A DNA stretch of 37,113 bases from Nitrospiraceae bacterium (GTDB lineage: Bacteria; Nitrospirota; Thermodesulfovibrionia; UBA6902), in the NCBI GenBank assembly GCA_003599505.1, contig QZKO01000067.1, positions 1 to 37,113 on the forward strand, given 5' to 3'. How positions within the stretch are numbered: position 1 is the stretch's first letter; every line of letters starts with the position of its first letter. This document shows, one piece after another, positions 1 to 37,113 of this stretch. The position numbers and the translations under genes are program-made. The notes beneath the pieces are model-generated. The model had not been told where the DNA came from, did not search any database, and worked only from the letters and a program-made list of their open reading frames with translations.

Positions 1-206
1 AACGCCACGAACCTGCCGTCAGAACTGATTGAAGGGGCGGAGCTCGCGTTATCTCCCTGCGCGCCGTCTGCGGCAACCGATACGCGGGTTGTAGCGGGAC
101 CCTGTATCGTATCGTCTCCTCCACCTACGGATACTTCCCCTCCGCTGCCGCAGGACGTCAACATCAACCCAAATAATAAACCGCTTATAATTCTTCCGAC
201 TTTCAT
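1..206 (-). CDS. Lipoprotein with PD40/TolB-like repeat start (3' part off window)
   Basis: Only the first 68 codons are in the window, read leftward; the rest lies beyond base 1. The protein starts with MKVGRIISGLLFGLMLTSCG, a short basic start, a hydrophobic stretch and a lipobox (LTSC at residues 16-19), so it should be a lipid-anchored exported protein. A Gly/Ser/Thr-rich linker follows. The last visible residues (SSAPSISSDGRFVAF) match the first strand of a PD40/TolB-type beta-propeller repeat (pattern PS.S.DGR.VAF). The best guess is a cell-surface beta-propeller lipoprotein; its ligand cannot be told. The start at 206 is set by the signal peptide; there is no strong Shine-Dalgarno just before it. 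Confidence 0.75.
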   Translation of the reverse strand, partial: MKVGRIISGLLFGLMLTSCGSGGEVSVGGGDDTIQGPATTRVSVAADGAQGDNASSAPSISSDGRFVA

Positions 207-245
207 AAATAACAGGTATTGCCGCCTTCTTTTAATCTCAAAACC

Positions 246-273
246 ATAATACCATTTCGGGGGAAATATTCAA
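246..273 (-). promoter_or_regulatory. Sigma-70-like promoter of the lipoprotein gene
   Basis: On the minus strand TTGAAT (268-273) is followed after 16 bp by TATTAT (246-251), ahead of the lipoprotein start at 206. The rest of 207-378 shows no convincing gene. Confidence 0.45.
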
Positions 274-378
274 ATAATATATTAAGGATCAGCTTTTGAA
301 CGTAAAATACACTGCTCCCAGAATGCAGAGGAAGGCGTAAAAATGATTGTAAAGAAAGGTCCATACACAGAAACAGAA

Positions 379-411
379 GGCAGACAACAACCTCAGCGGT
401 TGCTGTCTGCC
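379..411 (-). terminator. Strong hairpin downstream of the SWIB gene, probable terminator
   Basis: Arms 379-392 and 398-411 pair over 14 positions with one mismatch around a 5-base loop. On the minus strand the hairpin lies about 30 bp past the SWIB stop codon and is followed by a moderately T-rich stretch (TTCTGTTTCTG), so it most likely ends that transcript. A clean T-run is missing, so it could also be a palindromic repeat. Confidence 0.55.
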
Positions 412-442
412 TCTTCAATAGCGATATAAGGCTTCAGTTTTA

Positions 443-793
443 TTAACTGAGATGTTTGTTGACCAGCTTGGTCATCTCAAACATCGAAACTTTACTCTTC
501 CCTCCGAATACAGGTTTCAGGTTCGCGTCTGCGTTGATCATCCTCTTGTTTACGGCGTCCTGAAGCTTGTTCTTCTTGATATACACCCAGAGCTTCTTGG
601 TGACTTCCGTCCTTGGAATCGGCTTGCTCCCGACCACGGCTGAAAGGGCCTCGCTGATCTGCATGGGCTTCATAAACGCGGGGTTCGGGGTCCTCTTCTT
701 TTTGACGACCTTCTTTGCTGCGACCTTTTTCTTAACGGTTTTTTTTGCAGCAGTTTTCTTCGCAGGTTTCTTTGCGACTTTCTTTTTTGGCAT
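443..793 (-). CDS. SWIB/MDM2-domain protein with lysine-rich histone-H1-like tail
   Basis: A 116-residue basic protein. Residues 1 to about 37 are a Lys/Ala/Val-rich low-complexity tail built from KKxxAKKxxKK repeats, like bacterial histone-H1-like tails that bind DNA without sequence specificity. Residues about 40-116 are a single SWIB fold (PMQISEALSAVVG, then TKKLWVYIKKNKLQ, then MFEMTKLVNKHL), a domain first known from eukaryotic chromatin remodelling factors and found in chlamydiae and several other bacteria. An architectural DNA-binding role is inferred. The start at 793 has a strong Shine-Dalgarno (AGGAGG, 5 bases upstream), so the open frame reaching to 904 is not used. It stands alone and is divergent from cooT. 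A likely terminator follows at 379-411. Confidence 0.85.
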   Translation of the reverse strand: MPKKKVAKKPAKKTAAKKTVKKKVAAKKVVKKKRTPNPAFMKPMQISEALSAVVGSKPIPRTEVTKKLWVYIKKNKLQDAVNKRMINADANLKPVFGGKSKVSMFEMTKLVNKHLS

Positions 794-903
794 ATCGCCT
801 CCTCCTATATTGGGGTTAGAGTTTTTTAAATTACTTAATAATCTGCACTTTTTTAATATTTTTTTCAACATATTTTTTTTGGCCGCAGAAATCCACGGCC
901 TCA

Positions 904-933
904 TTGACTGTTCCGGAGATTATTCTTTATACT
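904..933 (+). promoter_or_regulatory. Sigma-70-like promoter of cooT-lplA
   Basis: TTGACT (904-909), an 18-bp spacer, then TATACT (928-933). The predicted transcript starts near 940 and includes the AAGGAG ribosome binding site at 946-951 ahead of cooT. Confidence 0.6.
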
Positions 934-961
934 TTTTCATATGCAAAGGAGATGATTGAAA

Positions 962-1150
962 ATGTGTGAAACCAACGCGTATATCGAAAAAGACGGCAAG
1001 GAAGAGATGTACCTGGAAAATGTCGATATACTGAGACCCGAAGACGGGAAGCTTTACCTCAAAAACCTCTTCGGCGAACAAAAGTTTTTTGAGGGCCGGA
1101 TAAAAGAGATTTCCCTTCTCAAACACAGGATCATCCTGGAGAAGAAATAG
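962..1150 (+). CDS. cooT: CooT family nickel-binding protein
   Basis: A 62-residue protein of the CooT family (formerly annotated as RNA_bind_2). It has the family hallmarks: an N-terminal MCE, GKEEMYLENVDIL and LFGEQKFFEGRIKEISLLKHRIIL. In the Rhodospirillum rubrum protein, a small dimer that helps nickel delivery to CO dehydrogenase, Cys2 is the key Ni(II) ligand. Cys2 is present here, which fixes the start at 962 rather than the in-frame TTG at 956. The ribosome binding site AAGGAG (946-951) lies 10 bases upstream. It is followed after 6 bp by lplA in a likely two-gene unit. No CO dehydrogenase genes are in view, so the nickel client is unknown. Confidence 0.85.
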   Translation: MCETNAYIEKDGKEEMYLENVDILRPEDGKLYLKNLFGEQKFFEGRIKEISLLKHRIILEKK

Positions 1151-1156
1151 GGACGC

Positions 1157-1942
1157 ATGCATTTCATGCGGTTCATAGTCCAGGCGGAGAATCCCGCGGC
1201 CTTCAACATGGCGCTTGATGAGGCCATATCAGAGGCGGTCCGGCGAAAGATATCTCCTCCCACAATCAGACTGTATCAATGGGAGGCCCCATCGGTGACC
1301 ATCGGGTATTTTCAGAAGATTTCAGACATCAACACCGGATACTGTGAGGAAAAGGGCTGTCCCGTCGTAAGGAGGATAACCGGCGGAAGGGCCATCCTGC
1401 ATGACGCCGGGCTTACTTACAGTGTTTCGGCATTAAAGAATTCCTTCCCCTTTAAAAACGGGCTGTTCGAGAATTACACGATCATCAGCAACGCGCTCAT
1501 ACGCGGGTTCTCCGCGCTCGGGATAAACGCGCATATGTCATTCTCAAAAAACAGGGCGGACGGCCCCAGGCATCCGGCCTGTTTCAGGTCCGCGTCATAC
1601 GGAGAAGTGACGGCGGGAGGCAGGAAGGTCATCGGCAGCGCGCAGAAGCGGTTTAATGACGGGTTCCTGCAGCAGGGGGCCATCATGCCGGGCTTCAACC
1701 CGGAAAAACTAAGAAATGTTCTGAACGGCTGCAAAGAAGAATATTTTGGGGGCATCGGGGCCCTTAATGACCCCGCAGGGGAAATCTCTTTAAATGATCT
1801 GAAACGCTCCCTTAAAGAAGCTTTCGGGACAGAACTACGTGTCAAAATGGTCACTGACGTCCCGAATAAGTTTGAACTAAGCCTGGCTGAAGAGCTTGTT
1901 ATCAGGAAATACGCAAACCGGGAATGGAATTTCGCGCGGTAG
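1157..1942 (+). CDS. Lipoate-protein ligase A / LipM-type octanoyltransferase family protein
   Basis: A 261-residue BPL/LplA/LipB-fold acyltransferase that moves lipoyl or octanoyl groups onto a lipoyl-domain lysine (for example GcvH). Visible motifs are ALDEAI near the N-terminus, RRITGGRAILHD (72-83, acyl-adenylate/substrate loop), PACF with Cys142, and GRKVIGSAQ with Lys157. LipM-type octanoyltransferases use a Cys in an ACF motif as the acyl carrier, while LplA ligases rely on the Lys of the GRKI.GSA motif. The short length and absence of the extra LplA C-terminal domain favour LipM-like transfer, but ligase activity cannot be excluded. It follows cooT by 6 bp and stops 2 bp before the convergent membrane protein gene. 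Confidence 0.8.
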   Translation: MHFMRFIVQAENPAAFNMALDEAISEAVRRKISPPTIRLYQWEAPSVTIGYFQKISDINTGYCEEKGCPVVRRITGGRAILHDAGLTYSVSALKNSFPFKNGLFENYTIISNALIRGFSALGINAHMSFSKNRADGPRHPACFRSASYGEVTAGGRKVIGSAQKRFNDGFLQQGAIMPGFNPEKLRNVLNGCKEEYFGGIGALNDPAGEISLNDLKRSLKEAFGTELRVKMVTDVPNKFELSLAEELVIRKYANREWNFAR

Positions 1943-1944
1943 GC

Positions 1945-2856
1945 TTATATCTCGTAACGCCCCGAAGAGGCCGGATAATTCGTAGCCCTGATATAATACA
2001 CGACCAGGAAACCCCACGCTACTACACTCAGATAATTTTGTAAAACAGCGCTTATTATGAACAGGACCATGCCCCCGGGAAAAAACGGGGAAACCGATAT
2101 CTTGAACGCCAATAATACGCCGGCCGACACTATCAATCCGATGAATAAAATTGCCGAAAACAGAAAGGCCATAGGGTTTTTCCTTAAAAACCCGGCCGTC
2201 TTTTTCAATGTCACCACAGTCCCCGTCCCTTCAACTGCCGAAACTACCGAGGAGATGAGCATGACGACAAGATAAATAATAAAAGCCGCCGCGCTGAAAA
2301 CGGCGATGGACATAAGCGCGAAGGACCTGAAGAACACTTCAAATATTGATTCCATCTGCAAAACACCGTGAAGGTCCGAAACAACGGCCCCTCCTGCAAT
2401 GATAAGCACAGTAAACAACGGCATGAAGACAAGAGACTCGACGGAGACCAGCCGGAACAAACGTAAAAAATTTTCATTTGCCTGCCTGAAAAAAGATGAA
2501 AGACTGAATTTCCGCTCCGGGGCGACAGTGGAATTTCTCAGCGTCCCCAGCATGCCGCCTAAAAAATAAATGATTACTATGCAGACGAACAATATATAAG
2601 AAATGACCGATATGAGAAAGAATATAACAAGCCCTGTATACCGCGATAAAATTTCATGAGGTTTTTCCACGAAATAAGGAAACAGGTTCTCCGCGTGTAT
2701 AATGTCAAAGCTCAGATATGACAGGGCGACGGTCACCGGCAGGCCGAGGCAGACAATGAGGCCTATGATGTTGATTACCGTCGCAGCCAGGCGGACAAAA
2801 ACAAGCTGCATGTTCCTGTTGGCAAGATTAAATGCTTCTTTCAGGTATTCAATCAT
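1945..2856 (-). CDS. Multi-spanning integral membrane protein of unknown function
   Basis: A 303-residue protein with about six hydrophobic helices (roughly residues 18-45, 73-102, 133-155, 178-205, 233-252 and 263-290) and a basic loop after the second helix (TLRNSTVAPERKFSLSSFFRQ). The layout resembles bacterial DUF-type membrane proteins annotated as glycerophosphoryl-diester-phosphodiesterase membrane domains or DUF4013-like proteins, but I do not recognise a specific family and give no function. It converges on the lipoyl-transferase gene with a 2-bp gap. A good promoter lies so close to the start that the mRNA leader would be only about 4 bases. There is no Shine-Dalgarno. Confidence 0.75.
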   Translation of the reverse strand: MIEYLKEAFNLANRNMQLVFVRLAATVINIIGLIVCLGLPVTVALSYLSFDIIHAENLFPYFVEKPHEILSRYTGLVIFFLISVISYILFVCIVIIYFLGGMLGTLRNSTVAPERKFSLSSFFRQANENFLRLFRLVSVESLVFMPLFTVLIIAGGAVVSDLHGVLQMESIFEVFFRSFALMSIAVFSAAAFIIYLVVMLISSVVSAVEGTGTVVTLKKTAGFLRKNPMAFLFSAILFIGLIVSAGVLLAFKISVSPFFPGGMVLFIISAVLQNYLSVVAWGFLVVYYIRATNYPASSGRYEI

Positions 2857-2867
2857 AACGGTTTGTT

Positions 2868-2896
2868 AGTTTAGGCGGTCACCGGACAAAAGTCAA
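2868..2896 (-). promoter_or_regulatory. Promoter of the membrane protein gene, almost leaderless
   Basis: On the minus strand TTGACT (2891-2896), 17 bp, TAAACT (2868-2873). The -10 box ends 11 bases before the ATG at 2856, so the predicted leader is about 4 bases. Confidence 0.6.
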
Positions 2897-2903
2897 TTTG
2901 AAC

Positions 2904-2932
2904 TTGAAAAACTCATGTATTACCTTTAAAAT
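2904..2932 (+). promoter_or_regulatory. Promoter of trpC-argB, predicted leaderless
   Basis: TTGAAA (2904-2909), 17 bp, TAAAAT (2927-2932). Transcription should start about 7 bases after the -10 box, at or next to the trpC ATG at 2941. There is no Shine-Dalgarno. It lies back-to-back with the promoter of the leftward membrane protein gene inside 84 bp. Confidence 0.6.
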
Positions 2933-2940
2933 CTTGCATA

Positions 2941-3732
2941 ATGAGTATTTTGAACGACATCCTGAAAAACAGGAAAGAGGAGCTCCAGTCAGCCAAAAGC
3001 TCCCTTCCACTGGCAGAGCTTAAAGCGCGGGTCAAAGACGCCCCTGCCGTGACGTCATTTAAAACCGCCATACAGAGAGAGCAGAACGGCCCCGTAAGAC
3101 TCATAGCCGAGATAAAAAAGGCTTCCCCGTCCAACGGCCAGATAAGGAAGGATTTCAACTTTTCTGAAATAGTGTCCGTTTACAACAAGAAGGACGTATC
3201 AGCAATATCCGTGATAACGGAGGAGCGCTTTTTTTCAGGCAGACTCGATTACCTCGGCAAGGCCAGAAAAAAAACCCTGAAGCCCCTGCTGAGAAAAGAT
3301 TTTATCATCGATGAATACCAGGTTTATGAATCACGGGCCAATCATGCGGACGCGATATTGCTCATCGTCGCCGCCCTTGAGAAAACGCATCTCGGGGACC
3401 TCTTTGACCTGGCAAAATGCCTCTCCCTTGACTGTCTCGTGGAAGTCCATGACTGGAAAGAGCTCGACACCGCGCTTTACTGCGGAGCGGAAATAATCGG
3501 CGTAAACAACAGGGACCTGAAGACCCTTAATATAAACCTGAAGACCACATTTGATCTCCTGAGGGACATCCCGGATGACAGGATTGTGGTAAGTGAAAGC
3601 GGCATTTACACGAGGCCCGACGTAATGGCGCTTGAGGCGACACGCACAGACGCCATGCTCGTAGGGACCGCGTTTATGAAAGCCGCTGATATCGGGGAAA
3701 AGATCGACGAGCTGATGGGGAAAATTATTTAA
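2941..3732 (+). CDS. trpC: Indole-3-glycerol phosphate synthase
   Basis: A 263-residue (beta/alpha)8-barrel enzyme of normal length that closes CdRP to indole-3-glycerol phosphate in tryptophan biosynthesis. All hallmark motifs are visible: IAEIKKASPSNG (catalytic lysine and phosphate loop), LLRKDFI (second catalytic lysine), LVEVHDW, GVNNRDL and VSESGI near the end. It is outside any trp operon and is instead followed after 12 bp by argB. The two may share a promoter even though they serve different amino acids. The start has no Shine-Dalgarno and a -10 box sits directly upstream, suggesting a leaderless mRNA. Confidence 0.95.
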   Translation: MSILNDILKNRKEELQSAKSSLPLAELKARVKDAPAVTSFKTAIQREQNGPVRLIAEIKKASPSNGQIRKDFNFSEIVSVYNKKDVSAISVITEERFFSGRLDYLGKARKKTLKPLLRKDFIIDEYQVYESRANHADAILLIVAALEKTHLGDLFDLAKCLSLDCLVEVHDWKELDTALYCGAEIIGVNNRDLKTLNINLKTTFDLLRDIPDDRIVVSESGIYTRPDVMALEATRTDAMLVGTAFMKAADIGEKIDELMGKII

Positions 3733-3744
3733 GGAGAGACCAAA

Positions 3745-4623
3745 ATGAAAGCGATCATCGAAAAGGCGAATGTACTCATCGAATCCCTGCCCTTTATAAA
3801 AAAGTTCTTCGGCAAGACCTTTGTCATCAAGTACGGCGGCGCCGCAATGGTGGATGAGGATTTAAAACAGGCCTTTGCCCAGGACGTCGTGCTCCTGAAC
3901 TTTATCGGCATAAAACCGGTTATAGTCCACGGCGGCGGGCCGAAGATAAACAAGGTCATGGAGCAGATGGGCAAAAAGCCCACCTTTATACACGGCCAGA
4001 GGTTTACCGACAGAGAGACAATCGATATTGTCGAAATGGTCCTCGGCGGGCTTATCAACAAGCAGATAGTCTCGCTGATAAACAGCCACGGAGGCCGCTC
4101 CATCGGTTTAAGCGGAAAAGACGGAAATCTTATAAAAGCCCGAAAAAAAATAATCAAAAAACTGTCGCCTGAGACCGGCACGCCGGAGATAATCGACCTG
4201 GGCCTCGTCGGGGAGGTCGAGAAGGTAGACCCCCGGATTCTTTTTTCCATGGAGCGGGACGGGTTCATACCGGTAATCGCCCCGATCAGCGCCGGTAATA
4301 ATGAAACCCTCAACATAAACGCCGACTATGTCGCGGGCGCCGTCGCCTCAGCCCTGAAAGCGGAAAAACTGATGCTTCTGACTGATGTGGAGGGGGTCAG
4401 GGACAAGAAGGGCAACCTGCTCCCGTCCCTGAGCATTAAGAAGATCAGGGCGCTCATATCAAACGGCGCCATCGCCGGAGGGATGCTGCCGAAGGTGCAG
4501 GCCTGCCAGAGCGCCCTTGAAGACGGCGTAAAAAAGGCCCACATTATCGATGGAAGGATTCCCCACGCGCTTCTCCTGGAAATATTCACTGAAAAAGGCA
4601 TCGGGACGGAGATAGTGAAGTAG
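3745..4623 (+). CDS. argB: Acetylglutamate kinase
   Basis: A 292-residue amino-acid kinase that phosphorylates N-acetylglutamate in the cyclic or linear arginine pathway. Motifs include KYGGAAM (ATP-binding lysine), VIVHGGGPKIN, GLSGKDGNLI, NINADYVAGAVASAL, LLTDVEGVRD and GGMLPKVQAC. The N-terminal helix before the kinase core (residues 1-25) is of the type seen in arginine-feedback-inhibited hexameric enzymes, so arginine inhibition is likely but inferred. AGGAGA lies 9 bases before the start and the gene follows trpC by 12 bp. No other arg gene is near. Confidence 0.95.
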   Translation: MKAIIEKANVLIESLPFIKKFFGKTFVIKYGGAAMVDEDLKQAFAQDVVLLNFIGIKPVIVHGGGPKINKVMEQMGKKPTFIHGQRFTDRETIDIVEMVLGGLINKQIVSLINSHGGRSIGLSGKDGNLIKARKKIIKKLSPETGTPEIIDLGLVGEVEKVDPRILFSMERDGFIPVIAPISAGNNETLNINADYVAGAVASALKAEKLMLLTDVEGVRDKKGNLLPSLSIKKIRALISNGAIAGGMLPKVQACQSALEDGVKKAHIIDGRIPHALLLEIFTEKGIGTEIVK

Positions 4624-4639
4624 TAACGAGTAACGGGTC
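4624..4639. repeat. Short 7-bp-period tract (GTAACGR units)
   Basis: Directly after the argB stop codon there are about two copies of a GTAACGA/GTAACGG heptamer plus a decayed third. The same unit is repeated about four times at 7745-7770. Confidence 0.6.
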
Positions 4640-4646
4640 ACTATTC

Positions 4647-4655
4647 TGATATACT
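4647..4655 (+). promoter_or_regulatory. Extended -10 promoter of nrdJ, predicted leaderless
   Basis: TG-A-TATACT (4647-4655) is an extended -10 box with no clear -35. The predicted start of transcription coincides with the nrdJ ATG at 4662. No Shine-Dalgarno is present. Confidence 0.5.
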
Positions 4656-4661
4656 TTAACC

Positions 4662-6392
4662 ATGAATCTTACCGAAAATGCTATCACCGTCTTAAAAACA
4701 CGTTACCTCCTCAGGGACGAACAGGGGAATATAAGGGAAACCCCGGAAGAGCTGTTCCGCAGGGTCGCGCGCGCCATCGCGTCCGCTGAAGCGCTTTACG
4801 GCGGCAACGCCGGAGAATGGGAGGAGAAATATTTCAACGCGATGAGCGACCTGCTCTTTCTGCCGAACACACCCACACTTATTAACGCCGGCAAAGAATC
4901 CGGGCAATTAGCGGCATGTTTTGTGCTTCCCGTCGACGATTCAATGAAGAGTATCTTTGATTCCCTGAAAAATGCCGCCCTTATACTCCAGAGCGGCGGC
5001 GGCACGGGTTTTTCATTTTCAAAACTGAGGCCTAAGGCCGACATCGTGAAATCAACAGGCGGCATCGCGAGCGGGCCTGTCTCTTTTATGAGGATATACA
5101 ATACGGCGACGGAGGTCATAAAACAGGGCGGCGCCAGGAGAGGCGCAAACATGGGGATTCTGCGAGTAGACCATCCCGACGTCATTGAGTTCATCAAGAT
5201 AAAAAGGCATGAAAAAGAGCTCACGAATTTCAATATCTCCATAGCGGTAACGGACGCGTTTATGGAAGCCTTGAGGAAGGACGCCGAATACGATCTGATA
5301 AATCCCCGCAGCGGCAGAATTACCGGACACATGAAAGCAACTGAGGTTTTTAAAGAGATTGTCGAGAGCGCCTGGGAGACCGGCGATCCCGGGCTTGTCT
5401 TCATCGACAGGATCAACAGGGACAACCCGACGCCCCATATCGGAAGAATCGAAAGCACAAACCCCTGCGGCGAACAGCCCCTTTTGCCTTATGAGGCTTG
5501 CGTGCTGGGGTCGATCAACCTGTCGAAGGCGGTAGGGGCAGGCAAGGGGCAAGGGGCAAGGGGCAAGGGAATTGACTGGGACCAATTGGCGTATCTTGTG
5601 CGTCTCGGCGTCCGTTTCCTCGACAACGCCATTGACGCAAACACATACCCCGTCCCTGAAATCGGGGAGATGCATAAAGGAAACAGGAAAATAGGTCTCG
5701 GGATCATGGGATGGGCCGACATGCTGATAAAGCTCGGCATCAGATACAACACGCCGAAGGCTTACCGCCTCGCCCGCGAGATGATGAGTTTTATCAGAAA
5801 TAAAGCCCGGGAGACGTCGGCTGAGCTCGCAAGGCAGAGAGGCGCGTTCCCGAATTTCAAAGGCTCCATCTATGATACGCCTGAATTTACCTCGAAAGGC
5901 GGCCTGAGAAACGCAACCGCAACTACAATAGCCCCGACAGGCACCCTGTCTATAATCGCAGGCTGTTCAAGCGGCATTGAACCGCTTTTTGCCATTGCTT
6001 ATAAAAGACTCGTTCTGGAAACGGAGCTTCAGGAAGTACACAGCCTGTTTCTTGAAACCGCGAAACAGAGGGGTTTCTACACCCCTGAGCTTGTCGAAAA
6101 GATCGGCATGAAAGGCGACCTGCGGGGATTTAAAGAGGTCCCAAACGATATTAAAAGAATTTTCATAACCGCCCATGAGATTCCGCCTGAAGACCACATA
6201 GAAGTCCAGGCGGCCTTCCAGGAATACACGGACAATGCCGTGTCCAAGACCATAAACCTGAAACACCGGGCGTCGAGGGACGATGTTGAACGGGCTTTTC
6301 TGCTGGCCTACGAAAAAGGCTGCAAAGGGATAACCGTGTTCAGATACGGCTCAAAGCTGGGGACCCTGGTGAAGACTGATGAAGTGGATTGA
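4662..6392 (+). CDS. nrdJ: Adenosylcobalamin-dependent (class II) ribonucleoside-diphosphate reductase
   Basis: A 576-residue class II reductase making deoxyribonucleotides with a B12-derived radical, without oxygen dependence. Catalytic residues line up with the Thermotoga enzyme: Cys86 (QLAACFVLP) and Cys280 (EACVLGSINL) as the reducing pair, Cys269 and Glu271 in NPCGE as the radical Cys and acid/base. Also visible are QSGGGTGFSFS, GGARRGANMG and the ATATTIAPTGT loop. Two oddities are seen. Residues about 290-303 are a Gly/Lys/Gln-rich insertion encoded by a perfect 7-bp tandem tract. The protein also ends right after GITVFRYGSKLG without the C-terminal Cys pair that usually re-reduces the active site. 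It stands alone and converges on the M16 operon with a 32-bp gap. Confidence 0.93.
   Translation: MNLTENAITVLKTRYLLRDEQGNIRETPEELFRRVARAIASAEALYGGNAGEWEEKYFNAMSDLLFLPNTPTLINAGKESGQLAACFVLPVDDSMKSIFDSLKNAALILQSGGGTGFSFSKLRPKADIVKSTGGIASGPVSFMRIYNTATEVIKQGGARRGANMGILRVDHPDVIEFIKIKRHEKELTNFNISIAVTDAFMEALRKDAEYDLINPRSGRITGHMKATEVFKEIVESAWETGDPGLVFIDRINRDNPTPHIGRIESTNPCGEQPLLPYEACVLGSINLSKAVGAGKGQGARGKGIDWDQLAYLVRLGVRFLDNAIDANTYPVPEIGEMHKGNRKIGLGIMGWADMLIKLGIRYNTPKAYRLAREMMSFIRNKARETSAELARQRGAFPNFKGSIYDTPEFTSKGGLRNATATTIAPTGTLSIIAGCSSGIEPLFAIAYKRLVLETELQEVHSLFLETAKQRGFYTPELVEKIGMKGDLRGFKEVPNDIKRIFITAHEIPPEDHIEVQAAFQEYTDNAVSKTINLKHRASRDDVERAFLLAYEKGCKGITVFRYGSKLGTLVKTDEVD
5534..5569. repeat. GGGGCAA heptamer tract inside nrdJ
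   Basis: About five units of a 7-bp repeat (GGGGCAA, the second decayed) lie in frame in nrdJ and encode residues about 290-303. A closely similar tract lies in tlyA at 30778-30818. Confidence 0.9.
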
Positions 6393-6424
6393 TAGTTATT
6401 CATGATCAGGAAACGCGCCCGGTA

Positions 6425-7795
6425 TTACCAGTCCTTCTTCAACCCCGCCTTCTCCTGGTCGGCCACGACAACAAGGACAAAATTCTCGGGGTCGAGATAT
6501 TTTTTCGCCATCTGAAGGACGTCTTCTTTAGTTACGCGGTTGATGTAATCCGGATACCTGTCGATATAGTCCATCCCGAGTCCGTAATATTCGACGGCTA
6601 TGAGGAAGTTCGCGATCCTGGCGCCTGTCTCCAGCCTGAGGGGGAAACTGCCGGTAAGAAACGATTTCGCGTCAGCCAGCTCCGTGTCGGACACCGCTGA
6701 GTTCCTGATATCTTCAATCTCATTTAAGATCTCCGCAATCGCGGCATTGGCGGATTCGTTCTTTGTCTGGACGCCTGCCTGAAAAGTCCCTCCATATTTG
6801 TTCGCCATAAAAAAACTGTGCACATCATAGGCAAGCCCTTTCTGCTCCCTGATATTCTGCATGAGCCGGGACCCAAACCCTCCCCCACCCAGGATGAAGT
6901 TCATAACATGGACAGCGTAATAATCGGGATCGTCCCTGCTGATCCCTGCATGACCGAATATGATATTGGCCTGGGAAAGGTCTTTGTCTACCGTGATAAT
7001 CTTTCTTTTCCTGACGGGTTCGTATTTCCGAGGCACGGACGTTTGAAGGCTCTTTGAATTCCAGCCGGAGAAATACTCTTTGAGCATGGCGCTAATTTCA
7101 TCAGGAGTTATGTCGCCTACGACAGACATAATCGCGTTATCGGGAGCATAATAAGCGGAATGGAAACGCACGATGTCGTCCCTGTTAATTCTGTCAAGTG
7201 AGTCAGACGTCCCGGTGATCAGCCTTCCGTATGGATGGGAACCGAATACCGCCTTGCTGAACTCTCTTGAGGCGACAAAGCCCGGGGACTCTTCCTGCGC
7301 CTTTAAACCGCCCTTGATCCGTTCTCTTTTCTTGTTCAGCTCATCCTCAGGAAAAGACGGGTTGAGGATTATATCCGAAAGCAGGTCGAACCCCAGGTCC
7401 AAATCCTTCTTAAGAACAGAGAGCGAAACCGTAACATAGTCGTCTCCGCCCGACGCGCCGATTGCCGCCCCGACAAAATCCGCTTCTTCGCTTATCTGTA
7501 CAGAGGTCCTCCTGCCGGTCCCTGAGGCAAGGAGCTCGGCAGTCAGGTTGGCGAGCCCGGCCTTTTCTTCCGGTTCGATGATGCTTCCGGCTTTAATCCC
7601 GACCGAAACTTTGACAATCGGGAGGTTATGTCTCTCAACAACCAGGAGCGTCAGCCCGTTCTCAAGTACAGACCTTTGAATATCAAGGGCGTGGGCGTCA
7701 GCAGACAGTAAACAGTAAACAGTGAACAGCAATAAAACACTGACGAGTAACGGGTAACGGGTAACGGGTCTTTTTCTTGATTTCTCATTTCTCAC
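6425..7795 (-). CDS. M16 family peptidase-like protein, non-catalytic partner, exported
   Basis: A 456-residue protein of the insulinase/processing-peptidase family with two M16 halves (about 40-215 and 220-456). The HxxEH zinc site is absent; the matching place reads ANLTAELLASGT. The second half keeps the substrate-binding R/Y region (GGGGFGSRLMQNIREQKGLAYDVHSF). This is the usual make-up of the inactive subunit in a two-chain bacterial M16B peptidase, with the upstream gene supplying zinc. The start is GTG at 7795 inside a GTGA overlap with the upstream stop codon, so translation is coupled. The signal peptide (residues about 16-36, cleavage after AHA) is encoded almost wholly by 7-bp tandem tracts. 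Confidence 0.88.
   Translation of the reverse strand: MRNEKSRKRPVTRYPLLVSVLLLFTVYCLLSADAHALDIQRSVLENGLTLLVVERHNLPIVKVSVGIKAGSIIEPEEKAGLANLTAELLASGTGRRTSVQISEEADFVGAAIGASGGDDYVTVSLSVLKKDLDLGFDLLSDIILNPSFPEDELNKKRERIKGGLKAQEESPGFVASREFSKAVFGSHPYGRLITGTSDSLDRINRDDIVRFHSAYYAPDNAIMSVVGDITPDEISAMLKEYFSGWNSKSLQTSVPRKYEPVRKRKIITVDKDLSQANIIFGHAGISRDDPDYYAVHVMNFILGGGGFGSRLMQNIREQKGLAYDVHSFFMANKYGGTFQAGVQTKNESANAAIAEILNEIEDIRNSAVSDTELADAKSFLTGSFPLRLETGARIANFLIAVEYYGLGMDYIDRYPDYINRVTKEDVLQMAKKYLDPENFVLVVVADQEKAGLKKDW
7703..7730. repeat. AACAGTA heptamer tract (encodes signal peptide core)
   Basis: About four units of a 7-bp repeat. On the minus strand they read TGTTTAC and encode the FTVYCLLS part of the signal peptide of the M16 protein. 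Confidence 0.85.
7745..7770. repeat. GTAACGG heptamer tract (encodes signal peptide n-region)
   Basis: Three perfect GTAACGG units and a GTAACGA-like edge. On the minus strand they encode the PVTRYPLLV segment of the same signal peptide. Confidence 0.9.
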
Positions 7796-7815
7796 TTCTC
7801 ACTTCTCACTTTCAC
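7782..7815. repeat. TTCTCAC heptamer tract spanning a stop/start overlap
   Basis: About four units of TTCTCAC/TTCTCAT. On the minus strand the units read GTGAGAA and hold both the TGA stop of the upstream M16 gene and the GTG start of the downstream one. Confidence 0.9.
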
Positions 7816-9138
7816 AGGCACCAATATCCCGACTGTCCTTTTATCCTCAACAAGGTATTTCTGCGCGACTCTCCGGACGTCCTGCGGCGTTACCCTTCTT
7901 ATCCCTTCAAAATATTTGTCTTTCAGCTCCCACCCTCCCAACATTTCAAACATCGCGATAACCTGCGCCTGAAAGAAAAGTGAATCCTGTCCCATGATAA
8001 AGCCGGCTTCAATCCGGTTCTTTGCCTTTTGCACCTCCCGCTCATCCGGCGGCTCTTTCTTTATCTTCTCCACTTCCTCATAGAGGGCCTTTTCAACCTC
8101 TTCTATCGATTTCCCCGGAAGCGCCGTTGCGTCGAGATAAAACAGGGAGGGATATTTCTCCAGGCTGCTGTATGACGCGTCGGCTGAAAGGGCGATCCTT
8201 TTTTCATCGACCAGGCTCCTGTAGGTTCTCGAACTCCTGCCTCCGGCCAGAACGCCGGCAAGCACTTCGAGGGCATAGCTGTCTTCACTGGAAATATTGG
8301 GAGCTTTATACGAGGAAAGGACATACGGCAGCTCCGCTTCTTTCCTGACATACAGCCTTCTTTCTCCGGACTGTTCCGGCTCCCCTATGTCGGGGTCCCG
8401 TATCTCACCGCCTGCCGGCATGCTCCCGAATTCAGCCCTGATCTTTTCTATCACGTAACCGGCATCGATATTTCCCGCAACGACTATCATCGCGTTGTTC
8501 GGAGCATAGTATTTTTTGTAATATGCATAGAGGTCGTCCCTCGTTATTCTCTTCAGGTCCTCCATCCACCCGATGACCGGCCAGCGGTATGGAATATTCC
8601 TGAACGCCGTCGACATGACCTCTTCGTATACAAGGCTCTGCGGGTCGTCATCATAACGCATCCTCCGCTCCTCCATGACAACGTCCCTTTCTGAAAGTGT
8701 CTCTTCCGGGTCCATAAGCAGGTTCCGCATCCTGTCGGCCTCAAGCTCTATGGAGAGGTAGAGTTTGTCCGGAGCAAGTTTCTGGTGATAAAATACATAA
8801 TCCCTGCTTGTCCCGGCATTATCAACCCCCCCTGCCCTGCTGATAAGCTTTGAAAACACCTTCGGGCCGTATTTGGGCGTGCCCTTGAACATCATGTGTT
8901 CGAGAAGGTGGCTTAGCCCGGTCTTTCCCACCTGCTCATGTATCGAGCCGGCGTTGTACCATATCTGAAAAACAGCCAGGGGGGCATTCGGGTCTTTCAG
9001 GACAAAGACCTTGAGCCCGTTTGGAAGCGTTTCCTCGTAAAGCGCCCCGTTTTTCTCAGTGGTAACATTCTTTACTGTATGGGCGCAGCCTGAAATAAAT
9101 AAATACAACAGCAATATTACAGAGATATATTTGTTCAT
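7792..9138 (-). CDS. M16 family zinc metallopeptidase, lipoprotein
   Basis: A 448-residue M16B peptidase and the catalytic member of the pair. The zinc motif HLLEH (77-81) is intact and the third ligand Glu156/157 sits in VVMEERRM about 75 residues later, as in pitrilysin. The N-terminus MNKYISVILLLYLFISGCAH has a lipobox with Cys18, so the enzyme should be anchored in a membrane facing the periplasm. An R/Y-type segment (GGRSSRTYRSLVDEKRIALSADASY) is in the second half. I chose ATG 9138 over the in-frame TTG at 9159 because a good promoter would start transcription near 9143 and because the signal peptide then begins normally. Its last codons lie in a 7-bp repeat that also starts the next gene. 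Confidence 0.92.
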   Translation of the reverse strand: MNKYISVILLLYLFISGCAHTVKNVTTEKNGALYEETLPNGLKVFVLKDPNAPLAVFQIWYNAGSIHEQVGKTGLSHLLEHMMFKGTPKYGPKVFSKLISRAGGVDNAGTSRDYVFYHQKLAPDKLYLSIELEADRMRNLLMDPEETLSERDVVMEERRMRYDDDPQSLVYEEVMSTAFRNIPYRWPVIGWMEDLKRITRDDLYAYYKKYYAPNNAMIVVAGNIDAGYVIEKIRAEFGSMPAGGEIRDPDIGEPEQSGERRLYVRKEAELPYVLSSYKAPNISSEDSYALEVLAGVLAGGRSSRTYRSLVDEKRIALSADASYSSLEKYPSLFYLDATALPGKSIEEVEKALYEEVEKIKKEPPDEREVQKAKNRIEAGFIMGQDSLFFQAQVIAMFEMLGGWELKDKYFEGIRRVTPQDVRRVAQKYLVEDKRTVGILVPVKVRSEK

Positions 9139-9149
9139 CGCGATTTTAA

Positions 9150-9178
9150 ATACTACCAAAGATAAGAATTGAGGTCAA
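9150..9178 (-). promoter_or_regulatory. Promoter of the M16 operon, very short leader
   Basis: On the minus strand TTGACC (9173-9178), 17 bp, TAGTAT (9150-9155). The -10 box ends 11 bases before ATG 9138. It overlaps the divergent promoter region of the thioredoxin-like gene. Confidence 0.6.
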
Positions 9179-9194
9179 TCAGGTATGGCTTTTA

Positions 9195-9203
9195 TGATAT
9201 AAT
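9195..9203 (+). promoter_or_regulatory. Extended -10 promoter of the thioredoxin-like gene
   Basis: TG-A-TATAAT at 9195-9203, a perfect extended -10 box. The predicted start is near 9210, giving a leader of about 60 bases that contains the 9-bp repeats. Confidence 0.55.
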
Positions 9204-9213
9204 AACCAAAACG

Positions 9214-9258
9214 CGTTCAGACTGCTCAATAGGTTCAGGCGGCTCAAACGGCCCAGGC
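9214..9258. repeat. 9-bp-period tract, five units
   Basis: Five decayed nonamers sharing the pattern NGYTCARRC (for example GGTTCAGGC then GGCTCAAAC) run up to the leader end of the thioredoxin-like gene. Confidence 0.75.
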
Positions 9259-9269
9259 CTTTTCTCAGC

Positions 9270-9851
9270 ATGAAAACAATCAATAATTTTTTTTACATAA
9301 CCATAATATGGCTTTCATTCATTCCCTTTATGTACGCCTGTACTGAAAACAGGCGCGATGAATCATCAGGGGACAAGACATCGGTTGCGGAATTGATGGC
9401 GTCAATGAACATCCGGCCCGTAACCAAACCGGCCAAAGCCCCTGATTTCGAGCTCTTCTCGGTGACAGGCGAAAAAACAACCCTGAGCCGGCACCACGGG
9501 AAAGTGGTCCTGCTTAGTTTCTGGACGACGTGGTGACCGTGGTGCAGGAAGGAGTTGCCTTCCCTGGAAAGTCTCAACCGGCATTTTAAAAATAAGGATT
9601 TTGTGGTCCTTGGAATTGATATACAGGAAGACAGAGACACTGTCATGAGATATGTCCGGGAACACGGGCTCTCCTATCATAATCTCCTTGATGAAACAGG
9701 AGAAGTGAGCGCGAGCTACGGCGTCCGCTCCACCCCCGTAAAGTTCATAATCGATGCCGACGGCAATGTGGCCGGCGTCGCGCTCGGCTACAGAGAGTGG
9801 GATGGGGAAGAAATGAAGTCCCTTATCCGGAAGTTGATGGAGACCGGTTAA
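9270..9851 (+). CDS. TlpA/ResA-like thioredoxin-fold lipoprotein, probable selenoprotein (in-frame UGA, U-P-W-C)
   Basis: One reading frame of 193 residues interrupted by a single TGA at 9534-9536 (residue 89). The N-terminus is a lipoprotein signal (FIPFMYAC, Cys24). The fold is a TlpA/ResA thiol-disulfide oxidoreductase: APDFELFSVTGEKTTLS, GKVVLLSFWTTW, then UGA-P-W-C and RKELPSLE, KDFVVLGIDIQED, GVRSTPVKFIID with the cis-Pro, and FIIDADGNV. The UGA stands exactly where the first Cys of CxxC belongs, and the frame is otherwise perfectly conserved on both sides. A hairpin placed as in bacterial SECIS elements follows. Selenocysteine insertion is therefore the best reading; a TGC-to-TGA sequencing error or a recent pseudogene are alternatives. 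No Shine-Dalgarno is seen. The stop overlaps the convergent gene by 4 bp. Confidence 0.75.
9537..9567 (+). promoter_or_regulatory. Candidate bacterial SECIS hairpin after the in-frame UGA
   Basis: GGAAGG (9547-9552) pairs with CCTTCC (9558-9563) around the loop AGTTG. The loop starts 16 bases after the UGA and has a G in its first two positions, with GU in the loop. This fits the published general model for bacterial SECIS elements (stem-loop 16-37 bases after UGA). An alternative pairing (CAGG/CCTG with a one-base bulge) lengthens the stem. Confidence 0.55.
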
Positions 9852-10171
9852 TATATCGACCTGACCCTGCCGGTCCCGCGGTCGAAAATGATAGTATCAA
9901 CCATCCCCTTGTTATCATATATCCTGGCTCTTATAAACTGCTTCCCGGTTTTTTCGATCTCAACGGCCAGTCCTTTTTTCCTGTAATAGTCTTTCAAGGC
10001 TTTTTCCGAGTCATAACCGGTCATTATGGTCTGACAGGTCCCGTATTTTCCGCACTGAGGGCAAAAATCTCCATAAGGAGTGACGGACTTTTCCTGGGGC
10101 CAGGCAGGGACTTCAAAAACAATCAGGGCCAGCAACGATATAATTCCTATAGGAAAAATTACATACCTCAT
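9848..10171 (-). CDS. Small exported protein with Cys cluster, unknown function
   Basis: A 107-residue protein with a signal peptide or N-terminal anchor (MRYVIFPIGIISLLALIVFEVPAWP) and then FCPQCGKYGTC, a C-x2-C-x5-C cluster that could bind metal or form disulfides. The C-terminal half (ALKDYYRKKGLAVEIEKTG, then ARIYDNKGMVDTIIFDRGTGRVRSIY) looks like a small alpha/beta domain. I do not recognise the family. ATG 10171 is preferred over 10189 because GAAGG lies 7 bases upstream and the signal peptide then starts cleanly. Its stop codon overlaps that of the probable selenoprotein, which makes a periplasmic thiol-related role conceivable but unproven. Confidence 0.65.
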   Translation of the reverse strand: MRYVIFPIGIISLLALIVFEVPAWPQEKSVTPYGDFCPQCGKYGTCQTIMTGYDSEKALKDYYRKKGLAVEIEKTGKQFIRARIYDNKGMVDTIIFDRGTGRVRSIY

Positions 10172-10251
10172 TTTCCAACCTTCATACAACTCTTATACAA
10201 TAACAAAAATAACAAAACATATTGAAGAAAATGTGAATTCACTTTTTGCTT

Positions 10252-11607
10252 TTAAAATGAAACGGTAAATTTTGCGCCTTTGCCGGGACTGCTCTCAACT
10301 TCCACCTTCCCTCCCATTACCCCGGCAAGCTCCTTTACGATAGCGAGTCCCAGCCCCTTCCCTCCCGATTCCTCATCCTTGTAAAACCTGTCGAAAATTT
10401 TTGAAACGTTCCGCTGTTCAATCCCTTTTCCGGTGTCTTCAACGGATATCAGGAACCCTTCACCGTAATCAGACGCGTTTTTGTCCCACCTGACGGTAAT
10501 CCCGCCTGAACCTGTATATTTAAAAGCATTGGTAAGGAGGTTTTTTAAAATTATATGAAGTTTCTCAGGATACGTTTTTACAGTAAGAGGAGGTCCGTCG
10601 GTCACTAAAAAAAGCCCCTTTTCTTCTATAAGCTTCTTCATGCCCCCGGCCGCTGTTTCGACAAAATCCCTCAGATTGACCTCTTCCATCTCCCCTCTCC
10701 TGAAAAAACTCGCCTCGGCCCGCGTAATATCTTCAATCCCTTCAACAAGGGAGATCATCCTCCGGACTTCCGCATTTATGTTATTCAATACCTCTCGCGG
10801 ATCGGAGATCACCCCGTCTTCAACCGCCTCGAGGTTCCCTCTTATTATTGTCAGCGGCGTTCTCAGTTCATGGGTAATATTGGAAGTCAGGTGCTTTCTC
10901 AGAAGGTCTTCTCTTTTCAGCGCCTCAGCCATATAATAAAACGTTTCCGTGAGCCTGTCTATCTCGTCTTTATATCTGCGGTGAGGTCCGGGTTTCTGGA
11001 CGGCAAAATCACCCCTTGCTATCTTTTCCGCTTCAGACGTAAGACGTCTTACCGGGCTGGAAAGGAACATGGTAAACAACATTGATAATATAACGGCCCC
11101 GCCGCCCGCGATAATAAAAGACGTGATCAGAAACTCCCTCCCTCTTCTTCTGAAAACCTCTTCCTTGAGAGGAAGCTGTCCGATCCGTTCAAGGGGTCTT
11201 ATATACAGCTTGCCTATCTCCCTGCCTTCGACATAGAGGGGATACCACGCGAACCCGCCCCTTCCAGACGGCAGTTTGAGAAACGCGTGCATTCTGCGCA
11301 GCATATAGGAATCCATTGAAAAAATAACGTCCGCGGAAGACATTATCCTGTTCTCCGAAGCGTCTTCAATATATGTCTCGAAACCGAGCATCAATCCCCA
11401 GTGGAGCGTCTCGTGAAGTGTTCCGTGGTCCCACGCGCCTTTTTTGTAGCTCCCTTCAATCGAGGCCAGAAGCCAGTATATCTGATCTTCTTTCGTCCCC
11501 TTTATAAAACCATCAAAATCCCTCATGATAAGTCTTTCAAAGACAACGTTCGAAAGCAGGGCGAGGAAGATAATAAATATGAACGCGAAGAAAAGTTTAG
11601 TCCTCAT
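10252..11607 (-). CDS. Membrane sensor histidine kinase, OmpR/EnvZ-type partner
   Basis: A 451-residue HPK1-type kinase. The order is TM1 (about 5-27), an extracytoplasmic sensor region of about 130 residues without a recognisable fold, TM2 (about 168-190), HAMP (to about 250, MFLSSPVRRLTSEAEKIARGDF), HisKA with the H-box NITHELRTPLTIIRGN, then HATPase_c with N-box LKNLLTNAFKYT, G1 VEDTGKGIEQ and G2 GGKGLGLAIVKEL. All catalytic boxes are intact, so it should be an active kinase. ATG 11607 overlaps the response regulator gene by 11 bp. The longer open frame upstream lies inside that gene and encodes low-complexity residues, so I rejected it. The signal sensed is unknown. Confidence 0.9.
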   Translation of the reverse strand: MRTKLFFAFIFIIFLALLSNVVFERLIMRDFDGFIKGTKEDQIYWLLASIEGSYKKGAWDHGTLHETLHWGLMLGFETYIEDASENRIMSSADVIFSMDSYMLRRMHAFLKLPSGRGGFAWYPLYVEGREIGKLYIRPLERIGQLPLKEEVFRRRGREFLITSFIIAGGGAVILSMLFTMFLSSPVRRLTSEAEKIARGDFAVQKPGPHRRYKDEIDRLTETFYYMAEALKREDLLRKHLTSNITHELRTPLTIIRGNLEAVEDGVISDPREVLNNINAEVRRMISLVEGIEDITRAEASFFRRGEMEEVNLRDFVETAAGGMKKLIEEKGLFLVTDGPPLTVKTYPEKLHIILKNLLTNAFKYTGSGGITVRWDKNASDYGEGFLISVEDTGKGIEQRNVSKIFDRFYKDEESGGKGLGLAIVKELAGVMGGKVEVESSPGKGAKFTVSF

Positions 11608-12289
11608 CCGGCCGGCCGATAAATCTGTATCCCATCCCGTAAACCGTCTTGATATATGACGGGTTTCTCGGGTCTTCCTCGATCTTGTGGCGGATGTTCT
11701 TGATGTGGGCGTCGATCGTCCTGTCGTATCCTTCGAAATCGTATCCGAGGATGATATTGACAAGCTGGAGTCTTGAAAAGACCTGCTCCGGACGCTCCGC
11801 GAGGCACTGCAGCAGTTTGAATTCCGTTGGGGTAAAGACTACGGGAGAGCCGTCCTTTTTTACTTCAAAGCGCGAAGAGTCGATAACGAGGTCCCCTTTA
11901 TTGAAACTGACGCTCTGCCTGACTCCTTTCACTCTCCTCAGCAGCGCCTTCACCCTTGCCGCAAGTTCTCTCGGGCTGAAGGGTTTTACCATATAATCAT
12001 CGGCGCCTATGCCGAGCCCTTTTATCCTTTCTTCCTCTTCACTCTTCGCGGTCAGCATAATGATGGGTATATCCGAATCCTTGCGGATCGTCCTGCAAAT
12101 GTCCTCCCCGTCCATATCCGGGAGCATAAGGTCAAGGATGATCAGGTCGAACCTGTTTTTCAGGGCGGAGACAGCCTGTTGCCCGGTCGGCGCCTCCGTT
12201 ACGCTGAAACCGTCTTTTTCAAGGTAAGCCTTCACGATATCGGCAATTTTCTTCTCATCCTCGACAACAAGTATCCTGCCGTTGTTCAT
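11597..12289 (-). CDS. OmpR/PhoB family response regulator
   Basis: A 230-residue two-domain regulator. The receiver domain (about 5-118) has the acidic pair Glu10/Asp11, phospho-acceptor Asp53 in LIILDLMLPDMDG, Thr80 and Lys102 (VKPFSPREL). A winged-helix DNA-binding domain follows (VVFTPTEFKLLQCLAERPEQVFSR to YIKTVYGMGYRF). Its gene comes first, followed by the overlapping histidine kinase, so both are co-expressed. The start at 12289 has no Shine-Dalgarno. An extended -10 box (TGT-TATCAT, ending about 6 bases upstream) makes a leaderless mRNA likely. The upstream region carries repeats and shows no direct-repeat operator that I could assign. Confidence 0.93.
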   Translation of the reverse strand: MNNGRILVVEDEKKIADIVKAYLEKDGFSVTEAPTGQQAVSALKNRFDLIILDLMLPDMDGEDICRTIRKDSDIPIIMLTAKSEEEERIKGLGIGADDYMVKPFSPRELAARVKALLRRVKGVRQSVSFNKGDLVIDSSRFEVKKDGSPVVFTPTEFKLLQCLAERPEQVFSRLQLVNIILGYDFEGYDRTIDAHIKNIRHKIEEDPRNPSYIKTVYGMGYRFIGRPDED

Positions 12290-12318
12290 GGTAAAATGAT
12301 AACACAAATAAAGAGCCT

Positions 12319-12353
12319 ACAGCTAATAGCCGACAGCTTTCAGCTAATACTGA
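12319..12353. repeat. 7-bp-period tract, ACAGCTA-type units
   Basis: Five decayed heptamers (ACAGCTA, then ATAGCCG, and so on) lie in the 191-bp divergent region between the response regulator and yggS. A sister tract is at 27498-27525. Confidence 0.75.
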
Positions 12354-12357
12354 AAAG

Positions 12358-12390
12358 ATTGCTTCGTCCCGAAGTATCGGGATTCGCAAT
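12358..12390. repeat. REP-like imperfect palindrome
   Basis: Outer arms ATTGC (12358-12362) and GCAAT (12386-12390) enclose a perfect inner stem TCCCGA/TCGGGA with loop AGTA. No T-run follows on either strand, so it looks like a dispersed palindromic repeat rather than a terminator. Confidence 0.55.
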
Positions 12391-12480
12391 GACAAGTATT
12401 TTGCTTTTCTCTGTGCCCTCTGTGGTTAACGACTCTTTATCCTTGCCAATAAAAAATCAAAAATGTTAGGCTTCTATACG

Positions 12481-13173
12481 ATGGGGATTCGGGAAAATCT
12501 CGCAGCGGTCCGGGAAAAGATTTTCAAAGCTGCTGCCAGGGCGGGCAGGAATCCTCAGGACATCAAACTTGTAGCGGTCACGAAGACCATTGAGTTACCG
12601 GAGATTATCGAAGCCGCAAAAACCGGGGTAACGATTTTTGGAGAGAACAGGGTGCAGGAAGCGAAAGAAAAGATCACAGAATTCAGAGCACAGAACACAG
12701 ACTTGAAAATCGAATGGCATCTGATAGGACATTTACAGAAAAACAAGACAAAATATGCGGTCGGTTTATTCGATCTTATTCAGACTATCGACTCTCCGGG
12801 ACTTGCGGAGGAAGTCAATAAACAGGCGGAAAAGGCGGGAAAAACGCAAAGGGCGCTTATGCAGGTAAAAATTTCTGAAGAAGCGACAAAGCACGGGGTC
12901 CCGGAGAAAGATATGATGGAACTGGCTTACCGTATCTCAGGGATGAACAACCTCAAGCTGGAAGGGTTGATGACGATGACGCCCTATTTTGAGGACGCGG
13001 AAAAAGCAAGACCTTATTTTGAGAGGTTAAGGGAAATAAGAGATGAAGCTGAAAAAAGAGGATTTAAGCTGCCTGAACTCTCAATGGGCATGTCGCACGA
13101 TTTCGATATCGCGGTTGAGGAAGGCGCGACAATGGTGAGGGTCGGGACAGCGATATTCGGAGAGAGGGGATAA
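12481..13173 (+). CDS. yggS: YggS/PLPBP family pyridoxal-phosphate homeostasis protein
   Basis: A 230-residue alanine-racemase-fold PLP carrier that buffers free PLP and has no known catalysis. Lys35 in LVAVTKT is the PLP-binding residue. Other family marks are IFGENRVQEA, EWHLIGHLQKNK, GLMTMTP and LSMGMSHDFDIAVEEGATMVRVGTAIFG. ATG 12481 gives the family-typical start MGIRENLAAVREKI; the in-frame ATG at 12463 adds six odd residues. Residues about 66-75 (ITEFRAQNTDLK) are a small insertion made by a 7-bp-period tract. The stop overlaps the proC start (TAATG), as in many bacteria where yggS, proC and yggT form a unit. Confidence 0.93.
   Translation: MGIRENLAAVREKIFKAAARAGRNPQDIKLVAVTKTIELPEIIEAAKTGVTIFGENRVQEAKEKITEFRAQNTDLKIEWHLIGHLQKNKTKYAVGLFDLIQTIDSPGLAEEVNKQAEKAGKTQRALMQVKISEEATKHGVPEKDMMELAYRISGMNNLKLEGLMTMTPYFEDAEKARPYFERLREIRDEAEKRGFKLPELSMGMSHDFDIAVEEGATMVRVGTAIFGERG
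12674..12706. repeat. CACAGAA heptamer tract inside yggS
   Basis: Four decayed 7-bp units (two exact CACAGAA) in frame; they encode the extra residues before EWHLIGHLQ. Confidence 0.75.
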
Positions 13174-13952
13174 TGAAAACAGGCTTCATAGGCGGCGGGA
13201 ACATGGCGGAAGCGTTGATCAAAGGGGCAAAGGGAAAAATCCTGGTTTCGGAACCCCGTGAGGACAGAAGACAGTATCTTGAGAAGACATACGACGTTGA
13301 AACAACTCTGTCGAATATGGAAGTCGCGAACTCCTGCGACATAATCATACTTGCGGTGAAGCCGCAGAATATGGAAACCGTGCTTGATGAAATCAGCCCT
13401 GCTGTTACTGAAGGAAAAACCGTAGTGTCGATTGCGGCGGGCGTCACTCTCGGATATCTCTCTTCCAGGCTCAAAACAAAGAGGCTGGTCAGGGTCATGC
13501 CGAATACCCCGGCTCTGGTCCGGGAGGGCATGACGGTCATGTCTTTATGCGAATGTTTTTCCGACGACGCCGTTTCAGCCATAAGAGAAATTTTCATGTC
13601 TGTCGGAGAGCTCGTCGTCCTGCCGGAAAAATACATGGACGCGGTAACCGCGCTCTCGGGGAGCGGCCCCGCGTTCATCGCCTTATTTATTGAAGCAATG
13701 ACGGAAGCAGGGACAAAATTAGGGCTTGATGAGGATATCGCGTCAACCCTCGCCGTGCAAACCGCCATCGGCACAGCAGGTCTTTTGAAAACGGGCTTGA
13801 CTCCGGCAAAACTCAGGGAAATGGTGACGTCCCCCGGCGGAACAACCGCCGCGGGTTTAAGTGTATTCCGGGAAAAGCGGCTTAATGATATTGTGTCTGC
13901 GGCATTGACCTCGGCCAGAAACAGGGCTGGGGAACTGGGAAGGAGGGATTGA
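13173..13952 (+). CDS. proC: Pyrroline-5-carboxylate reductase
   Basis: A 259-residue NAD(P)H-dependent reductase catalysing the last step of proline synthesis. The N-terminal Rossmann fold has GFIGGGNMAEALIKG. IILAVKPQNM and VRVMPNTPALVREG mark the middle, and the C-terminal dimerisation/active-site domain carries ALSGSGPAF and VTSPGGTTAAGL. Length is normal. The start codon overlaps the yggS stop by one base, and yggT begins 1 bp after its stop, so translation is coupled across the three genes. Confidence 0.95.
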   Translation: MKTGFIGGGNMAEALIKGAKGKILVSEPREDRRQYLEKTYDVETTLSNMEVANSCDIIILAVKPQNMETVLDEISPAVTEGKTVVSIAAGVTLGYLSSRLKTKRLVRVMPNTPALVREGMTVMSLCECFSDDAVSAIREIFMSVGELVVLPEKYMDAVTALSGSGPAFIALFIEAMTEAGTKLGLDEDIASTLAVQTAIGTAGLLKTGLTPAKLREMVTSPGGTTAAGLSVFREKRLNDIVSAALTSARNRAGELGRRD

Positions 13953-13953
13953 T

Positions 13954-14250
13954 ATGTTTATATTCGGCAATTTTTTCACGGCAATCGGACATATCCTGAA
14001 TACGGTATTGACCGTGTACATGTGGATAATCATAATCTCGGCGCTTTTGACATGGGTAAATCCGGACCCTTACAACCCTATCGTCAGATTTCTGTATTCC
14101 GTAACAGACCCGGTGCTCAGACAGATAAGGAAGAGAATAGGCATAACCATGGGCATAGATATTTCACCCATGATTGTAATTCTTATCATCCTGTTCATTA
14201 AATATTTTATCGTGGCGTCCCTGTTCGACATGGGGGCGAAGATGAGATAA
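13954..14250 (+). CDS. YggT family membrane protein
   Basis: A 98-residue protein with two hydrophobic helices (about 11-32 and 67-90) and the YggT signature ALLTWVNPDPYNPIVRFLYSVTDPVLRQIRKRI between them. Family members are often next to yggS, proC and divIVA and have been tied to osmotic stress and to cell-envelope or division functions; the biochemical role is not settled. A ribosome binding site (GGAGG at 13940-13944) lies in the end of proC. Confidence 0.9.
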   Translation: MFIFGNFFTAIGHILNTVLTVYMWIIIISALLTWVNPDPYNPIVRFLYSVTDPVLRQIRKRIGITMGIDISPMIVILIILFIKYFIVASLFDMGAKMR

Positions 14251-14268
14251 AAAAGGGACCCTATTATA

Positions 14269-14296
14269 TTGGCATTAATGTGAACTTAAATATAAA
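14269..14296 (+). promoter_or_regulatory. Probable internal promoter before divIVA
   Basis: TTGGCA (14269-14274), 16 bp, TATAAA (14291-14296), in the 72-bp gap after yggT, ahead of a strong GAGGAGGT ribosome binding site. Confidence 0.45.
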
Positions 14297-14322
14297 ATGT
14301 TACATACTGAGGAGGTAGTATT

Positions 14323-14796
14323 ATGCGTATAACGCCGCTTGATATTCAGCAAAAGCAGTTCGCGACAAAATTCAGGGGTTTTGATATGGAAGAAGTCGAT
14401 TCCTTCCTTGAGCTCATACGGGAAGAAATGGAGGAGCTTCTGCGGGAAAACGCCAACCTGAGAGAAGAGTCAAAGCGATATGAAAAGCAGTTAAAGGAAT
14501 ATAAAAATATTGAGACCACGCTGAAAGACACCCTTATCAGCACACAGCAAATGGTCGAGGAATACAGAAGCACCGCGAAAAAAGACGCCGACCTTATCAT
14601 TAAAGAGGCCGGGCTGAAGACTGAAGAAATGATCAGGGCCGCGCAGGAGAAAGTTGTAAAGATCCATGAAGATATAACCGACCTGAAAGGCATAAGGAGG
14701 CATTTCAAGGAGGAGCTGAAAAGGTTGATCGAAAGTCACATGAGGATGCTTGAATTCGACAAGGAACGGGAAGCGGAAGCGCCGAATGAAGTATAA
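14323..14796 (+). CDS. divIVA: DivIVA domain-containing protein
   Basis: A 157-residue coiled-coil protein. The N-terminus MRITPLDIQQKQFATKFRGFDMEEVDSFLELI is the DivIVA membrane-curvature-binding segment with the typical F..RGFD.EEVD pattern. Residues about 35-140 are a long charged coiled coil. In Gram-positives DivIVA marks cell poles and division sites; in this type of genome it is usually present as a single copy near yggT. GAGGAGGT lies about 7 bases upstream. The end overlaps hisS by 11 bp. Confidence 0.92.
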   Translation: MRITPLDIQQKQFATKFRGFDMEEVDSFLELIREEMEELLRENANLREESKRYEKQLKEYKNIETTLKDTLISTQQMVEEYRSTAKKDADLIIKEAGLKTEEMIRAAQEKVVKIHEDITDLKGIRRHFKEELKRLIESHMRMLEFDKEREAEAPNEV

Positions 14797-16042
14797 AACG
14801 CTGAAGGGCCTGCAGGACATCCTGCCTCCGGATATCTCTGTCTGGCAGCACATTGAAGCGGCCGCGAGGGGTATTTTCAGGGCTTACGGTTATCAGGAAA
14901 TCAGGCTGCCGATACTTGAAGCCACGGATATTTTCATCAGGAGCATAGGCGAAACATCCGACATTGTGGAAAAAGAGATGTATACCTTCCCGGACAAAGG
15001 CGGCCGCAGCGTAACCATGCGTCCTGAAGGCACGGCGCCTTTTGTCAGGGCCTATGTCGAGCACCACCTTTATAATAACCCGTCGCCCCAGAAGTATTAT
15101 TATATGGGACCCATGTTCCGTTATGAAAGACCCCAGGCTTACAGGTACAGGCAATTCTGCCAGATCGGCGCCGAGGCGATGGGCGTTGAAGACCCGAAAC
15201 TCGACGCGGAAGTCATTTCAATGCTCGCAAAAATTCTTGCCGTGATCGGGCTCGAACGACTCAACTTTGAGATAACATCCATCGGCTGCAAAAATTGCAG
15301 GCCTTCTTACCGTGAGGCCCTGAAAGTTTTTCTGCGCGGCAGGTTAAGCAGCTTTTGCGGCGACTGTCAGAGGAGATTCGATTCCAATCCCCTGCGGGTA
15401 TTGGACTGCAAAGTCCCGGAATGCATCAGCGCCAGACAGGGCTCGCCTCCTGTTATCGAATATCTTTGCGCTGATTGTAAAACACATTTTGAAGGTCTGG
15501 AACACAATCTCAACCTCCTGGGAGTTCCGCATACGGTAAACCCCAATCTCGTCAGGGGCCTTGACTACTACACGAAGACGGCGTTTGAAGTATCCAGCGA
15601 ATCCCTCGGCGCGCAGAAGGCAGTGGCGGCGGGAGGACGATATGACGGGCTCGTTGACGAGTTCGGCGGGCCTCCGACACCCGGCATCGGTTTCGCCCTG
15701 GGAATGGAAAGGATCATCCCTCTTGTTAAAGACTCCCTTAAACCGTCCGGAGGACCCGACCTTTTTATTTGCTGCATGGGACGGGAAGCGTCTGAAGAAG
15801 CGCTGTCACTGGCTGAACAGTTGAGGACAAGAGGACTTTGGGTTGAAATAAATTATGACAACGCGTCCCTCAAGAGCCAGATGCGGAAGGCAAACCGCAT
15901 GGGCGCTGAAAATATTTTCGTTATCGGGGAAGATGAGCTCAAAAATAAACAGGGCGTCCTGAAGAACATGACTGATAAAAGTGAAATAAACATTAATCTC
16001 TTATCTGATGAATTTATCAAAGCAATGAAGAAAGAAAAATGA
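14786..16042 (+). CDS. hisS: Histidine--tRNA ligase
   Basis: A 418-residue class II aminoacyl-tRNA synthetase. Motif 2 is MFRYERPQAYRYRQFCQIGAE. The histidine-binding loops are TMRPEGTAPFVRAY and LVRGLDYYTKTAFEV, and motif 3 is PGIGFALGMERI. The C-terminal anticodon-binding domain covers about 325-418. A Cys-rich stretch (IGCKNCRPSYREAL, then SFCGDCQRRFDSN, LDCKVPEC and LCADC) between residues 168 and 230 looks like the extra zinc-ribbon-like insertion known from some bacterial HisRS. ATG 14786 is preferred because MKYKTLKGLQDILPP is the normal beginning; an in-frame ATG at 14750 would only add residues inside divIVA. Confidence 0.95.
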   Translation: MKYKTLKGLQDILPPDISVWQHIEAAARGIFRAYGYQEIRLPILEATDIFIRSIGETSDIVEKEMYTFPDKGGRSVTMRPEGTAPFVRAYVEHHLYNNPSPQKYYYMGPMFRYERPQAYRYRQFCQIGAEAMGVEDPKLDAEVISMLAKILAVIGLERLNFEITSIGCKNCRPSYREALKVFLRGRLSSFCGDCQRRFDSNPLRVLDCKVPECISARQGSPPVIEYLCADCKTHFEGLEHNLNLLGVPHTVNPNLVRGLDYYTKTAFEVSSESLGAQKAVAAGGRYDGLVDEFGGPPTPGIGFALGMERIIPLVKDSLKPSGGPDLFICCMGREASEEALSLAEQLRTRGLWVEINYDNASLKSQMRKANRMGAENIFVIGEDELKNKQGVLKNMTDKSEININLLSDEFIKAMKKEK

Positions 16043-16055
16043 ATTTTTTTTGAGC

Positions 16056-16700
16056 ATGAAAACTACTTTCCTGAAAGATTGCACCGGCGTTGTCCTCGCG
16101 GGCGGAGAGAACAGGAGGATGCCTGTATTAAAGGGGTTCATCGAGGTCGGGGGGACGAAGATAATCGAGCGCAACCTCGGCATACTGAAGCGCCTTTTCT
16201 CCGAAGTATTCATCATTACCAACCAGCCTGAGCTTTATTCATATCCCGGGGTCCCGATGTTCGGCGACATATACAATGTGCGCGGACCGATGTCGGGCAT
16301 ATTCACCGCGCTTGTCAATGCCTCGAATAAATGGATTTTTGTGTGCGCCTGCGACATGCCGTTTATAAATACAGAACTTGTCCGGTATATGGCCTCAAAG
16401 AGAGAAGGTTTCGACATTGTGGCTCCAAGACGGGACAGGGACCGGGCCGAGCCGCTTTTTGCATTTTATTCCAATAATGTTTTAATATCATTTGAGAAGC
16501 TTCTTCTTGAAGGAAACAGAGGAATAACTGATTTTTTACTTAAACACGATAAAAGGGTAAAATATATAACACCGGATGAAATAAAAAGATCAGACCCTGA
16601 TTTAAGGTCTTTTATTAACCTTAATACTCCTGAAGATGTTGATCTGCATCTGGATTTTCAGGACAGGTTAAAATTCAAAAAAGGCTTACAAAGGAGGTAA
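16056..16700 (+). CDS. mobA: Molybdenum cofactor guanylyltransferase
   Basis: A 214-residue nucleotidyltransferase that joins GMP to molybdopterin to form the bis-MGD cofactor. The N-terminal [22 protein letters not shown] is the GTP-binding loop and CACDMPFI is the metal-binding segment. PLFAFYSNN and the end [10 protein letters not shown] fit the family. The loop lacks the usual Gly after RM (RMP instead of RMG), a variant I regard as tolerated. No Shine-Dalgarno is seen; the start lies 13 bp after hisS. Its last two codons (AGG AGG) double as the ribosome binding site of tatA. Confidence 0.88.
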
Positions 16701-16701
16701 A

Positions 16702-16911
16702 ATGTTCGGACTTGGGACAACTGAGCTAATAGTAATTTTGGTAATTGTAATAATACTTTTCGGCTCTACCAGACTACCGCAGATCGGCAAAGGGATAGGG
16801 GAAGCTATACGAAATTTCAAAAAATCGACTTCCACGCACGATGAAATCGATGTGACGCCCAAAGCGGAAAAAACGGAAAGCACCGAGGCAGGCAAAGAAA
16901 GCAAATCCTAA
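16702..16911 (+). CDS. tatA: Sec-independent translocase protein TatA/E
   Basis: A 69-residue protein with the TatA plan: a short polar start, a membrane helix (about 8-24, [18 protein letters not shown]), the hinge [23 protein letters not shown], an amphipathic helix and an acidic tail. The family FG motif is intact. TatA forms the pore for export of folded, often cofactor-bearing proteins, which fits its place directly after mobA, since molybdoenzymes are typical Tat cargo. AAAGGAGGT lies just upstream. No tatC is in view. Confidence 0.93.
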
Positions 16912-16912
16912 G

Positions 16913-17998
16913 GTGAATTTGCAGAACGCCTTTGCCGAGATCGACCTCGAAGCGCTTTCGCATAACCTGGGGGTCGTCAAAAAAAAAACCGGCAACAAGA
17001 AGATTATAGCCGTCGTAAAGGCAAACGCCTACGGTCACGGCGCCGTAGAAATTTCCAGGCGCCTGATTAAAAACGGCGTATCTTTCCTGGGAGTAGCGTT
17101 TACCGGAGAAGCAGTACAGCTCCGCGAGGCTGGAATCGAAGTCCCGATACTTGTCTTTTTCAACAGAGACACTGTCGAAGAATGCCTCCATTACAACCTC
17201 ACCCCTGTAATTTTCGATTACGGTTCCGCGAAGAAATTCTCCACAGCAGCCCGCAGGCTTGACCGGAGACAGGCAATACACATCAAAGTGGATACAGGCA
17301 TGGGACGCATAGGTTTCAGCCCGGATAAGGCGAGAACGGAAATCCCCAGGATCGCGGCTTTAAAAAACATATATATTGAAGGGCTCATGAGCCATTTCTC
17401 GGACGCCGGCCTTCAGTCTAAAGATTTTGCCGGTCGGCAGTTGCACGATTTCCTTTTACTCAGAAAAGAACTGCGAAAGAAAAAAATAATTTTCAAATAC
17501 GCTCATATCGCCAACAGCGCCGCGGTGTTGAATATGCCCGGCGCCCATCTCAATATGGTCAGGCCGGGCCTCATGCTTTACGGTTACGGAGATGAAAAAC
17601 TGAGACCCGCGCTGAGCCTGAAAAGCAGGATCCTCATGATAAAAAAAGTCCCTGCGGGAACGCCGGTCAGCTACGGCAGGACATTCATCACGAACAGGAA
17701 AAGCATCATCGCTACAATCCCCGTCGGTTATGCCGACGGATACAGCAGGAAGCTTTCAAATCAGGGAGAAGCGCTCATCAACGGGAGACGCGCGCCGGTC
17801 CTCGGCAGGGTCTGCATGGATACTATCATGGTCGATATTACAGACATCCCCGGCGTAAAAGAAGATTCAGAAGTCGCGCTGATAGGCAGCCAGGGAAAAG
17901 AAAAAATCACCGCGGCGGATATCGCGGAGAAGACCGGCACCATCCCTTATGAAGTCCTTACATCGATAGGACAACGGGTGAGACGGGTGTACAAATAA
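16913..17998 (+). CDS. alr: Alanine racemase
   Basis: A 361-residue PLP enzyme making D-alanine for peptidoglycan. Lys36 in VVKANAYGHG binds PLP. The catalytic Tyr of the second subunit is in IPVGYADGYSRKL. HIKVDTGMGRIGF, ANSAAVLN, RPGLMLYGYG and RVCMDTIMVDIT are further family marks. GTG start at 16913, 1 bp after the tatA stop. Length is normal. It is the last gene of the rightward cluster and ends 6 bp from the convergent malic enzyme gene, leaving no room for a terminator. Confidence 0.95.
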   Translation: MNLQNAFAEIDLEALSHNLGVVKKKTGNKKIIAVVKANAYGHGAVEISRRLIKNGVSFLGVAFTGEAVQLREAGIEVPILVFFNRDTVEECLHYNLTPVIFDYGSAKKFSTAARRLDRRQAIHIKVDTGMGRIGFSPDKARTEIPRIAALKNIYIEGLMSHFSDAGLQSKDFAGRQLHDFLLLRKELRKKKIIFKYAHIANSAAVLNMPGAHLNMVRPGLMLYGYGDEKLRPALSLKSRILMIKKVPAGTPVSYGRTFITNRKSIIATIPVGYADGYSRKLSNQGEALINGRRAPVLGRVCMDTIMVDITDIPGVKEDSEVALIGSQGKEKITAADIAEKTGTIPYEVLTSIGQRVRRVYK

Positions 17999-18004
17999 GG
18001 TCTT

Positions 18005-19411
18005 TTATTTCCTTGCAAGCCCTGTCTTCCTCGCGGCCCCGGCCACCGCGTGAGCAACCGCAGAAACCACCCTTTTATCAAAACAACCGGGTATGATGTA
18101 GTCTTCATGTAATTCGTCATCTTTCAGTATATGGGCTATGGCTTCTGCCGCGGCAAGCTTGATATCTTCATTAAAACCCAGCGCCCTGACATCCAGCAGG
18201 CCACGGAATATGCCGGGAAATCCCAGCATATTGTTTATCTGGTTCGGATAATCGGACCTGCCGGTCGCAAGCACCCTTACGATAGGGAGCGCTTCTTCAG
18301 GCGCTATTTCCGGGTCAGGATTTGCAAGCGCGAAGACAACAGGATCTTTTGACATGCCCCTGATATCATCGGGTGTTATGATATCGGGAGCTGAAAGGCC
18401 TATGAAGGCATCGGCCCCTTTCATGGCATCGGATATGCTCCCACGGGTCCCGCGCGGATTGGTTATTTTCGCAAGCTCCCTTTTATAGTGGTCCATGCCC
18501 CGCCTTCTCCCTTTGTAAATGGCGCCGTATCTGTCGCAGACTGTGACGTCCTTAACCCCGGAAGACAGAATAATTTTTGCCGCCGCCGAACCCGCGGCGC
18601 CGGCTCCGGCCACGACAACCCTGAACTTCCTGATGTCCTTTTTTAAAAGCCTTGCGACATTTATGAGGGCGGCAAGCACAACCACTGCTGTCCCGTGCTG
18701 GTCATCGTGAATAACCGGGATGTCGAGCTCTTTTCGAAGCCGGGTTTCTATTTCAAAGCACCGGGGCGCGGATATATCCTCAAGGTTTATACCGCCGAAG
18801 GCAGGCGAAATATTTATTACGGTATTTATAATTTCTTCGGAAACCCTGGTCCCGAGGGCTATGGGGAACGCGTCAATCCCTGCAAATTCCCTGAAGATCA
18901 TCGCCTTGCCTTCCATGACGGGCATCGCGGCTTCCGGCCCGATATCGCCGAGACCGAGCACGGCGGTGCCGTCAGTCACGACCGCGACAGAGTTGCCCTT
19001 TATGGTATAGCGGTACGCGTGCTCTCTGTGTTCATGGATGTCCCTGCAAATCCTTGCCACCCCGGGAGTATATACTTTTGAAAGCTCCTCCCTGCCTCTG
19101 AGAGGGACCTTGTTGCGGATCTCTATTTTTCCGCCCTCATGGGCTGAGAACGTCCGGTCCATGACCCTGAGGACTTTGATCCCCTCTACGCTCCGGATGG
19201 AATTTACGATCTCCTTTTCATGGGTCTCGTCACGCGCGTTGACAGTGATATCCCTGATTATCTTCCCCCTTTCAACACGTACGATATCGATGGCGCCCAG
19301 GTCCCCTCCGGCCCGGCTGATCGCGTCCGCGATCCCTGAAAACATGCCGACCCGGTTTTCAATTTCTACCCTTACGGTTATGCTGTAGCTCGGACTCGGG
19401 ATACGCGTCAT
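18005..19411 (-). CDS. ACT-domain NAD(P)-dependent malic enzyme
   Basis: A 468-residue oxidative decarboxylase turning malate into pyruvate and CO2. Residues about 9-82 are an ACT domain (SITVRVEIENRVGMFSGIADAISRAGGDLGAIDIV), a ligand-binding module that suggests amino-acid control. The malic enzyme core follows with SKVYTPGVARICRDI, VTDGTAVLGLGDIGPEAAMPVMEGKA, the metal site EDISAPRCFEIE and IPVIHDDQHGT, and a Rossmann NAD(P) fold with VVAGAGAAGSAAAKI. ALANPDPEIAPEEA and NQINNMLGFPGIFRG fit the family. The start ATG 19411 gives a complete ACT domain. It is not obviously in an operon; the next leftward gene ends 12 bp upstream of its start. Confidence 0.92.
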   Translation of the reverse strand: MTRIPSPSYSITVRVEIENRVGMFSGIADAISRAGGDLGAIDIVRVERGKIIRDITVNARDETHEKEIVNSIRSVEGIKVLRVMDRTFSAHEGGKIEIRNKVPLRGREELSKVYTPGVARICRDIHEHREHAYRYTIKGNSVAVVTDGTAVLGLGDIGPEAAMPVMEGKAMIFREFAGIDAFPIALGTRVSEEIINTVINISPAFGGINLEDISAPRCFEIETRLRKELDIPVIHDDQHGTAVVVLAALINVARLLKKDIRKFRVVVAGAGAAGSAAAKIILSSGVKDVTVCDRYGAIYKGRRRGMDHYKRELAKITNPRGTRGSISDAMKGADAFIGLSAPDIITPDDIRGMSKDPVVFALANPDPEIAPEEALPIVRVLATGRSDYPNQINNMLGFPGIFRGLLDVRALGFNEDIKLAAAEAIAHILKDDELHEDYIIPGCFDKRVVSAVAHAVAGAARKTGLARK

Positions 19412-19423
19412 GTAATCAGTTTA

Positions 19424-21061
19424 TCACAAACTTCCTGCACCGACAGAATCCGCGCTTATCTCTTTGAGGAGGGTTATTTTCGTGCCTTCCGCGACGCTCT
19501 CTGACGTCAGGCCGTCAAGATACGCCCTGAGACGTGTCCGGTCCGCGTCCGTTAAAACAATGTTTACGTAAGGGATTGTTATCTCGGCGTAAAAGATGTT
19601 CTCCCTGAGCTGAAATTTCAGAAAATAATTTTCTATGCCGCGTCCCGGGCCGTCTATTACATTGCCGAACAAATCAGCGAACGCGATCTGCAATTGTCCG
19701 GTAATCCCGGAAGGGATGTTGAAATTCAGGGCAATGTACTCTATCGTTTTGACTGCCACAAATTCCGCTTTTGAAGTAGCCGGGATATTCAGGGTGAAAG
19801 AGGGAGGCTCAGGCTTCGCGTGCACGCGTTTGTCGCCTGTAAGGGTCTCCTTGATCCTGCTCCAGGGCTCCAGCCCGACTTCCTTCAGATAGAGTCCCTT
19901 TATAATATCAACCATGATACTGTCATCAGCGACTTCAAACGTACTGAATCCCGTCTCAACGATGCCGGACTCACGAAACAGCTCAATTGACTGTTCCATT
20001 TCTTCCCGGCTGACGGACATCTCATCCGCAAGGCCGGGTAACGCGGCATCCGGCGCTTTTTTACAGAGCTGGTAAAGAAACCCGAGTGAAGGTTTTCTCT
20101 GGTTGAACCGGGGGACATGTGTCTTTAAAAGCGAGAGCCAGTATTTAAACGTCTTGCCTTTTGTAAGCTCGCTCAGATATACAAGCCAGAAGTTATCTTC
20201 CGAAAGCGCTCCGGAAGACTGGCGGGCGGCCTGCGCGAAGTTCCTGATATAATAGGGAGACCCCCCGAACAGGTCGATGAAGTCGGACAACTCTATTCTG
20301 ACGTCCAGGCCGTACGTTTCGCAGAGCGCCTTAAAATATTTTGCGGCGTCGTCACGCGCCAGCCCTGACAGATTGAACAGCTCAAGATATTCTCCGAATA
20401 ATGTATCTTCAAAAAACATCCTGTTCAGCTCCGCCTGGTTGCCGGAAAAGATATGGGGGGTATGGCCGGATTTCACCGGGGTCTCAAAGAGCATCCAGAA
20501 GTCCCTGTTATCGCCGACCGCGTTTATTTCACAGAACTTTTTCATCTTGTGGAAATCATCCAGCAAGACAATCACAGGGACGCCGGTAAGCAGATAACTC
20601 CGGTAGGGGGCCAGGATAGTCGACAGGAAAAGGTTCAGCGGGTCGCTGCTTTTCCTCGCCTGCTCGTAATCATCCGCGATGTCGATGATCCACCGCACTC
20701 CGGACTCTTTCGCGAGCTCCATGACATCCTCGAAAGAGTAGACGCAGGCTTCTATCATCGAGATATCTTTTTTCAGGAAGGCAAGACTCTGCACGATGAA
20801 GGAACAGAAATAGTCCTTTGAAAAATGCTCTAAGGATGTCAGCGAGGTCCTTACCGTGTAGAAAAAAGGGACGGCGTTATTCTGCCTGCTGAAATAATGA
20901 TAAAAGACCTGCCTGAGAAGCTCCGTCTTGCCGATCCCGCTCCTTCCGGACAGAAAAATACCCGCCGCGTCGCCTGATTTCGCCTCTGAATGGATATTCC
21001 CGAGGACCTCAAGCTCCCGGTCCCTTCCTGTAAAATTTTTCATGATAAAATGTGACGGCAT
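19424..21061 (-). CDS. P-loop (AAA/STAND-like) ATPase fused to an RsbW-like GHKL domain
   Basis: A 545-residue protein with two parts. Residues about 10-290 are a P-loop ATPase domain of the type used for STAND/AAA sensors: TGRDRELEVLGNI, Walker A GRSGIGKT (39-46), Walker B VIVLLDDF (164-171), then a helical/winged region (to about 400). Residues about 425-540 resemble HATPase_c_2 anti-sigma kinases: FTLNIPATSKAEFVAV, then QLQIAFADLFGNVIDG in place of the N-box and the end EGTKITLLKEIS typical of RsbW. The G1 and G2 ATP-lid boxes are not recognisable, so this part is probably a binding domain rather than a kinase. It starts 3 bp after the diguanylate cyclase gene. An in-frame ATG at 21043 is an alternative start. 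Confidence 0.75.
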   Translation of the reverse strand: MPSHFIMKNFTGRDRELEVLGNIHSEAKSGDAAGIFLSGRSGIGKTELLRQVFYHYFSRQNNAVPFFYTVRTSLTSLEHFSKDYFCSFIVQSLAFLKKDISMIEACVYSFEDVMELAKESGVRWIIDIADDYEQARKSSDPLNLFLSTILAPYRSYLLTGVPVIVLLDDFHKMKKFCEINAVGDNRDFWMLFETPVKSGHTPHIFSGNQAELNRMFFEDTLFGEYLELFNLSGLARDDAAKYFKALCETYGLDVRIELSDFIDLFGGSPYYIRNFAQAARQSSGALSEDNFWLVYLSELTKGKTFKYWLSLLKTHVPRFNQRKPSLGFLYQLCKKAPDAALPGLADEMSVSREEMEQSIELFRESGIVETGFSTFEVADDSIMVDIIKGLYLKEVGLEPWSRIKETLTGDKRVHAKPEPPSFTLNIPATSKAEFVAVKTIEYIALNFNIPSGITGQLQIAFADLFGNVIDGPGRGIENYFLKFQLRENIFYAEITIPYVNIVLTDADRTRLRAYLDGLTSESVAEGTKITLLKEISADSVGAGSL

Positions 21062-21064
21062 GGC

Positions 21065-23062
21065 TCACAGGTAAACTACCTTGTTTCCACCCCCTTTTTT
21101 GGCAAGGTAAAGGGCCTGGTCCGTCTTTTCAAGGAGCTCTCCGACTGACGTAGCGTCATCGGGAAACGTGGTCAGGCCCATGCTGACAGTCAGCGGCATT
21201 TCAAACTGCTCCTGCTGGAAGGACCTGTCGATCTTCTCCTTCAGCCGGTTCGTGATATGGATCGCGTCGTCTTTTGTGGTCTGGGGGAATATGGCCACAA
21301 ATTCATCGCCGCCGAATCTCGCGGCGATATCGACATTCCTGAGCGATTTTTCCATAACTGTGGCAAGGGCCTTTATCAGTTTGTCGCCTGAAATGTGACC
21401 GTACGTGTCGTTGTAGTCCTTGAACCTGTCCAGGTCCAGCATTATGAAACTGAAAGGATGTTTGTACCTGTTGTACCGCGTAATTTCTTCGGAAAGCCTG
21501 TGGTTCAGATGCCGGCGGTTATATATGCCTGTCAAGGGGTCCGTTATCGACAACTGCCTGAGCTCCTCCGTCTGTTTGTACAGGAGATTCCTCTCAACCG
21601 CGACAGCGGCGCTGTTGACGAAAGACTGTAATATTCTCAAGTCCTCTTCCGTAAAGAGGGCCCCTTTTGCCTTGTCGGACATATTCAGCACCCCCGTGAC
21701 CCTGCTGTCGATCTTCAGTAAAATACTCATGAAAGATTTAGTCCTGTAGCGCTGTCTGTTTTCCCGCCTCGTGCGCGGGTCTTTCTCGATATCGTTAACA
21801 AGGAGAGGCTCTCCGCTGTCAATGACTATTCCGGCGATGCTGTCTTCCTTCCTGAGTCTCATCTTCTCCTGCACGGTGTCGTCCCGGCTCTTTTTTGCCT
21901 CCACTACCAGCTCGGATGTTTCGCTGTCCAGCAGCATCAGGGAGCCCTGTTCAGCGTTTAAAAGCTGCATGGATTTTTCCACCAGGGTGTGAAAGAGGCT
22001 TTCTTCAGATAAAGCGGATGTCAGGGAGCTCGAAAAATCCATAAAAAAATCAAAACGCTCATCAGCTTTTTTCAGACTGCCTGCGTTCTCGCGCAGATTC
22101 CTGTTTTCAAAGTTAAGATGTAAATGGTCCGTGTAAGCGTTCATTATTTTTACGTCTTCACGGGTCAATTCCCGGTCAAAAATCCCGATCACTGTCTCTA
22201 TCTGTCCGCCCGAAAAGACCGGGAAGAAATAAAATGACTCCATTCTCAGAAGAAGGCTTTCGGACACGGGAATTTTTAAATTGAAAGAAGAGATAAACGC
22301 CTGCGTTTGACGCATTTCATTGAAAAGAGGATGTTCCCCGTCGAGATAAAAATCCAGAAAGTCATCTCTGTACCGGCCGGCGCTGTACACGCTTTCGTAT
22401 ACGCGGGTTTTATGGTTAAAGACCATCAGCGCCGCGGACACAGGACCGAATATAAATTCCATGGTATCCAGCAGATATCTGTACAGCAGCTCGGTATTTC
22501 TGGACAGGGTCCTGAACGTATTACTGTCGAACAGGGATGTCATGCGAAAAAATTTCTCTTCAATCCTGTTTTTTTCTTCATAACTGATTAAAAACCGGTT
22601 GATCGCAAGACAGGCATATTGGGCGACAGCCTCCGCATTATCCGTGCCGGTAAAGTTTAAAGGCGTTTGAACGGGCAACTGAGGGAGATTGTATGTCTTG
22701 ACAATCCTCAGAAATTCAAGAAGGTCTTCATACGAAGCGAATCCACCCTTTCCGATTACACAGGCCCTCTCTCCAAACCGCTCGAGCACGAAGCTGAAAA
22801 ACGTTAATCCCGCCCTGCACTTTTGGGTCTGCGGCTCGTTTACCTTCAAATACTTCAAGGTCGACCTTGCGCAAAAATCGGGACATTGAATGTCTTCCAC
22901 CCGTGACGTCCTGATAAAATTACAGAGGGGGGTCTCAGTTGTAGCGCACAACAGGGCCCCTTCTTCGCTGTATATTTGCATTTCAAAATTTATTGTGCCG
23001 GCAAGTGCATTGAAATAATCCATCCACTCATTTGATGTAAAAAAATGTGATATCGTTACCAT
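21065..23062 (-). CDS. PocR-GAF-GAF-GGDEF diguanylate cyclase
   Basis: A 665-residue soluble signalling protein. Residues about 5-135 look like a PocR sensory domain (GTINFEMQIYSEEGALLCATTETPLCNFI, then C..FC and KCRAGLTFF), a PAS-like fold whose Cys residues may hold a metal or redox ligand. Residues about 180-320 are a weak GAF and about 345-490 a clear GAF (AEQGSLMLLDSETSELVVEA, then SIAGIVIDSGEPLLVNDIEKDPR). The C-terminal GGDEF domain has an intact active site ARFGGDEF and an RNVD inhibitory I-site 5 residues before it, so c-di-GMP synthesis with product inhibition is expected. ATG 23062 fits AGGA 10 bases upstream; GTG 23068 is possible. The ATPase/GHKL gene follows after 3 bp. Confidence 0.9.
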   Translation of the reverse strand: MVTISHFFTSNEWMDYFNALAGTINFEMQIYSEEGALLCATTETPLCNFIRTSRVEDIQCPDFCARSTLKYLKVNEPQTQKCRAGLTFFSFVLERFGERACVIGKGGFASYEDLLEFLRIVKTYNLPQLPVQTPLNFTGTDNAEAVAQYACLAINRFLISYEEKNRIEEKFFRMTSLFDSNTFRTLSRNTELLYRYLLDTMEFIFGPVSAALMVFNHKTRVYESVYSAGRYRDDFLDFYLDGEHPLFNEMRQTQAFISSFNLKIPVSESLLLRMESFYFFPVFSGGQIETVIGIFDRELTREDVKIMNAYTDHLHLNFENRNLRENAGSLKKADERFDFFMDFSSSLTSALSEESLFHTLVEKSMQLLNAEQGSLMLLDSETSELVVEAKKSRDDTVQEKMRLRKEDSIAGIVIDSGEPLLVNDIEKDPRTRRENRQRYRTKSFMSILLKIDSRVTGVLNMSDKAKGALFTEEDLRILQSFVNSAAVAVERNLLYKQTEELRQLSITDPLTGIYNRRHLNHRLSEEITRYNRYKHPFSFIMLDLDRFKDYNDTYGHISGDKLIKALATVMEKSLRNVDIAARFGGDEFVAIFPQTTKDDAIHITNRLKEKIDRSFQQEQFEMPLTVSMGLTTFPDDATSVGELLEKTDQALYLAKKGGGNKVVYL

Positions 23063-23449
23063 ACTCACTAATTCCTGTGATAATTCTATTTAAAGAACTA
23101 TCTAATATATCACTCTTGAACTCTCTGTTATATCATGGTTTTTAAACATATCACTTCAATCCAGAAAGATTAAATATCAGATTCCTTAATCATACCTATG
23201 CAAAAAAACAGCCAGTTTGAAACTAATTGAAATTGTTAAATTCTATAATTATATTATATGTAAATATGTAAACAATGTCGACATAATAAATTATTTTATG
23301 ATAGTAATGTAATGATTCTTATGAAAATTAAATGACTTAGCTTTGTTAATTTATTTTACAAATGGCGATTAAAAACGAAATGCAAGAATACCCGGGACCC
23401 GATGATCTGCCATGGAAAGAATCAGAATAACATTTCAAAATTTAAAAAA
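23063..23449. other. AT-rich intergenic region, no gene seen
   Basis: 387 bp between the diguanylate cyclase start and the acyl-CoA ligase stop. It is clearly richer in A+T than its flanks and presumably holds the promoter of the leftward signalling pair. I found no coding frame with family marks and no convincing terminator for the acyl-CoA ligase gene. Confidence 0.5.
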
Positions 23450-24949
23450 TCAACGTTGGCGTTGTCCCGCCGGGTCCCGCCTCAGCTCGGTCTTTTTTAT
23501 TTTCCCTGTGGCGGTCTTTTGAAACGACTCAACAAATACGATCTTCCTTGGAATTTTAAATTGCGCGAGTCGTCCCTTCATGTAATTTCTTATATCTTCC
23601 TGTTCGACAACCGCGTTCTCCTTTTTCCTGACAAAAAGCACGGTAATCTCCGACCCCTTCCCGTCAGGGATTCCTACCATCGCGCATTCTTCAACACATG
23701 GATGCTTCATCACCAAATCTTCCGTCTCTCTCGGATACACGTTCATCCCGTCGACAATAATAAGATCTTTCTTCCTGTCGACAACATATATGTATCCGTC
23801 GCCGTCGGTCTTCGCAAGGTCCCCGGTATAAAGCCAGCCGTCCTTTAACACCGCCTCAGTCTCTTCCTTTCTGTTGAAATATCCCTTCATCACATTAGGT
23901 CCTCTGACAATCAGCTCGCCGACTTCCCCATGAGAAAGCATATCCCCGGCCTCTCCGATAACCGCAACCTCAATCCCCGGAAGGGGCGGGCCGACTGAGC
24001 CCGGTTTTCTTACGCCTTTCAGCGGATTCACCGCGACGACCGGAGAGGCCTCGGTCAGGCCGTAGCCCTCGATCAGCGGCACACCAAAGCGTTTCTCAAA
24101 CGCATGCAAGGTATCTTCAGGCAGGGCGGCGGCGCCTGATACACACGCCCTGATCTTTATAAGGGACCTGAAAAGGAGACCCGGAAGAAACGGAATTTTC
24201 TTCTTCGCAAGAATAGCGTATACCGTCGGTACGGCTACAAAAAAAGTTATCCTGTCCTTAAAAATACTTTTTATTACTTTTGAGAAAGGCTTTACAGACG
24301 CCAGCAGAATAATTTGCGCCCCTGCATATACGGGCAGTATTACGCAAACAGTAAAGCTGAAAGAATGGAACAGCGGGAGAAAAAGCATTATCCTGTCATT
24401 CTGCGTTAACTGCATGACTTTGTTGCATGCCCCGGCGTTTGATATGAGATTCCCGTGTGTAAGCATCGCCCCTTTGGGAAAACCCGTGGTCCCTGACGTA
24501 TACAGTAAAACCGCGACATTGTCATCCGCTCCCTGATAAGGCCCCGTCTTTATTTCGGGTATCCCTTCAAAGTCCTTCACAACAAGGTCCGGGGCACTAT
24601 TTTTCAGCTTTTCCATATACTGGTGAAACCTGCTGCTGTAAATCAAAATCCCGCAGCCTGAATCCTTCAGAATATACGATATCTCATCCGGCATGAGAAA
24701 CGTATTAACCGGGACCGCCACGCCGCCGGCCCTGATTATCGCGAAATATGAAATGATATATTCAGGACAATTGTCCATCAATATTGCAACCCTGTCACCT
24801 GCATGCAGGCCCAATGCGGCAAGTCCTCCCGCGGTCCCGCTTACACGCTTGTCCATTTCCGAATACGAAATCTTCCGGTCCCCGAATTTTATGCAAGTCC
24901 TGCCCGGGATATTTTTCGCCCTTTCAGATAACAGCGTGCTCAGAGTCAT
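23450..24949 (-). CDS. AMP-forming acyl-CoA synthetase (long-chain fatty acid--CoA ligase type)
   Basis: A 499-residue ANL-superfamily ligase that activates a carboxylic acid as acyl-AMP and then as CoA thioester. All core motifs are present: VLLYTSGTTGFPKGAMLTHGN (P-loop), LPLFHSFS, SGAAALPEDT, IEGYGLTEASP, GWLYTGDLAKTDGDGYIYVVDRKKDLIIVDGMNVYPRE, and the catalytic C-terminal lysine in KTATGKIKK. The fatty-acid preference is inferred from overall similarity to FadD-like enzymes. The start has AAGGA about 7 bases upstream. It is monocistronic, between two AT-rich spacers. Confidence 0.9.
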   Translation of the reverse strand: MTLSTLLSERAKNIPGRTCIKFGDRKISYSEMDKRVSGTAGGLAALGLHAGDRVAILMDNCPEYIISYFAIIRAGGVAVPVNTFLMPDEISYILKDSGCGILIYSSRFHQYMEKLKNSAPDLVVKDFEGIPEIKTGPYQGADDNVAVLLYTSGTTGFPKGAMLTHGNLISNAGACNKVMQLTQNDRIMLFLPLFHSFSFTVCVILPVYAGAQIILLASVKPFSKVIKSIFKDRITFFVAVPTVYAILAKKKIPFLPGLLFRSLIKIRACVSGAAALPEDTLHAFEKRFGVPLIEGYGLTEASPVVAVNPLKGVRKPGSVGPPLPGIEVAVIGEAGDMLSHGEVGELIVRGPNVMKGYFNRKEETEAVLKDGWLYTGDLAKTDGDGYIYVVDRKKDLIIVDGMNVYPRETEDLVMKHPCVEECAMVGIPDGKGSEITVLFVRKKENAVVEQEDIRNYMKGRLAQFKIPRKIVFVESFQKTATGKIKKTELRRDPAGQRQR

Positions 24950-25232
24950 AATTTATTCCTTAACAGAATCACAATATGTAATTCATCAATCCCTTTACAT
25001 CTTACACCAGAACCCAAAACAAAATACAAGGACAGGCTATTAACCATCCTCTGGTTTACAAGCTTATTTCAATGTAAGATTATTCGACATATTACTACAT
25101 ATTTCATTATGCTCCATATCCGGAATGTAAAAAAAACCGACTTTTCAATATTCATGTATTATTTTTTATTGAAATTACAAATAGTTATCCTTTGGTAAGA
25201 AAATTGCTTATAATTATCGGGATGATACTCGG
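24950..25232. other. AT-rich divergent intergenic region
   Basis: 283 bp between divergent genes, no coding frame of note. A perfect -10 box TATAAT lies at 25209-25214, 18 bp before the rightward gene. Confidence 0.5.
25209..25214 (+). promoter_or_regulatory. -10 box of the GAF/HD-GYP hybrid gene
   Basis: TATAAT with no convincing -35 at the expected distance; the predicted leader is about 12 bases. Confidence 0.4.
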
Positions 25233-27479
25233 ATGATATATGTGCAAAATAATAACGCAAGAATTGCAATCCTCAAAGAAATCTCAGACACAATCTCTTC
25301 AACCGATAACCCTGATTCCATAACAAACCTTGTACTCAAACTCGGCCTGGATTATACAACCGCCCGGCACGGTTCGGTCCTGCTTCTTGATGACAAAGGC
25401 GAGCTTGCGGTCAGAGCGGCAAGGGGGATCAATCCGGATGTAATACCTTCCATCAAAATAAAGATAGGAGAAAAAATCTGCGGCAGGGTGGCAAAAGAGA
25501 AGACCCCATTGCTGGTAAGAAATATTAACACCGACTACCGGACCGGGAGGAGCGGAAACGGCAGGTATAAAACAGATTCATTCATCTGCTGTCCGATACT
25601 GATGCGGGATAATCTTCTTGGAATCATAAACATTGCCGATAAAGCGGACGGGACCCCTTTCACTGAAGAAGAGCTGGATCTGATCAAAATCCTCGCGGGC
25701 CAGACGGCGATTTCGCTGGGCTACGCCCGTCTCAGCGCTGAATTGCGCTCCACTGCGTTGAAGCTCGATGAGAGGAACAGGGCGATGATCGATTCAGAAA
25801 GGTCAAGGAGCGAATTCGCTGCAGCCATGTCGCATGAATTCAGGACCCCTCTCAACTCAATAGCGGGGGCCGCGTACTACCTTAAAAAGGAAAAAGTTTC
25901 TCCCGCAGACCAGAAAGAATTCGCCCGCATCATTTCTGCCGAGATAAAAAAATTGACCGGCCTCCTCGACGGCGTCCTTGATTTCTCCCTCCTTGAAAAA
26001 GAAGAACATATCCTTGAAAGAAAAGTCCTGAATTTCAGGGACGTCCTCAGGGAATTAATCACTTCAAAAACCGTAAAAGACATTCTGGCAAGAAATAATA
26101 TTTCGATCAGCGCCTCCTGTCCTGAGACTCTCCCCTTCATGGTAGGAGAAGAAGTCCGCCTCATCCAGGCTTTCACGCATCTGATTGACGGAATCGGGAA
26201 ATATGCCTCAGCCGGAGACTCAATAGCGTTGACGGCGGCATGCAGGAACACTTCCATTCAGATTCTGATGCTTATAAAAGGGAGAAGGGTCCCCGAAACC
26301 GAACTGCCGTTTCTCTTCGACAACCGGTCGCCGTGGACGGATATGAACGAAATCAAAAGCAGACTCAGGTTCTATCTCGCAAAAAATACCATCGAGATGC
26401 ATAAAGGCTCGGTATCGGTCCTTAACGCTCCCGGGGGAATCTCCATAGAAGTGACATTTCCAAGACACGCAAAGGAGCAGCGCGACGCGAGGATTAACGA
26501 GCTCGCGAACCTGCTCCTCTGTTTTACCGCCGAGACCATGAACCTGAACAAGTGTTCTCTCATGTTGAAGGACGAGCTGACGGGGGAGCTTGTTATTAAA
26601 AGCGCCATCGGGTTCGATGAAGACATCATCAGAAAAACAAGGGTCAGGACCGGAGATAATATCGCGGGCCGGGTTGCCGCGGATAAAAAGCCGCTCCTGA
26701 TAGAAGACATAGAGCGTCATCCCGGGGTCGGCAGGAAGAACTCGCTGCAATACACTACGAAATCGCTTCTCAGCCTGCCGATATTTCTGAATCGCTCCGT
26801 GATAGGGGTCCTGAATCTCAACAACAAGGCAAGCGGTCTGCCCTTTGACGGAAAAGACCTTTATTTCGCGTCGGCGCTTACAGAGCGCATATCCCGTATA
26901 ATTGAAAAAACGCTGAAAGAGGATGTGACCGACAGCGAATTCAAAACAGCAGTAAAGAACCTTGAGACCCTTCTCTACGCCGAACACCAATACAGGAAAA
27001 AGAACGGCGAATTATCCACGGTCATCACGGGATTAATGCGGCAGATGCGCCGCAGTGAGGATGAAATCAGCTCAGCGCTTTATTCAGCGGCGTTCTACGA
27101 TCTGGGGTTGACCCAGATAGACGAGCGGATCCTCATGAAACCCGGCAAGCTTTCGCCTGTTGAAGAAAAAATCATCAAAACGCATCCTTTCCCCTCTGTA
27201 GGACTGATTGATTACCTGGAAGGCGATGATTCAGTGAAGAACGCCATACTCCATCATCATGAACGCTTTGACGGGCTGGGGTATCCCGACGGGCTGCAAG
27301 GCGCACGTATCCCGTTCCTGTCAAGGGTGCTCGGAGTGGCGGACGCATATACCGCCATGACCTCCGACAGGCCTTACCGTAAGGCATTCAGTAAAAAGGA
27401 AGCAAAAGACCGGATCAAGGCAGGCGGGGGGAAGCAGTTTGATCCTGATATCGTAGACGCTTTCCTGGAAATAACATAA
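25233..27479 (+). CDS. GAF - degenerate histidine kinase - GAF - degenerate HD-GYP hybrid
   Basis: A 748-residue soluble sensor. GAF1 covers about 15-170. HisKA has an intact phospho-acceptor His201 in AAAMSHEFRTPLNSI. An HATPase-like region (about 295-418) has neither the N-box Asn nor the G1/G2 glycine boxes and so is unlikely to bind ATP. GAF2 is at about 420-580, and a C-terminal HD-GYP domain at about 590-748. In the latter the hallmark HD pair is replaced by Tyr622-Asp623 (AAFYDLG instead of ALLHDIG), while HHERFDGLGYP (from 675), ADAYTAMTSDRPYRKA and FDPDIVDAFL are kept. It may therefore bind c-di-GMP or partners without cutting, or have reduced activity. It is close to a diguanylate cyclase on the other strand. 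Confidence 0.88.
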   Translation: MIYVQNNNARIAILKEISDTISSTDNPDSITNLVLKLGLDYTTARHGSVLLLDDKGELAVRAARGINPDVIPSIKIKIGEKICGRVAKEKTPLLVRNINTDYRTGRSGNGRYKTDSFICCPILMRDNLLGIINIADKADGTPFTEEELDLIKILAGQTAISLGYARLSAELRSTALKLDERNRAMIDSERSRSEFAAAMSHEFRTPLNSIAGAAYYLKKEKVSPADQKEFARIISAEIKKLTGLLDGVLDFSLLEKEEHILERKVLNFRDVLRELITSKTVKDILARNNISISASCPETLPFMVGEEVRLIQAFTHLIDGIGKYASAGDSIALTAACRNTSIQILMLIKGRRVPETELPFLFDNRSPWTDMNEIKSRLRFYLAKNTIEMHKGSVSVLNAPGGISIEVTFPRHAKEQRDARINELANLLLCFTAETMNLNKCSLMLKDELTGELVIKSAIGFDEDIIRKTRVRTGDNIAGRVAADKKPLLIEDIERHPGVGRKNSLQYTTKSLLSLPIFLNRSVIGVLNLNNKASGLPFDGKDLYFASALTERISRIIEKTLKEDVTDSEFKTAVKNLETLLYAEHQYRKKNGELSTVITGLMRQMRRSEDEISSALYSAAFYDLGLTQIDERILMKPGKLSPVEEKIIKTHPFPSVGLIDYLEGDDSVKNAILHHHERFDGLGYPDGLQGARIPFLSRVLGVADAYTAMTSDRPYRKAFSKKEAKDRIKAGGGKQFDPDIVDAFLEIT

Positions 27480-27497
27480 CCTTAATTCATCAGTGGC

Positions 27498-27525
27498 AAG
27501 CTTATAGCCGTCAGCTATCAGCTCC
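27498..27525. repeat. 7-bp-period tract, CAGCTAT-type units
   Basis: Four decayed heptamers in the 86-bp gap before the polyprenyl synthase gene. It shares the AGCT core with the tract at 12319-12353. Confidence 0.7.
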
Positions 27526-27530
27526 CCGCA

Positions 27531-27560
27531 TTGCATTTTTTATATTAAAACAAATAAAAT
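27531..27560 (+). promoter_or_regulatory. Promoter of the isoprenoid cluster, predicted leaderless
   Basis: TTGCAT (27531-27536), 18 bp, TAAAAT (27555-27560). The -10 box ends 5 bases before the ATG at 27566, and no Shine-Dalgarno is present. Confidence 0.5.
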
Positions 27561-27565
27561 CCACT

Positions 27566-28453
27566 ATGAATCTCGGTGATTATCTCGAAGCAAAAAGAAG
27601 GGCGGTAGACGCCTTTCTTGAAAAAAATATTTCCCGTGGAAAAAAACAAAAAGACTGCCCGGAGCATTTAAGAGAATCTATGGGGTATTCATTAATGGCC
27701 GGGGGAAAGAGGCTCAGGCCGATCCTTTCAATCGCGAGCTTCGAGGCCGCCGGGGGCAAATCAGACAGCATACTGCCTGTAGCCGCGTCCCTTGAGCTGG
27801 TCCACACCTATTCATTAATACACGACGATCTTCCCTCGATGGACAATGACGATTTCAGGAGGAACAAACCGACAAACCACAAAGTCTTCGGGGAAGCCGT
27901 CGCTATACTCGCGGGAGACGGCCTGCTCGCCGACGCGTTCAATATAATCACACACGCTGAGGCAGACCCCGTGAGGCTTCTGCAGGTAGTCCGTGAGCTC
28001 TCACACGCAGCCGGCCCTGAAGGCATGGTGGGAGGGCAGACCGCTGATATTGTCCTCGAAGGGAAAAAGGCGAAGAAGAAGGATATCGTCTATATACACA
28101 CGCACAAGACGGGCGCCCTCATAAGAGGGTCGGTCCGTATCGGGGCGATCATGGCCGGCGCCCCCCGCAGAAAACTCGATTCGCTGACGGAATACGGCGA
28201 GAAGACCGGTCTTGCATTTCAGATTATCGATGATATTCTTGATATAACAGGAACGAAAGAGGAAATGGGAAAATCAACAGGGGCGGACAGCGCGAAAGGA
28301 AAAAACACATACCCCTCGGCATTCGGACTGAAGAAATCGGAAAAAATAGCCGGACAGCTTATAGATGAATCCCTGGACGCGCTGAAAGGCTTCGATAAAA
28401 AAGCGGACCCTTTGAGGGAGATCGCGAAGTATATTTTATTGAGAAGGAACTGA
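27566..28453 (+). CDS. ispA: Farnesyl/geranylgeranyl diphosphate synthase
   Basis: A 295-residue trans-prenyl diphosphate synthase building C15-C20 isoprenoid diphosphates. The first Asp-rich motif DDLPSMD (87-93, the two-residue-insert form typical of bacterial IspA) and the second, IIDDILD, are intact, as are GGKRLRP (isopentenyl diphosphate binding), GGQTADI and HTHKTGALI. The residues just before the first motif (HTYSLIHDD) have a Tyr and no very small side chain, compatible with C15 or C20 product; this is not resolvable by eye. It is followed by dxs after 3 bp, a common pairing of isoprenoid genes. Confidence 0.93.
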   Translation: MNLGDYLEAKRRAVDAFLEKNISRGKKQKDCPEHLRESMGYSLMAGGKRLRPILSIASFEAAGGKSDSILPVAASLELVHTYSLIHDDLPSMDNDDFRRNKPTNHKVFGEAVAILAGDGLLADAFNIITHAEADPVRLLQVVRELSHAAGPEGMVGGQTADIVLEGKKAKKKDIVYIHTHKTGALIRGSVRIGAIMAGAPRRKLDSLTEYGEKTGLAFQIIDDILDITGTKEEMGKSTGADSAKGKNTYPSAFGLKKSEKIAGQLIDESLDALKGFDKKADPLREIAKYILLRRN

Positions 28454-28456
28454 ATT

Positions 28457-30361
28457 ATGCTTATTGAAAAAATTAAATCTCCGCAGGACATCAAGGCCCT
28501 CTCCCTGACCGAGCTTAAAGACCTTGCCGGAGATCTGAGAGAGTTGATAATAGGGACCGTGGCAACGAACGGGGGACATCTCGCGTCAAACCTCGGGGCC
28601 GTGGATATTACTATCGCGTTGCATTACGTCTTTGATTCACCGGCGGACAAATTAATCTGGGATGTGGGACATCAGTCGTACACGCACAAACTTTTAACCG
28701 GGAGATTTAACGCCTTTTCAACCATCAGGCAGCACAACGGCCTTTCAGGCTTTCCGAAGATAACCGAGAGCCCCCATGATCCCTTCGGCACCGGTCACAG
28801 CTCCACCTCCATATCCGCGGCGCTCGGGATACTTGAAGCAAGAGACATTATTAAATCCCAAAACCTCAAATCCCCAATCCCCAATAAAGTGATTGCGGTA
28901 ATCGGAGACGGCGCGCTCACCGCGGGCCTCGCGTTTGAAGGGCTCAATCATGCCGGGCATCTGAAAAAAGACCTGATCGTCATTCTGAATGATAATGAGA
29001 TGTCGATTTCTCCCAATGTCGGGGCCCTTTCGGCATATCTCCGCAGGATAATGATGGGCGACCTGTATACGAAATTCAAAAAAGAGACAAAGCAGTTTCT
29101 CGAAAAAATACCTACCTTCGGCGAGCCGGTCCTCAAGATAGCGCAAAAGGCGGAAGACACGGTCAAAGGGCTTTTCGTGCCGGGCCTCCTGTTTGAGGAG
29201 CTCGGCTTCGAATATGTCGGCCCCGTGGACGGCCACAGGATCGACGCCCTCATAGAGACCCTGCAGAGGTTCAGGGACTTTCCGGGACCTGTTTTGATAC
29301 ACGCGGTCACGAAGAAAGGGAAAGGATATGGACCGGCGGAAAAGAACCCGGGGATATTTCACGGGGTGGGCCCGTTCGACATAGAAACAGGCGAGATGCG
29401 CCCTTCAGGTAAAAAATCATACAGCGAAGTTTTCGGGAGCTGTCTCGCGGAACTTGCGCGGGACGACCACCGTATTGTCGCCATAACCGCGGCGATGACG
29501 GAAGGCACCGGGTTATCGGCTTTTGTAAATAACTTCCCAAAAAGGTTTTACGATGTGGGCATTGCCGAGCCGCATGCGGTCACATTCGCGGCAGGACTTG
29601 CGACGCAGGGACTGAAGCCTGTTGTCGCAATTTATTCCACGTTCCTGCAAAGGTCTTATGATGAGATCATCCATGATGTGTGCCTGCAGGACCTGCCGGT
29701 CGTTTTCGCGATCGACAGAAGCGGCATCGTCGGGGACGACGGGCCTACCCACAACGGGACCTTCGACCTCTCTTACCTCAGACATATCCCAAACATTATC
29801 GTGATGGCCCCGAAAGACGGTTATGAGCTGCAGTGCATGTTAAAAACGGCTTTATCCCTCGGCTGTCCCTGCGCTATAAGATACCCGCGGGGCGCATCTG
29901 CCGGTGGTCCGGAACATGATGAATTAAAGACCATCCCGGTGGGCAAGGCTGAAATACTGAGAGAAGGCGATGACGTGCTCATAATCGCCATAGGTAATAC
30001 AGTCGTCCCTTCTTTAAACGCCGCCCTGCTCCTTTCAGACGCCGGCATAAACGCCTGCGTGGTCAACGCGCGTTTTGTAAAACCGCTGGACACCGGCCTG
30101 ATTTCAGGACTCGCTAAAAACATCAAACATATTCTCACTGTCGAGGAGAACGCTGTTTCAGGAGGCTTCGGAAGCGCTGTCCTGGAAGAGCTCACTCAAG
30201 CAGGCATAGAAGGCTTAAAGATAAAATTACTCGGCATTCCGGACATGTTTATTGAGCAGGGCCCGCAAAATCTTCTTAGAAAAAAACTCGGTATTGACGC
30301 GGAAGGCATTGCAAGGGAAGCGACGGCGTTGATAAAGAAATCCCATGCCTTCATCAAATAA
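28457..30361 (+). CDS. dxs: 1-deoxy-D-xylulose-5-phosphate synthase
   Basis: A 634-residue thiamine-diphosphate enzyme, first step of the MEP isoprenoid pathway (pyruvate plus glyceraldehyde-3-phosphate). Visible are HLASNLGAVDIT, GTGHSSTSISAALG, the ThDP motif VIGDGALTAG...NDNEMSISPNVG, the second domain with YDVGIAEPHAVTFAAGLA and DRSGIVGDDGPTHNG, and a transketolase C-domain. Residues about 134-145 (SQNLKSPIPNK) before VIAVIGDGALT are an insertion encoded by a 7-bp-period tract. It lies 3 bp after ispA and overlaps tlyA by 17 bp, so ispA-dxs-tlyA form one operon. Confidence 0.95.
   Translation: MLIEKIKSPQDIKALSLTELKDLAGDLRELIIGTVATNGGHLASNLGAVDITIALHYVFDSPADKLIWDVGHQSYTHKLLTGRFNAFSTIRQHNGLSGFPKITESPHDPFGTGHSSTSISAALGILEARDIIKSQNLKSPIPNKVIAVIGDGALTAGLAFEGLNHAGHLKKDLIVILNDNEMSISPNVGALSAYLRRIMMGDLYTKFKKETKQFLEKIPTFGEPVLKIAQKAEDTVKGLFVPGLLFEELGFEYVGPVDGHRIDALIETLQRFRDFPGPVLIHAVTKKGKGYGPAEKNPGIFHGVGPFDIETGEMRPSGKKSYSEVFGSCLAELARDDHRIVAITAAMTEGTGLSAFVNNFPKRFYDVGIAEPHAVTFAAGLATQGLKPVVAIYSTFLQRSYDEIIHDVCLQDLPVVFAIDRSGIVGDDGPTHNGTFDLSYLRHIPNIIVMAPKDGYELQCMLKTALSLGCPCAIRYPRGASAGGPEHDELKTIPVGKAEILREGDDVLIIAIGNTVVPSLNAALLLSDAGINACVVNARFVKPLDTGLISGLAKNIKHILTVEENAVSGGFGSAVLEELTQAGIEGLKIKLLGIPDMFIEQGPQNLLRKKLGIDAEGIAREATALIKKSHAFIK
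28852..28886. repeat. 7-bp-period tract inside dxs (AAATCCC/CCAATCC units)
   Basis: Five decayed heptamers lie in frame and encode the extra residues just before VIAVIGDGALT. Confidence 0.75.
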
Positions 30362-31151
30362 AATCCGTCTCGACAAACTGCTGCTGGACAAAGGCCTTGT
30401 TGAAAGCAGGGAAAAGGCAAAGGCCCTGATACTGGAAGGCAACGTACTGATAAACGGCATAGTCGTCGACAAGGCGGGCGCGCAGGTCAATCCCGATGAC
30501 GCGGTAACCCTGAAGAATATAATGCCGTACGTAAGCCGGGGAGGTTTAAAACTTGAACACGCGATCAGGGAATTTAATATCGATGTCCGGGACCGGATTG
30601 CCATGGACGCCGGGGCCTCGACAGGCGGCTTTACCGACTGCCTCCTGCAATACGGCGCGAAAAAAGTTTACGCGATCGACGTCGGTTACGGACAGTTGGA
30701 CTGGAAATTGAGAAATGACCCGCGCGTAGTTCCACTGGAAAAAACAAATGTTCGATATCTTGAAGATGTGGTCGGCGGAGGCAAGGGGCAAGGGGCAGGG
30801 GGCAAGAAGGGGCAGGGAATGGACGACCTCATCAACCGCAATGTCGATATCGCGACAATCGATGTCTCGTTTATTTCCCTTCTGAAGGTAATCCCGGAGG
30901 TTGTTAAATTTTTAAAGAAAGACGGTGAAATAATCGCCCTCATAAAACCGCAGTTCGAGGTCGGCAGAAAAGACGCAGGCAAGGGCGTGGTCAAAGACGA
31001 AGACAGGCGCCTTGAGGTCGTTGAAGTGATAAAGGGACAAGCGCAGGAAATGGGGCTTCACGTAGTCGGTGTAGTCCCCTCCCCCATCAAAGGGCCGAAG
31101 GGGAATGTGGAGTATCTGATTTATATGAGGCGGACGCCTCCATACGTCTAA
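30345..31151 (+). CDS. tlyA: TlyA family rRNA 2'-O-methyltransferase / hemolysin A family
   Basis: A 268-residue protein with an N-terminal S4 RNA-binding domain (about 7-65, RLDKLLLDKGLVESREKAKALI and VLINGIVV) and a FtsJ-like Rossmann methyltransferase domain (DAGASTGGFTDCLLQYGAKKVYAIDVGYGQLDWKLR, then DVSFISLLKVIP and ALIKPQFEVG). Relatives 2'-O-methylate 16S and 23S rRNA; the hemolysin name is historical. Residues about 143-158 are a Gly/Lys/Gln-rich insertion made by a GGGGCAA heptamer tract. The start overlaps dxs by 17 bp and the stop overlaps the convergent permease gene by 4 bp. Confidence 0.92.
   Translation: MPSSNKIRLDKLLLDKGLVESREKAKALILEGNVLINGIVVDKAGAQVNPDDAVTLKNIMPYVSRGGLKLEHAIREFNIDVRDRIAMDAGASTGGFTDCLLQYGAKKVYAIDVGYGQLDWKLRNDPRVVPLEKTNVRYLEDVVGGGKGQGAGGKKGQGMDDLINRNVDIATIDVSFISLLKVIPEVVKFLKKDGEIIALIKPQFEVGRKDAGKGVVKDEDRRLEVVEVIKGQAQEMGLHVVGVVPSPIKGPKGNVEYLIYMRRTPPYV
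30778..30818. repeat. GGGGCAA heptamer tract inside tlyA
   Basis: About six decayed 7-bp units in frame, nearly the same unit as the nrdJ tract at 5534-5569. Confidence 0.85.
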
Positions 31152-31675
31152 AGCCCTTTTTTCTCAAGCCATGCAAAAAGCGCAAGCCCGCCAAGAATAA
31201 ATACTGCAATTACCAGCCAGGGGTCTATACCTGATACCTGGGACAAGGTTATTGAGCCCGCTTTACCCCATGCTAATACCGTATCGGCAATCATTGGATA
31301 AATTTCGGCGAAAAGGGCCGCCCCGGCAAGCATTCCGAGGATGCCCCAGAATGCGTCCAGCCTGCCTTCGCCTAATGCGCCGAGTGATGTCCCGGGGCAA
31401 TACCCGAGGAACCCCCAGCCTATTCCGAAAATAAGCCCCCCTATGACATTCGCTCCAAGCGTTGCAGGCAATATGAGCGGTTTGGCTATCCCGAGTGTAT
31501 GAAGTATATGTACGCCGACCATACCAACCAGGATAGCTGAAAACATAAATTTAACAATGGTCATGTCTGTCAGACGCAGCGCCCCGACCTGTTTGTCATA
31601 ACGGACTACCCTTGCCTTCTGTAAGAGAAACCCGAAAAATATTCCTGCGACAAGCCCATTGATTAACATGGTCAT
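31148..31675 (-). CDS. YeeE/YedE-type sulfur permease half (PmpB/TsuA-like)
   Basis: A 175-residue membrane protein with about four helices and the YeeE/YedE signature GFLGYCPGTSLGALGEG, whose Cys matches one of the Cys residues used for thiosulfate passage in TsuA. It is half the length of the fused permeases. The other half is encoded just upstream with a 4-bp ATGA overlap, so the two should form one complex. Thiosulfate or another reduced sulfur compound is the likely substrate, inferred from the family. An ATG at 31675 is followed by a second in-frame ATG at 31669. Confidence 0.85.
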   Translation of the reverse strand: MTMLINGLVAGIFFGFLLQKARVVRYDKQVGALRLTDMTIVKFMFSAILVGMVGVHILHTLGIAKPLILPATLGANVIGGLIFGIGWGFLGYCPGTSLGALGEGRLDAFWGILGMLAGAALFAEIYPMIADTVLAWGKAGSITLSQVSGIDPWLVIAVFILGGLALFAWLEKKGL

Positions 31676-32196
31676 CTGCGCTTGTCCTCCCGGTAAAGTA
31701 TTTTAGCGACAACTATGCCGCCGGCAAAAAAACAGACAAGCACCACAAGACCGCTCACTGCCAACTGGACTAAAGCGCTTAGTCCGTAACCGCTCGGGCA
31801 GCCGCCCGCCAACCTTGCGCCGACCATAAGTATTACCCCGCCTGTAAATGCAACCACGCCCCTTTTGAGGGCGCCCGGGCCAAAGCGGGATTGCCACATA
31901 TCAGGCACTGATGTTATCCGAAAACTCCCGGAGGTTATTGCTGAAATGAATGCGCCTATCAAAATACCGGTTACAAACATCAACTGCCAATCGATCTGAG
32001 GCACGAACCTTATAAAATAATCCATTCCCGCCACACGTTCAGCGCTGAATAATTGTTCGATCATTCCCGCTGTCCGCACAAAACAGGTGGAGGAGCCGAA
32101 ATACTGCCCCGCGCTCCAGGCGGACAGGATAATTACCAAACCAGTCAGCGCGCCTGCCAGATAAGGGTTCCATCCTTTATCTTTTTCCGCATCCAT
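31672..32196 (-). CDS. YeeE/YedE-type sulfur permease half (PmpA-like)
   Basis: A 174-residue membrane protein with about four helices. It carries STCFVRTAGMIE with Cys38 and the Cys-containing signature GARLAGGCPSGYGLSALVQLAVSG, matching conserved Cys sites of YeeE/TsuA. It is the first gene of a two-gene unit. ATG 32196 is supported by GGGAGG 8 bases upstream; the open frame to 32232 is not used. The split into two genes mirrors the PmpA/PmpB arrangement of sulfur-metabolising bacteria. Confidence 0.87.
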   Translation of the reverse strand: MDAEKDKGWNPYLAGALTGLVIILSAWSAGQYFGSSTCFVRTAGMIEQLFSAERVAGMDYFIRFVPQIDWQLMFVTGILIGAFISAITSGSFRITSVPDMWQSRFGPGALKRGVVAFTGGVILMVGARLAGGCPSGYGLSALVQLAVSGLVVLVCFFAGGIVVAKILYREDKRR

Positions 32197-32235
32197 CGCA
32201 TAAACCTCCCAAACTTGTTTTTCCGATATCAATAC

Positions 32236-32265
32236 ATTTTACCGCTTGCATTAAAGTGATAGCAA
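32236..32265 (-). promoter_or_regulatory. Promoter of the sulfur-permease pair
   Basis: On the minus strand TTGCTA (32260-32265), 18 bp, TAAAAT (32236-32241). It is followed by a leader of about 30 bases with a strong GGGAGG. Confidence 0.5.
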
Positions 32266-32330
32266 TCGCTACCGGAATGATAAAAGTTTAGAATTTGGAG
32301 TCCCCTACTTGTCTTCCCAGTTCATTTTTT

Positions 32331-32360
32331 TGTACTAAATTTTCCTGTACTAAATTTTCC
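32331..32360. repeat. Perfect 15-bp tandem duplication
   Basis: TGTACTAAATTTTCC occurs twice in a row at 32331-32345 and 32346-32360, with a partial third (TTGTATTTCC). It lies about 65 bp upstream of the permease promoter in a 282-bp stretch otherwise without a convincing gene, so it may be a pair of regulator sites. Confidence 0.7.
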
Positions 32361-32440
32361 TTGTATTTCCCGCCATGCGTTGCTTATGATATCATCAGAA
32401 TGAATAAGAGGGATTGGTTGAATAGTTGGAATAATAGATT

Positions 32441-32464
32441 GGGAAGCAGAGCTTCCCTTTTTTT
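32441..32464 (+). terminator. Rho-independent terminator with no clear upstream gene
   Basis: GGGAAGC/GCTTCCC around loop AGA (32441-32457) followed by seven T. It is a textbook intrinsic terminator on the plus strand, but nothing upstream on that strand back to the end of tlyA at 31151 looks like a gene. A short untranslated RNA could end here. Confidence 0.8.
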
Positions 32465-32478
32465 AAAATACACCTACT

Positions 32479-32562
32479 ATGGAAATTGAACAAAAATGCC
32501 GTTTTTGCGGGTCACCGGCAATGCCTGGTGATAATGTCTGTTTTAATTGCAAAAGTGAATAG
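32479..32562 (+). CDS. Tiny zinc-ribbon peptide or zinc-ribbon remnant
   Basis: A 27-residue frame with CRFCGSP and NVCFNCKSE, two CxxC knuckles 14 residues apart as in minimal zinc ribbons. There is no Shine-Dalgarno, and it starts only 14 bp after a terminator, so it may be either a real microprotein or the surviving N-terminal ribbon of a larger lost gene. The two knuckles are unlikely by chance. Confidence 0.35.
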   Translation: MEIEQKCRFCGSPAMPGDNVCFNCKSE

Positions 32563-32586
32563 GGTCGAAATTCGGAATAGATAATT

Positions 32587-32606
32587 TATAATATATAAGA
32601 AAGGAG
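32587..32606 (+). promoter_or_regulatory. -10 box and ribosome binding site of the toxin-antitoxin pair
   Basis: TATAAT at 32587-32592 and AAGGAG at 32601-32606, 8 bases before the antitoxin ATG. The -35 is weak, as is common for autoregulated pairs. Confidence 0.45.
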
Positions 32607-32614
32607 ACATAATT

Positions 32615-32836
32615 ATGGGAACAATAAGCAGTGAACTTGCAGAAAAGATTAAATCTTTGCCGGATACCGACAAGATCGAGTTGGTAGATTCTATCTTAAC
32701 GCAGCTTGACAAGCCTGATCCGGAAATAGACCGCATTTGGGCGGATGAGGCGCGAAAACGCTGGCAGGCTTATAAGGCGGGTAAATTAGAGACAGTGCCT
32801 TATGAACAGGTAATGGATAAGTACCGCACCAAATGA
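32615..32836 (+). CDS. Addiction module antitoxin of the PF09720-like family
   Basis: A 73-residue protein matching the addiction-module component family (TIGR02574-like): ELAEKIKSLPDTDKIELVDSILTQLDKPDPEIDRIWADEARKR followed by WQAYKAGKLETVPYEQVM. The N-terminal half is the likely DNA-binding/dimer part and the C-terminal half wraps the toxin. It overlaps the toxin gene by 4 bp (ATGA), the usual antitoxin-first order. Autoregulation of the promoter is expected from the family. Confidence 0.9.
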   Translation: MGTISSELAEKIKSLPDTDKIELVDSILTQLDKPDPEIDRIWADEARKRWQAYKAGKLETVPYEQVMDKYRTK

Positions 32837-33129
32837 AAGTCCGTTTCTTAAAACCCGCGCAGTCTGAAGTTGATGATTCTTTTGCATGGTATGAATCCCA
32901 ATCACGTGGTCTTGGGACACAATTTTTGGATGATGTTGACCGTACCATCAGGAGAATATTGGCATACCCTCTCTCAAGTGTGGAAATCGAACAAGATATA
33001 AGGCGCTGTCTGCTGTCACGCTTCCCGTATGGGATCATCTATGGCATTGATTCCGGGACAATTATCATTGTTGCAGTAGCTCATCTGCATAGGGAACCTC
33101 GATATTGGATCGATAGACTTCTTGAATAA
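32833..33129 (+). CDS. ParE/RelE-superfamily toxin
   Basis: A 98-residue protein of the ParE/RelE fold: FLKPAQSEVDDSFAWYESQSRGLGTQFLDDVDRTIRRI, IRRCLLSRFPYGIIYGIDSGTIIIVAVAHLHREPRYW. The ending HLHREPRYW is typical of ParE-like members that pair with this antitoxin type. Whether it hits gyrase or mRNA cannot be told by eye. It lies in a small accessory patch between the sulfur permeases and the ferritin-like gene. Confidence 0.9.
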   Translation: MKVRFLKPAQSEVDDSFAWYESQSRGLGTQFLDDVDRTIRRILAYPLSSVEIEQDIRRCLLSRFPYGIIYGIDSGTIIIVAVAHLHREPRYWIDRLLE

Positions 33130-33201
33130 AAAACATCGATCTAATTATGTAATGGCACAGTGGCACCCGGAAGACTTAATCCGAACTTCGGACCCGTTCC
33201 C

Positions 33202-33672
33202 TCATGACAATTGAAGGAAACCCATTTTCAGCATCATGCCCTCTATTTTGTCTATATGTATTTTTTCAGCCTGGAACAGCTTCCGGCTCAGTGACTCATA
33301 ATCTTTAGCCAGCAGGTTCGCCAGAAGTTCATTGGCAAAAATCTCCACCATAGATTCCTCAAGACGATGCGCGGTCTTAAGGGCTTCTTCAAAAGTGACG
33401 GGATTGGCCTTTATAAACTCATTCCTTTTCCCGGTAAAATCAAGGGCTCTTTCAATCTGCTCAACCGACGGCAGCATGTCCTGTGAGGGGAGCAGGTCGA
33501 TCGCTTCGGTATACGCGCTGTTCGACAACATGGCGGCATGCTCAAGCTCATCCGAGTGAAGCTCCTGCCAGAAAGATTTCTCCCCCGGGAATAAATCCAT
33601 AAAGGTCCTGTATAGAGACGCGGCTGCTTCTTCCACGGCTATGCAGCCATTTATGAGATTTTGCTGTTCCAT
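33202..33672 (-). CDS. Ferritin-like (rubrerythrin-type) diiron protein
   Basis: A 156-residue four-helix protein. Helix 1 has Glu14/Glu15 (GCIAVEEAAASLYRTF), helix 2 Glu42-x-x-His45 (DELEHAAML), helix 3 Glu105/Glu106 (HRLEESMVEIF), helix 4 Glu136-x-x-His139 (QAEKIHIDKIE). These are the paired E and ExxH positions of a rubrerythrin-like diiron site. There is no rubredoxin domain. Its start overlaps the upstream stop codon by one base (TAATG), so it is translated together with the secreted protein gene. A role in peroxide or iron handling is inferred. Confidence 0.8.
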   Translation of the reverse strand: MEQQNLINGCIAVEEAAASLYRTFMDLFPGEKSFWQELHSDELEHAAMLSNSAYTEAIDLLPSQDMLPSVEQIERALDFTGKRNEFIKANPVTFEEALKTAHRLEESMVEIFANELLANLLAKDYESLSRKLFQAEKIHIDKIEGMMLKMGFLQLS

Positions 33673-34322
33673 TACTTATGCCCCTTTCCCCTGCCCTGCC
33701 CTTTATCATCATCGAATTTCCCGTGTTCCCGTTCACGCCCCCTTCCTTTCTTCTCCTTCCGGATATTATCATGAATCCCCACAAAATCTTTACCCCCCGA
33801 ACGCATATGTATCACATCTTCAGGCTGGTAGCCGTAATATTCAGACGTAAACCTGAGGTTGACGAGGTTGATCACATCGTCGTCTGACAACACGATTTTG
33901 CGCCATTCTTTTCTCGGCCTTTTCTTGAAGTATCCATAGGCGCGGCCATAGGGAGGCCCTGGAACGATTTTAACCGGCACGTAGTAAATCTCCGGACTGA
34001 GGCCGAAATGAAGCGTGATGTCCATCCATGAGCGCCCTGACAGACGCAGGTCGATAACAACTCCCGGGGCCACGTGGGCCAGACTGGCGATATAAAATAC
34101 TACAGGGGACTCATAGTATGGAACGCCCCGGTCGCGGATAATGACAACTTCGCGCTCCGGGACCCTGTAGTAATCGCCCACGGAGAGGTAAAATCCCCTT
34201 AAGCCCTCATCAGTAATGGTGGCCCCGATATCAACGCGCGACTCGGCGTGCCCCGCAGATGCATACAGACAGCCAAGTACTGCCGTCAGTATCACAAGTT
34301 TTAAAATCGCCCTGAAATTCAT
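33672..34322 (-). CDS. Exported protein of unknown function with basic tail
   Basis: A 216-residue protein with a signal peptide (MNFRAILKLVILTAVLGCLYASAGHA), then a conserved-looking body with VGDYYRVPEREVVIIRDRG, PVVFYIASLAHVAPGVVIDLRLSGRSWMDITLHFGLSPEIYYVPV, GPPYGRAYGYFKK, and VINLVNLRFTSEYYGYQPEDVIHMRS, and a Lys/Arg/Gly-rich tail after about 180. The pattern is familiar from uncharacterised secreted proteins of Nitrospirota and deltaproteobacteria; no function is known to me. GAGGAGG upstream favours ATG 34322 (spacing 4) over ATG 34325 (spacing 1). It is co-translated with the ferritin-like gene. Confidence 0.75.
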   Translation of the reverse strand: MNFRAILKLVILTAVLGCLYASAGHAESRVDIGATITDEGLRGFYLSVGDYYRVPEREVVIIRDRGVPYYESPVVFYIASLAHVAPGVVIDLRLSGRSWMDITLHFGLSPEIYYVPVKIVPGPPYGRAYGYFKKRPRKEWRKIVLSDDDVINLVNLRFTSEYYGYQPEDVIHMRSGGKDFVGIHDNIRKEKKGRGREREHGKFDDDKGQGRGKGHK

Positions 34323-34451
34323 CATGCCTCCTCATTTTTTCGTGCCTCCTGTCTTCGCGAAGTGCTCATCCTTCGGCAGGCCTGTCGATCCACAAACTCC
34401 TTGCATATATATATACCACATATACCATGTAAAACAACAGGTTTCAAGCAT

Positions 34452-34489
34452 CCTCTGCAGGGACGAACAGCCGTTCGCCCCTGCAGAGG
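34452..34489. repeat. Long perfect-like hairpin (17-bp arms) upstream of glgP
   Basis: Arms 34452-34468 and 34473-34489 pair over 17 positions with one mismatch around loop AGCC. It lies in the divergent gap between the secreted protein gene and glgP, about 50 bp before the glgP start. There is no T-run on either strand, so it looks like a mobile palindromic (REP/MITE-like) element or a leader structure, not a normal terminator. Confidence 0.75.
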
Positions 34490-34542
34490 AGTTGAGTTTT
34501 GACGGGAAACGTGATATTTATCATTTAAAGGAGCCGTCCGTA

Positions 34543-36657
34543 ATGACGCAACCTATTATTCTGCCTGACAGGATCAGAGGACTGCATGACCTCGCGTATA
34601 ATCTATGGTGGAGCTGGCATCCCGCGGCCAGGATGCTCTTTAAGACACTGGACCGCACTGCCTGGAAAGAGAGCGGCCATAACCCGGTCAGGATGCTGAG
34701 GGACCTTCCGGAAGACATATTAAAATCCGCCGTTCTCAACCAGGAATTCATCCATCACTATGATGTAGTCCTTGCGAGGTTCCATAAGGAAATGGATTCA
34801 AAGGGCGGCTGGTTTTCAGAAAATATCACTGTCCCCGAATGTATGCCCGTCGCTTATTTCTCGGCCGAATACGGACTGCACCATTCCCTCCCTTTTTACG
34901 CGGGCGGGCTGGGCTTTCTTGCCGGAGATTATCTCAAGGAATGCAGCGACCTCGGCGTGCCGCTGGTGGCCGTAGGTTTTATGTACCCCCAAGGATACCT
35001 CAGGCAAACGGTCCGGGCTGACGGATGGCAGGAAAGCGTGGATGAGGTCCTTGACAGGGACGCAGCCCCGATTGTCAGGGTGTTGGACGAAAAAGGCGGA
35101 CAGCTTGTGGTGAAAGTCCCGTTTATTGACCCGCCGGTTTACGTTTCGGTGTGGAAGGTCCAGGTCGGACATATACCACTGTATCTCATGGATACCGACA
35201 TAGAAATAAATGAGCCGTGGAACAGGGCCATATCCGCCCATCTTTACAGCGGAGATGTCGAACACAGGCTTCGTCAGGAGATCGTTCTCGGGATAGGGGG
35301 GAGCGAAGTCCTGAATATGTTAGGCATAAAATGCTCCATGCTTCACCTCAATGAAGGGCATCCCGCATTCGCTATATTCGAAAAAATACGCGAAAGAGTG
35401 GAAACCGGGATGTCTTACGGAGACGCCGTCCATCAGGTGCGCGCCACTACCATTTTCACGACCCATACGCCGGTGCCCGCAGGACATGATGTCTTTCCTT
35501 TCCATCTCATGGACAAATATTTCGGAAATTATTGCCCCCTGATCGGTCTCAACCGTGACACGTTTCTGCAAATGGGAATAAATCCCGACAACCCGGCTGG
35601 GTTCAACATGACCGCCTTTGCCCTGAAGATGTCTGCGTATAACAACGGCGTGAGCAAAAAACACGGCGCTGTTTCCCGAAGGATGTGGCGCAGCCTGTGG
35701 CCCGGCTTAAAAGAAGAAGAAGTCCCCATTGACCATATTACCAACGGCGTCCATGTCCCTACATGGATAGAGCCGAAAATGGAGCTCCTCTTCAATAAAT
35801 ATCTCGGCCCCCAGTGGCTGGAAGACCATGACAGCCCGGCAGTATGGGAACTGGTGGACGACATCAGCGACCGCGAGCTCTGGCAGGGTCACTATTGGGT
35901 CAAGATGAAACTGATAACTTTTATCCATGAGCGGGCGCGGCATAGGTGGGTGCAAAACCGCGTCAACCCCGTCAATGTGGTAGTCGGAGGGACCTTGCTG
36001 GACCCGATGGCGCTTACACTGGGATTCGCGAGACGGTTCGCGGCTTACAAAAGGGCGGACCTGATATTTCATGACATTGAACGCCTGAAGAAGTTATTAA
36101 ATAACCGCTGGAGGCCGCTGCAGATAATATTCGCCGGCAAGGCCCACCCCACGGACGAGGAGGGGAAAAGGATTCTTCAGAAGATATTCAACTTTGCCAG
36201 AGACTCCTCTCTCGGCGGCAGGATCGCCCTTGTGGAGGATTACGATGAGCAATTGGCCCAATACATGACCCATGGCGTTGATATCTGGCTCAATAACCCG
36301 CTCCCCCCTTTAGAGGCAAGCGGTACGAGCGGGATGAAGGCATCGTTGAACGGGGTCCCTCACCTGAGTATTCTCGACGGCTGGTGGGCGGAAGGATATA
36401 ATGGCAAAAACGGATGGGCGTTCGGCTCTGAAGAGACGCCGGGCGACAGGACGGGGCCTGACGCGGCAGCGATTTACGACCTCCTGGAAAAAGACATTAT
36501 CCCCCTCTTTTACAGGTTGGATGAAGACGGCGTTCCATGCGACTGGGTAAAGGTCATGAAGGAATCCATAAAAAGCGTCGCCCCCAGGTTCAGCGCGAGG
36601 AGGATGGTAAAGGAGTACGTGAGAAAGTTTTATGAAAATGCCCTGAAGGGGCCATAA
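34543..36657 (+). CDS. glgP: Alpha-glucan (glycogen/maltodextrin) phosphorylase, short type
   Basis: A 704-residue GT35 phosphorylase releasing glucose-1-phosphate from alpha-1,4-glucans. It is of the shorter, archaea/bacteria type (TIGR02094-like), not the 800+ residue classical form. Seen are IRGLHDLAYNLWWSWHPAAR at the start, YFSAEYGLHHSLPFYAGGLGFLAGD, LHLNEGHPAFA, FTTHTPVPAGHD, HITNGVHVPTW, RFAAYKRADLI, FAGKAHPTDEEGK and the PLP site EASGTSGMKAS with Lys599. The open frame reaches back to 34216, but ATG 34543 has AAAGGAG 9 bases upstream and gives the family start. The upstream frame covers the divergent gene and the hairpin. Confidence 0.93.
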   Translation: MTQPIILPDRIRGLHDLAYNLWWSWHPAARMLFKTLDRTAWKESGHNPVRMLRDLPEDILKSAVLNQEFIHHYDVVLARFHKEMDSKGGWFSENITVPECMPVAYFSAEYGLHHSLPFYAGGLGFLAGDYLKECSDLGVPLVAVGFMYPQGYLRQTVRADGWQESVDEVLDRDAAPIVRVLDEKGGQLVVKVPFIDPPVYVSVWKVQVGHIPLYLMDTDIEINEPWNRAISAHLYSGDVEHRLRQEIVLGIGGSEVLNMLGIKCSMLHLNEGHPAFAIFEKIRERVETGMSYGDAVHQVRATTIFTTHTPVPAGHDVFPFHLMDKYFGNYCPLIGLNRDTFLQMGINPDNPAGFNMTAFALKMSAYNNGVSKKHGAVSRRMWRSLWPGLKEEEVPIDHITNGVHVPTWIEPKMELLFNKYLGPQWLEDHDSPAVWELVDDISDRELWQGHYWVKMKLITFIHERARHRWVQNRVNPVNVVVGGTLLDPMALTLGFARRFAAYKRADLIFHDIERLKKLLNNRWRPLQIIFAGKAHPTDEEGKRILQKIFNFARDSSLGGRIALVEDYDEQLAQYMTHGVDIWLNNPLPPLEASGTSGMKASLNGVPHLSILDGWWAEGYNGKNGWAFGSEETPGDRTGPDAAAIYDLLEKDIIPLFYRLDEDGVPCDWVKVMKESIKSVAPRFSARRMVKEYVRKFYENALKGP

Positions 36658-36663
36658 CATAAT

Positions 36664-36684
36664 AAGTAGTTAGTACTTAATGAT
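36664..36684. repeat. 7-bp-period tract after glgP (AAGTAGT-type)
   Basis: Three decayed heptamers directly after the glgP stop codon. Confidence 0.5.
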
Positions 36685-36705
36685 AAGCTTTAAGAAATTT
36701 TCCTC

Positions 36706-36726
36706 TTTACTACTTGCTGCTTGTTA
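36706..36726. repeat. 7-bp-period tract before the MBL gene stop (TTTACTA/CTTGCTG)
   Basis: Three heptamers in the 69-bp convergent gap between glgP and the MBL-fold gene. Confidence 0.6.
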
Positions 36727-37113
36727 TTAAATCTCGTTCATGAAAAAATTCTCCCTCTTTTCCGTCCCGATAGTGGTCTCCGGGCCGTGGCCGGAAAAAA
36801 CCTTTGTATCTTCCGGCAAGTCCAGCAGGCGCCTGAATGATTCCCTCAGTTCTTCAATACTTCCGCCGGGGAAGTCCGTCCTCCCAACCGAACCCTGGAA
36901 AATGGTATCGCCGGTAAATACAACGCCCTCTCCATAAAGACAAATCCCACCCTGACTGTGGCCCGGCGTATGCATGACCCTGAAACCCAGATTCCCGGCC
37001 TTTATCTCATCCCCTTCATCAACAAATCCGTCAGGCTGCGGCAAGTCCTCCATCTCGTACCCCCAGAAAAACGCCTGTTCCTTTGCCAGGCCGTAAGCCT
37101 CCATGTCGTCTTT
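36727..37113 (-). CDS. MBL-fold (glyoxalase II-like) hydrolase, 5' part off window
   Basis: The last 128 residues of a metallo-beta-lactamase-fold hydrolase, read leftward; the frame stays open through base 37113, so the beginning with the HxHxDH motif is outside. Visible metal-site parts are RVMHTPGHSQGGICLY (His), VVFTGDTIFQGSVGRTDFPGG (bridging Asp) and VFSGHGPETT (last His). This pattern fits the YcbL/GloB-like small hydrolases, often annotated as hydroxyacylglutathione hydrolase. The exact substrate is unknown. Confidence 0.9.
   Translation of the reverse strand, partial: KDDMEAYGLAKEQAFFWGYEMEDLPQPDGFVDEGDEIKAGNLGFRVMHTPGHSQGGICLYGEGVVFTGDTIFQGSVGRTDFPGGSIEELRESFRRLLDLPEDTKVFSGHGPETTIGTEKRENFFMNEI

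Follow-up and report, generated by a model that had tools for sequence, protein, structure and literature searches.

A predicted TlpA/ResA-type selenoprotein with a UPWC active site, from a selenocysteine-only clade in one bacterial class

ResA and TlpA are periplasmic thiol-disulfide reductases that serve the maturation of cytochrome c or of copper centres. In the chemistry of the TlpA/ResA family, the first active-site residue (position 89 in the protein described here) is the attacking nucleophile, and the last (position 92) is the resolving one. Selenoproteins of the TlpA-like, redoxin and AhpC-TSA families, in which selenocysteine (Sec) takes the first place of a UxxC motif, have been predicted since 2005, with surveys in 2005 and 2008 (PMC1088965, PMC2398784). 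Members with the cd02966 (TlpA-like), PF08534 and PF00578 domains are tabulated (PMC13188914, PMC9312934, PMC1088965, PMC2398784), for instance as 'Thiol-disulfide isomerase-like protein' (cd02966), 'Redoxin family protein' (PF08534) and 'Prx-like thiol:disulfide oxidoreductase' (PF00578) in Table 1 of PMC13188914. Exemplars of the published sets are MGB1650493.1, HEU0032618.1 and WP_010940744.1. In most selenoprotein families the Cys homologues outnumber the Sec forms (PMC1794560).

The locus described here belongs to a Nitrospiraceae bacterium whose assembly comprises 2.64 Mb in 87 contigs and is 95% complete; the whole stretch of 37,113 nucleotides that was analysed is referred to below as the window. 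Read directly from the sequence, one frame runs from an ATG at 9270 to a TAA ending at 9851 and is broken solely by a TGA at 9534-9536. This codon takes precisely the place of the first Cys in a thioredoxin CxxC motif, in the context FWTTW-U-PWC-RKELPS, and the cis-Pro motif RSTP is kept downstream, near the C end of the 193-residue product. In all these points the coordinates and motifs of the preliminary description were exact. The features of the gene are as follows.

9270..9851, plus strand: predicted selenoprotein CDS, TlpA/ResA-type thioredoxin fold, 193 aa, U89
9270..9341, plus strand: probable signal peptide with lipobox-like MYAC, the Cys being residue 24 (codon 9339-9341)
9534..9536, plus strand: in-frame UGA (U89), first position of UPWC, predicted Sec codon
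9543..9545, plus strand: resolving Cys92 of U-P-W-C, invariant among orthologues
9732..9737, plus strand: Thr155-Pro156 of RSTP, the cis-Pro motif that faces the active site, P156 invariant

TGA is the ordinary stop in 10 of the 33 genes of the window, so the genetic code is not generally changed, and a general recoding of UGA was ruled out. The gene very probably encodes a periplasmic, likely lipid-anchored thiol-disulfide oxidoreductase of the TlpA/ResA type with Sec as the attacking residue, as had been proposed earlier. In Pfam, a single AhpC-TSA/Redoxin domain runs uninterrupted through the UGA (residues 56-168, 3.5e-27), with 95 bits for PF00578 (cut-off 26) and 91 bits for PF08534 (cut-off 26.6). 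The AlphaFold model of the product is a confident TlpA/ResA fold (pLDDT 89), and its closest solved structures by Foldseek and VIA are ResA, TlpA and two thioredoxin-family proteins of Geobacter metallireducens, at Z about 20. The product thus agrees with the TlpA/ResA-like family (Pfam AhpC-TSA/Redoxin; cd02966) in profile, fold, active site and cis-Pro, with Sec replacing the first Cys of the active site (UPWC). Among the 25 NCBIfam models listed none passed its cut-off: ResA proper (NF002854) scored 96.3 bits against a cut-off of 170, TlpA proper (NF047696) 76.1 against 230, and the selenoprotein model NF041054 (WAxxUGC_long) 50.1 against 300, its UGC motif being absent and UPWC standing instead. 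The hydrophobic N end, modelled as a helix over residues 3-25, and the MYAC lipobox, which has a similar LxxC counterpart in most orthologues and lacks the Cys in a few, suggest that the protein is probably a lipoprotein.

Translation with table 11 splits the gene at the UGA into ORFs of 88 and 98 amino acids, as had been anticipated for gene callers. The presence of mechanical ORFs on both sides would also fit programmed termination or two genes, that is, a secreted peptide of 88 aa followed by a separate ORF from the TTG at 9555. This arrangement is exceedingly unlikely given that a single continuous domain spans the UGA, that the UGA would split the catalytic dyad, and that the codon and its spacing are invariant in all orthologues. 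The pN/pS ratio is 0.18-0.41 both upstream and downstream of the UGA, and there is no second lesion in the frame; as judged from these substitution patterns, both sides are under purifying selection.

The distribution of the UGA among relatives was followed by several searches. In 60 related genomes we found about 30 orthologues with 47-66% identity, each with exactly one TGA, whereas the Cys-type relatives in the same search are at most 42% identical and have no stop at this site. A profile search across the phylum (396 genomes) gave the same division: the best 25 matches all score above 184 bits and all carry one TGA, and the Cys forms begin only below 170 bits, where internal stops are few. 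A DNA pattern in which the third base of the codon was left open matched 40 sites in 36 of the 230 genomes of the class, all of them TGA, and the reversed-pattern control over these 230 genomes gave zero matches. The alignment of homologues suggested in the preliminary description gives TGA at 32 of 32 codon-aligned orthologous loci, and the tree unites 39 UGA proteins in a single clade (97/99 support) that has no Cys member. Beyond these sets, another scan of genomic contigs returned distant relatives only (28-38% identity), and viral contigs gave only distant thioredoxin-fold matches, mostly with 21-35% identity over the domain.

The orthologues thus all keep an in-frame UGA at a position of redox function. 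Since TGA is one base away from a Cys codon and the locus comes from a single assembly, a sequencing or assembly error that hides a TGC or TGT of an ordinary Cys-type TlpA had to be weighed. The chance of this is practically negligible: independent genomes all have TGA at this codon of their orthologues, and because it recurs in about 40 genomes, an independent misreading of C or T as A is not possible. In addition, the gene has a hairpin, which is missing from the Cys paralogues. The reading frame and its in-frame TGA are real, and reflect neither an error nor a decaying gene; the decay that had been named as an alternative is contradicted by the constraint on both halves of the gene and by the single TGA in every orthologue.

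This hairpin was assessed by the criteria for bacterial SECIS elements, a downstream stem-loop with a small apical loop containing G, as in PMC1088965.

9547..9563, plus strand: SECIS-like hairpin beginning 10 nt past the UGA, with the core GGAAGG-AGTTG-CCTTCC and a loop G

It stands immediately downstream of the UGA, spanning +14 to +30 (the U of UGA being 1), and its five-base loop AGUUG has G in second place. Codons +4 to +9 (AGG AAG GAG TTG CCT TCC) have a codon entropy of 0-0.6 bits, whereas most other equally conserved residues have 1-2 bits, and this synonymous freeze is confined to the 18 bases that form the hairpin. Between the genome under study (G000) and its relative G002, pS drops to 0 within residues 90-99 from 0.6-0.7 on both flanks. 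The base pairs are formed in 100% of cells among 31 distinct orthologues, where only one pair covaries (both sides changed, in three sequences). With the set enlarged by two UGA paralogues (L183, L184) and seven class-level members of the clade, pairing stays at 99.6% and four of the six pairs have changed on both sides; none of 500 shuffles reached this value and no slide comes near it. The hairpins of the two paralogues keep the same register with different bases. In the synonymous-codon control the mean z is -1.84 for UGA forms versus -0.13 for Cys paralogues. For the gene itself, 5% of the synonymous variants reach the stability of the native hairpin; this modest deviation is explained by the conserved peptide CRKELPSL that the same codons encode, and the case for a SECIS element therefore rests on the comparative freeze and covariation. 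From these comparisons, the hairpin, which covaries in relatives and is absent from Cys paralogues, appears as expected of a bacterial SECIS element.

A check of the genome for sel genes, proposed in the preliminary description, was borne out for selB, which is intact (365 bits), and for selD, which contains one in-frame TGA with a hairpin of its own, but not for selA and selC, neither of which was found in the 95%-complete assembly. Two genes for the alpha subunit of formate dehydrogenase (FdhA) carry TGA at the known Sec site (RV-U-HAP and RT-U-HAP), with strong hairpins. A selC embedded in or overlapping selB is reported for Nitrospirae (PMC13188914); around our selB no tRNA was found. The other nine genomes of the genus all carry selA and a canonical tRNA-Sec, whose anticodon is TCA in every genome to which ARAGORN was applied. 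At the level of the family, 14 of 37 genomes have no detectable selC match, and most of these have selA, selB and UGA genes.

The two missing genes are what would be expected of a relic, in which the lineage has recently lost selA and selC and translation of the gene now stops at the UGA. We consider this very unlikely. Both halves of the gene remain under purifying selection with no second lesion, selB, the UGA-containing selD and the two UGA-containing fdhA genes are intact, and several relatives have selC at the end of a contig or close to it, so that assemblies may plausibly drop it. In G015, selC is cut off by the contig end (G015:C141:1-80, truncated). Since selA and selC occur across the genus and other UGA genes are present in the genome itself, an assembly gap is the likeliest reason for their absence, far likelier than loss. 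The neighbourhoods of selB, selA and selC are not conserved in the genus; for example, the gene adjacent to selA in G001 and G008 sits at G000:C16:32788 without selA. With gene order around selA so variable, synteny cannot prove the gap. By coordinates, selC is at or less than 1 kb from a contig end in G015, G012, G049, G021, G040 and G009, and its locus may be a hotspot of integration or repeats at which assemblies break.

Several further observations concern the Sec machinery of relatives. Matches of 87 nt to tRNA-Sec in G010, G013, G024, G025 and G030 were rejected as tRNA-Ser. Three tRNA genes (L297:4546-4638, L298:603-695 and L299:6831-6925, in G008, G005 and G040, respectively) have a tRNA-Sec-like body (RF01852, 49-57 bits) with the Cys anticodon GCA and lie near a second UGA-containing selD; the adjacent formate dehydrogenase gene of G008 and G005 has TGT as its Sec-site codon, followed by only weak structure. 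They may be Sec-like tRNA-Cys or recoded tRNA-Sec. The genome under study has no such tRNA above 43 bits. G007 contains a second full-length selB (L300:7167-9098, on G007:C214), which outscores the other selB of that genome and adjoins an apparent DNA methylase/helicase pair.

A Cys-charged, Sec-like opal suppressor has reportedly been proposed in deltaproteobacteria, and an opal-suppressor tRNA-Cys that decodes the UGA as cysteine would agree with the Cys that all paralogues have at this site and with the Sec-like tRNA-Cys species of relatives. The latter, however, carry anticodon GCA and not UCA, while the UCA tRNAs that were found are canonical tRNA-Sec. Such a suppressor could work without a hairpin kept frozen for SelB, and would leave the UGA codons at known Sec sites of SelD and FdhA unexplained; its probability is accordingly minute. 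Taken together, the orthologues, the SECIS-like hairpin, the Sec machinery and the other UGA genes of the genome uphold the selenoprotein reading first put forward, and the orthologues and predicted fold likewise favour a TlpA/ResA-like probable lipoprotein. By all these comparisons, the UGA almost certainly inserts selenocysteine at the attacking position of the active site.

In the proposed mechanism, SelB with Sec-tRNA(Sec) would bind the hairpin just after the UGA at 9534-9536, and the ribosome would insert Sec there rather than terminate. After export to the envelope, the selenolate of Sec89 would attack the disulfide of an envelope substrate, Cys92 would resolve the mixed selenosulfide, and a putative membrane thiol reductase would recharge the Sec-Cys pair. 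Sec insertion itself, the reductive direction, the lipid anchoring and the substrate are what we infer.

The usual neighbours of the gene are M16 peptidases, a two-component system and a secreted protein with a YGDxCxxC motif, the last encoded head-on to it. In the window these are as follows.

7792..9159, minus strand: peptidase M16 family, conserved flanking gene (context)
9848..10189, minus strand: convergent neighbour, small secreted protein with a PVTPYGDxCxxCxxYGxC motif, syntenic in most relatives
10252..12307, minus strand: two-component system, HAMP histidine kinase and OmpR-type regulator, conserved flank (context)

The product of 9848..10189, which has no Pfam family, may be a partner or substrate of the selenoprotein. 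That the Sec-only TlpA subfamily is obligately Sec-dependent and dedicated to this YGDxCxxC partner and to envelope redox stress, as a new selenoprotein-substrate pair, is a tentative and rather improbable proposal. The immediate neighbours in the window are not cytochrome c genes. In several relatives a small secreted Met/His/Cys-rich protein without Pfam match (L142:8837-9229, also L144 and L145), missing in the window, sits between the M16 gene and the selenoprotein. Elsewhere in the window (31148-32232, minus strand) are two adjoining halves of a YeeE/YedE-type transporter (Sulf_transp), one with GCPSG, which corresponds, with Cys in place of Sec, to the GUxSG motif given for selenoproteins of the YeeE/YedE type (PMC13188914).

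UGA forms also occur in the TlpA superfamily outside the clade. A CPYC-type TlpA-like protein (L182, G011:C88) has UGA at the same site, and a distant TlpA-like pair (L183, G047:C23; L184, G050:C189) has it at the first CxxC position; two of the three have perfect hairpins of their own. Since the Sec label must change three times on the tree of the superfamily, Sec was probably gained more than once, and these three are probably independent gains, as far as the phylogeny tells. A repeated exchange of Cys and Sec inside one family is thereby indicated.

Compared with the described systems, the product shares with ResA (NF002854) and TlpA (NF047696, PDB 1jfu) the fold (Z about 20), the positions of active site and cis-Pro and, probably, the membrane-anchored periplasmic layout, but is only 26-30% identical to them and has UPWC where they have CxxC. 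NF041054 is likewise a ResA-like selenoprotein, but longer and with UGC instead of UxxC. The Cys-type TlpA/ResA paralogues of the same genomes (e.g. G000:C77:3720-4124) are 37% identical and have CPYC at the same site, but they lack both UGA and hairpin and fall in a separate clade. The published UxxC families are the nearest, with the thioredoxin fold, the same Pfam families, Sec first in UxxC and a SECIS just downstream. Selenoproteins of this kind are already known, and the preliminary description overstated the novelty in calling the protein unusual. By description, the published families have many Cys homologues, whereas the present clade is Sec-only, confined to one class, usually with a lipobox and in a conserved neighbourhood. 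Standard annotation would split the gene in every genome of the clade and thus leave a predicted envelope selenoenzyme of the class, with Sec in its active site, invisible. What is probably new here is a Sec-only clade in one bacterial class, unusual since Cys forms outnumber Sec forms in most families, and therefore a good test of what Sec gives to an envelope thiol-disulfide reductase.
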